DNA from: Novosphingobium pentaromativorans US6-1
Lineage (GTDB): Bacteria > Pseudomonadota > Alphaproteobacteria > Sphingomonadales > Sphingomonadaceae
Direction of reading: 5' to 3'
Length of the DNA: 64,000 nt
Assembly (NCBI RefSeq): GCF_000767465.1
Contig: NZ_CP009291.1
Coordinates: 2,267,501 to 2,331,500 of the forward strand
This document shows positions 1 to 64,000 of the stretch, in pieces. A model generated the notes under the pieces. It made no database searches, was not told the DNA's origin, and was given only the letters and a program-made list of their open reading frames with translations. A program made the translations under genes and the position numbers. Numbering within the stretch: the stretch's first letter is position 1; every line of letters begins with the position of its first letter.

Positions 1-1
1 G

Positions 2-172
2 GTCAATTACCTCTACGATCTCGACGAGATCGAGGCGAACTACTTCGCCCTGACGGAAGTCGGCACCGTCGCCCATTCGAAAGCGGTGCAGGCCCTGCTG
101 GAAGAGACGGAAACCAAGAAGGGCGGCAAGAAGCGCAGCGGCGCCAAGGGCAAGGATTCCCTCCCTGCCTGA
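2..172 (+). CDS. Probable malonyl-CoA decarboxylase, C-terminal fragment
   Basis: This is the last 56 codons of a gene that enters the window from the left in frame 2 and stops with TGA. The residues MVNYLYDL-like (VNYLYDLDEIEANY), a following G-x-V and S-x-A-V-x-x-L match my memory of the extreme C-terminus of malonyl-CoA decarboxylases, which convert malonyl-CoA to acetyl-CoA and CO2. The protein then ends in a lysine-rich tail (TKKGGKKRSGAKGKD), which is longer and more basic than I expect for the family. No catalytic residue lies in this fragment, so the call rests on a short C-terminal similarity only. It faces apt, which is convergent 26 bp away. Confidence 0.55.
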   Translation, partial: VNYLYDLDEIEANYFALTEVGTVAHSKAVQALLEETETKKGGKKRSGAKGKDSLPA

Positions 173-198
173 CACGGGGGCCTTCGCCGGCGCGCCGG

Positions 199-735
199 TC
201 AGTGCCCGGGAAAGTCGAGCAGCGCCTCCACGGCCACGCCGGCTTCGCGCAGGCGTGAGGCACCGCCAAGCTCGGGCAGATCAACAAGGAAGAGTGCCTC
301 CTCGACGATACCGCCCGCCTGACGGATCAGTTCGAGCGCAGCCATCGCGGTTCCTCCGGTCGCGATGAGATCGTCCATCAAGACAATCCGTGCGCCGTCA
401 GCAATCGCACCCGGATCAACTTCAAGCGTATCGGTTCCGTATTCGAGGGCGTAATCGATCGCGAGCACCGGGACGGGAAGCTTGCCGGGCTTGCGCACCG
501 GAATGAAGCCCACACCGCAGTGCGCCGCGACCGCCGCCCCAAAGATGAAACCGCGCGCCTCGATTCCGGCAATGGCTTGTGCGCCGGCAGCTTCAACGCG
601 CTGCGCCAGCATCGCCACGGCAGCCGCAAAGCCCGGGCCGTCGCTCATGAGGGTCGTGACGTCGCGAAACAGGATACCCGGCTTCGGGAAATCCGGGATC
701 GAGCGCACGAGCGCCTTGAGGTCATCGGGACTCAC
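199..735 (-). CDS. apt: Adenine phosphoribosyltransferase
   Basis: Cytoplasmic purine-salvage enzyme that makes AMP from adenine and PRPP. The 178-residue product has the usual length. It carries the family start (DFPKPGILFRDVTTLM, residues 15-30), the GIEARGFIFG substrate loop (57-66) and the PRPP-binding motif RIVLMDDLIATGGTA (116-130). The start is GTG; a GAAGGAG ribosome-binding site lies about nine bases upstream and no better ATG exists. The gene follows the bc1 operon on the same strand, but a strong hairpin (761-791) separates them, so it may be transcribed alone or by read-through. Confidence 0.96.
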   Translation of the reverse strand: MSPDDLKALVRSIPDFPKPGILFRDVTTLMSDGPGFAAAVAMLAQRVEAAGAQAIAGIEARGFIFGAAVAAHCGVGFIPVRKPGKLPVPVLAIDYALEYGTDTLEVDPGAIADGARIVLMDDLIATGGTAMAALELIRQAGGIVEEALFLVDLPELGGASRLREAGVAVEALLDFPGH

Positions 736-760
736 GGTTTTTCACTCCTTCAAATGCGAA

Positions 761-791
761 GCGCCCCTGCCATCCGGAGATGGAGGGGCGC
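761..791 (-). terminator. Terminator-like hairpin between petC and apt
   Basis: GCGCCCCT and CCATC pair with GATGG and AGGGGCGC around a four-base CGGA loop, with one bulged base. Read on the minus strand, the stem follows the petC stop and is trailed by a mixed TTCGCATTT rather than a clean T run. It could end or attenuate the petABC transcript. Confidence 0.55.
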
Positions 792-819
792 CTGCGTTCC
801 GGTCCGGAAGACCGGGTTA

Positions 820-1656
820 TCAGTGCTTCTTGTCGGCCCAGATGTTCCGGTACGACATGTAGCCCAGGATGGTGGCGAAGAGCAGGAAGCCGAGGATCGG
901 CCAGCCGGTCTGCTTGCGCTTTTCCAGCTTGGGCTCTGCAGCCCAGGTCAGGAACGCCGCGACGTCCTTCGACATCTGGTCGACGGTCGACTTGGTGCCG
1001 TCGCCGTACTCGACCTGGCCATCGGCGGTGAGCGGCGGAGCCATCGCGAGGTTCAGGTTCGGGAAGTACGGGTTGTAGTGCAGGCCCGACGGCGTCTTGG
1101 CATCCGGGAACTCCTTCAGGAGTTCGGCGGGCTGGTCCTGGAAGCCGGTCAGCAGCGAGTACACATAGGCCGGGCCTTCGTGGCGCGCCTTGGTGATCAG
1201 CGAGAGATCCGGCGGAACCGCGTTGTTGTTCGCAGCGCGAGCCGCCACGTCGTTGGCGAACGGCGACGGGAAGTAATCCGTCGGCGCGCCCGGACGCATG
1301 GTGGATTCACCGGTGTTCGGGTCAACGCCCGGAACCGTGAAGCCGGCCGCGATCGCCTTCACTTCAGCTTCGGTGTAACCGAGCGCGGCAAGGTCGCGGA
1401 AAGCGACATGCTTGAGCGCGTGGCAGGCCGAGCAGACTTCCTTGTAGACCTGGAAGCCGCGCTGAAGCTGCTGGTTGTCGAACTTGCCGAAGGGGCCGTC
1501 GAACGAGAAGTGCACTTCCTTGGGCAGGAGGTGGAATTCATGCTCGGCCGTGGGCGGCGACGGATCAGTCGCAGCCGTGATGGCGCCGAGCACGAAGGAC
1601 CAGGCCAGGGCTACCGTGAAGAACAGCCCGACGAGGATCGAGAGAATGCGTGCCAT
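820..1656 (-). CDS. petC: Cytochrome c1 of the bc1 complex
   Basis: Membrane-anchored periplasmic c-type cytochrome that passes electrons from the Rieske centre to soluble or membrane cytochrome c. The 278-residue protein has an N-terminal signal/membrane segment (about 5-28), a haem-attachment CSACH (75-79), an LAMAPPL segment that probably supplies the methionine ligand, and a C-terminal membrane anchor (about 250-270) ending in a basic stop-transfer tail. I place the start at the ATG of MARILS because the longer in-frame version would run into the end of petB and add a non-signal-like extension. It is the last gene of petA-petB-petC, 28 bp after petB. Confidence 0.96.
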   Translation of the reverse strand: MARILSILVGLFFTVALAWSFVLGAITAATDPSPPTAEHEFHLLPKEVHFSFDGPFGKFDNQQLQRGFQVYKEVCSACHALKHVAFRDLAALGYTEAEVKAIAAGFTVPGVDPNTGESTMRPGAPTDYFPSPFANDVAARAANNNAVPPDLSLITKARHEGPAYVYSLLTGFQDQPAELLKEFPDAKTPSGLHYNPYFPNLNLAMAPPLTADGQVEYGDGTKSTVDQMSKDVAAFLTWAAEPKLEKRKQTGWPILGFLLFATILGYMSYRNIWADKKH

Positions 1657-1684
1657 GTCTTTCGTCTTTCGTTCTAGCTGTTGA

Positions 1685-2968
1685 TCACGCCGAGGGAGCG
1701 AGCTTGGCAGCCTCATCCTCGCCGAGAACGGACTCGGTGATGGAATAGGGCAGCGGCAGCGGCTTCTCGATGGCCGAGACGATCGGCAGGATGATCAGGA
1801 AGTGCGCGAAGTAGTACAGCGCGGCGATCTGGCTGAACATGACGTAGGGTTCTTCAGCCGGCGCACCGCCGCAGTAGAACAGGACCGCCATGGCCGGGAT
1901 CAGACCGAACCAGAAGAACTTCTTGTACAGCGGGCGATAGGAGCCCGAACGCACCGGCGACTTGTCGAGCCACGGCAGGAAAAACCAGACCAGGATCGCG
2001 CCGAACATCGCCAGCACGCCCATGAGCTTTGCCGGGATGAAGAAGAAGTCCTGGGTGAACGCGCGCAGGATCGCGTAGAACGGCCAGAAGTACCATTCGG
2101 GAACGATGTGCGCGGGCGTGCTCATCGGGTTGGCCGGAATGTAGTTGTCCGGGTGACCCAGGGCGTTCGGGAAGAAGAACACCATCGCGCAGTACAGGAA
2201 CGCGAAGACGCCGATCGCCCAGCCGTCCTTGGCAACGTAGTAGGGATAGAACGGAACGGTGTCGCTCTCGCTCTTCACTTCGACGCCGGTCGGGTTCGAG
2301 GAACCCGGGATGTGCAGTGCCCAGATGTGCAGGATCACGACGCCCAGGATCACGAACGGCAGCAGGTAGTGCAGCGAGAAGAAGCGGTTCAGCGCGGCAT
2401 TGTCCGGCGCGAAGCCGCCGAGCAGCCACTGCTGCAGCGGTTCACCGACAAGCGGAATTGCGGAGAACAGGCCGGTGATGACCTTGGCGCCCCAGAAGCT
2501 CATCTGGCCCCAGGGAAGCACGTAGCCCATGAAGGCGGTCGCCATCATCAGCAGGAAGATCACGACGCCCAGCAGCCACACCATTTCGCGCGGCGCCTTG
2601 TACGAACCGTAGAAGAATCCGCGGAAGATGTGGATGTAGATGACGACGAAGAATGCCGAGGCGCCGTTGGCGTGCGCATAGCGCATCAGCCAGCCCCAGT
2701 TCACGTCGCGCACCGTCATCTCGATGGTGTCGAATGCCACCGCGGTGTTCGATGCATAGTGCATCGCCATCACGATACCGGTGACGATCTGCAGCACGAG
2801 GCAGAGCCCCGCGAGGAAACCGAAGTTCCAGAAATAGTTGAGGTTGCGCGGAACCTCGTAGCCGCTGCCGACAGCGTTATAGACGAGGCGCGGCAGGGGA
2901 AGCCGGTCGTCCATCCACTTCATGAAGGGATGGGAAGGCTTGTATTCCTTGGCCCAGGGAAAGCTCAT
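1685..2968 (-). CDS. petB: Cytochrome b of the bc1 complex
   Basis: Core integral-membrane subunit that oxidises ubiquinol and holds the two b haems. The 427-residue product has about eight hydrophobic helices. The four haem ligands are visible as paired histidines in helix B (H99, H113) and helix D (H200, H214), and the quinol-site PEWY motif is at 290-293. The gene sits 23 bp downstream of petA and just upstream of petC, the normal order of this operon in alphaproteobacteria. Nothing looks truncated. Confidence 0.98.
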   Translation of the reverse strand: MSFPWAKEYKPSHPFMKWMDDRLPLPRLVYNAVGSGYEVPRNLNYFWNFGFLAGLCLVLQIVTGIVMAMHYASNTAVAFDTIEMTVRDVNWGWLMRYAHANGASAFFVVIYIHIFRGFFYGSYKAPREMVWLLGVVIFLLMMATAFMGYVLPWGQMSFWGAKVITGLFSAIPLVGEPLQQWLLGGFAPDNAALNRFFSLHYLLPFVILGVVILHIWALHIPGSSNPTGVEVKSESDTVPFYPYYVAKDGWAIGVFAFLYCAMVFFFPNALGHPDNYIPANPMSTPAHIVPEWYFWPFYAILRAFTQDFFFIPAKLMGVLAMFGAILVWFFLPWLDKSPVRSGSYRPLYKKFFWFGLIPAMAVLFYCGGAPAEEPYVMFSQIAALYYFAHFLIILPIVSAIEKPLPLPYSITESVLGEDEAAKLAPSA

Positions 2969-2991
2969 GATCGTGATCCTCTCTCTTGGCC

Positions 2992-3525
2992 TTAACCGAT
3001 CTTGACGACGGTATCGGAGGTGAATTCGTACTCCGGAACCTCGAGGTTCTTGGGCGCGGGGCCCTTACGGATGCGGGCGGCGGTGTCATAGGAAGAACCG
3101 TGGCAGGGGCAGAAGTAACCGCCGAACTCGCCGCGGTTCTCACCCTCGCCGGCACCCAGCGGCACACAGCCGAGGTGGGTGCAAACGCCCATGGTGATAA
3201 GCCAGTTTTCCTTGCCTTCCTTGGTACGCTCTTCCAGCGTCTGCGGATCGCGCAGGGTCGAGACGTCGACCGCGTTCGCTTCCTTGATCTCCTTGGGAGT
3301 CAGGTTGCGCACGAAGACCGGCTGCTTGCGGAAAATCGCCTTGATCGCCTGCCCCGGCTGGATCGCGGAGATATCGACTTCGGTCGACGAAGCCGCAAGA
3401 ACGTCGGCCGATGCCGACATCTGGCTGACCAGGGGAATCACTACCCCAACGCCAGCGACACCCGCCGCGCTTACCGCGGCGATATTGATGAAGTCGCGCC
3501 GCCGCACGCCATCTACTTCTGCCAT
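2992..3525 (-). CDS. petA: Rieske iron-sulfur subunit of the bc1 complex
   Basis: Carries the 2Fe-2S centre that takes the first electron from ubiquinol. The 177-residue protein starts with a twin-arginine-type signal anchor (RRRDFIN near residue 8, hydrophobic segment about 15-33). The two cluster-binding loops are CTHLGC (115-120) and CPCHGSS (139-145). I use the ATG of MAEVDG because it places the twin arginines at the N-terminus; a longer in-frame extension upstream is not signal-like. It is first in petABC, preceded by a 265-bp region containing a 20-bp palindrome. Confidence 0.97.
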   Translation of the reverse strand: MAEVDGVRRRDFINIAAVSAAGVAGVGVVIPLVSQMSASADVLAASSTEVDISAIQPGQAIKAIFRKQPVFVRNLTPKEIKEANAVDVSTLRDPQTLEERTKEGKENWLITMGVCTHLGCVPLGAGEGENRGEFGGYFCPCHGSSYDTAARIRKGPAPKNLEVPEYEFTSDTVVKIG

Positions 3526-3586
3526 GTTTGCCCTTGCCTTGCTTTCGACAACCCACTGCCGGGGGACCGACAACGAGCCATCAGCT

Positions 3587-3606
3587 TACCAATGGTACGC
3601 TTGGTA
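3587..3606. promoter_or_regulatory. Palindrome upstream of petABC
   Basis: Perfect inverted repeat TACCAA-N8-TTGGTA, with its near edge 61 bp upstream of the petA start codon. The arm length, spacing and position are those of a repressor or activator operator. I do not recognise the regulator, and I see no clear -35/-10 pair in the 265 bp between petA and pgeF. Confidence 0.4.
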
Positions 3607-3790
3607 TCCCCCTTCGACGGCACGCAGTCCGGACGTGCTCCGGGCCGATACCGACTTGGCGGGCCTGATATACACGAAAGTCCGCCGTGCCAACCGCCTT
3701 TTTGGTCTGGCACAAGGCGCAGGAAACCTTGGCGGTTTTGATGCGCCCAGTCCCGCTGCAAGCTGGCTTGCTGCGGCAAGTGCCGCAGGT

Positions 3791-4588
3791 TCAGCCCAGC
3801 CCGATCAGCGAAAGCTCGCGCCCATAGGCGGGTTCGTTGCGGTGCGTGGCCAGGCGGAAGGAAAAGAATCGGTCCGGTTCGGCATAAGTATCGAGACGCA
3901 GACGCTCCACCGCGGCAAGCCCTGCAGCCTCGAGACGCGCGGCGACATAACCTTCCAGATCGAAATGATGATGCCTTTTCCGGCCCGCCACGAAGAATCG
4001 GACGTTTTCGGAATCGTCCTTGCAGAAGCGGTCGAAGAAGGACTGGTCCACTTCGTAGGACGCCTGGGCGATGCAGGGACCGACAGCAGCAACGATCCGG
4101 CCCGCCTTTGCCCCGAGCGTCTCCATGGCCTCCACGGTGCGGTCGGTGACGCCGCCGATGGCACCTTTCCAGCCGGCATGGGCAGCGCCGACGACGCCCG
4201 CTTCGCGGTCGGCCAGCAGGACCGGCGCGCAGTCGGCCGTGACGATCCCGAGCAGCAGCCCCGGACGATCTGTGACAAGGGCATCGGCATGCGGGCGGGC
4301 GTCATCCATCCACGGATCCCCGCCCACGACGACGCAGTCGGGCGAGTGGACCTGATAGACCGAGACCAGCCGCGCGCCAGGCTTGACCGCGGCGACGGAG
4401 CGCGCGCGATTCTCGGCCACGTCGTCCGGGTCGTCGCCCGAGCCGAGCCCGACGTTCAGCCCTGCAACCGCGCCACGACTCACGCCGCCGCGCCGGCCGA
4501 GGAACCCGTGCGGCAACCCCTCCAGCAGTGCAGCCCGGTTGACTTCGACCGCTGCGGCGCCGGTCATCTCTGGCTCGCTGTCAGCCAA
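3791..4588 (-). CDS. pgeF: YfiH/PgeF-family purine nucleoside phosphorylase (laccase-domain protein)
   Basis: Belongs to the YfiH/FAMIN family, whose members phosphorolyse or deaminate purine nucleosides; older annotation calls them multicopper polyphenol oxidases. The 265-residue product has the family's zinc/catalytic residues: H81 in VYQVHS, C120 in TADCAPV and H137 in AHAGWKG, plus GLNVGLGSGDD (44-52). The start overlaps the pepN stop by 8 bp, so the two are probably translated together; an alternative ATG lies seven codons inside. Some members also edit peptidoglycan precursors, which cannot be judged here. Confidence 0.92.
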   Translation of the reverse strand: MADSEPEMTGAAAVEVNRAALLEGLPHGFLGRRGGVSRGAVAGLNVGLGSGDDPDDVAENRARSVAAVKPGARLVSVYQVHSPDCVVVGGDPWMDDARPHADALVTDRPGLLLGIVTADCAPVLLADREAGVVGAAHAGWKGAIGGVTDRTVEAMETLGAKAGRIVAAVGPCIAQASYEVDQSFFDRFCKDDSENVRFFVAGRKRHHHFDLEGYVAARLEAAGLAAVERLRLDTYAEPDRFFSFRLATHRNEPAYGRELSLIGLG

Positions 4589-7235
4589 GGCTCTTGGTCA
4601 CCTGTTCGCGCACGTCGCGCGACAGATCCGGCAGCGATGCAATCTTCTCGAGCTCTGCCTTCATCAGGTGGGCGCGCTCCACTTCGATTCGCCGCCAGCG
4701 CCCCAGGGCCGGGACGAAGCGCGCCGCAGTCTGCGGGTTGATCGGATCGAGCCGGCGAATCAATTCGCCGATGGTGCGATAGCCTTCCCCGCCGGCATCG
4801 TGGAATGCCTTGGGATTGACCGCCGCAGACATGTAGAGCGCCCGCACCCGGTTGGGATTGGACATCGTGAAATCCGGGTGCAGCGCCAAGTCGCGGATGT
4901 GGTCGAGCACCAGCGGATGGGTGGATCCGGCCTGAAGCGCAAACCACTTGTCGATGACGAGCGCGTTGCCTTCATAGCGCTTGTGGAAGTCGTCCAGCGC
5001 CTGCTTGCGCTCGGGCACGTCAAGTCCGCACAGCACGCTCAGCGCACTCTGGCGATCGGTCATGTTGTCCGCCGCCCAGTACTGCGTATCGGCCCGGCGC
5101 GCCCCTTCGGCCGGATCGGCCGCGGCAATGTAGATCAGCGCCTGCGCCTTGCACTTGCGCGCGCCGCGCGCGCCGGCATCACGGCTGTATGGTATCGCGG
5201 AAACGCGGTCGTGCAGCGCCCGCAGCGAGGCGGAAAGCTCCCGGCCCAGCCATGCCTTGAGATCCTCGCGCGCCTCGTAAAGTGCGCTCGGGTCGGCGAC
5301 CAGCAGCTGCTCGGCCAGGTAGGAGACCGGCGGCAGCATCAGCAGTTCACCGCGCATCAGGTCATCGAGGGCGACATCGTCGAGCACGGCGGCGAAGGCG
5401 CGCTTCACGGCGTTGCGCTCTGCGGCCTTGGCCGATGCGCTCATGGCGTCCGACACGGCCGCGATCAGGTGGCGAACGACAAGGCTCTGCATCGCCTCGT
5501 ATCGTGCAAAGGGATCGTCGTCGCTGGCGGCGAGGAACACCAGGTCCTCGACCGGCCGCTCGACATCGAGGGCGATCGGCGCGGAGAAGCCGCGGTTGAC
5601 TGAAAGCACCGGGGCCTTGGCATATCCCTCGAAGCGGAAAGTGTCGCTGGCCTTGTCGAGGATGATGAGCCGTTCGCCGTCGTGGCTGGCCGTATCGCGG
5701 TCGAACAGGGCGATCCGCAGGGGAATCGGCATGGGCTGCTTCATCGCCTGCCCCGGGGTGGAAGGAACGGCCTGGCTGACCGTGAGGGTCACGGCATCGC
5801 CTTCATGGGCCATGCGAACCTGCACTTGCGGCGTTCCGGCCTGCGAGTACCAGAGGCGGAACTGCTCGAGGTCCAGTCCGGCACCTTCCTCGATCGCCTT
5901 GATGAAATCCTCGCAGGTCGCCGCTTCGCCGTCATGGCGTTCGAAGTAGAGATCGGTGCCTTTGCGGAAGCGCTCCGGCCCCGCCATGGTCCGCATCATG
6001 CGGATGACCTCGGCGCCCTTGTTATAGACCGTCGCGGTATAGAAGTTGGAGATCTCCTGGTAGGAATCGGGCCGGATCGGGTGCGCCAGCGGGCCCGAAT
6101 CCTCGGGGAACTGGGCCGAGCGAAGGACGCGCACGTCCTCGATCCGCTTGACCGGCTCCGACCCCATGTCGGCACTGAACAGCTGGTCGCGCAGCACAGT
6201 GAAGCCTTCCTTGAGCGAAAGCTGGAACCAGTCGCGGCAGGTGATCCGGTTGCCGGACCAGTTGTGGAAGTACTCGTGCCCGATCACGCCTTCGATCGCA
6301 TCGTAATCGGCATCGGTCGCCGTGTCCGGATCGGCCAGGACATAACGGGTGTTGAAGATGTTGAGGCCCTTGTTCTCCATCGCCCCCATGTTGAAGTCGG
6401 AAACGGCGACGACATTGAACAGGTCGAGGTCGTATTCGCGCCCGAAGGTCTGCTCGTCCCACTTCATCGAGGCGATCAGCGAATCGAGCGCGTGCTGGGT
6501 GCGGCTCTCGTCTCCGGGACGCACCCAGATGTTCAACGCGACCTTGCGGCCGCTGCGGGTCGTGTAAGCGGCACTGTTGGCGACGAGATTCCCGGCGACG
6601 AGCGCGAAGAGATAGCTCGGCTTGGGCCAGGGATCGTGCCACTCGGCCCAGTGGGTACCGTTCTCCCCTTCCCCCTGCGCGGTACAGTTGCCGTTCGAGA
6701 GCAGGATCGGGAAAGCCGCCTTGTCGCCGGCCATGCGCACCGAATAGACCGAAAGCACGTCAGGCCGGTCGGGAAAGAACGTGATCCGGCGGAAGCCCTC
6801 TGCCTCGCACTGCGTGCACAACATCCCATGGGAAGCATACAGGCCCATCAGCTGGCTGTTGGCGATCGGCTTGATCAGCGTCTCGATCTCAATCTCGTGG
6901 GCCTGGCCGTGCAGTTCGATCAGCAGGTCCGGGCCGTCTAGCCGCCAGTCGTTGATCGCCTCGCCATCGACCCTCACCGAAAGCGGCGCAATCTGATCGC
7001 CATTCAGGCGCATCAGGTCCGATCCGTTCCCGGCCGGATTGCGCTGCACCGAAAGCTTCGAAGTGACGTGCGTCTCATCGACGCCAAGTGCGAACTCCAG
7101 CGCGATCTGCGGCACCAGCCAGGCGGGCGGCAGGTAGTCTTCGCGGTGGATGACCGGCGGCGCCTGTGGCGGCGGCGCGGCGTCGGCAACCTGCATGTTG
7201 GCTTCGGAGTCGGCGGGAGTGCTGGCGATGTCCAT
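4581..7235 (-). CDS. pepN: Aminopeptidase N (M1 family)
   Basis: Zinc aminopeptidase that removes N-terminal residues from peptides in the cytoplasm. The 884-residue length matches the gammaproteobacterial-type PepN. Visible motifs are the exopeptidase GAMEN (284-288), the zinc-binding HEYFH (320-324) and the third ligand E343, giving the expected HExxH-18-E spacing. The C-terminal half is the helical domain of the family. It overlaps pgeF downstream and diverges from the M48 protease gene across an 80-bp gap. Confidence 0.96.
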   Translation of the reverse strand: MDIASTPADSEANMQVADAAPPPQAPPVIHREDYLPPAWLVPQIALEFALGVDETHVTSKLSVQRNPAGNGSDLMRLNGDQIAPLSVRVDGEAINDWRLDGPDLLIELHGQAHEIEIETLIKPIANSQLMGLYASHGMLCTQCEAEGFRRITFFPDRPDVLSVYSVRMAGDKAAFPILLSNGNCTAQGEGENGTHWAEWHDPWPKPSYLFALVAGNLVANSAAYTTRSGRKVALNIWVRPGDESRTQHALDSLIASMKWDEQTFGREYDLDLFNVVAVSDFNMGAMENKGLNIFNTRYVLADPDTATDADYDAIEGVIGHEYFHNWSGNRITCRDWFQLSLKEGFTVLRDQLFSADMGSEPVKRIEDVRVLRSAQFPEDSGPLAHPIRPDSYQEISNFYTATVYNKGAEVIRMMRTMAGPERFRKGTDLYFERHDGEAATCEDFIKAIEEGAGLDLEQFRLWYSQAGTPQVQVRMAHEGDAVTLTVSQAVPSTPGQAMKQPMPIPLRIALFDRDTASHDGERLIILDKASDTFRFEGYAKAPVLSVNRGFSAPIALDVERPVEDLVFLAASDDDPFARYEAMQSLVVRHLIAAVSDAMSASAKAAERNAVKRAFAAVLDDVALDDLMRGELLMLPPVSYLAEQLLVADPSALYEAREDLKAWLGRELSASLRALHDRVSAIPYSRDAGARGARKCKAQALIYIAAADPAEGARRADTQYWAADNMTDRQSALSVLCGLDVPERKQALDDFHKRYEGNALVIDKWFALQAGSTHPLVLDHIRDLALHPDFTMSNPNRVRALYMSAAVNPKAFHDAGGEGYRTIGELIRRLDPINPQTAARFVPALGRWRRIEVERAHLMKAELEKIASLPDLSRDVREQVTKSLG

Positions 7236-7315
7236 GCCCTAGATTTAGAGGCTTACCTTGCGATTGCCAGCCGTTGCGGTACGAATTTACCCGGAGTCTG
7301 GTGGGATAAGACCGA

Positions 7316-8632
7316 ATGATGCATGGCAAGCGCGCAGTGATAATGCTGGTCGCGGGGTTGGCGATCCTTTCGGGCCCGGCCATGGCGGCAAGCGCGCCGC
7401 AGTCCGGGTTCGACGTCGACCTGGCGACGCGGCTCTGGCTCGACACGCTGCAAGGCCCCGCCCGCGCCCGGTCCGACGCCTATTTCGAAGGCGGTTACTG
7501 GCTACCCCTGTGGGGCACGCTGATCGCAGTGCTGATCGACTGGGCGCTGCTTCACTTGCGCCTGTCCGCCCGGTTCCGGGACTGGGGCAGCCGGATTTCG
7601 CAGCGCCCTTCGGCCATTGCGGCGGTAACCGCGCTGCTCTACCTGCTCGCCGGTTCCGTGCTCACGCTGCCCTGGACGATCTACAGCCAGTTCATCCGCG
7701 AACGCTCCTACGGACTGATGAACCTTTCATTCGGCGGCTGGCTGGGCGAACAGGCGATCTCCCTTGCCTTCAGCCTGGTAGTGGGAACCGCCGTGCTGGT
7801 CGCGCTCTATGCCGCGATACGGCGCTTCCCGCGCCGCTGGTGGGTACTTGGCACCGGCATCGTCGCTGTCTTTGCGTTTGTCGCGCTGCTGCTGGCGCCG
7901 ATCTATCTATCGCCGCTGTTCAACACCTACAGGGAAATGCCGCAGGGCCCGCTGCGCGACCACATCGTCGCCATGGCGAACCGGTTCGATGTCCCGGCAA
8001 AGCACATCTACGTCTTCGACGCGAGCAAGCAGAGCGACCGGATTTCCGCCAATGTTTCCGGCATCGGTCCGACGATCCGCATCAGCCTCAACGACAATCT
8101 CCTCAACCGCTCGACGCCCGAGGAGATCGAGGCGGTGATGGGCCATGAGCTGGGCCACTACGTACTCGGCCATGCCTGGCGCAACATCGCCTTCTTCGTT
8201 GTCCTTGCCGCCCTGTGCCTGTTCGTCGTGGCGCGCATCGCCCCGTGGCTTATCGCCCGGTATGGCCAGAGTTGGGGTGTTCAGGATCTTTCCGATCCGG
8301 CATCGGTTCCGGTGATGATGATCTGCATCTCCATCCTCTCCCTGCTGGCGACACCGCTGACGAACAGCCTGATCCGGATCGACGAAAGCGAGGCGGACGC
8401 CTTCGGCCTCGACGCCGCACGCGAACCCGACGCCTTCGCCTCGGTAGCGATGAAGCTGGCCGACTATCGCAAGATCGAACCGGGCCACGTCGAGGAAATG
8501 CTGTTCTTCGACCATCCCTCCGGAGCGACGCGGGTGCGCATGGCGATGCAGTGGAAGAAGGACCATGTGCCCGATGCCCGGATGGTCCATCCCGCCCCCC
8601 TGCCCCAGCACTTCGGAGAACATCGCAAGTGA
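7316..8632 (+). CDS. M48-family integral-membrane metalloprotease (Ste24-like)
   Basis: Probably an inner-membrane zinc protease of the Ste24/CAAX-protease type, used for membrane-protein quality control or cleavage of membrane-bound peptides. The 438-residue protein has several membrane segments (about 5-25, 66-84, 100-122, 148-170, 178-200, 290-312, 334-350). The catalytic zinc motif HELGH is at 277-281 and a second-ligand region DESEADAFG begins at 356. Two ATG codons stand in tandem at the start. Its stop overlaps the next gene's GTG by four bases. Confidence 0.9.
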   Translation: MMHGKRAVIMLVAGLAILSGPAMAASAPQSGFDVDLATRLWLDTLQGPARARSDAYFEGGYWLPLWGTLIAVLIDWALLHLRLSARFRDWGSRISQRPSAIAAVTALLYLLAGSVLTLPWTIYSQFIRERSYGLMNLSFGGWLGEQAISLAFSLVVGTAVLVALYAAIRRFPRRWWVLGTGIVAVFAFVALLLAPIYLSPLFNTYREMPQGPLRDHIVAMANRFDVPAKHIYVFDASKQSDRISANVSGIGPTIRISLNDNLLNRSTPEEIEAVMGHELGHYVLGHAWRNIAFFVVLAALCLFVVARIAPWLIARYGQSWGVQDLSDPASVPVMMICISILSLLATPLTNSLIRIDESEADAFGLDAAREPDAFASVAMKLADYRKIEPGHVEEMLFFDHPSGATRVRMAMQWKKDHVPDARMVHPAPLPQHFGEHRK

Positions 8633-9411
8633 AGCGCCGCCTGTTCATCTTCGGCCTCGGCTATACCGCCGGTTACATCGCGGACCGGCTCGAAGCAGCA
8701 GGATGGGAAATCGTCTCCACCGGCCGCGACGGTACCCTCTCCTTCGAAGACGAGGGCAACGTGCGCATGGCGCTGGCCGACGCCGATCACGTGCTCTCCT
8801 CGGTCCCGCCGGGCAGCGAGGGGCTCGACCCGGTTCTGGAGCGCTATGGCGATGCCCTCGGCGCAAAGAGGCTGTCCTACCTGTCCTCAACCGGCGTCTA
8901 TGGCGATGCCGAAGGCGCGTGGGTCGATGAAGGCGCGCCGACGGGAACCGGCCGCCGCGTCGCCAGGGCCGAAGCCGACGCCGCCTGGCTCAGGCGCGGC
9001 GCGCGCGTCTATCGCCTGCCCGGGATCTACGGTCCGGGCCGGTCGATCTTCGAACGGCTCGCCGAAGGGCGTGCCCATCGCATCGATCTGCCTGGGCAGG
9101 TATTCAGCCGCGCCCATGTGGAGGATATCGCCGCAGGGGTCATCGCCGGTCTCGATGCGGCCCCGGGGGCCTATAATCTCTCTGATAACGAGCCCTGCAG
9201 CCAGAACCGGCTCGTCGAGGAAGCCTGCGCGCTGCTCGGCATCGCACCGCCGCCGATGCAGTCGCTCGAGGAGGCGAACCTGTCGCCGATGGCACGCTCG
9301 TTCTATGCGGAGAACCGCCGGGTCGCCAACGGCAAGGCCAAGCGCGTGCTCGGCTGGCAGCCCCGCTATCCCAGCTTTCGCGAAGGCCTACGTGCGCTTC
9401 GCCCGCGCTGA
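8629..9411 (+). CDS. YeeZ-like NAD(P)-binding epimerase/dehydratase-family protein
   Basis: Short Rossmann-fold protein (260 residues) with a dinucleotide-binding GLGYTAG near the N-terminus and a YLSSTGVYGD segment typical of the extended SDR/epimerase superfamily. The canonical YxxxK catalytic pair is not obvious, as in the YeeZ group of unknown substrate. I chose the GTG that overlaps the preceding stop (GTGA), because the protein begins directly with the first beta strand (KRRLFIFG). The end overlaps the convergent EamA gene by 24 bp. Confidence 0.8.
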   Translation: MKRRLFIFGLGYTAGYIADRLEAAGWEIVSTGRDGTLSFEDEGNVRMALADADHVLSSVPPGSEGLDPVLERYGDALGAKRLSYLSSTGVYGDAEGAWVDEGAPTGTGRRVARAEADAAWLRRGARVYRLPGIYGPGRSIFERLAEGRAHRIDLPGQVFSRAHVEDIAAGVIAGLDAAPGAYNLSDNEPCSQNRLVEEACALLGIAPPPMQSLEEANLSPMARSFYAENRRVANGKAKRVLGWQPRYPSFREGLRALRPR

Positions 9412-10305
9412 CAGCGCAAAGAGCAGGCCGACGAGTGCGAGCAGCGCGCCACCGCCGGCAAGGGCGGTCCAGCGATAGTCCTCGAAAAAGGTCGACAGCA
9501 CCATGGCGACGACCGGAACGGCCACGCCGTTGTAGGCTGCCCGGCCCGCACCCAGCGTACGGATCAGCACGAAGTAGAGCGGGAAGGAGACCACCGACCC
9601 GAAAATCGCCAGATAGGCGATCCCGGCAAGATAGCCCCAGCGCATGTCGACCACCGGCGGCCCTGCCGTGACGATGCTGAACAGCGCGTCGGCAAGCGTG
9701 CCCCAGACCATTGCCCAGGCAAGCAGCGGCACGACTAGCTGGCGTCGCCCGGCGGGCGTGGCCTGCAGCACGTTGGCAGACGATGCACTGAACAATCCGG
9801 CGCAAGTCAGCGCAATGCCCAGTGCAATGCGGCTGTCGGGCGGCGCATCGCGAAATTCATGGATCAGCAGCAGGGCAATCCCCGCGATGGCGATCAGCGA
9901 GCCGAAGACGAAGCGCGGCTTCACCGTCTCCTTCAGGAACAGTCGCCCCAGCAGCGTATTGGGTACCATCAGCAGCGCATAAAACACGGCGACCAGCCCC
10001 GAGGTCAGGTGCATTTCAGCGCGGTACACGAACTGGAAGTTCAGGAAGAACTGCGAGAGACCCACGAAGACCGAGAGGATCATCCCCTCGCGCGAGAGGC
10101 GCAGCGGATCGCCGCGCAGCTTCGCGAAGATGAACATGCCGATGCAGGCGATGGCGAAACGGTAGGTGATCGACCAGCTGGCCGGAACGAGGCCGACCTG
10201 GTCCTTGATCACCAGCCATGTCGACCCCCAGATCGCAGTCACGATCAGGAAGGCGGCCACGACCTTGGCCTGCGAAGCGGCCGCTTCGGTATTGCTATCG
10301 CTCAT
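9388..10305 (-). CDS. EamA/DMT-family transporter
   Basis: Inner-membrane exporter-type permease of about 305 residues with ten predicted helices in two EamA repeats. The first repeat carries the typical IWGSTWLVIKDQ near its first helix. The family exports amino acids, nucleosides or other metabolites; the substrate cannot be read from sequence. The chosen ATG (MSDSNTEAA) overlaps the stop of the threonine aldolase gene (ATGA), so the two are probably cotranscribed. A link to amino-acid export is plausible but unproven. Confidence 0.87.
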   Translation of the reverse strand: MSDSNTEAAASQAKVVAAFLIVTAIWGSTWLVIKDQVGLVPASWSITYRFAIACIGMFIFAKLRGDPLRLSREGMILSVFVGLSQFFLNFQFVYRAEMHLTSGLVAVFYALLMVPNTLLGRLFLKETVKPRFVFGSLIAIAGIALLLIHEFRDAPPDSRIALGIALTCAGLFSASSANVLQATPAGRRQLVVPLLAWAMVWGTLADALFSIVTAGPPVVDMRWGYLAGIAYLAIFGSVVSFPLYFVLIRTLGAGRAAYNGVAVPVVAMVLSTFFEDYRWTALAGGGALLALVGLLFALSARAKRT

Positions 10306-11297
10306 AGTCCGGCAATCGCCCGGGCCAGCGCGGCAGCCGCTTCGGGCCGGGTGTCCCACGCGGTTACCAGCCGCGCCGCGTCCATGCCCCAATCGTAGAA
10401 CTCGTAGCCCTGCGCGCGCAGCGCCTCTCGCTCGGCGGCGCTTGTCTTAAGAAACACTTCGTTGGCCTCAACCGGGTGAAGCAGGCGCCCCTCGGCCGCG
10501 GCAGCGATCTCGGCCGCAGCGGCATTTGCGGCCCGCGCATTGTCGAGCCACACATCGTTGTCGAGCATGGCAAGGATCTGCGCGGCAAGATAACGGCCCT
10601 TGGACTGCAGGTGCCCTGCCCGCTTGCGGCGATAGCGCGTCTGGCGCGCAAGCTCGGGATCGAAGAAGACGATCGCCTCCGCGCCCATGCCCCCGTTCTT
10701 GACGAACCCGAAGCTGAGCGCATCGGCGCCCAGCGCCGCCTCTGCCGGACTGCAGCCCAGAAACGCCACGGCATTGGCGAAGCGTGCACCGTCGATATGC
10801 AGCGCCAGCCTGCGTCCCCTGACATAGTCGGCAATCGCCGAAAGCTCGCCGGGCCGATAGGCACAGCCATATTCGCTCACCTGCGTGACCGAAACCGCAT
10901 GGGGCTGGACCTGGTGAACATCGTCGCGGATCGGCTCGACGACCGCGGCAATCGCCTCCGGCGTCAGTTTCGCGCTTTCGCCCTCTGCCAGCATGAGCTT
11001 CGCACCGTGCATATAGAAGCCGGGCGCACCGCACTCGTCGACCTCGATATGGGCTTCCCGGTGGCAGACCGTGCCGCCGTGCGGGGGCACCATCGCCGAA
11101 AGGGCAAGGCAGTTCGCCGCCGTGCCGGTGGCCACCCACAGCGCCGCGCAGTCACGCCCGAACAGCGCGGAGAAGCGCGCGTCAAGCTCGCGGCTCAGTG
11201 CATCGTTGTCATAGGGCGCATCGGCCGCGTCCGCAGCCATCATCGCCTTCCAGACCGCGGGATGAACGCTGGCAGCATTGTCGGAGAGGAACTTCAT
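10302..11297 (-). CDS. ltaE: Low-specificity threonine aldolase (beta-eliminating lyase family)
   Basis: PLP enzyme that cleaves L-threonine or L-allo-threonine to glycine and acetaldehyde. About 331 residues. The cofactor aspartate lies in LHIDGARFANA and the PLP lysine in SFGFVKNGGMGAE, roughly 30 residues apart as in the family. Two in-frame ATGs exist six bases apart; the second is better spaced from an AGGG. It is upstream of and overlaps the EamA transporter gene. Related beta-eliminating lyases act on other amino acids, so the exact substrate is inferred. Confidence 0.87.
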   Translation of the reverse strand: MKFLSDNAASVHPAVWKAMMAADAADAPYDNDALSRELDARFSALFGRDCAALWVATGTAANCLALSAMVPPHGGTVCHREAHIEVDECGAPGFYMHGAKLMLAEGESAKLTPEAIAAVVEPIRDDVHQVQPHAVSVTQVSEYGCAYRPGELSAIADYVRGRRLALHIDGARFANAVAFLGCSPAEAALGADALSFGFVKNGGMGAEAIVFFDPELARQTRYRRKRAGHLQSKGRYLAAQILAMLDNDVWLDNARAANAAAAEIAAAAEGRLLHPVEANEVFLKTSAAEREALRAQGYEFYDWGMDAARLVTAWDTRPEAAAALARAIAGL

Positions 11298-11376
11298 GGC
11301 CATATGCCCTGCTTGGGCTCGCGCCCTGCGTCAAGCGCTTGCATGGCGCTGCCATTCACGCACCGGAGAATGCCGC

Positions 11377-11667
11377 ATGGTCGGAGTGACCATAACCAAG
11401 CACGAGAAGGATACGCGCGGCGAATATGTCGCCCATGTCGCGGACAGCGATGCCGTCGGCCGCCTGACCTGGGTGGAGCGCGAGGGCGTCCATTTCGCCG
11501 ACCACACCCTGGTCCCGCCGGAGATCGGCAATCGCGGCGTCGCCATGCGGCTGGTCGAGGCGATGGTGGCCGACGCGCGCGAAAACCAGTTCAAGGTCGC
11601 CCCGGTCTGCAGCTATGTCGTGGCCGCGTTCAACCGCCACCCCGACTGGAACGACGTTCGGGCCTAG
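11377..11667 (+). CDS. Small GNAT-like N-acetyltransferase (YidJ/NATD1 type)
   Basis: A 96-residue protein with the compact GNAT core of the YidJ/NATD1 group: a GRLTWVEREGVHFADHTLV strand region, the acetyl-CoA loop PEIGNRGVAMRLVEAMV and a C-terminal CSYVVAAFNRHPDW signature. The substrate is unknown. I start at MVGVTIT because the upstream extension is not domain-like. The stop overlaps the end of the convergent oxoprolinase gene by four bases. Confidence 0.87.
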   Translation: MVGVTITKHEKDTRGEYVAHVADSDAVGRLTWVEREGVHFADHTLVPPEIGNRGVAMRLVEAMVADARENQFKVAPVCSYVVAAFNRHPDWNDVRA

Positions 11668-14600
11668 TCAGGCCTGCCGTAACCGCCGCCGCCGGGTGTC
11701 TCGATCACGATGACGTCGCCGGCATCGACATGCGCCGAGCCGGTCGAGCCCAGATCCTCGACGCTTCCGTCAGTACGCTCCACCCGGGTTCGCCCGGGGG
11801 CCGCATCTTCACCGCCCGCGAGACCGAAAGGCGCAACCTTGCGCCGCTGGGCAAGGATGCCCGCCTGCATCGGCTCGAGGAAGCGCAAGCGGCGCGTCGC
11901 TCCGTCGCCGCCCTGGTGCAGCCCGTTGCCGCCCGACCCGCGCCGGATCGAGAACTCTTCGAGCAGTACCGGAAAACCGGTCTCGAGCACTTCGGGATCG
12001 GTCAGGCGGCTGTTGGTCATGTGGGTCTGGACAACGCTGGTGCCGTCGAAATCCGGGCCAGCCCCCGAACCGCCCGCAATCGTCTCGTAGTATTGCCGCC
12101 GCGAATCGCCGAAGGTGAAGTTGTTCATCGTCCCTTGAGACGCCGCCATCGCGCCGAGAGCCGCGAACAGCGCATCGGTGATGGCCTGGCTGGTCTCGAC
12201 ATTGCCGGCAACGACAGCAGCCGGTGCGCGCGGGTGCAACATCGATCCTTCGGGCACGATCAGCGCGATCGGGCGCAGGCACCCCTCGTTCATCGGCACC
12301 GCATCGTCGATCAGCGTGCGCACGACATAGAGCGCCGCTGCGCGCACGACCGGGAGCGGCGCATTGAAGTTGTCGGCAAGCTGTTCGCTGGTGCCGGTGA
12401 AGTCGATAGTCGCGCCGCGGGCCTTGCGGTCGATGCGCACAGTCACGCTGATCTGCGCCCCATTGTCCATTTGCACGCGGAACGAACCGTCGGCCAGCCT
12501 GTCGATCAGCGAGCGGACCGCAGCTTCGGCGTGGGCCTGTGCATGGGCCATGTAGGCGTCGACGATCCCGCGCCCCTGCTCGCGCGCGATGCGGCGCAGT
12601 TCCGAAGCGCCGCGCGTACAGGCGGCGACCTGCGCCCGCAGGTCGGCGATGTTCTGGTCGATCGCCCGCGAAGGATAGGGTCCCGAGGCCAGCAGGGCGC
12701 GCATAGCCGCTTCCTGCAACTCGCCGCGGTCGACCAGCAGCACGTTGTCGATCAGCACGCCTTCCTCGCCTAGCGAGCGACTGCGCGGCGGCATCGATCC
12801 CGGGCTGATCCCGCCGACGTCGGCATGGTGCCCGCGTGCCGCGACGAACCAGGCCGGGGCGCTCTCGTCATCATGGGCAAAGACCGGCATGACCACAGTG
12901 ATGTCCGGCAGGTGCGTGCCGCCATCGTAGGGCGCATTGAGCACGTAGGCATCGCCCGGCAGCAGACCGCGCCCGTCCTTCGCATCGCCGCGCCGCGCCA
13001 GGATCGTGCGCACGCTCTCGCCCATCGAGCCCAGGTGCACCGGCATGTGCGGCGCATTGGCGACAAGGCTGCCCTCCCGGTCGAACACGGCGCAGGAGAA
13101 GTCGAGACGCTCGCGGATATTGACCGAGCTGGCGCTGAACTGCAGCGCTGCGCCCATCTCTTCGGCAATCGCCATGAACAGCGCGCCCATGATCTCAAGG
13201 CGCACCGGATCGCAGGCGGTGGTCCGCGCCTGCGCCACCTGCAGCGCGTTGACCCGGGTGAGCAGCAGATTGCCGAACCGGTCGACACGCACCTGCCAGC
13301 CGGGTTCGACGACCGTGGTCGAAACGTCATCGACCACGAGCAGCGGACCATCGGCCTCGAAACCGTCGGCCAGATCGGCGCGCAAGTAGAGCGGCACACG
13401 GTGCTGCGATCCACCGGTGAAGATATCGACATGATCGGCAGGTGGGCCGGAGTTGCCGGGAAGAGCCAGCGTCACGCCGCCTGCATCCTGCGCGGCGGAG
13501 ACCGCCTCGATCCGCAAGGTCTCCGCGATCAGGTCGCTGCCCGCGCCGAAGCCGAAGCGGTTCAGCCAGCCTTCGCGGAAGGCTTCGCGCATGACGGCAA
13601 GGCTGCCCAGGCGCACCTCGATGGCATTCTCGCTGCCCTTGGGGCGCACCGCCAGGGTAGCCTCCAGAGTAATGGTGTCGAGCGCGACACCCTGCGCGAC
13701 CAGATCGCCGCGTGCCTGCGCGCCAAGCGCCTCAACCGCGCGCCCGATATCGTCCATGCTGCGCGCCTCGAGCGGCAGCGCCAGCGTCCGCTCGTGCAGC
13801 ACGCGCCGGTCGGCAAGGCCCATTCCATAGGCGGACAGCACACTTGCCAGCGGATGGCACAGAACCGTGCCGACCCCGAGCGCATCCGCCACCTTGCAGG
13901 CATGTTGCCCGCCGGCCCCGCCGAAGGTGACGAGCGCAGCGCGCGTCATGTCGTGCCCGCGGCGCAGGGAAACGGTCTTGATCGCATTGGCCATGTTGGC
14001 GACCGCAATCTCGAGGAAGCCTTCCGCCGCCTCTTCGCGCGACAGGGCCCTGCCGGTTGCTGCACGCACCTGCTGCAGCACTTCGTCCATCTTATGCTGC
14101 GCAGCATGGAGCGATAGCGGCTCATTCCCGTGAGGGCCGAAGACCCGGGGAAAATGCTGCGACCGAAGCTTGCCGAGCAGGAGGTTGCAATCGGTCACCG
14201 CCAACGGGCCGTCCCGCCGGTAGCAGGCCGGACCGGGCACGGCACCTGCGCTTTCCGGCCCGACGAGGAAGCGCGCCCCGTCGAAATGACAGATCGACCC
14301 GCCGCCCGCGGCAACGGTCTCGATCCGCATCATGGGCGTGCGAACGCGGACACCGGCGACGCGCGTCTCGCTGTCGCGCTCGTATTGTCCGGCATAATGC
14401 GAGACGTCGGTGGAGGTCCCGCCCATGTCGAAACCGATGACATGATCGAAACCGGCCTCGCGCGCGATTGCCGCCATGCCGACGATACCGCCCGCAGGCC
14501 CGGACAGGATCGCGTCCTTGCCGCAAAATGCTGCGCCGGTCGCCAGCCCTCCGCTCGATTGCATGTAGAGCGCCGTCACCTGCGGCCCGAGCCCCGCTTC

Positions 14601-15284
14601 GAGCCCCGCGACATAGCGGTCGAGCACCGGCGAAAGATAGGCATCGACGACCGAGGTATCCCCGCGCGCGATGAGCTTGATGAGCGGTGCGACCTCGTGA
14701 CTGACCGAGACCTGCGTGAAGCCGACCTCGCGCGCGATCCGCGCCAGCGCCGCCTCGTGGGCGACATGGCGATAGCCGTGCATGAGGACGATGGCGATGG
14801 CGCGCAGGCCACGATCGAAGAAATGCTGCAGCCCTTGACGCGCAGCATTTTCATCGAGCGGCCGGTACACGGCCCCGTCCGCACCGACGCGCTCGTCGAC
14901 CTCGATCACCGCGCCGTGCAGCGGTTCGGGCCTTACTATGTGCCGTGCGAAAATGTCCGGGCGCTCCTGCGTGCCGATGCGCAGGGCATCGCCGAAGCCG
15001 CGTGTGATGGCGAGCAGAACCGGCTCGCCCTTGCGTTCGAGCAGGGCGTTCGTCGCCACCGTGGTACCAAGCCGAAGCTGCGCCGGCGGCAGCTCACCCT
15101 CTCGCACGCCGGTCAGGCGGCGCATCGCCTCGACCGCAGCATCGTCGTAGGCGCCGGGACTTTCGGAAAGCAGTTTCAGGCGCTTGAACCGGCCGCCGGG
15201 CGCCCGGGCCACGACATCGGTAAAGGTGCCGCCCCGGTCTACCCAGAACTGCCAGAGACCGGCTTCCCGATTGCGATTGCTCAT
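11664..15284 (-). CDS. Fused hydantoinase A/B (5-oxoprolinase-like) protein
   Basis: A 1206-residue single chain with an N-terminal HyuA-type ATPase part (RGGTFTDV near residue 17; GFDMGGTSTDV further in) and a C-terminal HyuB part (GDAYVLNAPYDGGTHLPDI; GGGGYGRPD at the very end). This fused arrangement is that of eukaryotic-type and many bacterial ATP-dependent 5-oxoprolinases, which open 5-oxoproline to glutamate; N-methylhydantoinases share the fold. The ATG of MSNRNREAG gives a clean start. It lies 26 bp downstream of an M20 amidohydrolase, suggesting one transcript for ring-opening and deacylation of amino-acid derivatives. Confidence 0.9.
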   Translation of the reverse strand: MSNRNREAGLWQFWVDRGGTFTDVVARAPGGRFKRLKLLSESPGAYDDAAVEAMRRLTGVREGELPPAQLRLGTTVATNALLERKGEPVLLAITRGFGDALRIGTQERPDIFARHIVRPEPLHGAVIEVDERVGADGAVYRPLDENAARQGLQHFFDRGLRAIAIVLMHGYRHVAHEAALARIAREVGFTQVSVSHEVAPLIKLIARGDTSVVDAYLSPVLDRYVAGLEAGLGPQVTALYMQSSGGLATGAAFCGKDAILSGPAGGIVGMAAIAREAGFDHVIGFDMGGTSTDVSHYAGQYERDSETRVAGVRVRTPMMRIETVAAGGGSICHFDGARFLVGPESAGAVPGPACYRRDGPLAVTDCNLLLGKLRSQHFPRVFGPHGNEPLSLHAAQHKMDEVLQQVRAATGRALSREEAAEGFLEIAVANMANAIKTVSLRRGHDMTRAALVTFGGAGGQHACKVADALGVGTVLCHPLASVLSAYGMGLADRRVLHERTLALPLEARSMDDIGRAVEALGAQARGDLVAQGVALDTITLEATLAVRPKGSENAIEVRLGSLAVMREAFREGWLNRFGFGAGSDLIAETLRIEAVSAAQDAGGVTLALPGNSGPPADHVDIFTGGSQHRVPLYLRADLADGFEADGPLLVVDDVSTTVVEPGWQVRVDRFGNLLLTRVNALQVAQARTTACDPVRLEIMGALFMAIAEEMGAALQFSASSVNIRERLDFSCAVFDREGSLVANAPHMPVHLGSMGESVRTILARRGDAKDGRGLLPGDAYVLNAPYDGGTHLPDITVVMPVFAHDDESAPAWFVAARGHHADVGGISPGSMPPRSRSLGEEGVLIDNVLLVDRGELQEAAMRALLASGPYPSRAIDQNIADLRAQVAACTRGASELRRIAREQGRGIVDAYMAHAQAHAEAAVRSLIDRLADGSFRVQMDNGAQISVTVRIDRKARGATIDFTGTSEQLADNFNAPLPVVRAAALYVVRTLIDDAVPMNEGCLRPIALIVPEGSMLHPRAPAAVVAGNVETSQAITDALFAALGAMAASQGTMNNFTFGDSRRQYYETIAGGSGAGPDFDGTSVVQTHMTNSRLTDPEVLETGFPVLLEEFSIRRGSGGNGLHQGGDGATRRLRFLEPMQAGILAQRRKVAPFGLAGGEDAAPGRTRVERTDGSVEDLGSTGSAHVDAGDVIVIETPGGGGYGRPD

Positions 15285-15310
15285 GACGTGGCGTCCGCAG
15301 CCCTGCTGCC

Positions 15311-16528
15311 TCAGGCGAAACCGCGATCGAGGAAACCCTCGGCGAGCCCGGCAAGGTAGGCCGCGCCCTGCGGCATGACGGTTTCGTCGACGATCATCCT
15401 GGTCGAGTGAATGCCGCAGCAATGCTGCCAATCCGCCCCTTCGTGCGCCACGCCGAGGAAGAACATCGCGCCGGGCACCTTTTCCAGCACATAGGCGAAA
15501 TCCTCAGCCCCCATGATCGGATCGGGCAGGCGCAGGAACGCCTGCTCGCCGAACATCCGGCGCGCGACGTCTTCGCCGAAGCCGACCGCCTCTTCATGGC
15601 AGACCGTGACCGGGAAGCCCTCGACCGTGTTCAGTTGCGCCGTCATGCCGTGCGCCCCGGCGATACCGGACGCCAGCACGGCAAGGTCCTTCTTGAGGCG
15701 CGCCCGGTTCTCTGCCGAAAGGCTGCGCATCGTCCCTATCATTCGGGCCTCGTCGGCGATGACGTTGTGCGCGGTGCCGGCCTCGATCTTCGCGATCGTG
15801 ACCACTACCGGGTCGAACACGCTGAACTTGCGCGCGACCATCGCCTGGATGGCAGTGACGATCTCGCAGGCGACCGGCACCGGATCGAGCGTCTGGTGCG
15901 GCATCGAGGCATGGCCGCCGCGCCCGGTCACCACGATCTCGATCTGGTCCGCCGCGGCCAGCAGGGGCCCGCTACGACCGCCGATCAGGCCGTGGGGGGC
16001 ATTGGGCATGACATGCAGGGCAAAGGCGGCGTCGGGCAGCGGCCGGTCGAAACCCTCGCCGCCCAGCAGTCCGTCCTGCAGCATGAAGCGCGCGCCGTGA
16101 TAGCCTTCCTCGCCGGGCTGGAACATGAAGCGCACCTCGCCTGCGAGGCTATCGGACTGGGCGCAGAGGATCTCGGCCGCGCCGGCCAGCATCGCGACAT
16201 GGGCATCGTGCCCGCAGGCATGCATCGCGCCCGGCACTTTCGAGGCGAAATCGAGGCCGGTTTCCTCGGGCATCGGCAGGGCGTCCATGTCGCCGCGCAG
16301 CAGCACCGAGCGGCCCGGCCCCGCCCCGCCCTTCAGCGTGGCGACAAGGCCCGTCGTCGATGGGCCTTCCCTCCAGTCGAGCGGCAGGTGCGCCAGCGCT
16401 TCGCGGATCTTGTCGCGCGTCAGGGGCGTGTGCAGGCCGATTTCGGGCTCGGCGTGGATCGAGCGGCGCAGCGAAACGATGCGGTCGGAAATGCGGGCGG
16501 CTTCGGCAATCAGGGAACTGGGAGGCAT
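15311..16528 (-). CDS. M20-family amidohydrolase (hippuricase-like)
   Basis: Metal-dependent hydrolase of N-acyl amino acids, 405 residues, the usual length of the hippurate/IAA-amino-acid hydrolase branch. The metal site is visible as HACGHDAH (103-110) with the branch-specific cysteine C105, then the GEEG of the catalytic loop (139-142), and a late GAEDFAYVLEKVPG. The dimerisation domain sits in the middle. Upstream of the fused oxoprolinase and in the same direction. The native substrate cannot be told. Confidence 0.9.
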   Translation of the reverse strand: MPPSSLIAEAARISDRIVSLRRSIHAEPEIGLHTPLTRDKIREALAHLPLDWREGPSTTGLVATLKGGAGPGRSVLLRGDMDALPMPEETGLDFASKVPGAMHACGHDAHVAMLAGAAEILCAQSDSLAGEVRFMFQPGEEGYHGARFMLQDGLLGGEGFDRPLPDAAFALHVMPNAPHGLIGGRSGPLLAAADQIEIVVTGRGGHASMPHQTLDPVPVACEIVTAIQAMVARKFSVFDPVVVTIAKIEAGTAHNVIADEARMIGTMRSLSAENRARLKKDLAVLASGIAGAHGMTAQLNTVEGFPVTVCHEEAVGFGEDVARRMFGEQAFLRLPDPIMGAEDFAYVLEKVPGAMFFLGVAHEGADWQHCCGIHSTRMIVDETVMPQGAAYLAGLAEGFLDRGFA

Positions 16529-16573
16529 GGTGCCATGATAGACATGGTCACCCGCCTGTCGAGCCGGCTTTAC

Positions 16574-17923
16574 TCATGCTTCCGGCTTGTCGACCAGTTC
16601 GATTTCGTGGCGCCTCAGCTTCTGCAGCGTGCGCCAGGACATCAGGCCCATGGCGAGATAGGAGATCGCCCCGCCCAGCGCCACGGCCCATGCCGCGCCC
16701 GCAGGCCCGATGGGGATGAACAGGTAGAGCCCCACGGCCAGACCGGCGACGGCAAAGAGCCGTGCCACCAGCGAGAGGCGCGCCCGCCCGGTCGAATGGA
16801 GAACCGGTTCGAAGGCGACGCTGGCAAGATCGAAACTGGCCGCGATTGCCAGCGGCACGAGGATCGCCGCGCCCTGCTCGAAGTCGGGCCCGGCGATCAG
16901 CTCCAGCAACTGACGTCCGATCAGCAGAGCGATCACGACCACCACGAGGCCCGCAGCGCCCGCGATAAGGCTGGTCTGCAGCGCCAGCTTGCGGAATTCG
17001 GCAAATTCGGTCGAGACGCGGGCACGGGCGACTTCGGCATAGACCGAGCGCGTGAGCAGCGTCGAAAGCTTGCTCAGGGACTGCGATAGCTGCGAGGCAA
17101 GACGATAGAGACCGGCCGCGCGCGTGCCGACGAAGGCACCGACGGCAAGCAGCGGCCCGTTCTTCATGGTCGCCTCTATCGTCGCTCCGGCGTAAGTCAC
17201 CATGAAGAAATGCCCGACGCCCTCGTTCTCGGCGAAGGCCTGGCGCCACTTGGCAAGGTTCGAAAGGCGCACGGCCTGCGGACAGAGGCGGCGGGCCATG
17301 GCCCAGTACAGAATCGCCTCGAGGACATCGATAGCGGCCCAGGCGAAGAGGAATCTTCCCACGCTCGGCCCGGTGGCCCAGATCGTGAGCGCCGCAATCA
17401 GGCGCCCGGTCGGCACGACCGCCTCGACATAGACCGCCATGTCGAAACGGTGCAACGCGCGCACGATCCCGGTCGGCGCCGATACCAGCGCCCACAGCGA
17501 TCCGCAGGCAAAATAGAATGCGATGTCGATATAGGCGGGGTTGAGTTCGAGAACGCCGGAAAAGCCATAGATCAGGATCGCCGCCAGGCCGCAGCCGATG
17601 ACCGCACCCACCGCGTCCAGCATCCCGCACAGCATGCCCAGGCGGCCGAACTTGCCCCAGTCCTCGGCATGCACATGTTCGCTGCCGTAGCGCACGACGA
17701 CGCGCCAGGTCTGGAAGCCCGCAATCGCAATCAGCGCCTGCGCCGTTCCGAAGATCAGCGAGAAGTGGCCGAAGTCTTTCAGCCCCAGCGTTCGCGTCAG
17801 GATCGCAAGGTAAGCGAGGCCGCAGACGGCACCGAATCCCTTGCCGCCGAGCAGCCAGGCCGTGTTCTGAAGTATCCGCCGGAGGGGAGAAGCATTCTCG
17901 AGGCGGTCGCGTTTGGCGGACAT
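16574..17923 (-). CDS. Polysaccharide/lipid-linked oligosaccharide flippase (Wzx/MATE-like)
   Basis: Integral-membrane protein of about 449 residues with roughly twelve helices. It resembles the lipopolysaccharide and exopolysaccharide flippases that move undecaprenyl-linked units across the inner membrane. It begins NTAWLLGGKGFGAVCGLAYL, the typical first helix of that family. A GTG directly precedes the chosen ATG. It diverges from the nucleotidyltransferase gene at 18073 and borders a group of lipid-metabolism genes, so its cargo could be a glycolipid made nearby; that is inference. Confidence 0.85.
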   Translation of the reverse strand: MSAKRDRLENASPLRRILQNTAWLLGGKGFGAVCGLAYLAILTRTLGLKDFGHFSLIFGTAQALIAIAGFQTWRVVVRYGSEHVHAEDWGKFGRLGMLCGMLDAVGAVIGCGLAAILIYGFSGVLELNPAYIDIAFYFACGSLWALVSAPTGIVRALHRFDMAVYVEAVVPTGRLIAALTIWATGPSVGRFLFAWAAIDVLEAILYWAMARRLCPQAVRLSNLAKWRQAFAENEGVGHFFMVTYAGATIEATMKNGPLLAVGAFVGTRAAGLYRLASQLSQSLSKLSTLLTRSVYAEVARARVSTEFAEFRKLALQTSLIAGAAGLVVVVIALLIGRQLLELIAGPDFEQGAAILVPLAIAASFDLASVAFEPVLHSTGRARLSLVARLFAVAGLAVGLYLFIPIGPAGAAWAVALGGAISYLAMGLMSWRTLQKLRRHEIELVDKPEA

Positions 17924-17989
17924 CACGGGTGCATTTGGACGAGCACCGTTTCACTTGCAAGGTTTCACGAGATGCAAATAAGGCAAAGC

Positions 17990-18023
17990 GTGCCGCGATA
18001 AACCGGCACCTTTCTATTTTTCC
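17990..18023 (+). terminator. Hairpin plus T-rich tract in the leader of the 18073 gene
   Basis: GTGCCG-N8-CGGCAC forms a six-pair stem and is followed at once by CTTTCTATTTTTCC. This is the shape of an intrinsic terminator on the plus strand, yet no plus-strand gene lies just upstream; it stands 50 bp before the nucleotidyltransferase start. A leader attenuator or a stop for stray transcripts are the options. Confidence 0.45.
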
Positions 18024-18072
18024 CCTTTGGGGCTAGAGGGCGCGGCTTGCCCCAACCAGCCAAGTTGAAACC

Positions 18073-18831
18073 ATGATCGAACACGCCATCCTCCTCAGCG
18101 CCGGCCAGGGCTCGCGCCTGCTTCCGCTCACGGCCGAGCGACCGAAGTGCCTGATCGACTTCTCCGGCAAGTCGCTGATCGAGTGGCAGATCGAAATGCT
18201 TGCCCGCGGCGGCGTGAAGCGGATCGACGTCGTCACCGGCTTCATGACCGACATGCTTGAAGAGCACCTCATGGCGATCCGCGATCCGCGCGTTGAAATC
18301 TCGATCCGCTTCAACCCGTTCTACAAAGTCGCGGACAACCTCGGTTCCTGCTGGATCGCGCGCGAGGCGATGCGCGGCGACTTCCTGATCCTCAACGGCG
18401 ACACGCTGATCTCAGAGGAGATCGTCCAGCGCGTGCAGCAGGGCGCGACGGACAGGGACGGCAAGACCTGGCCCGTGGCCGTGACCGTCGACGTCAAGCC
18501 GGAAGGCTATGACAGCGACGACATGAAAGTCGAACGCGAAGCCGACGGCCGCCTCGTCCATATCGGCAAGACGCTGACCGCCGAGCAATCCAATTCCGAA
18601 TCCATCGGCTTTCTCGCCTTCCGCGGCGAAGGCGCCGAACTGTTCCGCGAAACCGTGCGCCAGGCGATGCGCACCCCCGAAGGCGTGCAGCACTGGTACC
18701 TCAAGGTCATCGATTCGATTGCGCCCACCGGCAAGGTCGGCACGGTTTCGATCGAGGGCCTCGACTGGGCCGAGGTGGACTTCCTCAACGACATCGAGAT
18801 CGCGACCAAGCTGACCGACACCTGGGCCTGA
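18073..18831 (+). CDS. Sugar/polyol-phosphate nucleotidyltransferase (LicC-like)
   Basis: A 252-residue NTP-transferase-fold enzyme that should load a phosphorylated alcohol or sugar onto a nucleotide. The nucleotide-binding GQGSRLLPLTAERPKCL is at 11-27 and the metal-binding LILNGD at 105-110. Closest in style to phosphocholine/inositol-phosphate cytidylyltransferases (LicC, IPCT) rather than to glucose-1-phosphate enzymes. It faces genes for a CDP-alcohol phosphatidyltransferase and lipid kinase, which fits making a CDP-alcohol head group. The last codons and stop lie inside a short tandem repeat. Confidence 0.82.
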   Translation: MIEHAILLSAGQGSRLLPLTAERPKCLIDFSGKSLIEWQIEMLARGGVKRIDVVTGFMTDMLEEHLMAIRDPRVEISIRFNPFYKVADNLGSCWIAREAMRGDFLILNGDTLISEEIVQRVQQGATDRDGKTWPVAVTVDVKPEGYDSDDMKVEREADGRLVHIGKTLTAEQSNSESIGFLAFRGEGAELFRETVRQAMRTPEGVQHWYLKVIDSIAPTGKVGTVSIEGLDWAEVDFLNDIEIATKLTDTWA

Positions 18832-18892
18832 TCGACTGGGGCCTGATCGACTGGGGCCTGATCCATCGGAGGCCTGATCCATCGGGGGCCTG
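18825..18892. repeat. Short tandem repeat covering the stop codon of the 18073 gene
   Basis: Two identical 15-base units (GGCCTGATCGACTGG) are followed by two 16-base variants (GGCCTGATCCATCGG plus A or G) and the partial unit GGCCTG. The TGA stop of the nucleotidyltransferase gene is in the first unit. It looks like a local slippage expansion after the gene end. Confidence 0.85.
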
Positions 18893-18911
18893 CACTGAGG
18901 CGGGCCCCGTC

Positions 18912-18930
18912 CTCCGGAGCAAGTCCGGAG
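18912..18930. terminator. Hairpin between convergent genes
   Basis: CTCCGGA-GCAAG-TCCGGAG forms a perfect seven-pair stem between the nucleotidyltransferase and the HIT gene, which end toward each other. No T run follows on either strand, so termination strength is doubtful. Confidence 0.4.
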
Positions 18931-18931
18931 C

Positions 18932-19357
18932 CTAGAAGAAGCCCTTGAGCCAGCTTACCAGAGCGGCCAGATCCTCGCCTTCGAGCGCTACCGCGTGCCC
19001 GAGGTCGGGCACTTTCGGCCAGCCGCAGTCGACGAATTCACGGCCCTGCCATTCGCGCGATCCCTCGTAACGGGGGATCACGTGGAAATGGACGTTGGGA
19101 TCCACCATCATCAGCATCAGGTAGTTGAGCCTGGCATATCCCACCGCCTTGCCCAGCGCCGCCTCGATGGCGCTTGTCGCCTGCTTGAGCTCGGCGTGGG
19201 CCGCGGCCGGCAGTTCGCCAAAGGCGGTAACCTCGGACTTGGCGGCCAGCACCAGCGAACCGAGCGTCGGCTGCGCCGCACGGGCAAGGACGACCCAGTG
19301 GTCGAACTCGGCGACCAGCGTTGCCGGGTAGCCGAATTTCTCCATCGTCACGTTCAT
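18932..19357 (-). CDS. HIT-family nucleotide hydrolase/transferase
   Basis: A 141-residue histidine-triad protein. The active-site segment is NVHFHVIPRY (88-97), where the first histidine of the classic triad is replaced by asparagine, a common variant in proteobacterial HIT proteins; H90 would be the nucleophile and H92 the third position. Such enzymes hydrolyse dinucleoside polyphosphates or nucleotide-phosphate links. Start ATG is two bases past the stop of the CDP-alcohol phosphatidyltransferase gene, indicating translational coupling and perhaps a role in cleaning up nucleotide-activated intermediates. Confidence 0.85.
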   Translation of the reverse strand: MNVTMEKFGYPATLVAEFDHWVVLARAAQPTLGSLVLAAKSEVTAFGELPAAAHAELKQATSAIEAALGKAVGYARLNYLMLMMVDPNVHFHVIPRYEGSREWQGREFVDCGWPKVPDLGHAVALEGEDLAALVSWLKGFF

Positions 19358-19359
19358 CG

Positions 19360-20496
19360 TCAGTCCTCCGAAAGCCACGAAGTGATCGTACCGCCCCTGG
19401 CCCGCACATTCCATGCCTGCACGAGGCGGATCGCATGGACCAGGCAGGATAGCGCCGTCCACCAAGCCACCGCGATCAGGCCGATGTCGGGCCGCGCAAA
19501 GAGCATGGCGACGAAGAGGATCACCATGTTGGGATTGCGGCGCGCAGTGATCAGGCGGAACCGGCTGTCGAAGCGGCGCCACACGTGGATGTGCATCATG
19601 CCGTTCTGGCGCATGAACACGCCTTCGATCAGACGCTGGACGACATAACCGCCCTGGATGGCGCCCTGCACCCACCAGAAGGTCGCCGTGTCGTAGGCCA
19701 GGCCCCAGCTGGCAAGGCCGGTGGCCCAGAACCACCACCAGAACGGCGGATGAACGAGGTCCATGCCGTGATCGAAGATATTGCCCCAGTAGGAAGAGGT
19801 GATCGTGCACCGGGCGAGCTTGCCGTCCACGGTATCCAGCACCATGAACACCAGACCGGCCGCCATGCCCGACCAGTAATGGCCCTGTGCGAACAGGACC
19901 GTCGCGACCACGCAGAACACCGCGCCGACGAAAGTCACCATGTTCGGGGTGATATGCAGCCTGGCGCAGATGCGGGTCAGCACCAGGGCCCATTCCGGCC
20001 AGAGGTACTTGGTGAGCAGGTCGGTCACGCCCTTGTAGGCGCCGAAATAGCTGGCACGCTCGAGCTGGCGGACGGTATCCTTGCGCAGCGGGAGCAGGAA
20101 AGGCGTTTCGCGCTTGCGAAGCTGCTTGTTCTCGATGGTCGGCCCGGTCTCGAAAGCGACCACCGTCATCCCTGCGGTGTCGGCCAGCGGCACTCCCGCC
20201 GCCATGGCCTCGGCGATTCGGCGCGTCTGGTTCGCATCTGCAGCATGCGCGAGCGCCGGAACGCCCCCGAGGGTAAGCACCATGCCCGGCTGGGTGACGA
20301 TGTGCCGGAACCATGCCGGGTCCCAGGCGAAGGCGGCCGCGGACAGGATCGCCGCCTCTTCGGGCACCGTGTCGGCAGGTGTGAGCCTGGAAGCCCGCGC
20401 AATCCGGGCCACGCGTTCGGAGACATCCAGTCCCCACAGCTTTACGGGGTTTTCGCCGATCGTGACGACCGGCAGCACTTGCGAATTTTCGACCAT
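19360..20496 (-). CDS. CDP-alcohol phosphatidyltransferase with an N-terminal extra domain
   Basis: Membrane enzyme that joins a CDP-activated group to an alcohol or lipid. From the ATG of MVENSQ it has 378 residues. The C-terminal half (about 175-378) has several helices and the full family signature: D221, D224-G225, A228-R229, G238, D242, D246. The first 160 residues are soluble and recall, in order and in ENPVKLWGL, the nucleotidyltransferase half of bifunctional inositol-phosphate cytidylyltransferase/phospholipid synthases, but the glycine-rich nucleotide loop is not visible. Longer starts (20559, 20646) exist; the chosen one follows the proposed control region. It precedes the HIT gene and diverges from the lipid kinase operon. 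Confidence 0.85.
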   Translation of the reverse strand: MVENSQVLPVVTIGENPVKLWGLDVSERVARIARASRLTPADTVPEEAAILSAAAFAWDPAWFRHIVTQPGMVLTLGGVPALAHAADANQTRRIAEAMAAGVPLADTAGMTVVAFETGPTIENKQLRKRETPFLLPLRKDTVRQLERASYFGAYKGVTDLLTKYLWPEWALVLTRICARLHITPNMVTFVGAVFCVVATVLFAQGHYWSGMAAGLVFMVLDTVDGKLARCTITSSYWGNIFDHGMDLVHPPFWWWFWATGLASWGLAYDTATFWWVQGAIQGGYVVQRLIEGVFMRQNGMMHIHVWRRFDSRFRLITARRNPNMVILFVAMLFARPDIGLIAVAWWTALSCLVHAIRLVQAWNVRARGGTITSWLSED

Positions 20497-20659
20497 GGGG
20501 TCCCGAACTAGTCGAGGCCGCCGGGGCTGGCAATCGCCGTCGTCGCCAGCCGAGCGCATGCTCACGCGACGGTGCACCTTCGCCACAGAAGTGTAACTTT
20601 CCTGTGTCAAACCATGTTTCATAGTGATTTTCGGCTCGGGCGGCATTACATAGACGCCC

Positions 20660-21703
20660 GTGTACGGATCGATTTACGAGTTTGAATCGCTGCCGAGCTT
20701 CGGCAAGCAGGGAAGTGAGAGTCATTCTCGCTCCACTTCGCGCGTCCGCCGTGGACGTGCCGTCCCGCTGGTCGGGATCGTCCGGAATCCGCGCAGCCAC
20801 CGCAACAAGGGCATCGCGCCGGAAATGGCAGATTGCTCCAACATCCTGACCGAGACGCCCCGCACCCGCGAGGATCTCCACCATACGCTCGCGGAATTTG
20901 CGCGGCGCGGCATAGACTACCTCGTGGTCGATGGCGGCGACGGTACCGTGCGTGACGTGCTGACCTGCGGCGCCGACATTTTCGGCAACGACTGGCCTAC
21001 GCTGATGGTCCTGCCGAAAGGCAAGACCAACGCGCTGACCGTCGATCTCGGCCTGCCCAATCACTGGTCGCTGGCCGAAGCGCTTGCTGCAGCGCAGAAC
21101 GGCAATACCGTGACCCGCCGGCCCCTGCGCGTCTCCCCGGCGGATGGCTCGGGCGGCTGCATCCAGGGCTTCATCTTCGGCACCGGCACTTTCTCGCTGG
21201 CGACCGAGGCAGGCCAGGAAGCGCATCGCCGCGGCGCCTTCAACAGCTTCGCCGTGGGCCTCTCGATCCTCTGGGCCGTCATCCAGGCGCTGTTCGGCGG
21301 CGCCGGCAACCCGTGGCGCGCATGCACCCCGACCCGCCTCGTCGACCGCTTCACCGGCCGCGCCCTGCCGCGCACAGGCCCGGGCAGGGACGACGAGCGG
21401 CTCATGACCTTTGCCACGACTTTCGAGAAGTTTCCTCTCGGCGCGCGGCCCTTCGGCAGCAATGTGCCTCCCGGGATGAAGCTGGCCGTGGTCGACTGGC
21501 CGGTACGCTGGGTGATCATGCTGGTCCCGGCCATGCTCTTCGGCTTCTACGGACGTTTCCTCAAGCGCGCGGGCGTACATCGTTTCTGCGCCAGCGACGT
21601 CGACATCGACCTCGGCGGAACGTTCATCCTCGACGGCGAGGCCTTCCCGGCCGGCCGCTATATCCTCGACGAAGGCCCGCAGCTTACCTTCGTCGTCCCG
21701 TGA
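20660..21703 (+). CDS. Diacylglycerol-kinase-family lipid kinase
   Basis: A 347-residue soluble or peripheral kinase that should phosphorylate a lipid hydroxyl. The family's nucleotide motif is DGGDGTVRDVL (91-101), preceded by a VRNPRSHRNKG segment (41-51) matching the usual N-P-x-S-G region. Start is GTG. It heads a three-gene plus-strand operon (stop to next start 11 bp) with the TAM41-like and MobA-like genes. Substrate could be diacylglycerol, ceramide or another lipid alcohol; sphingomonads make sphingolipids, so ceramide kinase activity is worth considering but not shown. Confidence 0.85.
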   Translation: MYGSIYEFESLPSFGKQGSESHSRSTSRVRRGRAVPLVGIVRNPRSHRNKGIAPEMADCSNILTETPRTREDLHHTLAEFARRGIDYLVVDGGDGTVRDVLTCGADIFGNDWPTLMVLPKGKTNALTVDLGLPNHWSLAEALAAAQNGNTVTRRPLRVSPADGSGGCIQGFIFGTGTFSLATEAGQEAHRRGAFNSFAVGLSILWAVIQALFGGAGNPWRACTPTRLVDRFTGRALPRTGPGRDDERLMTFATTFEKFPLGARPFGSNVPPGMKLAVVDWPVRWVIMLVPAMLFGFYGRFLKRAGVHRFCASDVDIDLGGTFILDGEAFPAGRYILDEGPQLTFVVP

Positions 21704-21714
21704 GCCGCTGAGCA

Positions 21715-22629
21715 ATGAGCGAGGATCTCGCTGGACGCGTGACGGCCGCTCTCAACCGGCCCGTCGAACCCGAAGTACGCGCCTTCGCCGAACGCCTTGG
21801 AAAAGAGGCCGGCGCACTGGCCGTCCTGTTCTACGGCTCCAACCTCAGGACCGGCTCGCTGGAAGGCGTGCTCGATTTCTACGTCCTGACGGCGGGGCCG
21901 CAGGTGGAGAAGATCTGGCCGCGCGTCAGCTATCACGAATGGGGCCATACCGGCGTCACGCTGCGCGCCAAGGTCGCGACGATGGCGCTCGAGACGTTTC
22001 GCGCCGCGGCTTCGGGCGAATTGCTCGATACGACGATCTGGGCCCGCTTCGTCCAGCCCAGCGCCCTGGCATGGCAACGCGATGAAGCGGCCGGCGCGGC
22101 CATGGCCGAGTCCATCGCCCTGGCGGCACGGACCGCCGCCCGGCTGGCGGTTGCCCTGGGTCCAGAGACCGGCACTCCCGAAGACTATTGGCGCGCCCTG
22201 TTCCGTGCGACTTATGCCGCCGAATTCCGGGTCGAAAAAGCCGGTCGCGAGGATTCCATCCTCTCTGCCAACCGCACCCATTTCGATGGCCTCCTGCCGC
22301 TGGCACTCGTGGCCGAACGGATCGACTTCGCCCGAGCTGCCGACAGCGTCATCCGCCCGGAACTGAGCGCCGCCCGCCGGGCCCGCCTGCTCGGCTGGTG
22401 GAAGAAACGGCAACGCATGGGCAAGCCCTACAACTTCATGCGCCTGCTCAAGGCCTCGACCACTTTCGACGGCGCAGCGCGCTATGCCGCCTGGAAGATC
22501 GAGCGGCACACCGGCATTCATGTCGCCCTTACGCCCTGGCGCGAGCGTCATCCGGTGCTTGCCGCACCCGGCGTGCTCTGGCAGGTTTGGCGTGCGAAAA
22601 AAGCCGCCAACGCCAAAGAAGCCGCGTGA
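21715..22629 (+). CDS. TAM41-like nucleotidyltransferase (possible CDP-lipid synthase)
   Basis: A 304-residue protein without clear membrane segments. FYGSNLRTGSLEGVLDFYVL (39-58) has the G-S then D-x-x spacing of the nucleotidyltransferase site in the mitochondrial TAM41 family, which makes CDP-diacylglycerol from phosphatidic acid. A following region (VTLRAKVATMALETF, then LLDTTIWARFVQPS) parallels the order of TAM41 features I remember. Located between a lipid kinase and a MobA-like gene with tight spacing. The assignment is by motif memory and context, and could be wrong; a plain hypothetical is the fallback. Confidence 0.6.
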   Translation: MSEDLAGRVTAALNRPVEPEVRAFAERLGKEAGALAVLFYGSNLRTGSLEGVLDFYVLTAGPQVEKIWPRVSYHEWGHTGVTLRAKVATMALETFRAAASGELLDTTIWARFVQPSALAWQRDEAAGAAMAESIALAARTAARLAVALGPETGTPEDYWRALFRATYAAEFRVEKAGREDSILSANRTHFDGLLPLALVAERIDFARAADSVIRPELSAARRARLLGWWKKRQRMGKPYNFMRLLKASTTFDGAARYAAWKIERHTGIHVALTPWRERHPVLAAPGVLWQVWRAKKAANAKEAA

Positions 22630-23405
22630 GCATAACCCAAGCCCCTGTATCAGCCCTCATTCTTGCCGGATCGCGCCCCGGAGTGCCCGACCCGGTAGCC
22701 GGCGCCGAAGGCGTCAGCCACAAGGCCCTTGTCGAGATCGACGGCAGGCCGATGCTCGCCCATGTCGTCTCCGCGCTGCGGGATGCAGGCATCGCGCGCC
22801 TGGCCGTGGCGACGAACGATGCTCAGGTAATCGCCCTGGCGTCCGAGCTGGGCTGTGAGGCCGTCCCAGCCGCCGCCGGACCGAGCGCCAGCGTCGAAGC
22901 CGGTTTCGCGCAGCTGGGCGCACCGATGCTGGTCACGACTTCAGACCATGCGCTGCTGCGTGCGGAATGGGTTTCCGATTTTCTCGCCGATACGCCCGGC
23001 AATGCCGACGTCGCCATCCTGCTGGCCCGGCGCGAGGCGATCGAGCGCGCCATGCCCGGGAGCAAGCGCACCTACTTGCGCTTCGCCGATGGCTGGTGGT
23101 CGGGCTGCAACCTGTTCCTGCTCGCCCGAGACAATGCCAATGCCGCGATCCGGACCTGGAAAATGGTCGAGGCAGATCGCAAGCGTCCCTGGCGGATCGC
23201 CGCGAAACTGGGGATCGGCATGCTGGTGAACTATGCGCTGGGGCGCCTGACGCTGGCGGCGGCCATTGCCCGAATGGGCCGCCGGGTCGGCATCGAGGCC
23301 CGGCTAGTCGCCGCGCGCGACGGCCTGGCCGCGGTCGACGTCGACAAGCCTGCAGACCTCGCCGATGCCCGGGAAATCATGGCATCGCGAAAGATGGCGC
23401 AGTAA
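22626..23405 (+). CDS. MobA-like NTP transferase
   Basis: A 259-residue protein of the NTP-transferase fold starting at a GTG that overlaps the previous stop (GTGA). The N-terminal VSALILAGSRPG, HKALVEIDGRPML (32-44) and TSDHALL are the signature loop, lysine and metal-binding segments of MobA/IspD-like nucleotidyltransferases; the glycine-rich loop is unusually stretched. The C-terminal 70 residues hold a hydrophobic helix pair (LGIGMLVNYALG, LAAAIARMGRR) that might touch the membrane. Third gene of the lipid kinase operon; probably activates a head group with a nucleotide rather than making molybdenum cofactor. Confidence 0.75.
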   Translation: MSITQAPVSALILAGSRPGVPDPVAGAEGVSHKALVEIDGRPMLAHVVSALRDAGIARLAVATNDAQVIALASELGCEAVPAAAGPSASVEAGFAQLGAPMLVTTSDHALLRAEWVSDFLADTPGNADVAILLARREAIERAMPGSKRTYLRFADGWWSGCNLFLLARDNANAAIRTWKMVEADRKRPWRIAAKLGIGMLVNYALGRLTLAAAIARMGRRVGIEARLVAARDGLAAVDVDKPADLADAREIMASRKMAQ

Positions 23406-23480
23406 GCCGGGAAAAGCGCACCGTCCCGCCATACGGGGCAAGGAAACCTTGAAAAGTTTCGATCCGCGCAGGCACACCGA

Positions 23481-23972
23481 TCACATGTACTTCATCTCGA
23501 TCCGGATCGACTTCACGGTGTCGCCGACGGGAACGCCGACCTTGGTGTAGCTCGGCTTGCCGAGGTTGAAGATGTTGATCGACGGGTTGTTCGACATGCC
23601 GCCGCCGTCGCTCATGATGTCTGTCTTGCCGTTGCCGTTGAGGTCGTGGCGCACGGCAACGCCGTACGTGCCCGATTCAGGCACGGGCAGGCAGAAGGTC
23701 ATCGTGCCCGCCTTGGCCGGAACCTCGATGCGCGAAAGCCACTTGCCCTTTGTCAGCCACTCCGACGAATTGGCCCGGTAGCTCTGGATGCGCAGCTTGC
23801 CCTGCGACGCCTTGACGCCATCGACGGTCACCATGACCGCCGGTCCGGAACCCGCAGTACAACGGCTCATATCGTTGTGAATCTCGTTGCGGTACTGCGC
23901 GATGGCCGGCGAAGCCGTCGCCAGGCCGATCGCGGCGAGAGCGCCGAATCCCGCAGTCAGTCGTTTCTTCAT
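23481..23972 (-). CDS. DUF2141-domain exported protein
   Basis: A 163-residue protein with a clear signal peptide (MKKRLTAGFGALAAIGLATA, cleavage probably after SPAIA near residue 24). The mature part carries the DUF2141 hallmark: a DLNGNGKTD calcium-loop-like stretch followed by GGGMSNNPS. The function of the family is unknown; it is thought to be periplasmic or surface located. I chose the ATG that begins the signal peptide; another ATG lies 33 bases upstream. It diverges from rpe. Confidence 0.82.
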   Translation of the reverse strand: MKKRLTAGFGALAAIGLATASPAIAQYRNEIHNDMSRCTAGSGPAVMVTVDGVKASQGKLRIQSYRANSSEWLTKGKWLSRIEVPAKAGTMTFCLPVPESGTYGVAVRHDLNGNGKTDIMSDGGGMSNNPSINIFNLGKPSYTKVGVPVGDTVKSIRIEMKYM

Positions 23973-24347
23973 TCCGATCGATCCCTTCGGGAAGGTCGTG
24001 TTCATTTCCGCTTCCATGTAATGGACTGATTTCGCTCCATTCGCGGCGGTATTGCCGCAAGAGCAAGGCGATGTCATCTCCACCTTTTCTTGGGGCCAAT
24101 CTGGCCTGTCCGCCGTGAATGCGAACTGAATTGTCGCGCAAGCCTCCAGACAGGCGGCAGTTTCGCGCAAGGACGCATCGCGAAGAAAAATCCGACCCGG
24201 CCCGCGAAGTTCCCATTTCGCATCGCGGCAACTGTCCCTATTCGGGCCTTGACCCAATATCGCGTGTGGAAAACGGGCTTCCTCGTCCTTGTCCGCACAA
24301 TATCTGGTGCTTTATTCATCGTTATCCAAGGAGCCTCGATTTCCCTC
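23973..24347. other. Intergenic region between the DUF2141 gene and rpe
   Basis: About 375 bp between divergent genes. It contains an AAGGAG at 24328-24333, some 14 bases before the rpe ATG, and TTG-rich stretches around 24249 and 24289, but no convincing -35/-10 pair. I see no conserved-looking small gene. Confidence 0.5.
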
Positions 24348-25025
24348 ATGACTGCCCCCCTGATCTCGCCCTCGATCCTGTCCGCAGACTTTTCGCGCCT
24401 GGGCGAGGAAGTGCGCGCCATTGACGAAGCGGGCGCCGACTGGATCCACGTCGACGTGATGGACGGCCACTTCGTGCCCAACATCACCATCGGCCCGGCC
24501 GTGGTGAAGGCGCTGCGTCCGCACACCGCCAAGACCTTCGACGTCCACCTGATGATCTCGCCGGTCGACAGCTACCTCGAGGCTTTCGCCGACGCCGGCG
24601 CGGACATCATCACCGTCCATCCCGAGGCAGGCCCGCACGTGCACCGCACGGTGCAGACGATCAGGAACCTCGGCAAGAAGGCCGGAATCTCGCTCAACCC
24701 GGCAACGCCGGCCAAGATGCTCGACTATCTGATCGACGAGATCGACCTCGTCCTGGTGATGAGCGTCAATCCCGGCTTCGGCGGCCAGAGCTTCATCTCC
24801 AGCCAGCTTCGCAAGATCGAGGCGGTGCGCAAGATGATCGACAAGTCGGGCCGCGACATCCGCCTCGAAGTCGATGGCGGGGTCGATGCGAAAACGGCGC
24901 CGCTGTGCGTCTCCGCAGGCGCCGATGTGCTGGTGGCTGGCTCCGCCACCTTCCGCGGCGGCCCCACGAAATATGCGTCCAACATCCGGACGCTGAAGGG
25001 CCTCGCCCCGGACAATACGGACTGA
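24348..25025 (+). CDS. rpe: Ribulose-phosphate 3-epimerase
   Basis: Pentose-phosphate-pathway enzyme interconverting ribulose-5-phosphate and xylulose-5-phosphate in the cytoplasm. The 225-residue TIM barrel has all the usual signatures: [32 protein letters not shown] (metal ligands), [25 protein letters not shown] and EVDGGVD. The ATG of MTAPLIS is chosen because upstream codons do not extend the barrel. Four bases separate its stop from the GTG of the heparinase-like gene. Confidence 0.97.
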
Positions 25026-25029
25026 CACG

Positions 25030-26919
25030 GTGACACTGGACACGCACAACGGTTCCCAGACCTGGAACCCGGATGAAGACCGGGCCATTCCACTGGCTGA
25101 AGCAACCGAAGTGGGTGTCGTGAACAAGACGGTGGACGAAACGCCTGCCCCTCAGCTGCGCGAGGACGCGCCCGTGGCGACCGGCGAGCAGATCGAGCCG
25201 GGGCGCGCCCTGGCGCTCGTCGACTTCTCGCCGCCGGCCCTGGGGGCAGGCGCACGCCTGATCCGGTTCGCCTATCGCCTTGGCGTGCCGGGCACGATGC
25301 TGACCGCACCGATGGGCAAGAAATCGAAGACGCGGTTGCTGGCCACGGTGAACAACACCGTACCGGGCAACCGCATCGCCGGAACGGCCCTGCGCGCGGG
25401 GCATTTCCTGGTCCACGGTGCCAAGACGCCGATCGCGCAGGTCGATTTCCATGGTGCCGCGCGGGTCACGCCGCCGCTGGAAGCGGTGGTCCACAGCTTC
25501 TCGTGGTTGACCGATCTCGAAGCCTGCGCCCCGCGCGAACAGGGCGTGCCGGTGGCCGAGCGGATCCTGACGTCATGGCTCCAGGCCAACCCCAAGCCGC
25601 CGGCCAAGCCCGGCAAGGGGCCTGCATGGAATGTCGGCCACACCGGCATGCGGTTGATGAACTGGCTGGTCCATGCGCCGCTGATCCTTTCCGGCGAGAA
25701 GGCCCTGCGCCTGCGCACCCTGCGCCACATCAACGAAACCGCGCGCTGGCTCGACCGGCAGGTCCACCACGCCGAGGACGGTCTTGCCGAAGTGGCCGGC
25801 TGGTGCGCGGTGATCGCCGCCGGTCTGCTCCTTCCCGACGGTCGTCCGCGCCGCCTCTACGGCGAAGCCGGCCTGATCCGTGCGCTGGGCGAACTGATGG
25901 GCGACGACGGCGGCGTGCTGTCGCGCAGTCCGCTGGCACAGATGGAAGCGATCGCGCTGCTGGTGCGCCTGCGCAACTGCTACCAGGCCACCCGGCGCGA
26001 TCCGCCAGACGCGATCGAGCGGGTGATCGAAATGCTCGTTCCGCCGCTCCTAGCGCTGACCCATGGCGACGGTTCGCTGGGAAGCTGGCAGGGCGCCTGG
26101 GCGATCAACGGCGATGACGTGAGCGCCCTGGTCGCCGCGAGCGGCGTGCGAGCCCGTCCTTTGCGCGACGTGCGCCAGTGGGGCTACCAGCGCGCCGTCG
26201 CGCAGAAAACCATCCTGCTGTTCGACACCGCGCCTCCGCCGATGCCGAGCCATGCCCGCTACGGCTGCGCCTCGACGCTTGCCTTCGAGATGTCCCACGG
26301 CGGCCATCGCCTGATCGTCAATTGCGGCGGCGCCGCCAGCGGCGGCGGGCTGGTACCGGTCCGGCTCGAACAGGGCCTGCGCGCGACGGCGGCGCATTCG
26401 ACCCTGACCATCGACGATGCCAATTCCACCGCGATCCTGATCAACGGCATGATCGGATCGGGTGTCAGCCAGGTCGATATCGACCGCAAGACGCTGCAGA
26501 ATGAAAACGGCTCGAACGCCACCCGACTCGAAGCCAGCCACAACGGCTATGCCGCGCGTTATGGCCTGACTCACCGCCGCATCCTCATCCTGCGCGACGA
26601 CGGGACGGAACTGCGCGGCGAAGACCTGCTACTGCCCTCGGGTCGCAAGGGGAAGCGGGGCAAGGTCGGCTATGCGCTGCGCTTCCACCTCGGCCCCGAA
26701 GTCGACGTCGCCCTGACCGAGGATGGCCAGGGCGCGGGCCTTGCACTGCCCGATGGCAGCTACTGGCAATTCCGCAGCGGCGGCGGTGATGTCTCGATCG
26801 AGGATTCGCTGTGGGTCGACGGCCATGGCCGTCCCCAGGCGACGCAGCAACTCGTCGTCCAGGGCCTCGTATCGCGGGGCGGCGGCAATTTCGGGTGGCT
26901 GCTCAAGAAGATGGGCTGA
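25030..26919 (+). CDS. Heparinase II/III-family protein
   Basis: A 629-residue protein of the heparinase II/III-like family: an alpha-helical toroid in the first two thirds (for example HTGMRLMNWLVH, LAEVAGWCAVIAAGLLLPDGR) and a beta-sandwich C-terminal part. Known members are polysaccharide lyases of uronic-acid polymers. No signal peptide is visible, unlike most secreted lyases, so it may act in the cytoplasm on exopolysaccharide fragments or have another role. GTG start, four bases after rpe, so the two are translationally linked. Confidence 0.82.
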   Translation: MTLDTHNGSQTWNPDEDRAIPLAEATEVGVVNKTVDETPAPQLREDAPVATGEQIEPGRALALVDFSPPALGAGARLIRFAYRLGVPGTMLTAPMGKKSKTRLLATVNNTVPGNRIAGTALRAGHFLVHGAKTPIAQVDFHGAARVTPPLEAVVHSFSWLTDLEACAPREQGVPVAERILTSWLQANPKPPAKPGKGPAWNVGHTGMRLMNWLVHAPLILSGEKALRLRTLRHINETARWLDRQVHHAEDGLAEVAGWCAVIAAGLLLPDGRPRRLYGEAGLIRALGELMGDDGGVLSRSPLAQMEAIALLVRLRNCYQATRRDPPDAIERVIEMLVPPLLALTHGDGSLGSWQGAWAINGDDVSALVAASGVRARPLRDVRQWGYQRAVAQKTILLFDTAPPPMPSHARYGCASTLAFEMSHGGHRLIVNCGGAASGGGLVPVRLEQGLRATAAHSTLTIDDANSTAILINGMIGSGVSQVDIDRKTLQNENGSNATRLEASHNGYAARYGLTHRRILILRDDGTELRGEDLLLPSGRKGKRGKVGYALRFHLGPEVDVALTEDGQGAGLALPDGSYWQFRSGGGDVSIEDSLWVDGHGRPQATQQLVVQGLVSRGGGNFGWLLKKMG

Positions 26920-26942
26920 CGCTCCGCCCAGCGGCGCGGGCC

Positions 26943-27551
26943 CTATTCTTCCAGTTCGATATCCCAGTAAAGCCAGTCCCGCCAAGTCTCGTGCAGGTAG
27001 TTAGGCGGGAAGCCCTTGCCCCGTTCCTGCAACTGCCAGCTCGTCGGCCGGATCGGCGGCACCAGCGGCGGCATGTTCGCCTGCTTGGGCGTGCGCCCCC
27101 CCTTCTTGAGATTGCACGGCGCGCAGGCGGTGAGGATGTTTTCCCAGCTCGTCCGGCCACCCAGGCGGCGCGGGATCACATGGTCGAAGGTCAGGTTATG
27201 CGGGCTGCCGCAGTACTGGCAGCTGAAGCGATCGCGCAGGAACAGGTTGAAGCGGGTGAAGGCCGGAAATTCGGAAGGCTTCACATATTGCCGCAGCGCG
27301 ATCACCGAGGGGATCTGCATCGTCCAGCTCGGGCTGTGCACCGCGCGGTCGTAACTGCTGACGATATCGACCCTTTCCAGCACGACCGCCTTGATCGCGG
27401 TCTGCCAGGGCCAGAGGCTTAAGGGGTAGTAGGAGAGCGGTGTGTAATCCGCATTGAGAACCAGCGCAGGGCAGTCCGAAAGACTTCGGGAGGGATCTTC
27501 CTCCGCGCTGCGGAACCGGGCCGCGCGCTCGATCAGCTCCGACTTGAGCAT
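26943..27551 (-). CDS. HNH endonuclease-family protein
   Basis: A 202-residue protein with a zinc-binding HNH fold in its C-terminal half: CQYCG, then FDHVIPRRLGG, then ACAPCNLKKG. This small stand-alone HNH protein is widespread in alphaproteobacteria, conserved and chromosomal, with unknown function; it is not obviously part of a restriction or mobile system. I start at MLKSELIER, dropping a 20-codon extension that lacks domain-like sequence. It converges on the heparinase-like gene and diverges from gluQ. Confidence 0.88.
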   Translation of the reverse strand: MLKSELIERAARFRSAEEDPSRSLSDCPALVLNADYTPLSYYPLSLWPWQTAIKAVVLERVDIVSSYDRAVHSPSWTMQIPSVIALRQYVKPSEFPAFTRFNLFLRDRFSCQYCGSPHNLTFDHVIPRRLGGRTSWENILTACAPCNLKKGGRTPKQANMPPLVPPIRPTSWQLQERGKGFPPNYLHETWRDWLYWDIELEE

Positions 27552-27718
27552 GGCCTCCTGTCGCAGGCCGTCATTACGGTTTGATGGCAGCGCATGCCGG
27601 TAATCCAGCATTTGCGCGAGTCGCCGTCAAGCCTGCGTGCAATGCAGTATAATCGACAATCCACAGCTTGCGAACGCACCTTGTCGCGCGCGCCAATGCG
27701 GTTAGGACATTCCCCGCA

Positions 27719-28564
27719 ATGTTCCGCACACGCTTTGCCCCCAGCCCCAACGGCCCGCTGCACCTGGGCCATGCCTTTGCCGCCGTGGTCGCCCATGACC
27801 TTGCGCGCGAAAGGGGCGGGCAATTCCTGCTGCGCATCGAGGACATCGACGGCGCGCGCAGCCGCCCTGAATTCATCGACGAGTTCTTCCGCGACCTCGA
27901 GTGGCTCGGCCTGCCGTGGGACGGCGAGGTCGTGTACCAGTCCCGCCGCCTCGACCGCTACATAGAGGCCGGGGAAGCGCTCAAGCACATGGGCCTGCTC
28001 TATCCGTGCCGCTGCACCCGCGCCGAGATCGCAGCCGCCGCAACCGGCAGCGGACCTGATGGCCCCGTCTATCCCGGCACCTGCCGCGGCCGCGCGGTGG
28101 ATCCCGAGGGCGCAGCATGGCGGATCGACATGGCCCGGGCCACCGCACTGGCAGGCCCGCTCACCTGGGTCGACGAACTGGCTGGCGCGCAGATTGCCCA
28201 GCCCGAGCGGTTCGGCGATGTCGTCCTGCTGCGCAAGGACCTGCCCGCCAGCTACCACCTCGCCGCCACGCTCGACGACGCTGCGGACCGCATCACCCTC
28301 GTCACGCGCGGCGCGGACCTTTTCGCGGCAAGCCACGTTCACCGAATGTTGCAGGCGCTGCTGGGACTGCCGGTTCCGACCTGGCACCACCATGCCCTGC
28401 TGGTCGAACCCGGCGGCAGGAAGCTGGCCAAGCGCCGCGGATCACCCTCGCTGGGCGACCGCAGGCGGGCGGGCGAAGATGGCCTCGCCCTGGCCGATGC
28501 CTTGCGCGCCCACCGGTTCCCGACTGGTATTTCGCTCTGCGGAGGCCTAGATAGCGAGTCATGA
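27719..28564 (+). CDS. gluQ: Glutamyl-Q tRNA(Asp) synthetase
   Basis: Attaches glutamate to queuosine in tRNA-Asp. It is a short (281-residue) GluRS-like catalytic domain lacking the anticodon-binding part. The HIGH-type motif is in RFAPSPNGPLHLGHA, zinc ligands appear as C-R-C then Y...C in the YPCRCTRA to YPGTC stretch, and the KMSKS equivalent is KLAKRRGSPS. ATG of MFRTRF chosen since the family begins right there. Its stop overlaps the next ATG by four bases (ATGA). Confidence 0.94.
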   Translation: MFRTRFAPSPNGPLHLGHAFAAVVAHDLARERGGQFLLRIEDIDGARSRPEFIDEFFRDLEWLGLPWDGEVVYQSRRLDRYIEAGEALKHMGLLYPCRCTRAEIAAAATGSGPDGPVYPGTCRGRAVDPEGAAWRIDMARATALAGPLTWVDELAGAQIAQPERFGDVVLLRKDLPASYHLAATLDDAADRITLVTRGADLFAASHVHRMLQALLGLPVPTWHHHALLVEPGGRKLAKRRGSPSLGDRRRAGEDGLALADALRAHRFPTGISLCGGLDSES

Positions 28565-28794
28565 GCTATATTCTTGTCCCCATTATCATCGTGCTGATGA
28601 TCATGGTCGTCGTCAGCCTGGTGCGCGGCATCGTCGCGTTCATCAACAGCACGAAGGAAGACCTCCACCGCGACCCGGACGCGGTCGGAGCAACGCCCAA
28701 CCAGCTGTTGCAGAACAAGATGATGTTCAATCGCATCAAGTACCAGGCAGCCGCAGTCCTCGTCTGCGCCCTGCTGCTGGCGATGGCGCGCTAA
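28561..28794 (+). CDS. HIG1-like twin-transmembrane small protein
   Basis: A 77-residue protein with a hydrophobic N-terminal segment (about 3-27), a polar charged linker (STKEDLHRDPD) and a C-terminal hydrophobic segment (about 60-76) after MMFNRIKYQA, the pattern of HIG1-domain proteins. In mitochondria and some alphaproteobacteria these associate with respiratory oxidase complexes; here no such partner is adjacent. It overlaps gluQ and is followed 16 bp later by the adenosyltransferase gene. Confidence 0.78.
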   Translation: MSYILVPIIIVLMIMVVVSLVRGIVAFINSTKEDLHRDPDAVGATPNQLLQNKMMFNRIKYQAAAVLVCALLLAMAR

Positions 28795-28810
28795 GAACCG
28801 TTCGACGACC

Positions 28811-29380
28811 TTGGTCAGGCTCAACAGGATCTATACCCGCACCGGCGATGACGGCACGACGGGCCTCGTCGACGGCTCGCGCCTGCCCAAGCATGCCGCG
28901 CGCATGGAAGCCATCGGCGCGGTGGACGAAGCCAACTGCGCCATCGGTCTTGCCCTGTGCGCCCTGGGCGATACGCCGCATGCCGGGGCTCTCACCCGAA
29001 TCCAGAACGACCTGTTCGACCTGGGAGCCGACCTTGCCACGCCCGGTGAAGACTTCACCCCCGGCGAGATGACGCTGCGCATCGTGCTTTCGCAGGTCGA
29101 ATGGCTCGAAAGGCAGATCGACGCCATCAACGAACATATCGCCCCGCTGAAAAGCTTCATCCTGCCCGGCGGCAGCGAAGCCGCGGCGCGGGTCCACATC
29201 GCCCGTGCCTCCGCCCGGTCGGCAGAGCGCCGGGCCGCCGCGCTCGCTGCGGCGGAACCCGCCAACCCCGCGGCTCTGGCCTACATCAACCGGTTGAGCG
29301 ACTATCTCTTCGTCCTCGCCCGGGCAGTGAACGCCAACGGCGCCGACGACGTGCTCTGGGTGCCCGGCCAGAACCGCTAG
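28811..29380 (+). CDS. Cobalamin adenosyltransferase (PduO type)
   Basis: Transfers adenosyl from ATP to cob(I)alamin, giving coenzyme B12. The 189-residue trimer-forming protein begins with [14 protein letters not shown], the ATP-binding signature, and later has the helix-forming [14 protein letters not shown] and [17 protein letters not shown]. Start is TTG (TTG GTC AGG CTC). The gene lies 16 bp after the HIG1-like gene and 86 bp before a 3-hydroxyacyl-CoA dehydrogenase. Confidence 0.92.
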
Positions 29381-29466
29381 GCGCCGCTAATCCCAAGACT
29401 AGGTTCCTTCCGAGCGACAATCCCGCTAGGCAACCGCCGAATTGGGATCATCAGAGGAGACTTTCG

Positions 29467-30336
29467 GTGCAGTCAGTCGGTATCATCGGTGCAGGTATCA
29501 TGGGTTCGGGCATCGCCCAGACCGTCGCGAGCAAGGGCATGGACGTCATCCTGACCGACGTCTCGCTCGAGAATGCCGAGAAGGGCAAGGCAGGCATTGC
29601 CAAGGGCCTGTCACGGCTCGTCGCCAAGGAGAAGATGACGCAGGCGGATGCCGACGCCCTGCTGGCGCGCATCACCCCGGTTGCCGACTATGCCGCGATG
29701 TCGGGCTGCGACCTCATCATCGAGGCCGCGACCGAGCGCGAGGACATCAAGGCCAGGATCTTCGAAGCCGCCGGCAAGGTGCTGAAGGACGGCGCGATCA
29801 TGGCCTCCAACACCAGCTCCATTCCGATCACCCGCATGGCCGCCCAGTCGCCCGATCCGACGCGCTTCTGCGGCCTGCACTTCTTCAACCCGGTCCCGGT
29901 CATGGGTCTCGTCGAAGTGATCCCCGGCCTTGCCACCTCGCAGGACACCACCGGGCGCATGAAGGCCTTCGGCGAGAAGCTGGGAAAGACGGTCGTACTG
30001 GCTGGCGACGCTCCCGGCTTCGTCGTCAACCGCATCCTGTGCCCGATGCTCAACGAGGCGATCTTCGTGCTGGGCGAGGGCCTGGCTTCGGTCGAGGACA
30101 TTGATGCCGGCATGCGGCTGGGCGCCAATCACCCGATGGGGCCCCTGACCCTTGCCGACTTCGTCGGGCTCGACACCCTCTACGAGATCATGAAGGTATT
30201 CCACGCGACCACCGGCGATCCCAAGTACCGTCCCGCCCCGCTGCTGCAGAAGTACGTCGAGGCTGGCTGGTACGGACGCAAGTCCGGCAAGGGCTTCTAC
30301 GACTACTCGGGCGAGAAGCCGGTACCCACGCGCTGA
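29467..30336 (+). CDS. 3-hydroxybutyryl-CoA dehydrogenase
   Basis: NAD(P)-dependent oxidation of 3-hydroxyacyl-CoA (or reduction of acetoacetyl-CoA), 289 residues, cytoplasmic. Motifs are the dinucleotide [14 protein letters not shown] (5-18), [27 protein letters not shown] (active-site histidine) and the substrate helix [14 protein letters not shown] start with GAGGAG at 29454-29459, seven bases upstream. A strong terminator follows. Could act in butanoate/PHB or beta-oxidation pathways; context does not separate these. Confidence 0.93.
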
Positions 30337-30362
30337 CCGCACGCCAGCGACGCATTGGCAAA

Positions 30363-30396
30363 GCGCCCCTGCCTCACCCGAGGCGGGGGCGTTTTT
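30363..30396 (+). terminator. Rho-independent terminator after 3-hydroxybutyryl-CoA dehydrogenase
   Basis: CGCCCC-TGCCT and AGGCG-GGGGCG form a GC-rich stem around CACCCG, followed by TTTTT. Confidence 0.9.
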
Positions 30397-30448
30397 CGTG
30401 GAACGCTCCGCGCGCCCCGGCCGTTACCCAAGCGAAGGAGATATCACG

Positions 30449-30766
30449 ATGACCCAACGCCCTGACGATCTCGCCCCAGAAACTATCAATGCCGAACAGG
30501 ACGACGCCGAAGCCCAGGCGCAGTCGGTGGCCGCAGAGGCAATGAACGGTTCGCTGTCGGTGCTCGGTCTCGACCAGAGCGAAAAGCTGTCCAACAGCCT
30601 CAACCCGGCCGATACTCCCGACCTCGTCGATCACATGAAGCAGATGGACACCAGCGGAACCATCGACATGTCCGCCTATCGCGGCGAGGAGACGATGGAC
30701 GATCTGGAAAACCGCTATGGCCGTGCAGGCGTGGCCGATGCCGAATTCGGCAGCGACGACAGCTAA
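30449..30766 (+). CDS. Small acidic protein of unknown function
   Basis: A 105-residue, strongly acidic, polar protein with no hydrophobic segment and no recognised domain. The start has an excellent GAAGGAG ribosome-binding site (30434-30440) eight bases before the ATG (MTQRPDD). Features are an AEQDDAEAQAQSVAAEA helix and a MDDLENRYGR segment near the C-terminus. It looks like a dehydrin-like or stress-associated small soluble protein, but this is a guess from composition. It sits after a terminator as a lone gene. Confidence 0.7.
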   Translation: MTQRPDDLAPETINAEQDDAEAQAQSVAAEAMNGSLSVLGLDQSEKLSNSLNPADTPDLVDHMKQMDTSGTIDMSAYRGEETMDDLENRYGRAGVADAEFGSDDS

Positions 30767-30781
30767 AGCCCCTTCACCCCT

Positions 30782-30979
30782 TCACTGCGCCGCAGTGGTG
30801 TCCTTGGCCCAGGGATTGCGGTGTTCGGCCTTGCTGGCAGCGACCCTGGCCTTTTCGCTTTTCGCCGCCTGATCCGCCGCCGGAACCGTGCAATAAGCGG
30901 TCGCCAGGATTCCAGCTGCCCAGAACAATGCGTTCCAGCGGCTTTTGAAGACGGTGGAGATTTTCGGCCCGAGCATCAT
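30782..30979 (-). CDS. Small membrane-anchored hypothetical protein
   Basis: A 65-residue open frame: one hydrophobic segment (about 17-36, ALFWAAGILATAYCTVPAA) and a charged cytoplasmic-type tail (KSEKARVAASKAEHRNPWAKD). The gene ends 15 bp after the acidic-protein gene on the opposite strand and starts near the mutS stop. No domain is recognised. The membrane-then-charged layout suggests a real gene, but coding evidence is thin. Confidence 0.5.
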   Translation of the reverse strand: MMLGPKISTVFKSRWNALFWAAGILATAYCTVPAADQAAKSEKARVAASKAEHRNPWAKDTTAAQ

Positions 30980-31002
30980 GGCGCCAGCATAGGCCGCCCG
31001 GG

Positions 31003-33606
31003 TTAAGTTTCGGTACCCGCCTCGCGCTTCAGGTCATAGAGCACCTCCAGCGCATCGCGCGGGCTCATGGCATCCACGTCCATGTCGCGCAGCTTGTCCC
31101 GCAGGGTGTCGCACTGCTCCTCGCGGTGGTCCTGCGCTGCGGCGAAAAGCGGCAGTTCGCCAAGGCCCGCCGCCAGCCCGCCGGTCTCAGCCCGCCCCTT
31201 TTCCAGCTTCTCGAGAACCGACTTGGCACGGCTGATGACCTTGGGCGGCACCCCGGCCAGGCGCGCCACGGCAAGGCCATAGCTGCGGTCGGCAGGGCCG
31301 TCGGCCAGTTCATGGAGCAGCACGAGGTCGCCCTTCCATTCGCGCGCCCGGACATGGTGCAGCGAAAGCGCCTCGCAGGTCTCCGCCAGCCGCGCGAGTT
31401 CGTGATAGTGCGTCGCGAACAGGCAGCGGCAGCGGTTGGTCTCGTGCACCGCTTCGGCCACGGCCCAGGCCAGCGCAAGCCCGTCGTACGTGGACGTCCC
31501 GCGCCCGACCTCATCGAGGATCACGAAGCTGCGGTCGGTTGCCTGCGCGAGGATCGCGGCAGTCTCGACCATCTCGACCATGAAGGTCGAACGCCCGCGC
31601 GCGAGGTTGTCCGAGGCGCCGACACGGCTGAACAGGCGATCGACCTTGCCGATCCGGGCCGCTGCGGCGGGGACGAAGCCGCCCGCCTGCGCCAGCAGGA
31701 CGATCAGCGCGTTCTGCCGCAGGAACGTCGACTTACCGCCCATGTTGGGGCCGCCGATCAGCCAGAGACGGTCATGCGTACCCAGCCGACAGTCGTTCGC
31801 CACGAAGCGTTCGCCCTGCACCGCCAGCGCCGCCTCGACCACCGGATGGCGGCCGCCCTCGATCTCGAGGCAGGTCGCGTCGACCACTTCCGGGCGGGTC
31901 CAGCCGCCCTCCGCGGCGCGTTCGGCCTGTCCCGCCGCAACGTCGATGCGGGCAAGCGCAGCCGCTGTCTTCGCGATCTGGTGGCGAGAAGCGACGGCCC
32001 CGGCGACCAGTTCCTCGAAATGCGCTTCCTCGGCGGCAAACGCGTGGGCGCCTGCCTCGGTGATGCGGCTCGCCTCCTCGTGCAGCGCCAGCGCATTGAA
32101 GCGCATTGCCCCGGCCATTGTCTGGCGGTGCGAGAAGCCGCTGTCCGCCTCCATCAGCTTGTCGGCATGGCGCGAGGGCACTTCGATGAAGTAGCCCAGC
32201 ACGTTGTTGTGCTTGATCTTGAGCGCGGCGACGCCGGTTTCGTCACGGTACTTCGCTTCGAGCGCGGCGATCGCTCGCCGGGCATTGCCCGATGTCACAC
32301 GCAGTTCGTCGAGCGCGGCGTCATATCCCTCGGCGATGTAGCCGCCCTGCCCGCGTTCGGTCGGCGGCGAGGCGACGAGCGCACGGGCGAAATGGTCGAC
32401 CAGTTCCCCATGGCCGCCAAGATCGGGCAGCAGGCGTTCGAGCAGGCCGGGAAGCGCATCGCGTTCACCGAGCCTAGCGCCGATCTCGCGGGCGCCTGAC
32501 AGACCGTCGCGCAGCTGGCCGAGGTCGCGCGGGCTGCCGCGCCCTGCGACAACCCGCCCGAGCGCGCGTCCGACATCGGGAAGCGCTCGCAAGGCGGAAC
32601 GCAGGTCTTCGCGCAGCAAGGCATCGTCATGCAGCCATTCGACCAGTTCGAGCCGCTCGGCGATGGCATTGCGATCGGTCAGCGGGGCGGACAGGTCATC
32701 GGCAAGCTGGCGCGCGCCGGCACCGGTAACGCAGCGGTCGACGGCATCGATCAGGCTGCCCTTGCGCCCGCCTTGCGAGGACTCGAGGATCTCCAGGCTC
32801 GCCCGCGTTGCCTCGTCCATCGCCAGCGCGGCTTCGCCCGAGCGCGCCTCGGGCGGCAAAAGTAGCGGGAGCGCGCCGCGCCCGACATGATCGAGGTAGG
32901 CGATGAGCCCGCCTGCCGCGGCCAGCATGGGCCGCGTGAAGCTGCCGAAGCCGTCGAGCGTGGCGACGCCGTGGATTGCCTTTAGCCGCTCTTCCCCGCC
33001 TTCCGAGGAGAACTCATGCCCCGAGCGAGCGATAGTTTCGTCGGGCGCCAGTTCCCAACCCTCGGGCACTACCAGTTCGCTCGCGCCCAGCCGCGCCAGT
33101 GCGGCGCCGAGGCGCTCGGCCGCGCATTCTTCCAGTTCCATCCGCCCGGTGGAGATGTCGCAGGCGGCAATGCCCACCGTGCCGCGCACTTCGCAGGCAG
33201 CTGCCAGCACGTTTGCGCGGCGCGGTTCGAGCAGGGCTTCCTCGGTCAGGGTACCGGCGGTGACGAAGCGGACGATGTCGCGCGCCACCAGCGCCTTGGA
33301 CCCGCCGCGTTTCTTGGCTTGGGCGGGAGTCTCGGTCTGCTCGGCGATGGCGACGCGGCAACCGGCCTTGATCAGGCGGGCAAGGTAGCTCTCGGCCGAA
33401 TGGACCGGCACGCCGCACATCGGGATCGGCGCGCCCTGATGCTCACCGCGCGTGGTCAGCGCGATGTCGAGAATTTGCGATGCCCTCTTGGCATCTTCGA
33501 AGAAGAGTTCGAAGAAGTCTCCCATGCGGTAGAAAAGCAGGCAGTCGCCCGCTTCTTCCCGCAGGGCGAGGTACTGGGCCATCATCGGGGTTGCGCCGGA
33601 AGTCAT
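31003..33606 (-). CDS. mutS: DNA mismatch repair protein MutS
   Basis: Recognises mispaired bases. About 867 residues with the full domain order: mismatch-recognition domain containing the GDFFELF Phe-x-Glu wedge near the N-terminus, connector, core lever/clamp, and a C-terminal ABC ATPase with Walker A GPNMGGKST and Walker B VILDEVGRGTST. I prefer the ATG of MTSGATPMM to the GTG seven codons upstream, because the former matches where MutS proteins normally begin. Confidence 0.97.
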   Translation of the reverse strand: MTSGATPMMAQYLALREEAGDCLLFYRMGDFFELFFEDAKRASQILDIALTTRGEHQGAPIPMCGVPVHSAESYLARLIKAGCRVAIAEQTETPAQAKKRGGSKALVARDIVRFVTAGTLTEEALLEPRRANVLAAACEVRGTVGIAACDISTGRMELEECAAERLGAALARLGASELVVPEGWELAPDETIARSGHEFSSEGGEERLKAIHGVATLDGFGSFTRPMLAAAGGLIAYLDHVGRGALPLLLPPEARSGEAALAMDEATRASLEILESSQGGRKGSLIDAVDRCVTGAGARQLADDLSAPLTDRNAIAERLELVEWLHDDALLREDLRSALRALPDVGRALGRVVAGRGSPRDLGQLRDGLSGAREIGARLGERDALPGLLERLLPDLGGHGELVDHFARALVASPPTERGQGGYIAEGYDAALDELRVTSGNARRAIAALEAKYRDETGVAALKIKHNNVLGYFIEVPSRHADKLMEADSGFSHRQTMAGAMRFNALALHEEASRITEAGAHAFAAEEAHFEELVAGAVASRHQIAKTAAALARIDVAAGQAERAAEGGWTRPEVVDATCLEIEGGRHPVVEAALAVQGERFVANDCRLGTHDRLWLIGGPNMGGKSTFLRQNALIVLLAQAGGFVPAAAARIGKVDRLFSRVGASDNLARGRSTFMVEMVETAAILAQATDRSFVILDEVGRGTSTYDGLALAWAVAEAVHETNRCRCLFATHYHELARLAETCEALSLHHVRAREWKGDLVLLHELADGPADRSYGLAVARLAGVPPKVISRAKSVLEKLEKGRAETGGLAAGLGELPLFAAAQDHREEQCDTLRDKLRDMDVDAMSPRDALEVLYDLKREAGTET

Positions 33607-33721
33607 GCGCGTCAGCGTTAGCGCCACGCTTCGGTGCTTGTGAAGCGCAGGCAGCGATGCTTTCCCCTATCGCGTGACGGGAACATCCGTTAGGGGTCCG
33701 GGCGAGAGCTGGAGGTGCGCG

Positions 33722-35983
33722 TTGTCGGATAAAAGCAGGGTTCAATTCACCGAGCGCGAGGCGCTCTTCTATCACCAGACGATCCGCCCGGGTAAGATCG
33801 AGATCATCGCCTCGAAGCCGATGGCGACACAGCGCGACCTGAGCCTCGCCTATTCTCCCGGCGTTGCCGTGCCGGTGCAGGCCATCGCCGACGATCCGGC
33901 AACCGCTTACGACTATACCGCGAAGGGCAACCTGGTTGCCGTCATCTCCAACGGCACCGCAATCCTGGGCATGGGCAACCTGGGCGCGCTGGCATCGAAG
34001 CCGGTGATGGAAGGCAAGGCCGTCCTGTTCAAGCGCTTCGCCGACGTCGATTCCATCGACATCGAGCTGAACAGCGAAGATCCCGATGCGCTGATCGAAG
34101 CCATTGCGATGATGGAGCCGAGCTTCGGCGGCATCAACCTGGAAGACATCAAGGCACCCGAGTGCTTCCTGATCGAGCAGGCCCTGCGCGAGCGCATGAA
34201 CATCCCGGTCATGCACGACGACCAGCACGGCACAGCAATCATCGCCGCTGCCGGCCTGATCAACGCCTGCCACCTGACCGGCCGCAAGCTGGACGAGATC
34301 CGCGTCGTGGTGAACGGCGCCGGCGCTTCGGCGCTGGCCTGCACCTCGCTGATCAAGTCGATGGGCGTACGGCATGAAAACGTGCTGGTCTGCGATACGC
34401 GCGGCGTGATCTATCCGGGCCGCGAACGGGTGGACCAGTTCAAGTCAGCCCATGCCGTGATGACCGAAAAGCGCACCCTGGCCGAAGCCATCGTCGGCGC
34501 CGACGTGTTCCTTGGCCTGTCGGCCAAGGGTGCGGTCACGCAGGACATGATCAAGACCATGGCCGATCAGCCGATCATCTTCGCCATGGCCAACCCGGAC
34601 CCGGAAATCACCCCGCCCGAAGTCAAGGCGGTGCGTCCCGACGCGATCGTCGCGACCGGGCGTTCGGACTATCCGAACCAGGTCAACAACGTGCTGGGCT
34701 TCCCGTTCATCTTCCGCGGCGCGCTCGACGTCCACGCGACGGCGATCAACGAGGAAATGAAGATCGCCGCCGCCCGCGCCATTGCCGAACTGGCCCGCGA
34801 GCAGGTGCCCGAGGAAGTGGCGGCAGCCTATGGCGAATCGCAGCAATTCGGCCTCGAGTACATCATCCCTGCGCCGTTCGACCCGCGCCTGATGGAAGTC
34901 GTCCCCTCGGCGGTCGCCAAGGCGGCAATGGAATCGGGCGTTGCGCGACGCCACATCGCCGATTTCGACGCCTATCGCCAGGAACTGAAGGGTCGCCTCA
35001 ACCCGACCACTTCGGTGCTCAGCCAGGTCTATGCGCAGGTCAAGGCGAACCCCAAGCGCATGATCTTTGCCGAAGGCGAGAACGAGGTCGTGCTGCGCGC
35101 CGCAATCCAGTATCGCGATTTCGGCTACGGCGAACCGATCCTGGTCGGCCGCACCCAGCACGTTCTCGACAAGATGGCCGAACTCGGCGTCGCCGATCCG
35201 GAAAGCTACCAGATCGAGAACTCGATGGTCTCGCAGCATGTCGCGCCGATGGTCGAGATGCTTTACGAGCGCCTCAAGCGCCGCGGCTTCCTGCAGCGCG
35301 ACGTCCAGCGCATGGTCAATACCGACCGCAACATCTTCTCGGCCTGCCTGCTCAAGCTGGGCATCGGCGACGCGATGATCACCGGCATGACCCGGCCCTT
35401 CGCGCAGTCGATGAAGGACGTCCAACGCGTTCTCGACACCGCCGAAGACAAACTGCCGTTCGGCATCCACATGATGGTCGGCAAGAACCAGACCCTGTTC
35501 CTGGCCGACACGACCATCAACGAGCGCCCGAACGCCGAGGAACTGGCCGTCATCGCCAAGGAAACCGCGGCGGTCGCCCGACGCCTCGGTCATGAACCGC
35601 GCGTCGCCTTCCTCAGCTATTCGACCTTCGGGAACCCCGCCGGTCGCTGGCTCGACACGATCCGCGATGCCGTCCACATCCTCGACGAGGAGCAACCCGG
35701 CTTCGAGTACGACGGCGACATGGCGCCCGATGCCGCGCTCAACCCCAAGATCATGGCGCTCTATCCGTTCTGCCGCCTTACCGCGCCGGCGAACGTACTG
35801 GTCATGCCCGGGCTGCAGTCGGCCAACATCTCGGCCAAGCTGCTGCGCGAGATCGGCGGGACGACAGCCGTGGGCCCGATGCTGCTGGGCATGGAAATGC
35901 CCGTCCAGATCGTGCCGATGACTGCCATTGCCCCCGATGTGCTGACATCGGCAGTACTGGCCGCAGCCGGAATCATCGGCTGA
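33722..35983 (+). CDS. maeB: NADP-dependent malic enzyme with phosphotransacetylase-like domain
   Basis: Malate to pyruvate decarboxylation with NADP. Two domains: an N-terminal malic enzyme (about 1-430; LAYSPGVAVP, GINLEDIKAPECF, MHDDQHGTAII, VNGAGASALAC) and a C-terminal phosphotransacetylase-like domain (about 430-753) that is usually regulatory. The start appears to be TTG, because GGAGG lies six bases upstream (33711-33715) and homologues begin near here. In the leader, CCCCTA...ACGG-N6-CCGT-TAGGGG (33664-33696) can fold. A strong terminator follows. Confidence 0.95.
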   Translation: MSDKSRVQFTEREALFYHQTIRPGKIEIIASKPMATQRDLSLAYSPGVAVPVQAIADDPATAYDYTAKGNLVAVISNGTAILGMGNLGALASKPVMEGKAVLFKRFADVDSIDIELNSEDPDALIEAIAMMEPSFGGINLEDIKAPECFLIEQALRERMNIPVMHDDQHGTAIIAAAGLINACHLTGRKLDEIRVVVNGAGASALACTSLIKSMGVRHENVLVCDTRGVIYPGRERVDQFKSAHAVMTEKRTLAEAIVGADVFLGLSAKGAVTQDMIKTMADQPIIFAMANPDPEITPPEVKAVRPDAIVATGRSDYPNQVNNVLGFPFIFRGALDVHATAINEEMKIAAARAIAELAREQVPEEVAAAYGESQQFGLEYIIPAPFDPRLMEVVPSAVAKAAMESGVARRHIADFDAYRQELKGRLNPTTSVLSQVYAQVKANPKRMIFAEGENEVVLRAAIQYRDFGYGEPILVGRTQHVLDKMAELGVADPESYQIENSMVSQHVAPMVEMLYERLKRRGFLQRDVQRMVNTDRNIFSACLLKLGIGDAMITGMTRPFAQSMKDVQRVLDTAEDKLPFGIHMMVGKNQTLFLADTTINERPNAEELAVIAKETAAVARRLGHEPRVAFLSYSTFGNPAGRWLDTIRDAVHILDEEQPGFEYDGDMAPDAALNPKIMALYPFCRLTAPANVLVMPGLQSANISAKLLREIGGTTAVGPMLLGMEMPVQIVPMTAIAPDVLTSAVLAAAGIIG

Positions 35984-36007
35984 TCCAGCCGGCTCGAGCC
36001 GGACATG

Positions 36008-36044
36008 AAAAGGCCCCGCTGGCGATTGCCTTCGGGGCCTTTTT
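36008..36044 (+). terminator. Rho-independent terminator after maeB
   Basis: AAAAGGCCCCG pairs with CGGGGCCTTTTT around CTGGCGATTGCCTT. The T run on the plus strand follows the maeB stop; the A run on the left makes it potentially bidirectional with trmB. Confidence 0.88.
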
Positions 36045-36080
36045 CATTTCGGGGCGCTATCCGCCAATCGCCAAACGTGC

Positions 36081-36809
36081 CTACTTGCGGCGGTAGCGAA
36101 AGTACCAGACTTCGTGGCCGTAAACGGTGCGGGCCTTGGCTTCGTAACGGGTTTCGGGCCAGCCGCCGGGGCGCTTCTGGAAATCGCCGGGCTTGTCGCA
36201 AAGCCATTCGAATTGCTCGGTATGGCGCTGCATGACCATCAGGGCATGGCGCAGGTAAACGGCATGATCGGTGCCGAAGCGGAACTCACCGCCCGGCTTG
36301 AGCTTGGCCGCGAACATGTCGACCGGGCCGTCATTCATCATCCGGCGCTTTGCGTGACGGGCCTTGGGCCAGGGATCGGGATGCAGCAGGTAAAGGAAGG
36401 ACAGCGTCCCGTCGGGAATGCGCGAGAGTACCTCCAGCGCATCGCCATGATGGATGCGCACGTTCGCGATCGGCGGGTGCGCACCATTGTCGCCGCTGAC
36501 GTGCAGCAGCGCCTGGGCGACGCCGTTGAGGAACGGTTCGGCACCGATGAAACCGTGGTTCGGCAGCATCTCGGCGCGATTCGCCATGTGCTCGCCGCCC
36601 CCGAAGCCGATCTCGAAATGGAGCGGGCAGTCTTCCCCGAACAAGCGCTGGGCCGTGACCGGCCCTTCGTCGGGAACTGCAATCTGCGGCAGCAGGTTAT
36701 CGACCAGGGCCTGTTGACCGGCGCGCAGGGGCTTGCCCTTGGCGCGGCCATAGAGGCGGTTGAGAGTCGTGGGATCGCCGGATTTGTAAGCCGTCATGGC
36801 GCGCGCCAC
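36081..36809 (-). CDS. trmB: tRNA (guanine-N7)-methyltransferase
   Basis: SAM-dependent enzyme that methylates G46 of tRNAs. About 240 residues. SAM-binding LHFEIGFGGGEHM, then the family signature LLHPDPWPKARHAKRRM, then FGTDHAVYLRH. Two start codons are possible (36809 and an ATG four codons inside). It converges on maeB with a shared terminator and diverges from the LrgA-like gene. Confidence 0.95.
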   Translation of the reverse strand: MARAMTAYKSGDPTTLNRLYGRAKGKPLRAGQQALVDNLLPQIAVPDEGPVTAQRLFGEDCPLHFEIGFGGGEHMANRAEMLPNHGFIGAEPFLNGVAQALLHVSGDNGAHPPIANVRIHHGDALEVLSRIPDGTLSFLYLLHPDPWPKARHAKRRMMNDGPVDMFAAKLKPGGEFRFGTDHAVYLRHALMVMQRHTEQFEWLCDKPGDFQKRPGGWPETRYEAKARTVYGHEVWYFRYRRK

Positions 36810-36950
36810 TGGCAGGCAAGTGCGCCGCGGTCAATGGAGGCGATCATCGCGCCATTTGCGCATGAAGCTCCGGCAATGACCGAAAACGCCATTGCAACGC
36901 AGCGCAATGCGCTGTTCTAGGTCGAAAACCGCCAAGGACACTCGCCTCCG

Positions 36951-37331
36951 ATGCTGCCCACGATATTCCTGCTGCTCGCCTGCCAGCTCCTGGGCGAGAC
37001 TTTCCACCGCCTGACCGGGCTTGCGCTGCCCGGCTCGGTGATCGGCATGATCCTGCTCTTCGCCTGGCTGGCCCTGGTCCCCCGCGAGCGTCCGACGCTG
37101 ACGATTGTGACCGGCTGGCTGACTGCGCATCTGGCCGTGATGTTCGTTCCCGCCGCGGTCGGGCTGGTCAACGAGGGCGAAGCGCTCAAGGCGGACGGCG
37201 TCGGTCTTGTCGTGGCAACGGCAATCTCCACCTTCTTGACCATGGCGGTAACGGCGCTGGTCTTCCGCTGGGCACTGAACCGCTTCGGCCCCCTCGACAC
37301 CGTCGAAACCGAATCGGATAGCCCTGCATGA
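36951..37331 (+). CDS. CidA/LrgA-family holin-like membrane protein
   Basis: Inner-membrane protein of 126 residues with four hydrophobic segments, starting MLPTIFLLLACQLLGE, with LPGSVIGMILLF near residue 25. The LrgA/CidA family, with LrgB/CidB, is linked to murein-hydrolase control and to pyruvate or other organic-acid export. It overlaps the LrgB gene by four bases (ATGA), a typical couple. Confidence 0.9.
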   Translation: MLPTIFLLLACQLLGETFHRLTGLALPGSVIGMILLFAWLALVPRERPTLTIVTGWLTAHLAVMFVPAAVGLVNEGEALKADGVGLVVATAISTFLTMAVTALVFRWALNRFGPLDTVETESDSPA

Positions 37332-38020
37332 CCGGCCTGCTGGCGACATCGCTGTTCTGGCTTGCCGTGACGCTGGGCGTCTTCGAAGCGGCGGACACGG
37401 TCTCGAAGCGATCCGGGCGACGTCCGTTGCTGCACCCGGTCCTGTGGTCGACCCCAGTGCTGATCGGGTTGCTGCTGTGGACCGGCACGCCTTACGAGAC
37501 CTACCAGCAGGCGACTTTCCCGATCAGCTTCCTGCTCGGCCCTGCGGTCGTCGGTCTTGCCGTTCCGGTCTGGGCGCAGCGCGCGCGCATACGCCGGCTG
37601 GCCGTGCCGATCGTCCTTGCCCTCGGCGCGGGCGCGATCACTTCCATCGTCAGCGCCGTGGGAGTCCTCTCCCTTTTCGGCGCGCCGAGCGAGATCCTGG
37701 CCTCGATCGCCCCGCGCGCGACCACCACGCCGGTTGCGATGGCCATAGCCGGACAACTGGGCGGCGTTCCGGCACTGGCCGCCGTGATCGTGCTGTTCGC
37801 GGGCGTGATCGGCGCGATGTTCGCCACGCCGCTGCTCAACCTGCTCAATGTCCGCGATTACCGTGCGCGCGGATTTGCCGTCGGCGTTGCAGCCCATGGC
37901 ATCGGCGCGGCGCGGGCCTTCCAGGTCGATTCGACCGCTGGCGCGATGGCCAGCCTCGGCATGGCCCTCAACGCGGCAACGACGGCGGCGCTGCTCTCGA
38001 TCCTCGTGCTGCTGGTCTGA
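37328..38020 (+). CDS. lrgB: LrgB-family membrane protein
   Basis: Partner of the LrgA-like protein. 230 residues, about seven hydrophobic segments. Family features are FLLGPAVVGLAVPVW, the loop APRATTTPVAMAI and the late GVAAHGIGAARAF. Start ATG overlaps the upstream stop. Function is inferred from the family: membrane integrity or organic-acid transport. Confidence 0.9.
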   Translation: MTGLLATSLFWLAVTLGVFEAADTVSKRSGRRPLLHPVLWSTPVLIGLLLWTGTPYETYQQATFPISFLLGPAVVGLAVPVWAQRARIRRLAVPIVLALGAGAITSIVSAVGVLSLFGAPSEILASIAPRATTTPVAMAIAGQLGGVPALAAVIVLFAGVIGAMFATPLLNLLNVRDYRARGFAVGVAAHGIGAARAFQVDSTAGAMASLGMALNAATTAALLSILVLLV

Positions 38021-38036
38021 GCGGAGTCGCCCCGCG

Positions 38037-39275
38037 TCAGCCGCGGCGCAGGGCCGCAGCCCGCCGGGCAGCGACACGCGACTTGCGCTTCTTCCACCAG
38101 ACATAGACCCCGGTCACGCACAGCCCGGCTGTCGCCAGTCCGGAAAGGAAGATCAGCAGGATCGTGACATTGCCGCCCACCCGGCCGCTGTGCAGCGGGT
38201 AGAGCAGGCGATAGCCCGCGAGCGAACGGTTGCCGTGATAGGGGTCGTAAGTCTCGACCACGGCATGGCTGGCGCGGTCGAAGTAATAGTAGATCGGGCC
38301 GAGGCGATGGTAATTGACGGTGCCGTCGTCGGTCATCGTCACGCCGATCGTGCCCTCTTCCGGATTTGCGAGGACACTGGCGGGCTGCCAGTCGATCCCT
38401 TCGCGCACCGCATGGGCGCGCGCGGTAGCAACGGCCCCGGCAAAGTCGAGCGGCGCGTTCTTCGGCTCACCTGCGGGGGCAACATGTTCGTCGTCGCCGA
38501 AAGCTGCCTCGATCATCGGCGCATAGGCTTCATCGAAGAAATTGAGCGCCACAGACGTCAGCGCAAGTGCTGTCAGCGGGACGAAGAGCCAGAGCGCGCT
38601 GGCCTTGTGCCAATCGAGCATGAACTTGGCGAACATCGAACGGAAGCTGACTTTCCAGCTACGCTTCCAGCCCTTCCAGAACGGGCGCTTGAGCGGGAAA
38701 GTCAGGTAGAAGCCGATGCCGTGCCCGATCAGCCAGAGTACCGCAACCGTTCCCATTATCCAGCGCCCCCAGGTGCCGGCCATGAGATGGGCGTGCAGTT
38801 CCAGGACCTGTTCCATCGCCCCGCGCCGGTTCCACGCGGCTTTCGAGAACCGGGCCCCAGCGGGCTCTGCGCTGAAGCGATCGAGGAAGACCTGATCCAC
38901 CGGCGGTCCGGAGAGGCCCGCGGCGCGATCGACATCGACCACGATCCGCCGCGTCTCCGCTACTGCTAGGGGAAAGCCGCGCACGACCCATTCCGGGTGG
39001 CGGGCTGCGAAGCGATCGACCAGTGGAGCCACGTCCGGCGCGGGCTTCCCCGCGGCGACGGCGGCGAGCGGCTGCGCGAAAAGGTCTGCGTTGATCCAGG
39101 CGTCGATGGGCCGCATGAAGCTGAGCACGCAGCCGGTCACCGCAGCAAGAAGCAGGAGCGGAATGGCCACAAGGCCAAGGTAGCGATGCAGCGTGATCCA
39201 GGGCGAACGCGGGACGGGTTTCAAGACGATCGGCTCTCGACTGCGGCGGGTTGCGATGGTCCCTTCATTGCCCAC
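38037..39275 (-). CDS. PepSY-domain membrane protein
   Basis: Integral inner-membrane protein of about 412 residues with four hydrophobic segments (first after TLHRYLGLVAIPLLLLAAV) and periplasmic PepSY regions; a WKKRKSR basic tail ends the last helix. PepSY-associated TM proteins often act as ferric-siderophore reductases or sit near iron uptake genes; no such partner is adjacent here. No ATG is available near the N-terminus, so a GTG (39275) or TTG (39224) starts the gene; I chose GTG without much support. Confidence 0.8.
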   Translation of the reverse strand: MGNEGTIATRRSREPIVLKPVPRSPWITLHRYLGLVAIPLLLLAAVTGCVLSFMRPIDAWINADLFAQPLAAVAAGKPAPDVAPLVDRFAARHPEWVVRGFPLAVAETRRIVVDVDRAAGLSGPPVDQVFLDRFSAEPAGARFSKAAWNRRGAMEQVLELHAHLMAGTWGRWIMGTVAVLWLIGHGIGFYLTFPLKRPFWKGWKRSWKVSFRSMFAKFMLDWHKASALWLFVPLTALALTSVALNFFDEAYAPMIEAAFGDDEHVAPAGEPKNAPLDFAGAVATARAHAVREGIDWQPASVLANPEEGTIGVTMTDDGTVNYHRLGPIYYYFDRASHAVVETYDPYHGNRSLAGYRLLYPLHSGRVGGNVTILLIFLSGLATAGLCVTGVYVWWKKRKSRVAARRAAALRRG

Positions 39276-39340
39276 AATCTTACAACGCCAAAGGTCCAAT
39301 TCGCGCGCCCGGACCGGGCCATCCTTACCCGGCGCATACG

Positions 39341-39368
39341 AAAACGGCCCACCCCGGGGGGCAGGCCG
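39341..39368 (-). terminator. Rho-independent terminator after ctrA
   Basis: On the minus strand CGGCC-TG-CCCC pairs with GGGG-TG-GGCCG (two G-U pairs) around CC, followed by TTTT. It begins about 30 bp after the ctrA stop. Confidence 0.8.
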
Positions 39369-39398
39369 CTCGATTCATCATGAAGCGAAACGCTGGGA

Positions 39399-40094
39399 TC
39401 AGGCCGCTTCGGCCTGCTCGTCCGGGTCGCGCAGCACGTAGCCGCGGCCCCAGACCGTCTCGATGTAATTGGCACCGCCGCAGGCGTGGCTGAGCTTCTT
39501 GCGCAGCTTGCAGATGAAGACGTCGATGATCTTCAGCTCGGGCTCGTCCATGCCGCCATAAAGGTGGTTGAGGAACATTTCCTTGGTCAGCGTCGTGCCC
39601 TTGCGCAGCGAAAGCAGCTCGAGCATCGCGTATTCCTTGCCGGTCAGGTGCACGCGGGCGCCATCGACCTCGACCGTCTTGGCGTCGAGATTGACAATCA
39701 GCTTGCCGGTACGGATGACCGACTGCGAATGGCCCTTAGAGCGGCGCACGACCGCGTGGATGCGGGCGATCAACTCTTCGCGGTGGAACGGCTTGGTCAC
39801 ATAGTCGTCCGCGCCGAAGCCGAACGAGCGGACCTTGGAGTCCATCTCGGAAATGCCGGAAAGGATCAGGACCGGCGTCTGCACCTTGGCGACGCGCAGC
39901 TTCTTGAGGACATCGTAGCCGTGCATGTCAGGCAGGTTCAGGTCCAGAAGAATGATGTCGTAATCGTAGAGCTTGCCCAGATCGAGGCCTTCTTCGCCGA
40001 GATCCGTCGAGTAAACATTGAAACCTTCCGCCGACAGCATGAGCTCGATGGCCCGGGCCGTGGTCGGTTCGTCCTCGATCAACAGCACTCGCAT
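39399..40094 (-). CDS. ctrA: Cell-cycle response regulator CtrA
   Basis: Master OmpR-family regulator of alphaproteobacterial cell-cycle, flagellar and division genes. 231 residues: receiver domain 1-115 with phospho-acceptor D51 (IILLDLNLP) and acidic pocket E7-D8, then a winged-helix DNA-binding domain from about 125 with [15 protein letters not shown] and the C-terminal [11 protein letters not shown]. The product is nearly identical in style to Caulobacter CtrA. The upstream region has a TTAACCAT motif and a GANTC site, so autoregulation and methylation-timed expression are likely. Confidence 0.97.
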
Positions 40095-40160
40095 GAGGTA
40101 ACCCCCTTTTTCCCCATAGTCCGCTTACGCTAACCCTGCATAAACGGACATTGCCGTGAA

Positions 40161-40168
40161 TTAACCAT
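40161..40168 (+). promoter_or_regulatory. TTAACCAT motif upstream of ctrA
   Basis: Exact TTAACCAT about 67 bp before the ctrA start. This 8-mer is a known CtrA-associated half-site in Caulobacter. No full TTAA-N7-TTAA box is present nearby. Binding is inferred. Confidence 0.45.
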
Positions 40169-40215
40169 ATGAGCAATGAAGGTTAAAGGTAAATTTGCCG
40201 TTAATGCAAAATCGG

Positions 40216-40220
40216 GATTC
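40216..40220 (+). promoter_or_regulatory. GANTC (CcrM) methylation site upstream of ctrA
   Basis: GATTC about 122 bp before the ctrA start; another GAATC lies at 40290-40294. In Caulobacter a GANTC in the ctrA P1 promoter ties transcription to replication. A five-base motif occurs often by chance. Confidence 0.4.
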
Positions 40221-40296
40221 CTTCTGAAATCACGCGATTTGTCGCAAACGCTCCCAATTACCCCCTTTGGAATTCCTCAAAAGGGTTAGGAATCGC

Positions 40297-41664
40297 TCAG
40301 GCCGGTTGCATCCTGCGCGGGACCTTGCGGCGCGATTCGCCCTGCCCGGCCTTCGCCGGATGGCCAACGCGCCTGAGGTAGCTCCAGAAACCGCATTGCA
40401 GGCCGACCAGCATGAGGATGAAGGGCTGGAAGGCGATGCCCACGAACAGCGATCCAATCATGTAGACCACATGCGCGAGCTGCAAAGCGTTGGCGAGCGG
40501 CGCCACCCAGGCCTCGTCCGGCCCGGTACGTCCTTTCCAGCGCCGCCGGATCATTTCCATCTGGAGAATGCCCAGGCCCTGGATCAGCAGCCACAGGAAC
40601 AGACCCGGGAAGCCCTGCTCGCCCAGCATCTCGAAATAGCTGGAATGGAAGGCGCGGCCCTTCTCGACCACCTTCTGCCGCTCGACCACGACATTGCTGC
40701 CGTCCGATTCGCGGGCGACGGTGTCGTATTCGACCTCGCTCGACAGGTAGACCTCGAAGCCGCCGCCCAAGGGGTGCTCCCTGGCATAGCCCCAGGTCCA
40801 CTTCCACACGCCGAGGCGAGTGCTGGCAGACTGGTCGGACTGGTGGTTCTCGATCGTGCTCATGCGCGCGAGGAAGGATTGCGGCAGGAACGGCACGGCG
40901 GCGAACAGCGCGAAGGCCATGCCCCCGGCGATCAGCACCCGGTGCTTCGCAGTGCGCAAGGAGAGCGCGCAGAGCACGCCAAGGCACATCAGGCCGGTGC
41001 GTGCCTGGGTGCCGACCGGGATCAGCGCGCAGGCGAAGATAAGAGCGCAAGCGAAGGTCCAGACCCGCCAGTCTGAAGGGAAGATCGTGCCGTGGCGGGC
41101 CAGCCAGATGATCACGGGGATGATCGAGATCGCCACGCAGGACAGGATCGAGCCTTCGAACAGGCCCGAATTGTTGTCGACGAAGATCCGCAGCGTGCCG
41201 TAACCGCCGCCGCCCATCACCGTCTTGATGCCGCCGTCGATGATCAGGGCACTGGCCGCCAGGACCATGACCAGTGCGACCGCCTCGATCCGCAAGCGGG
41301 TGCGCAAGGTAAGCGGGAGGAAGATCGCAAAGACCAGCGCCTTCCACACCCAGGCCCATTTCTCCAGCGCTTCTGCCGGATAGTCGGCAGTCAGCGTTGT
41401 CATCGCACAGTATGCCAGCAGCATGGCCAGCAGCGCCTGGCGGAAGGTGAAGCGCGAATCGCGCTTGTCGTCGAGCAGCAACCATCCGCCGAAGGCCGCA
41501 GCGAAGGTAATCAGCGAGACCGGGACGCTTGAGAGGATGCCCCAGGAAATGACCTGCGGCGAAACGATGTCGACGTAGAGATAGCAAAGCACCCACAGGA
41601 ACGGACGCTTGAAGCCCATGACCAGGAAGCAGGCGAGGAATGCCGTCAGGCCAAGGTCAAGCAT
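40297..41664 (-). CDS. Putative O-glycosylation ligase, exosortase-A-system associated (O-antigen ligase family)
   Basis: Integral-membrane protein of 455 residues with about eleven helices and a long periplasmic loop between helices (residues near 270-355, rich in STRLGVWKWTWGYAREHPLGGGF), the layout of the WaaL/O-antigen-ligase family. LTAFLACFLVMGFKRPFLWVLCYLYVDI at the N-terminus matches the group found with exosortase A and PEP-CTERM systems. ATG of MLDLGLTAF is the natural first helix. It may transfer a lipid-linked glycan to protein or polymer. It overlaps the small membrane gene upstream and lies between ctrA and a glycosyltransferase. Confidence 0.83.
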   Translation of the reverse strand: MLDLGLTAFLACFLVMGFKRPFLWVLCYLYVDIVSPQVISWGILSSVPVSLITFAAAFGGWLLLDDKRDSRFTFRQALLAMLLAYCAMTTLTADYPAEALEKWAWVWKALVFAIFLPLTLRTRLRIEAVALVMVLAASALIIDGGIKTVMGGGGYGTLRIFVDNNSGLFEGSILSCVAISIIPVIIWLARHGTIFPSDWRVWTFACALIFACALIPVGTQARTGLMCLGVLCALSLRTAKHRVLIAGGMAFALFAAVPFLPQSFLARMSTIENHQSDQSASTRLGVWKWTWGYAREHPLGGGFEVYLSSEVEYDTVARESDGSNVVVERQKVVEKGRAFHSSYFEMLGEQGFPGLFLWLLIQGLGILQMEMIRRRWKGRTGPDEAWVAPLANALQLAHVVYMIGSLFVGIAFQPFILMLVGLQCGFWSYLRRVGHPAKAGQGESRRKVPRRMQPA

Positions 41665-41845
41665 CCGGCTGTGCGCCTTCGCCCTGCGTCGGCACACGCA
41701 TCTTGCGCCTTTGCGCGGGCCGGGCCTTGCGCCCGCCCCCTGCATCCCCGCGCCCCTCGTCGTCGAGATCGACGCGTGCCAGCAGGCGCAGCGCGGCAAG
41801 CGCGAGCAGTCCGTGAGACAGGGCAAGGGCGAAGATATCGACCAT
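41657..41845 (-). CDS. Small membrane protein upstream of the O-glycosylation ligase
   Basis: A 62-residue frame with a hydrophobic N-terminal segment (MVDIFALALSHGLLALAALRLL) followed by an acidic then a very basic tail (RKARPAQRRKMR). Its stop overlaps the start of the ligase gene by eight bases, which suggests coupling. No domain is recognised; reality is plausible but not proven. Confidence 0.5.
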   Translation of the reverse strand: MVDIFALALSHGLLALAALRLLARVDLDDEGRGDAGGGRKARPAQRRKMRVPTQGEGAQPDA

Positions 41846-41911
41846 GCCTTGGGCGATACCAGCCGCGGGTTGACGGCGCGTTAAGCCTTACAAGCTAGGG
41901 ATTTGCAGGTC

Positions 41912-43153
41912 ATGACACGCATCCTCCACGTCCTCGACCATTCGCTGCCCATGCAAAGCGGCTACACCTTCCGCACCCGGGCGGTCCTCAAGGCGCAGGC
42001 CGCGATGGGCTACGAAGTGCGCGGCGTGACCGGACTGCGGCACACGGCCGAAGGGCCCGTCGCCGAGGAAGCCGATGGCCTGCTCTTCCATCGCACGGCC
42101 GGTGCGGCAAGCGGCCCTGCTGGCCTGCGCGAATGGCGCGAGATTGCGATCTTCGCGAAAGGCATCGAAAAGGTCGTGCGCGAATGGCGGCCCGACGTCA
42201 TCCATGCCCATTCCCCGGCGCTGTGCGGCCAGGCGGCCCTGCGCGTCGCCCGCCGCCACGACATTCCGCTGGTCTACGAAATTCGCGCGTTCTGGGAAGA
42301 CGCCGCGGTCGGCAACGGCACCGGCAGCGAAGGCTCACTCAAGTACCGGCTGACCCGCAAGCTGGAGAGCCACGTCGTCTCGCGCGCCGATGCCGTGGTG
42401 ACGATCTGCGAAGGCCTCAAGGCCGATCTTGTCGGGCGCGGCACGGCGCCGGAGCGAATCACCGTCATGCCCAATGGCGTCGATCTCACCCTCTTCGGCG
42501 AGCCCGCAAGCCGCGACCCCGAACTGGCCCGCAGCCTGGGTTTCGAGGTCGGCGGCGCGCCCTGCCCGGTGATCGGGTTCATCGGCAGCTTCTACGACTA
42601 CGAGGGCATCGACGTGCTGATCGAGGCCATGGCCCATCTCGCCCAGCGGCGAAGCGACGCGCGCCTGCTGCTGGTCGGCGGCGGCCCCTGCGAGGCAGCC
42701 TTGCGCGCGCAGGCCGCAGCATCGCCCGCCGCAGAGGCGATTCGCTTCGTCGGCCGGGTCCCGCACCACGAGGTCGAACGCTATTACGCTCTTGCCGACA
42801 TCATGGCTTACCCGCGCAAGCGCAGTCGGCTGACCGATCTCGTCACCCCGCTCAAGCCGCTCGAAGCGATGGCGCAGGGCAAGCTGGTCGCCGCCAGCGA
42901 TGTCGGCGGGCACCGCGAACTGGTCACGCATGGCCGCACGGGAACCCTGTTCACGCCGGACGATCCATTGGCCTGTGCGAACGCGCTTGCCGGGCTGCTG
43001 GAGGATCGCGCGCACTGGCCTGCCTACCGTAAGGCCGGCCGCGACCATGTCGAATCCCGGCACGATTGGGCCGTGAACGCGGCTCGTTATCAAGACGTTT
43101 ACCAAATGCTGGCACTCCTGAAGCCTGAAAACAGGGGCACTGTCGCTGCATGA
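41912..43153 (+). CDS. Exosortase-A-associated family glycosyltransferase (GT4 fold)
   Basis: A 413-residue GT-B glycosyltransferase. N-terminal half: DHSLPMQSGYTFRTRAVL, the opening typical of the PEP-CTERM/exosortase-A-associated glycosyltransferase group, and VIHAHSPALCG. C-terminal half: the nucleotide-sugar region IGFIGSFYDYEGIDVLIEA and the E-x7-E type DLVTPLKPLEAMAQGK. ATG of MTRILHV, with an AGG just upstream, is preferred over a TTG three codons earlier. It diverges from the ligase operon and is followed by the large acidic protein gene. Confidence 0.86.
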   Translation: MTRILHVLDHSLPMQSGYTFRTRAVLKAQAAMGYEVRGVTGLRHTAEGPVAEEADGLLFHRTAGAASGPAGLREWREIAIFAKGIEKVVREWRPDVIHAHSPALCGQAALRVARRHDIPLVYEIRAFWEDAAVGNGTGSEGSLKYRLTRKLESHVVSRADAVVTICEGLKADLVGRGTAPERITVMPNGVDLTLFGEPASRDPELARSLGFEVGGAPCPVIGFIGSFYDYEGIDVLIEAMAHLAQRRSDARLLLVGGGPCEAALRAQAAASPAAEAIRFVGRVPHHEVERYYALADIMAYPRKRSRLTDLVTPLKPLEAMAQGKLVAASDVGGHRELVTHGRTGTLFTPDDPLACANALAGLLEDRAHWPAYRKAGRDHVESRHDWAVNAARYQDVYQMLALLKPENRGTVAA

Positions 43154-43180
43154 CACTGCCTCGCGCAATTTGAGAACGGG

Positions 43181-45385
43181 ATGGAAAACGTGGCCCAAGA
43201 CACACGCAGGAAAGCCGGAGGAAAGCAGCCGATCAGCCGCCACCCGCTGTTTCCGGCCATCGTGGCCCTCTGGTTCGGCGCCCTCTTCGGTCTGGCCGGC
43301 ATCGCCATCAAGCCGGCCATTGTCGAACAACTGGTCACGGCCACGCACATCGATTCGCTGGTCCCCATGGCGGCACCGCCGCTCGGCGCAACCGCGCGCA
43401 TCCTGATCGCACTGGCCATGACCGGGCTTGGCGGTATCGTCGGTGCCGTAGTCGCCCGCCGCATCGCCCGTCCCGCTGCAGGCGCAGTCACTTCGCGCCG
43501 CCGCATGAATCCGGCGGCAGCTGAGCTCGCCACTCCTGCTTTTGTCGCCAACGAGATGCCTGCGCAGGCTGAAGCTGCACCCGCACCGGTCGAGGCCGCG
43601 GAAGTGCGCGAGACGGCTCATGCGGATATTGCCGAAGCCGCCGACCTCGAGCTGGAAGACTTCCAGGACGAAGTCGAGGCCGGAACTCAGGCCGCTTCCT
43701 TCGCGCCCACCGCATTCGAAGCGGATGAAATCGAGGTCGAGGACGCCGAACTCGCCGAGATCGAGGACGGCGACGCGTTCGACGTCGAAGCCCATGAGGC
43801 CGACGCCCTTGAAGCCGACGCCCTTGAAGCCGAAGCAGCAGAAATCGAGACCGCCGAATTCGAGGTCATCGAGGACGAAGAAGCGCCGTTCGCGGCCAAG
43901 GCCCCCGTCAGCAACCACCTGTTCGAGAGCTATTCGCGCGATCTTTCCGGCAGGCCGGCTGCACCGGTCGAACAGGAAGTGCGCCGCGAAGACCGCGCGA
44001 TCCTCTCGATCGCCGATCTCGATGCCGAACCGGGCATCGACGCAGATCAGGCACCCGGCGCCCAGGCTCCGTTTTATCAGGCGCCCTACGACCGCTCGAC
44101 GCCTTTTGCAGTGCTGACCAAAGCGATCATCGATTCCCTGGAAAAGCAGCCCGAAGCGCACGAAGAATACGAGCGGGACGAAGTGTCCGAGGCTCCTGCC
44201 GATCGCGCGCCGTCCCCGGGCGGACATAGCGCAGCGGACCGTATCGCCTCCGCCGATCTCGATTCGCTTTCGCACGTCGAACTGCTGGAACGCCTCGCCC
44301 TTGCCATGGCCAAGCGCCGCGAGGAGATCGCAGCGCAAAACGCGGCCGACCTCGTCGAAGCGCGAGAGACTTTTGCACCTGCCGCGACGCAAGCGGCTAC
44401 CGTAACCCCGCTGGCCTTCAAGCCGCTCCAGTTCGAGCGCCCACAAGTCCAGCCGGCTCCGGTCGAGACCGTCACGTTCGGCGAGGCCCTGCCCGCCGAG
44501 CATGAAGAACCCGAAGCCGCACCGTTCGAACTGGCAGACGACTGCGTCGTCGAGGCCGGGATCGAGACGGCAGGATCCGAAGCGAGCGAATCCGAAGACG
44601 TCGATTTCGACGAAGCTGAATTCGACGTCGCTGCAGAGGCGAGCGAGGAAACTGCCGATCTCGTCGACTGGGAGCAGGTCGATCACAGGGGCTTCGAAGT
44701 CCCGGAAGCCGAAATCGAAACATCCCTTGCCGAGCTGGCGCAACCCCTTGAGGACGCCGAACCGGCCGCTGAACTCGAAGAAGAGATCGAAGCTCTCGCC
44801 CGGACCTGGGACGAGGAGCCTGTTGCAGCGCAGCAGGTCCCGGCAGCACTCCGCCCCGTGGGCATGGACTCCTTCGACGAGGACGAGGCCCTTCCCGGAT
44901 ACATTCCGCCGCGCCACATCGGCGAACTGCTCAAGACCAAGCCCGCCGCGCCTTCCGCGCCGGTCATGCACTACGACGATGAGGGCGACGGCGAGTTCGC
45001 CGAGGATCATACGGAAGCACAATACGCGGACTACGCCGAGGCGGAGGATGAGCCGGAGGACGAGGAAGAAGTGATCGAGGAGGGCTATTCGTCGCTTCTC
45101 AACATCTCTCGCGCAGCACCGCGCCAGCCTTTCGTGCGCATCGACGAGCCGGAAACCGACGACGGCATCCAGCCGATGGTCGTCTTCCCCGGTGACGAAC
45201 CCGCACAGGCGGCACGGCGCTTCGATGGCACGCAGGCTCCCGAGGCAGAGGAGCAGCCGTCCATGCCCAGCGAGTTCCAGGCCCGTCGCCCGTTCGACGC
45301 CCCCGGACGGCAGGACACGGACCAGACCGAACGCGCCCTGCGCGAGGCCCTGGCCACCCTGCAGCGCATGAGCGGCGCCGCCTGA
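43181..45385 (+). CDS. Large acidic membrane-anchored protein of unknown function
   Basis: A 734-residue protein with two hydrophobic segments near the N-terminus (about 25-47 and 68-91) and a roughly 640-residue tail dominated by Glu, Asp and Ala, almost certainly disordered. A short internal duplication EADALEADALEAEAAEIE lies near residue 205. There is one cysteine. Short ordered-looking islands are NHLFESYSRDLSG, ADLDSLSHVELLERLALAMAKR and PGYIPPRHIGELL; the C-terminus ends in a helix (ERALREALATLQRMSG). No family is recognised. It sits between the glycosyltransferase and gltB with its own hairpin after it. Confidence 0.8.
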   Translation: MENVAQDTRRKAGGKQPISRHPLFPAIVALWFGALFGLAGIAIKPAIVEQLVTATHIDSLVPMAAPPLGATARILIALAMTGLGGIVGAVVARRIARPAAGAVTSRRRMNPAAAELATPAFVANEMPAQAEAAPAPVEAAEVRETAHADIAEAADLELEDFQDEVEAGTQAASFAPTAFEADEIEVEDAELAEIEDGDAFDVEAHEADALEADALEAEAAEIETAEFEVIEDEEAPFAAKAPVSNHLFESYSRDLSGRPAAPVEQEVRREDRAILSIADLDAEPGIDADQAPGAQAPFYQAPYDRSTPFAVLTKAIIDSLEKQPEAHEEYERDEVSEAPADRAPSPGGHSAADRIASADLDSLSHVELLERLALAMAKRREEIAAQNAADLVEARETFAPAATQAATVTPLAFKPLQFERPQVQPAPVETVTFGEALPAEHEEPEAAPFELADDCVVEAGIETAGSEASESEDVDFDEAEFDVAAEASEETADLVDWEQVDHRGFEVPEAEIETSLAELAQPLEDAEPAAELEEEIEALARTWDEEPVAAQQVPAALRPVGMDSFDEDEALPGYIPPRHIGELLKTKPAAPSAPVMHYDDEGDGEFAEDHTEAQYADYAEAEDEPEDEEEVIEEGYSSLLNISRAAPRQPFVRIDEPETDDGIQPMVVFPGDEPAQAARRFDGTQAPEAEEQPSMPSEFQARRPFDAPGRQDTDQTERALREALATLQRMSGAA

Positions 45386-45473
45386 ACGGACGCGGACATT
45401 CTATCGCCACCGCGATCTGACGGGAATCGGGCCTTCCGGACCCGCGCTGCAATGGCGAATCGCTGAATCGCTA

Positions 45474-45504
45474 AGCCCCGCTCCGGTCCTGCCGGTGCGG
45501 GGCT
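45474..45504. terminator. Hairpin after the acidic-protein gene
   Basis: AGCCCCGC pairs with GCGGGGCT around a 15-base loop. Only TTCGATAATAAAA follows, so it is a weak intrinsic terminator at best. Confidence 0.5.
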
Positions 45505-45538
45505 TCGATAATAAAATGCACCTTTTTCCAGCATAGTC

Positions 45539-45552
45539 GGCACCATTACTGC
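45539..45552 (+). promoter_or_regulatory. Possible sigma-54 promoter of gltB
   Basis: GG-N10-GC spacing with the surrounding GGCAC-CATTA-CTGC resembles the -24/-12 elements of sigma-54 promoters (TGGCAC-N5-TTGC), with mismatches at the T before GG and one T of TTGC. It is about 155 bp before the gltB start. Nitrogen control of glutamate synthase would make sense, but the match is only moderate. Confidence 0.3.
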
Positions 45553-45706
45553 GCCGAAATGTGCCTTCGCGGTTGCAAAACCGGCGTTCAATCGTCATGG
45601 GGATCGTGGGGTCACTATGCCGCGTGCTGGATAGTGCGCGATTCGCGCGCGCTGGTCGTGCGCGGCTGTGCAGGCCCCGGCAAAATGACAGGATGGATTA
45701 ATATCG

Positions 45707-50347
<4,641 letters not shown>

Positions 50348-50368
50348 TTCACGAGGATATTGCGAAAA

Positions 50369-51802
50369 ATGGGTAAGGAAACCGGCTTCCTCGAGCTCGA
50401 CCGTCAGGATCGCACTTACGGCGATGCTTCGGAGCGACTGAAGAACTACAAGGAATTCGTCATTCCGCTTCCGGCGGAAACCCTCAAGGCACAAGCGTCG
50501 CGCTGCATGAACTGCGGCATCCCGCACTGCCATACGGGTTGCCCCGTCAACAACATCATCCCGGACTGGAACCACCTGGTCTACGAGGACGACTACCGCA
50601 ATGCGCTGGAAGTCCTCCACTCGACCAACAACTTTCCGGAATTCACCGGCCGCATCTGCCCCGCTCCGTGCGAGGCGGCCTGCACGCTGAACATCGTCGA
50701 CCAGCCGGTCACCATCAAGTCGATCGAATGCGCGATCGTCGACAAGGGCTGGGCCGAAGGCTGGATCACGCCGAAAATCCCGGCGAAGCGCACCGGCAAG
50801 TCGGTCGCCGTCGTCGGTTCGGGTCCGGCGGGCATGGCCTGCGCGCAGCAGCTTGCCCGCGCCGGCCACTCGGTCACCGTGTTCGAGAAGAACGACCGCG
50901 TCGGCGGGCTGATGCGTTACGGCATCCCCGACTTCAAGATGGAGAAGCACCTCATCAATCGCCGCGCGGCGCAGATGGAAGCCGAAGGCGTTGAGTTCAA
51001 GACTTCCGTCGAGGTGGGTGTCTCGGTCTCGGTAAACTCGCTCAAGGAAAACTACGACGCCGTCGTTTTCGCGGGCGGCGCCGAGGAAGCGCGCCGTCTC
51101 GACATTCCGGGTTCGGAACTACCGAGCGTGCGCCTGGCGATGGAATTCCTGACCCAGCAGAACAAGCGCAATGCCGGCGACGATGAACTGCGCGCCGCGC
51201 CGCGCGGCTCGCTGACCGCGACCGGCAAGCACGTCATCGTCATCGGCGGCGGTGACACCGGCTCCGACTGCGTCGGCACCTCGAACCGCCAGGGCGCCCT
51301 TTCGGTCACCCAGCTCGAGATCATGCCCAAGCCGCCGGTCCACGAGGACAAGGCCATGAGCTGGCCGAACTGGCCGCTCAAGCTGCGCACCTCCTCGAGC
51401 CATGAGGAAGGTTGCGAGCGCGACTGGGCCGTGCTGACCAAGCGCGTCATCGGCGACAACGACGTCAAGGCGCTCGAATGCGTCCGCGTCGAGTGGAAAG
51501 ACGGCAAGATGCACGAGGTCGCGGGCAGCGAGTTCACGCTCCAGGCCGACCTCATCCTGCTGGCCATGGGCTTCACCGGCCCCCGCAAGGCCGGCATGCT
51601 GGACCAGGCCGCCGTCGAGCTCGACCCGCGCGGCAACGTCAAGGCCGACACCGAGAAGTACCAGACAAACGACGAAAAGATCTTCTCCTGCGGCGACATG
51701 CGCCGTGGCCAGTCGCTGGTGGTCTGGGCAATCCGCGAGGGCCGCCAGTGCGCCCGCTCGGTCGACGAAATGCTCATGGGCGTGAGCGAACTGCCGCGCT
51801 GA
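50369..51802 (+). CDS. gltD: Glutamate synthase (NADPH) small subunit
   Basis: Supplies electrons from NADPH to GltB. 477 residues: an N-terminal 4Fe-4S region ([25 protein letters not shown]), FAD-binding [14 protein letters not shown], and NADPH-binding [15 protein letters not shown]. The ATG (MGKETGF) is preferred over a TTG nine bases upstream, which would leave only three bases after GAGG. A strong terminator follows. Confidence 0.97.
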
Positions 51803-51824
51803 GCCGGACCGGGCCGAAATCACG

Positions 51825-51858
51825 AAAGGGGCGTGCCGCAAGGCGCGCCCCTTTTTCG
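51825..51858 (+). terminator. Rho-independent terminator after gltD
   Basis: GGGGCGTGCC-GCAA-GGCGCGCCCC, a ten-pair stem with one T-G pair and a stable GCAA tetraloop, followed by TTTTT. Confidence 0.93.
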
Positions 51859-51929
51859 TTGGCACGAGGGCCCTTCGCCGCGATTCGCGCTGACCTCACC
51901 CGGAAATCTCCATAGAGAGCCGCGCGTGC

Positions 51930-51951
51930 TCATTCTGAGCCTGTCGAAGGA
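51930..51951. repeat. Dispersed-repeat-like element (TCATTCTGAGCCTGTCGAAGGA)
   Basis: The element, read from TCATTCTGAG to CTGTCGAAGGA, contains the reverse of CTTCGACAGGCTCAG, a motif I have seen repeated in many bacterial genomes including sphingomonads. It lies between the gltD terminator and ung. Only one copy is in this window. Confidence 0.5.
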
Positions 51952-52023
51952 ATCCGCAAACCGCCACTCAGGCCGAGCGGAGGGCAGCCTGGAATGGAAT
52001 TGGGCGCGGTGCTCCTGCCCCCC

Positions 52024-52713
52024 CTACCAGTCGATCGTCCCGCGCCCGTTCTCGGCAAGGAAGGCATTGGCGCGGCTGAAGTGGCGGCAGCCGAAGAACC
52101 CGGAATGCGCCGACAGCGGGCTGGGATGCGGCGCCGTCAGCACGAGATGGTGGCTCGAAGCCAGTCCCGGGACCCGCGACGCCTTCTTCTGCGCGTGGTT
52201 GCCCCAAAGGAGGAACACGCATGGCTCGCTCTTGGCGGCAACGGCTGCCACGGCAGCATCGGTGATCGCTTCCCAGCCCTTTTTCTGGTGCGAGCCGGCC
52301 TGCCCTTCCTCCACGGTCAGCGCATTGTTGAGCAGCAGCACGCCCTGGCGCGCCCAATGCTCCAGGTTGCCGTGACCCGGCGCGGTGACGCCGCAGTCGC
52401 TCGCCAGCTCCTTGTAGATATTCGCCAGCGATGGCGGCACGCGCACCCCTTCGGGCACCGAGAAAGCCAGGCCGTGCGCCTGGCCCGCGCCGTGATAGGG
52501 GTCCTGACCGAGAATCACGACCCGCACCGCGTCCAGCGGCGTCAGTTCGAGCGCACGCAGGCGATGGCCGTGCGGTGGATAGATTCGCTTGCCGGCTTCT
52601 TCCTGAGCCTGCAGCCAGCCGATCAACTGTCTGGATTCGCGCGATTCGAGCACCTCGCCCAGCACCGGCTGCCATGCCGGGGGCACTGACTGCGCGCTTG
52701 CTGTTGCATTCAT
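52024..52713 (-). CDS. ung: Uracil-DNA glycosylase (family 1)
   Basis: Removes uracil from DNA to start base-excision repair. 229 residues. Catalytic water-activating loop GQDPYHGAGQAHGLAFSVP, the FLLWGNHAQKK uracil-binding region and the DNA-intercalation loop HPSPLSAHSGFFGCRHFS are intact. ATG of MNATASAQ chosen; a longer frame has no support. It converges on gltD and diverges from the ribonuclease D gene. Confidence 0.96.
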   Translation of the reverse strand: MNATASAQSVPPAWQPVLGEVLESRESRQLIGWLQAQEEAGKRIYPPHGHRLRALELTPLDAVRVVILGQDPYHGAGQAHGLAFSVPEGVRVPPSLANIYKELASDCGVTAPGHGNLEHWARQGVLLLNNALTVEEGQAGSHQKKGWEAITDAAVAAVAAKSEPCVFLLWGNHAQKKASRVPGLASSHHLVLTAPHPSPLSAHSGFFGCRHFSRANAFLAENGRGTIDW

Positions 52714-52805
52714 GCCCGTTCGTCCTCCGAAAGCGCCAGGGAGCCGCCCTTCGCGAACAGCGCCCATTGCGAAACACCGGCCCAGTCCCTAAGCATTTTC
52801 GGATC

Positions 52806-53429
52806 ATGGCTGTCTATCTCCACGAAGAAGATCTCCCCGAAGGCGTCCTCGCCCCGGGCCCCGTCGCCGTCGATACCGAGACGATGGGCCTCATAACCCC
52901 GCGCGACCGCCTCTGCGTGGTCCAGATTTCCGATGGCAAGGGCGACGAGCATCTCGTCCGCTTCGGCCCCGGAAGCACATTCGATGCGCCTAATCTCAAG
53001 GCTGTCCTTGCCGATCCGGCACGCCTCAAACTTTACCATTTCGCGCGCTTCGACCTGGCCGCGATCGAACATTACCTGGGCGTGATGGCTGCGCCGGTGT
53101 TCTGCACCAAGATCGCCAGCAAGCTGGTGCGCACTTACACAGATCGCCACGGCCTGAAGGACCTCGTGCGCGAGCTTCTCGGCAAGGAAGTATCCAAGCA
53201 GCAGCAGTCGAGCGACTGGGGCGCACCCGAGCTGAGCGACGCGCAGAAGGACTATGCGGCATCGGACGTGCGCTATCTGCACGCCATGCACGAAATTCTC
53301 GTCGAGCGCCTCGCTCGCGAGAAGCGGACCGAGATCGCGCAGGCCTGTTTCGATTTCCTGCCGGCACGCGCCCGGCTCGACTTGGCCGGCTGGCCGGATC
53401 ACGACATCTTCAGCCACCAGGCCGCCTGA
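52806..53429 (+). CDS. rnd: Ribonuclease D-like 3'-5' exonuclease
   Basis: A 207-residue DEDDy-type exonuclease. VAVDTETMGL (ExoI, D/E), HFARFDLAAI (ExoII) and DYAASDVRYLHAMHE (ExoIII with Y). It lacks the HRDC domain of long RNase D, as do most alphaproteobacterial forms; likely trims tRNA or other RNAs. It is followed after six bases by lptC, forming a probable operon. Confidence 0.92.
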   Translation: MAVYLHEEDLPEGVLAPGPVAVDTETMGLITPRDRLCVVQISDGKGDEHLVRFGPGSTFDAPNLKAVLADPARLKLYHFARFDLAAIEHYLGVMAAPVFCTKIASKLVRTYTDRHGLKDLVRELLGKEVSKQQQSSDWGAPELSDAQKDYAASDVRYLHAMHEILVERLAREKRTEIAQACFDFLPARARLDLAGWPDHDIFSHQAA

Positions 53430-53435
53430 TCGACC

Positions 53436-54083
53436 ATGTCGGTCGAGGCCACCCAGATCCGCAACCGACGCCGGCACTTCGCTGCGCCGGGCGGTTCGCA
53501 TGACCGGCTTGTCGCCTTCCTCGCCAAGGCCCTGCCGGCAGGGATAGGCGTGGTTGCCGCCATCATGATTCTCATGCCCCTGTCGCCGCGCGGCGAGATC
53601 AGCTTCCTGCTTGACCGCAACAAGGTGGCCGTGACGAAGGAACGCATCCGCGTGGCCGATGCGGCCTATCGCGGCCTCGACGATCGCGGCCGGGCCTTCG
53701 TCGTCACGGCCGGAAGCGCGGTGCAGAAGTCCGCGAGCTTGCCGGTGGTGCAGATGCTGGACCTGGTGGCGCAGCTCAATCTCAACGACGGCCCCGCCAA
53801 GATCGACGCGCCACGCGGTGCGTACAATTACGATACCGAAACGATCAAGGTTGACGGGCCGGTGAATTTCGCGGCTGCGGACGGCTATCGCATGGTGACG
53901 AACAACGTCGCCATCGACGTCAAGGACCGCAAGGCCGTCGGCACGGGCGGCGTCGAAGGCAAAGTGCCCACCGGCACTTTCGCGGCGCAGACCATGAAGG
54001 CCGATTTCAACGAACGAACAGTCACGCTTGAAGGCAATGCCCGGCTGCGCATGACGCCCGGCAAGCTTAGGATACCGCAATGA
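53436..54083 (+). CDS. lptC: LPS export protein LptC
   Basis: Bitopic inner-membrane protein of the lipopolysaccharide transport bridge. 215 residues: a basic N-terminus, one transmembrane segment (about 26-47, FLAKALPAGIGVVAAIMILMPL) and a periplasmic beta-jellyroll with repeated strand pairs. The stop overlaps lptA by four bases. LptC sequences diverge widely, so the call leans on topology and on its neighbour. Confidence 0.87.
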   Translation: MSVEATQIRNRRRHFAAPGGSHDRLVAFLAKALPAGIGVVAAIMILMPLSPRGEISFLLDRNKVAVTKERIRVADAAYRGLDDRGRAFVVTAGSAVQKSASLPVVQMLDLVAQLNLNDGPAKIDAPRGAYNYDTETIKVDGPVNFAAADGYRMVTNNVAIDVKDRKAVGTGGVEGKVPTGTFAAQTMKADFNERTVTLEGNARLRMTPGKLRIPQ

Positions 54084-54607
54084 CCCGTCGCAGCCCGCGC
54101 CCTTTCACCTCCCGTGCCGCAATGCGCGTCGCCGTCGCCCTGCCGCTGCTGGCCGGCGCCAGCCTGATCGCGACGCAGCAGCTTGGCGCGCAAGTCTTCC
54201 CCGGCCATGACACCGATGCGCCGGTCGACTATGCCGCCGACCGCATCGAGCTGCAGGACAAGCAGAACCGCGTCGTGTTGACCGGCAATGTCGATATCAA
54301 GCAGACCGACCTGCGCCTGCGCGCCGCGCGCACCGTCGTCAATTTCACCAATGCCGATGAGCTCAAGCTCCAGCGGATCACGGCCAGCGGCGGGGTGACC
54401 GTTACCCGCGGCAACGAAGTGGCAACCGGCGATACCGCGATCTACGACTTCAACAAGCGCATCATCACGATGATCGGCAATGCCTCGCTCAAGCGCGATT
54501 CCGACACCCTGCGCGGCGGGCGTTTCGTCATCGACCTGAAGAGCGGGGTATCCTCGGCTTCGGGTGGCCGGGTCTCGGGCACTTTCAGCGTTCCCAAGCA
54601 GAACTGA
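54080..54607 (+). CDS. lptA: LPS transport periplasmic protein LptA (OstA-like)
   Basis: Periplasmic bridge protein that carries LPS. 175 residues with a signal peptide (RVAVALPLLAGASLIATQQLGA, cleaved near residue 40), then beta-jellyroll strands with the OstA signature YAADRIELQDKQNRVVLTGNV. The start ATG overlaps the lptC stop. lptB, which normally follows, is not here. Confidence 0.92.
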   Translation: MTRRSPRPFTSRAAMRVAVALPLLAGASLIATQQLGAQVFPGHDTDAPVDYAADRIELQDKQNRVVLTGNVDIKQTDLRLRAARTVVNFTNADELKLQRITASGGVTVTRGNEVATGDTAIYDFNKRIITMIGNASLKRDSDTLRGGRFVIDLKSGVSSASGGRVSGTFSVPKQN

Positions 54608-54614
54608 CGGATGC

Positions 54615-54631
54615 GGGGCCACAATGGCCCC
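54615..54631. terminator. Short hairpin after lptA
   Basis: GGGGCC-ACAAT-GGCCCC stem just after the lptA stop; no T run, so weak. Confidence 0.35.
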
Positions 54632-54701
54632 CGACGCCAGCGTTCAGCGCAACTGACGCCAGGGCAACGATCGATGTAGGTCGAGGCTTCGTCCTTCGCG
54701 C

Positions 54702-56099
54702 TCAGAACGCGCGGTCGTGGACCAGAACGCGCAAGGTCAGGAACAGAATCTTGATGTCGCGGCCGATGGTCCAGCCCTCGAGATACTCAAGATCGGACTG
54801 AAGGCGCTTCACGAGGTCGCCCTCGTGATCGGTGGCACCGCGAAAGCCGCGCACCTGTGCCAGGCCGCTGAGGCCCGGCTTCAGGCTGTGCCGCTGCCAG
54901 TAACGGCGGTCCACTTCCCAGAAGAGCTTCTGCCCCGCCAGCGAGCCGGTGGCGTGCGGGCGGGGTCCGACTAGGCTCATGTCGCCGAGCAGGACGTTGA
55001 AGAGCTGCGGCAGCTCGTCGAGGCTGGTCGAGCGGATGAACCTGCCGACCGGAGTGATCCGCTTGTCGTCCTTCGAGGCCGAGACATTTCCGTCGCTATC
55101 GCACAGCGCCGTCGTCATGCTGCGGAACTTGTACATGTTGAAGAAGCAGTTGCCCCGTCCCATGCGCTTCTGGATGAACAGGACCGGGCCACCGTCCTGC
55201 AGCTTGATCGCCAATGCGACAACGATCAGCAATGGCGAAAGCACGAGGATCGCCGAGCCGGCGAAGGCCATGTCGAAGATGCGCTTGATCGCGCGCTGGC
55301 GCAGGCCGAGCGGCCCCGCGGAAACCATCAGCAGACCGTGATTGCCGATCGTGCGGGCGCCCTGCGCGCCCAGCCTGGCAACCTGATCGTCCAGTACTTC
55401 GCCTTCGACGTTGGCGCCCTTGAGGATCATCGCCCAATCGAGGCGACGATCCGACGGACAGCTGACGACAACCCGATCGATGTTGCGCAGGACCAGACCG
55501 ACACGATCGAGATCGTCCGGGTCGTTGAGATTGGGGCGCAGGCCCATGGCCGCTGCGGAAATGCGGATGGCATTGCGGATATGCACCTGCGGTCCGCCAT
55601 CATCGATGATCAGCTCGTTGATCACGCTGCGCCCGCAGCGCCACGTCACGAAGCTGCGCATCTGCAGGCGCAGCCAGGCGATCAGGGCCATGGCCAGAAC
55701 GGCACCGCCACTGAAGGTCACGCGCGAAAAGTCCGCCGACGAACTGGTCAGGAACTGGACGAAGACAACGACCGCAATGGCAATCACGAATGCCAGTTCC
55801 GCTCGCATGATCCCGGACCAGCCCGATCTGAGCGCATCGATGGAATATGCCCCGTTGTAGAAGGCGATGGTCAGAAAGATCGGGAAGATCAAAGACCCGT
55901 AAAGAACGGAATCGTAGAAACCTTCCCTGGCCATATACAACTGGCCCGCAATGGCAAAACCCAGGAAAACCCCGACCACGTCACTGAGGAGTAGAGCCAG
56001 ATAGCATTGCAGCTTGCGACGAACGAGCGAAGGGGCAACGAGCAGCTCGTCGAATTCCTGGCCGTTAATGAACTCGCCCTTCGTCAGCGGCGCATTCAT
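54702..56099 (-). CDS. Polyprenyl glycosylphosphotransferase (WcaJ/GumD-like initiating sugar transferase)
   Basis: Starts repeat-unit synthesis by moving a sugar-1-phosphate to a polyprenyl carrier. 465 residues: four to five N-terminal membrane helices, a cytosolic linker domain, a further helix, and a C-terminal bacterial sugar-transferase domain with KRIFDMAFAG, FIQKRMGRG, MYKFRSM and SLDELPQLFNVLLGDMSLVGPRP. ATG of MNAPLTKG picked. The region upstream contains a 20-bp palindrome. Such enzymes serve exopolysaccharide, O-antigen or capsule routes. Confidence 0.9.
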   Translation of the reverse strand: MNAPLTKGEFINGQEFDELLVAPSLVRRKLQCYLALLLSDVVGVFLGFAIAGQLYMAREGFYDSVLYGSLIFPIFLTIAFYNGAYSIDALRSGWSGIMRAELAFVIAIAVVVFVQFLTSSSADFSRVTFSGGAVLAMALIAWLRLQMRSFVTWRCGRSVINELIIDDGGPQVHIRNAIRISAAAMGLRPNLNDPDDLDRVGLVLRNIDRVVVSCPSDRRLDWAMILKGANVEGEVLDDQVARLGAQGARTIGNHGLLMVSAGPLGLRQRAIKRIFDMAFAGSAILVLSPLLIVVALAIKLQDGGPVLFIQKRMGRGNCFFNMYKFRSMTTALCDSDGNVSASKDDKRITPVGRFIRSTSLDELPQLFNVLLGDMSLVGPRPHATGSLAGQKLFWEVDRRYWQRHSLKPGLSGLAQVRGFRGATDHEGDLVKRLQSDLEYLEGWTIGRDIKILFLTLRVLVHDRAF

Positions 56100-56156
56100 C
56101 AGTCTCGCACTCCTCGAATCCAACTGCACAATGCCTGCTTTCTTCACAGATAGCTG

Positions 56157-56176
56157 GCATCGATTACACTCGATGC
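56157..56176. promoter_or_regulatory. Palindrome upstream of the glycosylphosphotransferase gene
   Basis: Perfect GCATCG-N8-CGATGC about 58 bp before the start codon. Operator-like; regulator unknown. Confidence 0.4.
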
Positions 56177-56253
56177 GATGCTGCACTGCAAAAGATACTG
56201 AAGCTTAAAAACGTGGCATGCAATTGGAAAAGCGGATTAAGTCCAACCGTTCC

Positions 56254-57297
56254 CTATGTCCGCTGCTTCACCGTCAAACAGGCGATTCTGGCTATTTCGA
56301 GCAGTCCTTCAGCCAAAAGGAGTTCCGCGTCCTGGCTATTCGCCAGCAACGACTGGTGCATTGCAACAAGTTTCGCGGTGAGGCGTTCGATTCGCGGACC
56401 ACGCCAGATGCGCAATTGTTCGTTGAGCGCGGGCTGATCCTTCCAGAAGATACGACGCGCGCCCGCTTCGGCCTTGAGGAGCCCGGCAACGTCGCCGCCG
56501 CGGCCCAGCTTCGCGTTCAGCGCGGCCAGCTGCGCCGTCCGACGCTCGAAGGCAAGCAGCAGGCCGACCGGATTCATCCCAAGTTCGCGCATCCGCTTCA
56601 GTTCGCTCGCAACCGCATTGCGGCGCCCACCGAGCACGGTATCGACCAGGGGCGAGAAATCGTCGTCTTCCGTCTGCGCGCCCACGGAGTCGAGATCGGC
56701 CGCGGAAACCGGTCGCGGCGTCTCCGGCGAAGCATCGAGATAGAGCGCCAGCTTCTCCACTTCGGAGCGGGCGATCCGGCTGTCGAGGCCAGCGCCGCGG
56801 GCGATGCGCTCGGCCAGCTCACCGCCCATCTTGAGGCCGGCGCCATTGGCCATCGTGCGCACAGCGCCGGTCACGGCGCCGAGATCGGGCGGATAGAACA
56901 TCGCCACGAGGGCATCGTCGCGGTTGATCAGCAGCTTCGCGGTGCGCGACTTGTCGGTCGCCCCGGTGGCGACAATCACGACCGGGCAGGACTCGACATC
57001 GTCCTCGATCAGGTTGCGCACCGCGTCATGGGCCTCGTCGCCCTGGGCTCGCACCCAGATGTGGCGGGTTCCACCGAACAGCGAATTGGAGCGGGCCTCG
57101 TCACCCAGGCGCACCGGGTCCCTGCGCAGTTCCGCGCCGGGCAACTCGATCCGCTCGCCCGGATCCGCCAGCAAAGAGACCAGCTTGTGCGCAGCATCGA
57201 GCGCGCCGGATTCGTCCGGGCCGCAGAAAAAGGCAACGCGCACATCGCGAGCTGCGCGTGAAGCGATCCCGGCGAAGTCTTTCTGCGTCGCCTTCAC
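56254..57297 (-). CDS. holA: DNA polymerase III delta subunit
   Basis: Clamp-loader subunit, 347 residues. AAA+-like fold with VAFFCGPDESGALDAAHKLV near the start, a central KSRTAKLLINRD region and the C-terminal helical collar (LGMNPVGLLLAFERRTAQL). Its start overlaps the lptE stop by four bases in the common leuS-lptE-holA order of this class. Confidence 0.92.
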   Translation of the reverse strand: MKATQKDFAGIASRAARDVRVAFFCGPDESGALDAAHKLVSLLADPGERIELPGAELRRDPVRLGDEARSNSLFGGTRHIWVRAQGDEAHDAVRNLIEDDVESCPVVIVATGATDKSRTAKLLINRDDALVAMFYPPDLGAVTGAVRTMANGAGLKMGGELAERIARGAGLDSRIARSEVEKLALYLDASPETPRPVSAADLDSVGAQTEDDDFSPLVDTVLGGRRNAVASELKRMRELGMNPVGLLLAFERRTAQLAALNAKLGRGGDVAGLLKAEAGARRIFWKDQPALNEQLRIWRGPRIERLTAKLVAMHQSLLANSQDAELLLAEGLLEIARIACLTVKQRT

Positions 57298-57791
57298 TGG
57301 CTCGTATCGCCGCGCAGACGCAGCGCGACATTGGTGACGATCCGGCTGGCGACGTCCTTGGCGAGGTTCTCCAGCGCCGCCTGTTCGGCTGCGATCGTCG
57401 CATAGTCCGAGGAGACCACGTCGATGCCCGCGTCCGAACCGGCGGAGGCGTCGAGGACGATCTCGTCGCTGTTCAGGTCGACGAGCTGGTAGCGGGCCCG
57501 CAGCGTGCGCCGTTCACGGCCGACGGTGTCGTCGGACAAGAGCGCGAAGCCCTCCAGCTTGTCATCGAGCCGGACATCGAGGCGATAGCGCGGCGTCGAG
57601 CCAGCCTGTCCCTTGCCCAGCTGGTCGACCAGAGCATTGCGCACGAGCCAGCCCGCGCGCCCTTCTATCGCGGCCACCTGGATGTCGGACAGGCCGCGCG
57701 CCACGGCGCCGCTGCCGCCACCGGCATACATCGGCTGCAACCCGCAACCGGCGAGCATCAGTGCTCCGAACAGGGCCAGGGCGCGTTTCAC
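57294..57791 (-). CDS. lptE: LPS-assembly lipoprotein LptE
   Basis: Outer-membrane lipoprotein plug for LptD. 165 residues with a lipobox LAGC (lipid cysteine C16) after a short signal peptide, then a mixed alpha/beta domain ending VASRIVTNVALRL. GTG start overlaps the leuS stop (GTGA). Sequence similarity of LptE is low across species, so context (between leuS and holA) is the main support. Confidence 0.88.
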   Translation of the reverse strand: MKRALALFGALMLAGCGLQPMYAGGGSGAVARGLSDIQVAAIEGRAGWLVRNALVDQLGKGQAGSTPRYRLDVRLDDKLEGFALLSDDTVGRERRTLRARYQLVDLNSDEIVLDASAGSDAGIDVVSSDYATIAAEQAALENLAKDVASRIVTNVALRLRGDTSQ

Positions 57792-60307
57792 GCGACGAGG
57801 TTCACCAGTCGGTCGGGCACGACGATCACTTTCCTCACCTCGGCACCATCGAGCGCACGCTGCACTTTCTCGCTGGCGAGAGCAAGCGCCTCGAGTTCTT
57901 CCTTCGCCGTGCCCTTGGCCACGGTGATGGTGTCGCGCAGCTTGCCCTTCACCTGGATCGCGACGGTCACTTCGTCCTCGACCAGCAGCGCCGGATCGAC
58001 TTCGGGCCAGGCGGCCTCGGCCACAAGGCCCTGACCGAAGGTGGCAAAAGCCTCTTCGGCGAGGTGCGGCATCATCGGCGCCACGAGCAGCAGGACCTTG
58101 CGGATCGCTTCCGAACGGCTGGCCGATGGCTTTGCCTTCTCGATCACGCCGGTCAGTTCGTAGATGCGCGCGACGGCCTTGTTGAAGCCGAGCGATTCGA
58201 TGTCCTGGGCTACGGCGGCGACGGTCTGGTGCGCCTTGCGGTCGACCGCCTTGTCCTCGCCCTCGGCCGAGGCGTCGTACTGGCCGAACAGACGCCACAG
58301 GCGCTGCACGAAGCGCGCGCAGCCCTCGATACCCGCTTCCGACCAGGGCAGGTCGCGCTCGGGCGGGCTGTCGGACAGCATGAACCAGCGGATCGCGTCG
58401 GCGCCGTAAGTCGCGACGATCTCGTCGGGATCGACGACGTTCTTCTTGGACTTCGACATCTTGATGACGCGGCCGATCTCGACCGGCGCGCCATCGGCCT
58501 TGAGCGTTGCCCCCTCGGCCGTGCGTTCGACATCGCCCGGAGCAAAATAGACCGGCTGGCCGTTCTCGGGATTCCTGCGCTCGTAGGTCTCGTGCGTGAC
58601 CATGCCCTGCGTGAACAGGCTGGCGAAGGGCTCCTTCACCTCGACCTTGCCGATGCGGGCAAGTGCGCGGGTCCAGAAACGAGCATAGAGCAAGTGCAGG
58701 ATCGCGTGCTCGATGCCGCCGATGTACTGCTCGACCGGCAGCCACTGCGCAATCTTCGCCGGATCGAACGGCCTGTCGCCGGGCTGGCTGGCGAAGCGCA
58801 GGAAGTACCACGAGCTGTCGACGAAAGTGTCGAGGGTATCGGTCTCGCGCCGGGCAGGCTTGCCGCACTGCGGACAATCCACATGCTTCCAGGTCGGATG
58901 GCGGACCAGCGGATTGCCCGGGGTCGAGAAGTCGACGTCCTCGGGCAAGGTCACCGGCAGGTGCTTCTTGGGCACCGGCACGACGCCGCAGACTTCGCAG
59001 TGGATGAACGGGATCGGCGTGCCCCAGTAGCGCTGGCGCGAAACGCCCCAGTCGCGCAGGCGCCAGACCGTCTTGCCTTCGCCCCAGCCGCCGCTTTCGG
59101 CACGGGAGATAACGTCCGCCTTCGCCTCGGCAACGCTCATGCCGTCGAGGAAGTCGGAATTGACGATGACGCCGTCACCGCTCTCGGCCTCGCCGTCGAA
59201 GGGCGTGTCGGCCTCTTCCAGGCTTGCCGCGACGACGCGCGGGATCGGCAGTGCGTACTTGGTCGCGAACTCGAAGTCGCGCTGGTCGTGTCCCGGCACG
59301 GCCATGACCGCGCCGGTGCCGTAGTCCATCAGCACGAAGTTGGCGATGAAGACCGGAAGCGCGGCGCCGGTGAACGGGTGCCTTGCCGTGATGCCGGTAT
59401 CGAAGCCCAGCTTCTCGGCGGTTTCCAGCTCGGCCGCGGTCGTCCCGCCCTGCTTGCACAGCGCGATGAAGTCCTGAACTTCCTGATTCCCCGCAGCCAC
59501 GCCCTGCGCGATCGGGTGATCGGCGGCGACGGCTACGAAACTGGCACCGAAGATCGTATCGGGGCGGGTCGAGTAAACTTCGACCGTGCCGCCGTCAGAG
59601 AGGTCGAAGCGGAACTGCAGGCCCTGGCTCTTGCCGATCCAGTTTTCCTGCATCGTGCGGACTTTTTCCGGCCACTTGTCGAGGCCGGAGAGGCCTTCGA
59701 GCAATTCGTCGGCAAAGTCGGTGATCTTGAGGAACCACTGGTTGAGCTTGCGCTTCTCGACCAGTGCACCCGAACGCCAGCCGCGCCCGTCGATGACCTG
59801 CTCGTTGGCCAGCACCGTCTGGTCGACCGGGTCCCAGTTCACCGCCGATTCCTTGCGGTAGACGAGGCCGTGTTCGTACAGGTCGAGGAACAGCGCCTGC
59901 TCGTGGCCGTAGTATTCCGGCTCGCAGGTGGCGATCTCGCGGCTCCAGTCGAGCGCGAAGCCCAGCCGCTTGAGCTGCGCCTTCATGTTCGCGATGTTCT
60001 CGCGCGTCCAGCCGCCCGGATGCACGCCCTTTTCCATGGCCGCGTTCTCGGCCGGCATGCCGAAGGCGTCCCAGCCCATCGGGTGGAGCACTTCATGCCC
60101 GGTCATGCGCTTGTAGCGCGCCAGCACGTCGCCCATCGTGTAGTTGCGCACGTGGCCGATGTGGATGCGCCCCGAGGGATAGGGGAACATCTCAAGGACG
60201 TAGCTGCGGGGCTTGGACGAAGTGTCGTCCGCCTTGAAACACTGGGCTTCGTCCCACGCCGCCTGCCAGCGGGTATCCGCCTGAGCCGGATCGAACCGCT
60301 CACTCAT
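57788..60307 (-). CDS. leuS: Leucyl-tRNA synthetase
   Basis: Charges tRNA-Leu. 839 residues with the class I signature HIGH (49-52, in PYPSGRIHIGHVRN), an editing CP1 domain in the middle, zinc-type CPQCG near HVDCPQCGKP, and KMSKS (616-620). Length fits the bacterial enzyme. It heads an operon with lptE and holA. Confidence 0.97.
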   Translation of the reverse strand: MSERFDPAQADTRWQAAWDEAQCFKADDTSSKPRSYVLEMFPYPSGRIHIGHVRNYTMGDVLARYKRMTGHEVLHPMGWDAFGMPAENAAMEKGVHPGGWTRENIANMKAQLKRLGFALDWSREIATCEPEYYGHEQALFLDLYEHGLVYRKESAVNWDPVDQTVLANEQVIDGRGWRSGALVEKRKLNQWFLKITDFADELLEGLSGLDKWPEKVRTMQENWIGKSQGLQFRFDLSDGGTVEVYSTRPDTIFGASFVAVAADHPIAQGVAAGNQEVQDFIALCKQGGTTAAELETAEKLGFDTGITARHPFTGAALPVFIANFVLMDYGTGAVMAVPGHDQRDFEFATKYALPIPRVVAASLEEADTPFDGEAESGDGVIVNSDFLDGMSVAEAKADVISRAESGGWGEGKTVWRLRDWGVSRQRYWGTPIPFIHCEVCGVVPVPKKHLPVTLPEDVDFSTPGNPLVRHPTWKHVDCPQCGKPARRETDTLDTFVDSSWYFLRFASQPGDRPFDPAKIAQWLPVEQYIGGIEHAILHLLYARFWTRALARIGKVEVKEPFASLFTQGMVTHETYERRNPENGQPVYFAPGDVERTAEGATLKADGAPVEIGRVIKMSKSKKNVVDPDEIVATYGADAIRWFMLSDSPPERDLPWSEAGIEGCARFVQRLWRLFGQYDASAEGEDKAVDRKAHQTVAAVAQDIESLGFNKAVARIYELTGVIEKAKPSASRSEAIRKVLLLVAPMMPHLAEEAFATFGQGLVAEAAWPEVDPALLVEDEVTVAIQVKGKLRDTITVAKGTAKEELEALALASEKVQRALDGAEVRKVIVVPDRLVNLVA

Positions 60308-60381
60308 GTCAGTCTAGTCTCCTGCGGGTCAGCCGACCCGCGAACCTGTGGTGGGCCGGCTGGCCCGCCAATCCATGGGTA

Positions 60382-60846
60382 TCAGCCGCCCACCGAGTTG
60401 CGACGCAGGTCGCGGGCACGGGTGAGGATGATGTCTTCGAGCTTCTGCACGGTCGCAGCCTCGACCGGCGCGGCGGCCCAGCCGCCATTGGCCGCGACTT
60501 CGCGGGCGGCGGTGACGCGCAGCGCGTCGGCGCGCAGGTCCTGGTCGAGGATCATCACCGTGACCTTCATCCGCTCGCCGGGATTCTTGGGGTTGGTGTA
60601 CCAGTCGGTGACGATGACGCCGCCCGCGCTGTCCGACTGGAGCAGCGGCATGAACGAGAGCGTATCGAGGCTGGCGCGCCAGAGGTAGCTGTTCACGCCG
60701 ATGGTGGTCACCTGCGAGGGCGCCATCACCGCGGCGGTCTGCTTCTTGCCGCCACAGCCCGTCAGAGCGAGTGCCGCCGCGGCGCAGAGGCCGACGCGGA
60801 CCATGTTGCGAGCAGTGAAGAGGCCGGTATCGGTGCTGCCTGTCAT
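60382..60846 (-). CDS. DUF3576-domain lipoprotein
   Basis: A 154-residue probable lipoprotein: hydrophobic signal segment with lipobox LTGC (lipid cysteine C31), then a DUF3576 body with VNSYLWRASLDTLSFMPLLQSD and GGVIVTDWYTNPKNPGERMKV. Function unknown; the family is found mostly in alphaproteobacteria next to leuS, suggesting an envelope role. ATG of MTGSTDTG selected. Seventy-odd bases upstream of leuS in the same direction. Confidence 0.88.
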   Translation of the reverse strand: MTGSTDTGLFTARNMVRVGLCAAAALALTGCGGKKQTAAVMAPSQVTTIGVNSYLWRASLDTLSFMPLLQSDSAGGVIVTDWYTNPKNPGERMKVTVMILDQDLRADALRVTAAREVAANGGWAAAPVEAATVQKLEDIILTRARDLRRNSVGG

Positions 60847-61180
60847 TGTCGTTCCCAATTCCTGAATCCTGGTGGCGAAAAGCGCTGTCACGAAACCCGC
60901 CGTCAACGCCTCTATAGCTGCCAACACACTTGCGGCAAGAGCGCCGGCGTTGACGGACCGGCCTAAGCGGGGACAGCCTAAACGCGACCTGAACGCCCGG
61001 CACGCCGACAGGCCGCATGGAACGCTTCTGTCTCCCCCCGCCGATCAGACTGTGTTAAGCTCTCTTTCGGCAAGGACAGGGAAAATGTGCGAAGCGATTC
61101 CGGCGGCTGCCAAGCCGGCCATCGCAGGGCGCGGCAACGGGACCGATTGGGGTCAGACAGGTATCTGGCGTGAGTTTGTG
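60847..61180. other. Intergenic region between the DUF3576 gene and the next gene
   Basis: About 330 bp between divergent genes. An alternative start for the plus-strand gene (ATG at 61085, with AAGGACAGGGA upstream) lies here; no clear promoter hexamers or extra gene are seen. Confidence 0.45.
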
Positions 61181-61939
61181 ATGAGTTCGGGGAGCAATCT
61201 GGCCGCGAGAGGCGGCATCAAGACCGGCATATTGCTTGCATGCTGCGTCAGTGTGCTCGCCCTGCCCAGCGCCGTGCTGGCTTTCACCGCTACGATCCGG
61301 GCCGCAAACTTCAGCGCGCCGGCCCTCGAATCGCTCGATCCCGAATCCTCGGAAGAAAACCTGTCGCGGGCCGTTGCCATGCGCTCGCTGGCGAAAGGCC
61401 AGCAGTTCCCCTTTACTCCGGCCGGCACGCCCAATCGTCCCGACCGGGCCGTGACCGTTGCAGTTCGCGTCGATCCCGAAGCGGCCAAGGCCATCATCGT
61501 GCGCCACCACACGCCGGTCGCCAAGGCCGACCAAGAGCCCGGCAACCTGCGCATGGCGCCGACCGGCTTCAATCTGGGCGTGGCGCGCGGCTACCAGAAT
61601 TTCGCCCAGAATCTCGTCCAGCCCCCGGCCAGCCGGAACCCTGCGGAAATTCCCGATCTCCAGAAGTTCAGCCTGTCGCCCGGGGCGTCCGCAACCGATA
61701 CCGATTCGCGCTTCAGCCCGCGCATCTCGATCGATGAGAAGCGCGCGGCGGGGCGTGCTCCGCGAACCTTTGCGGGCGATGCCGGCGAAGTCGATCTGGG
61801 GGGAGCCTATCGCGTGACCGACAACCTCAACGTCACGGCCGGCGTGCGCTATTCGCAGGACCGCGAGCGCCTCCTGCCGCTGACCGACGGCAAACAGGAC
61901 AGCCAGGCCGTGTACGTCGGAACCCAGTTCAGATTCTGA
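61181..61939 (+). CDS. Exported protein with outer-membrane-like C-terminus
   Basis: From the ATG of MSSGSN, 252 residues: signal-type hydrophobic segment (GILLACCVSVLALPSAVLA, about 19-37), a long polar linker rich in short charged stretches, and a C-terminal pair of amphipathic strands (VDLGGAYRVTDNLNVTAGVR; AVYVGTQFRF) ending in aromatic F, as in beta-barrel outer-membrane proteins. It may be a truncated or small barrel, or an anchored linker. A longer version from 61085 with a good ribosome-binding site would add 32 residues. No family recognised. Confidence 0.65.
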   Translation: MSSGSNLAARGGIKTGILLACCVSVLALPSAVLAFTATIRAANFSAPALESLDPESSEENLSRAVAMRSLAKGQQFPFTPAGTPNRPDRAVTVAVRVDPEAAKAIIVRHHTPVAKADQEPGNLRMAPTGFNLGVARGYQNFAQNLVQPPASRNPAEIPDLQKFSLSPGASATDTDSRFSPRISIDEKRAAGRAPRTFAGDAGEVDLGGAYRVTDNLNVTAGVRYSQDRERLLPLTDGKQDSQAVYVGTQFRF

Positions 61940-62086
61940 CGACAACCTGACGCTTCAAAGTAATATTACAGTCCTATTAAGGCGATGGAAGAAAATTCAT
62001 CGACCGATGACTACGCGCCCTTGCTCTGCCCCCACGCATTTCCTAGCAAAGACGAGGTGGAGCCAAACTCATGCGAAAGGCACTCT

Positions 62087-62809
62087 ATGGCACGCGTTGC
62101 AATTGTTACTGGCGGGACTCGGGGTATCGGAGAGGCAATTTCACTCGCATTGAAGGATCGTGGGCATAACGTCGTTGCGAATTACGCAGGCAATGACGAA
62201 AAGGCGATGGCTTTCACGGAACGGACTGGTATTCCAGCCTATAAATGGGACGTGGGCGACCATGAGGCCTGCCTCGACGGCTGCGCAAGAGTGGCCGAGG
62301 AAGTCGGCCCGGTCGACATTGTCATCAACAATGCCGGCATTACCCGCGACGGCGTGCTCCACAAGATGAGCTTCGAAGACTGGAACGAGGTGATGCGAAT
62401 CAACCTCGGCGGTTGCTTCAATATGGCCAAGGCCACCTTCCCCGGAATGCGGGACCGCGGTTGGGGCCGTATCGTCAACATCGGCTCGATCAACGGCCAG
62501 GCCGGGCAGTACGGCCAGGTCAACTACGCCGCCGCCAAGTCGGGTATCCACGGATTCACCAAGGCGCTGGCGCAGGAAGGCGCCAAGTACGGCGTGACCG
62601 TCAACGCCATCGCGCCCGGCTACATCGACACCGACATGGTTGCGGCCGTGCCGCCGCCGGTGCTGGAAAAGATCGTCGCCAAGATCCCGGTCGGCCGCCT
62701 CGGCCACGCTTACGAGATCGCCCGCGGCTGCGCGTTCCTCTGCTCGGAGAACGCCACTTTCGTCACCGGCTCGACGCTGAGCATCAACGGCGGCCAGCAC
62801 ATGTACTGA
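62087..62809 (+). CDS. phbB: Acetoacetyl-CoA reductase
   Basis: NADPH-dependent SDR giving 3-hydroxybutyryl-CoA for polyhydroxybutyrate. 240 residues: nucleotide motif TGGTRGIGEA (8-17), NNAG (81-84), and catalytic S134, Y147, K151 in NIGSINGQ...NYAAAK. The SINGQAGQYGQVNY stretch is that of PhaB enzymes rather than FabG. ATG follows a GAAAGG box by six bases. No phaC or phaA neighbour is in the window. Confidence 0.92.
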   Translation: MARVAIVTGGTRGIGEAISLALKDRGHNVVANYAGNDEKAMAFTERTGIPAYKWDVGDHEACLDGCARVAEEVGPVDIVINNAGITRDGVLHKMSFEDWNEVMRINLGGCFNMAKATFPGMRDRGWGRIVNIGSINGQAGQYGQVNYAAAKSGIHGFTKALAQEGAKYGVTVNAIAPGYIDTDMVAAVPPPVLEKIVAKIPVGRLGHAYEIARGCAFLCSENATFVTGSTLSINGGQHMY

Positions 62810-62815
62810 ACCCGG

Positions 62816-62855
62816 CGTATGGAGCGATCGGGCCACCGCTCGTTCGCTCCATACG
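62816..62855. repeat. Twelve-base inverted repeat after phbB
   Basis: CGTATGGAGCGA and TCGCTCCATACG flank a 16-base loop just after the phbB stop. No T run follows, so it is either a factor-dependent terminator, an mRNA-stabilising hairpin or an operator. Confidence 0.6.
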
Positions 62856-62955
62856 GATGCCCGGTTCCGGCGGCCGTTTGACCGACACGCACGCGCCGCC
62901 GCCGCGCCGTGCCGGGAAATTGCTCCCTCGGCACGATAAGCAGCAAGGTCGCGCA

Positions 62956-63195
62956 ATGCCCTCCCCCTATCATCCGCCCGTCAAGCGATCGGTCGAAATC
63001 GCCGGGCACAAGACCTCGATCAGCCTGGAACCTGTGTTCTGGGACCTGCTCAAGGACAGGGCCGCGGCGGAAAAGATCCCCGTCAACGCCCTCATCGCGC
63101 GGATCGATGCAGAGCGTCTCGAAGCCGACACCCCGCCAGGACTTGCCAGCGCAGTCCGCGTGTGGCTGGCACTGGCCTACCGGCAGCCGATGTAG
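62956..63195 (+). CDS. Small ribbon-helix-helix domain protein
   Basis: A 79-residue protein with a predicted beta strand (KRSVEIAGHKTSISL) followed by two helices (PVFWDLLKDRAAAEK, VNALIARIDAERL): the ribbon-helix-helix fold of the RHH_4 type found in small alphaproteobacterial proteins. A DNA-binding regulator role is assumed. It is about 145 bp after phbB and separated by the inverted repeat. Confidence 0.8.
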   Translation: MPSPYHPPVKRSVEIAGHKTSISLEPVFWDLLKDRAAAEKIPVNALIARIDAERLEADTPPGLASAVRVWLALAYRQPM

Positions 63196-63259
63196 AAAGG
63201 GCCGGACGTGAGGCCTTGCCCGGATCCCGTCGCCCGATAAGTCGCGCTCTTCCCGGCGA

Positions 63260-63433
63260 TCAGTCGAATTGCCCCACGGGCATCTCAACGGGTGTGCGGT
63301 CAGCCAGTTGCTGGCTCACCGCCTGAGGGTTTGCTTCATACTTGCGCCAGTGCACCGCCCGCTCGGCATCGACCGAAGGGCGGCGTCCACGCGAGCGCGA
63401 AAACAGCCCCTTGATGCTCTTGACGATCCCCAT
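63260..63433 (-). CDS. Small hypothetical basic protein
   Basis: A 57-residue frame starting MGIVKSIKGLFSRSRGRRP, with a GAGG eight bases upstream of the ATG, and a polar C-terminus (ANPQAVSQQLADRTPVEMPVGQFD). No hydrophobic segment and no known domain. The basic start and good ribosome-binding site argue for a real gene; convergent with the ribbon-helix-helix gene. Confidence 0.55.
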   Translation of the reverse strand: MGIVKSIKGLFSRSRGRRPSVDAERAVHWRKYEANPQAVSQQLADRTPVEMPVGQFD

Positions 63434-63790
63434 ACTTTCAACCTCATCGAGATGAATCACCATCCGCGTTAACCTTAACACGAATTTGGCGCCTCTATAT
63501 CAAAAGACATATGCCTCATCCGAAAAAGAAGCTAACCAAATCCTGCTTCGAAGCGCGGAAATCCCGGCTTTCCGCAGCAAGTGCACTGATCCACACCCGA
63601 CATCTGCGGCGAACGCCTTGATCTTAAAGCGTTAATCCTTGGATCGCTTTTGCGCCCGGCGAACCGCACACCGCGAACCGGAAAGAGCACTGCGGCGCCA
63701 CGATCTTAACCAAAAGGGGCGGTCACCACCCGGCGCCGCCCCTTTCGAGTCTCCCGAATGCTATCGGGACAAATTGCTCCACGTGGAACT
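63434..63790. other. Intergenic region with hairpin
   Basis: About 350 bp, lower in GC than its surroundings, with several TTAA motifs (63469, 63475, 63624, 63632, 63706) but no TTAA-N7-TTAA box and no coding-looking frame. A strong hairpin lies at its right end. Confidence 0.5.
63713..63745 (-). terminator. Terminator after the gene at the right edge
   Basis: AAAGGGGCGG pairs with CCGCCCCTTT around TCACCACCCGGCG; on the minus strand the stem is followed by TTTTGG. It begins 46 bases after the stop of the small gene at the right edge; because both strands carry short T runs it may be bidirectional. Confidence 0.75.

Positions 63791-64000
<210 letters not shown>

Follow-up and report, generated by a model that had tools for sequence, protein, structure and literature searches.

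What do six tightly packed genes in a 64,000-nucleotide stretch of the Novosphingobium pentaromativorans US6-1 genome (the whole of the DNA analysed, referred to here as the window) build? The original prediction was a dedicated, undescribed pathway for an unusual phospholipid or phosphosphingolipid. Our analysis gave good support to a phosphosphingolipid head group but not to the word undescribed, since the genetics and enzymology of the Caulobacter pathway have been published. Five of the six encoded proteins belong to the enzyme classes by which Caulobacter synthesises ceramide (di)phosphoglycerate (CPG/CPG2), namely CpgD, CpgA, CpgB, CpgC and a CC_1153-like protein. We consider it very probable that the cluster encodes the part of the ceramide diphosphoglycerate (CPG2) pathway that builds the head group; the orthology with Caulobacter is argued from domains, residue spacing, gene order and published text. 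We infer from these predicted orthologues that the Novosphingobium strain itself produces CPG2. The pathway is already known, and the sixth protein, of the HIT family, is likely to be an overlooked component of it.

Open reading frames for all six genes were recovered, each matching the predicted coordinates exactly or closely, with Pfam domains over their cut-offs for every product except the TAM41-like one. The coordinates and strands also bore out the predicted layout of two divergent tight groups and one convergent gene, with a flippase gene adjoining. On the minus strand, cpgA (19360-20496) is followed downstream after 2 nt by the HIT gene (18932-19357). The divergent plus-strand group consists of cpgB (20660-21703), cpgC (21715-22629) after a gap of 11 nt, and a CofC-like, CC_1153-like gene (22626-23405) whose start overlaps the end of cpgC by 4 nt. 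The plus-strand cpgD (18073-18831) is convergent with the HIT gene, and a flippase gene of the polysaccharide type (PF01943, 50.8 bits) lies on the minus strand at 16574-17926. A promoter scan detected no site.

The published Caulobacter work provided the framework for assigning the individual proteins. Genetic work showed that CC_1152, CC_1153 and CC_1159-CC_1161 take part in forming CPG and CPG2, CC_1153 being required for CPG2 (as described in PMC11324152). For CpgD, an assayed activity and solved structures are described in PMC12275187 and PMC13228409, and Caulobacter CpgB is a ceramide kinase by assay (as stated in PMC10331486). The CpgD of the window (PF00483, NTP_transferase, 58.1 bits, over the curated cut-off) is proposed to be a type I CTP:phosphoglycerate cytidylyltransferase orthologue that would make CDP-glycerate. 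Placing the 13 published C. crescentus CpgD positions solely by motif and by their spacing in the published numbering revealed 11 identities: Gly12 (G11 in the window), Arg16 (R15), Lys26 (K25), Asn90 (N89), Asn110 (N108), Gly111 (G109), Asp112 (D110), Met147 (M151), Lys161 (K166), Ser170 (S177) and Trp201 (W208). The two changed positions were Thr93, which is S92, and the backbone contact Thr88, which is A87.

CpgA is a CDP-alcohol phosphotransferase by domain (CDP-OH_P_transf, 37.4 bits, over the curated Pfam cut-off), motif and fold, with an N-terminal nucleotidyltransferase-like domain, and its orthologous role is proposed to be the addition of the second phosphoglycerate. CpgB is a lipid kinase of the DAGK family, probably a ceramide kinase (PF00781, DAGK_cat, 42.3 bits, over the curated cut-off; 42.6 bits from a possible alternative GTG start at 20762). 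CpgC had no Pfam match at E 0.01 and none in NCBIfam, and a profile search with it matched no solved structure at the sequence level. Its predicted structure was closest to Tam41, as anticipated from the TAM41-like label, and on this model it is proposed to be a ceramide-1-phosphate cytidylyltransferase. The CofC-like protein (PF12804, NTP_transf_3, 58.6 bits, over the curated cut-off) had 2dpw as its nearest solved sequence (E 1.4e-24) and scored 32.3 bits against the equivalog cut-off of 105 for the F420 model TIGR03552 (CofC). Synthesis of F420 or of the molybdenum cofactor was rejected as a role for the MobA-like gene, the scores lying far under the cut-offs. The flippase is a candidate lipid flippase of the pathway, comparable to CC_1166.

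A pathway ending on a sphingolipid calls for context elsewhere in the genome. Serine palmitoyltransferase (spt) was found in the same genome (NF047603, 799.7 bits against a cut-off of 670, near G000:C1:2153713), more than 100 kb from the head-group genes. The predicted separateness from the housekeeping route held for pgsA, found elsewhere over its cut-off, and less firmly for pssA, for which a pssA-like gene elsewhere reached 99.6 bits against a cut-off of 107; with both located outside the cluster, housekeeping phospholipid synthesis was rejected as its role.

Conservation of the neighbourhood in relatives was examined in named loci, the best 80 of at least 561 CpgA matches, which lean towards the window's relatives. 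The complete set of cofC, cpgC, cpgB, cpgA, HIT and cpgD occurred together in 17 of these 80, so the clustering is more than chance. Counting against the CPG2 reading, no more than 32 of the 80 had cpgB and cpgC at a distance of up to 10 kb from cpgA. The same families recur in spt-bearing islands. In L261-L264, where spt is close by, homologues of cpgB adjoin both cpgC and cpgA; homologues of the CofC-like gene are present in the same islands, and a flippase homologue adjoins aasR in L254 and L255 and lies close to it in L265. The order in L263, with gene names assigned from published order and Pfam, is aasR-cerR-spt / cpgC-cpgB-cpgA / phosphoesterase-HIT-lptF-lptG-hydroxylase-cerS-cofC / cpgD. 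The HIT gene lay downstream of cpgA on the same strand in 62 of the 64 HIT-bearing loci among the best 80.

The HIT protein (PF01230, 22.5 bits against a cut-off of 21.5) is probably a nucleotidyl hydrolase or transferase by its family. Its histidine triad is incomplete, with Asn in place of the first His and the other two kept. The first triad position in relatives was His in 83, Asn in 14, Asp in 12, Gln in 5, Tyr in 1 and Leu in 1 of 132 loci, with 16 loci not read by the pattern and several loci being copies of one genome. Among 118 Sphingomonadales genomes, the HIT protein was present in 15 of 16 with CpgA and in 0 of 102 without, at cut-offs set after the scores were seen (CpgA E < 1e-50, HIT E < 1e-30) and leaving out weak HIT matches in G049 and G082 (E 2.9e-4 and 1.7e-5). 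CpgA was matched in 57 of the 118 at E 0.001 and in 16 at E < 1e-50, the next best genome standing at 1.3e-17. Across 385 alphaproteobacterial genomes, 18 of 24 with CpgA carried the HIT protein compared with 10 of 361 without (leaving out a weak match in G493, E 1.6e-10), and CpgC was found in all 24. These searches of the class with alignments scored 5 (CpgA, CpgC, phosphoesterase) or 10 (HIT) candidates per genome and may include misses. Both samples were drawn evenly but are non-independent, and the Fisher values (4.4e-18, 4.2e-19, 5.0e-7 and 2.5e-13) ignore shared ancestry.

The distribution of the HIT gene also followed the type of CpgD. A second type (type II) has Ser at the Asn90 position and no Trp201. 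In 65 of the best 80 loci, HIT was present with type I CpgD in 53 of 53 and with type II in 0 of 12, this absence being within the locus, and genome-wide for G056 only. For the remaining 15 loci (11 with HIT, 4 without), which were excluded from the count, no CpgD lay within reach. A TagF-like gene was rejected as a mark of type II loci; it occurred in 11 of the 12, but also in type I loci, 37 of the best 80 in all. Such a division of CpgD into two types suggests that sphingomonads differ in the head groups they attach.

Could the cluster attach something other than phosphoglycerate? CpgD-like cytidylyltransferases vary in substrate, and a different head group, such as inositol or another phospho-alcohol, on ceramide or diacylglycerol would fit the resemblance of CpgD and CpgA each to one half of the archaeal IPCT-DIPPS enzyme and the type II replacements, which suggest variable specificity within these loci. 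However, the window CpgD retains Asn90, Asn110, Met147, Lys161, Ser170 and Trp201, positions whose C. crescentus counterparts touch glycerate or metal-bound water in the solved structures (as described in PMC13228409), and the DIPPS model NF041135 scored 47.5 bits for CpgD and 24.9 for CpgA against an equivalog cut-off of 580. Archaeal-type inositol phosphate synthesis was rejected on these scores, and we regard a different head group in general as distinctly improbable. With CPG2 as the favoured product, the HIT protein might still lie outside the pathway, as a general nucleotide-cleaning hydrolase sitting in the operon by accident. A tree of 52 rows, which held nine of the ten CpgA-negative genomes with a strong HIT match, placed five of those nine proteins inside the pathway-linked clade; searches of these five genomes, some of them in assemblies 86-90% complete, turned up neither CpgA nor CpgC nor a comparable CpgD. 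The HIT protein is also missing from six of the 24 CpgA-positive alphaproteobacteria; these six, four of them Dongia-like, all have a type-I-like CpgD. CC_1157, if it is the HIT gene, is reported to lack high cofitness. Against an accidental neighbour, the co-occurrence with CpgA persists where the genes are not adjacent (G103, G112, G010 and G017), HIT presence tracks CpgA and not CpgC (none of the 18 genomes that carry CpgC and lack CpgA has it), and in the named loci the gene is gained or lost with the CpgD type, which switches approximately 4-5 times on the CpgA tree (an approximate figure given long branches and L063 with two CpgA copies). An accidental neighbour is an unlikely account, though one that keeps some weight.

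A functional stand-in for the CC_1158 metallophosphoesterase was also considered for the HIT protein. The 24 CpgA-positive alphaproteobacteria comprised eight with HIT only, six with phosphoesterase only, ten with both and none with neither, and the 16 CpgA-positive Sphingomonadales comprised 12 with HIT only, three with both and one with neither. The ten genomes that carry both weaken simple replacement, and in L263, L264 and L265 the two genes are immediate neighbours. The lack of any genome with neither among the 24 has a chance expectation of about 0.06 (hand calculation from the counts), G056 has neither, and 16 genomes without CpgA carry the phosphoesterase too (E < 1e-50). We judge this substitution improbable. 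Taken together, these data make membership of the HIT protein in the CPG2 pathway likely. By a narrower margin of belief, we lean towards a fuller reading in which it is an unrecognised CPG2 enzyme coupled to type I CpgD, forming an exchangeable module that would set what is placed on the sphingolipid and be lost in sphingomonads swapping to type II, with CC_1157 as the same gene.

In the proposed mechanism, ceramide would be phosphorylated by CpgB, and the Tam41-fold CpgC would convert ceramide-1-phosphate and CTP to CDP-ceramide, from which CPG would then be formed. CpgD would make CDP-glycerate from CTP and 2-phosphoglycerate, and CpgA would move phosphoglycerate from CDP-glycerate onto CPG to give CPG2 and CMP. 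Roles in the same pathway would also fall to the CofC-like enzyme and the flippase. The reactions of CpgC and CpgA, and every step given to the HIT protein, are our inferences. The HIT protein would act in the CPG2 arm, most likely by nucleotidyl hydrolysis or transfer at the CDP-glycerate node, with surplus CDP-glycerate or a nucleotide-capped intermediate as possible substrates. This specific step is offered with much less confidence than membership of the pathway.

Sphingomonads are known for outer-membrane sphingolipids, and CPG2 in Caulobacter partly compensates for missing lipopolysaccharide. The compact Novosphingobium cluster offers a second genetic system in which to define the CpgA, CpgC and CC_1153 steps of the pathway, and its HIT gene provides a specific candidate for a step that handles nucleotides.

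Compared with known systems, CpgC shares only 11-14% identity with the Tam41 CDP-DAG synthases (6ig4, 7ecd), with no sequence-level match, and its substrate would be ceramide-1-phosphate, unlike theirs. CpgA matches Archaeoglobus AF2299 and IPCT-DIPPS (4o6n, 4mnd) over its full length and CpgD is IPCT-like. Unlike in IPCT-DIPPS, the Novosphingobium cytidylyltransferase is a separate protein, the acceptor is probably a sphingolipid, and the CpgA N-terminal domain lacks the GxGxR...PK sequence signature present in CpgD. A close parallel is the CPG2 pathway of Caulobacter crescentus, with the same five enzyme classes (CC_1152/CpgD, CC_1153, CC_1159/CpgA, CC_1160/CpgB and CC_1161/CpgC), the CpgD active-site positions, a CDP-DAG-synthase-like CpgC, a CpgA of the CDP-alcohol transferase kind, spt in the genome and a flippase nearby. 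In contrast to Caulobacter, the head-group genes are far from spt and no CC_1158-like phosphoesterase was found (no match at E 1e-20 in the genome, with 5 and 19 of 37 candidates scored). CC_1158 contributes to the pathway but is reported to be non-essential, and because it is also reported absent from H. neptunium and S. wittichii (in the text of PMC11324152), we take it as non-defining. The cpgA operon of Novosphingobium contains the HIT gene, for which CC_1157 is the candidate Caulobacter counterpart. The two may be the same gene by position, as the place of HIT between the phosphoesterase and lptF2 in the spt-bearing islands agrees with that of CC_1157. CC_1157 has been published as probably unrelated to the CPG pathway, the terms HIT family and histidine triad are absent from the main text of PMC11324152, and a HIT role in the pathway appears to be unrecognised so far. 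Sphingomonas wittichii is likewise a sphingomonad with reported orthologues of these genes and without CC_1158 (as given in PMC11324152); there they are spread over six regions, whereas in Novosphingobium the six genes lie in one 5.3-kb cluster.

The gene content of the original prediction, six genes at 18073-23405 near a flippase (16574-17926), was borne out by open reading frames and Pfam domains. The genes run in the strand order +/-/-/+/+/+ and encode an NTP-transferase (cpgD, 18073-18831, +), a HIT protein (18932-19357, -), a CDP-alcohol transferase (cpgA, 19360-20496, -), a lipid kinase (cpgB, 20660-21703, +), a protein without a Pfam match (cpgC, 21715-22629, +) and a MobA-like protein (22626-23405, +). 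The window was placed at C1:2267501-2331500 of its 5.46-Mb genome, and its CpgA shares 99% identity with that of Novosphingobium sp. PP1Y. About four imperfect 15-nt direct repeats, identified by eye at 18825-18890, span the end of cpgD, in the stretch where this gene and HIT converge. A DUF2141 protein (23481-24257) adjoins the cluster, and in other alphaproteobacterial islands, three in all (L180, L194 and L255), proteins like it flank a phosphoesterase, HIT or lptF gene. The genome carries a fourth CDP-alcohol transferase on its second contig (C2:237808-238230).

The HIT gene lies 2 nt downstream of cpgA in the window. Among the best 80 of at least 561 CpgA matches, 64 loci contain HIT, and in 62 of them it is a same-strand gene downstream of cpgA. 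A survey of 118 Sphingomonadales genomes (CpgA at E < 1e-50, HIT at E < 1e-30) revealed CpgA in 16; HIT was present in 15 of these and in 0 of the 102 CpgA-negative genomes, with two weak matches set aside. Linkage alone is insufficient to explain this co-occurrence, since the two genes do not adjoin in four genomes (G103, G112, G010 and G017). Across 385 Alphaproteobacteria, CpgA was found in 24 genomes and HIT in 18 of these, together with 10 of the 361 CpgA-negative genomes (one weak match set aside). CpgC was identified in 42 alphaproteobacterial genomes, comprising every one of the 24 CpgA-positive genomes plus 18 that lack CpgA; no HIT was found in these latter 18, and HIT therefore tracks the ceramide diphosphoglycerate (CPG2) arm. 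Examination of the HIT neighbourhood in 11 of the 17 other genomes with both CpgA and HIT identified an LptF homologue directly after HIT in 10 (Pfam on one pair); in the remaining genome, G240, HIT was divergent from cpgA.

CpgD was typed in 65 loci of the same best 80 of at least 561 that had cpgA and cpgD both in reach, with type I defined by equivalents of Asn90 and Trp201 and type II by Ser and no Trp. All 53 type I loci contained HIT, compared with 0 of the 12 type II loci. CpgD type switched approximately 4-5 times on the CpgA tree, given long branches and a caveat for locus L063, and HIT was absent genome-wide from G056, a one-contig genome with type II CpgD. HIT is thus coupled to the CDP-glycerate-making type I CpgD in sphingomonads.

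Several observations speak against a HIT role. No HIT was found in six CpgA-positive alphaproteobacteria despite a type-I-like CpgD, and a phosphoesterase resembling Caulobacter CC_1158 was present in all six. Ten CpgA-negative genomes had a strong HIT match; nine were placed in the HIT tree, where four formed a separate clade and five did not. Neither CpgA nor a comparable CpgD was found in these five (best CpgD E = 3e-32 in the CpgA-negative HIT genomes versus ≤1e-51 in 39/39 CpgA-positive genomes). Caulobacter CC_1157 may be the HIT gene, because by locus number it sits between the phosphoesterase and lptF2, the place HIT occupies in other islands, and because it is reported absent in Zymomonas, as is CpgA (PMC11324152). 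If so, an important HIT role is disfavoured, since CC_1157 reportedly lacks high cofitness.

The pathway most likely proceeds from the kinase reaction (CpgB) through activation of ceramide-1-phosphate by CpgC to a condensation yielding ceramide phosphoglycerate (CPG), after which CpgD would supply CDP-glycerate for transfer by CpgA. HIT enzymes act via nucleotidyl-histidine intermediates, so the inferred step for this one, at the CDP-glycerate node, is probably the removal or transfer of a nucleotidyl group. In G278, G301 and Dongia-like genomes (L175, L177, L179, L181 and L191), a second CpgA-related CDP-alcohol transferase sits next to the fatty-acid hydroxylase gene of the island and is a candidate for the missing CPG-forming enzyme in those lineages. 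A gene of about 375 codons was also seen near cpgA in 37 of the best 80 of at least 561 loci (L070, L076, L080, L083, L094, L109, L122 and others). Its product weakly resembles TagF/TarL teichoic-acid polymerases: among proteins tested by Pfam, only L109 (23.9 bits) and L083 (23.7) passed the PF04464 cut-off of 22.1, and an 11-row profile matched TarL 8va1 (E 0.0012). A possible role for this protein is to build the head group out into a polymer.

Among the matches listed by full-text literature searches, no paper paired a HIT protein with this pathway, mention in supplements or subscription papers being possible, and PMC11324152 uses neither 'HIT family' nor 'histidine triad' in its main text. 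Ceramide kinase activity is reported for CC_1160 (CpgB) of Caulobacter crescentus (PMC11324152, PMC10331486). The first of these reports describes CPG formation as requiring CC_1161 (CpgC, CDP-DAG-synthase domain), and CPG2 as requiring CC_1159 (CpgA, CDP-alcohol transferase), CC_1152 (CpgD) and CC_1153 (CofC-like), with a partial requirement for the phosphoesterase CC_1158 (PMC11324152). CDP-glycerate is reported as the CpgD product (PMC12275187), and a CpgD structure as solved (PMC13228409). The window cluster shares its protein classes with the C. crescentus CPG2 genes but contains no phosphoesterase, in contrast to C. crescentus with CC_1158. Taken together, the cluster very probably belongs to the already known CPG/CPG2 pathway, of which one component, HIT, has probably been overlooked so far.
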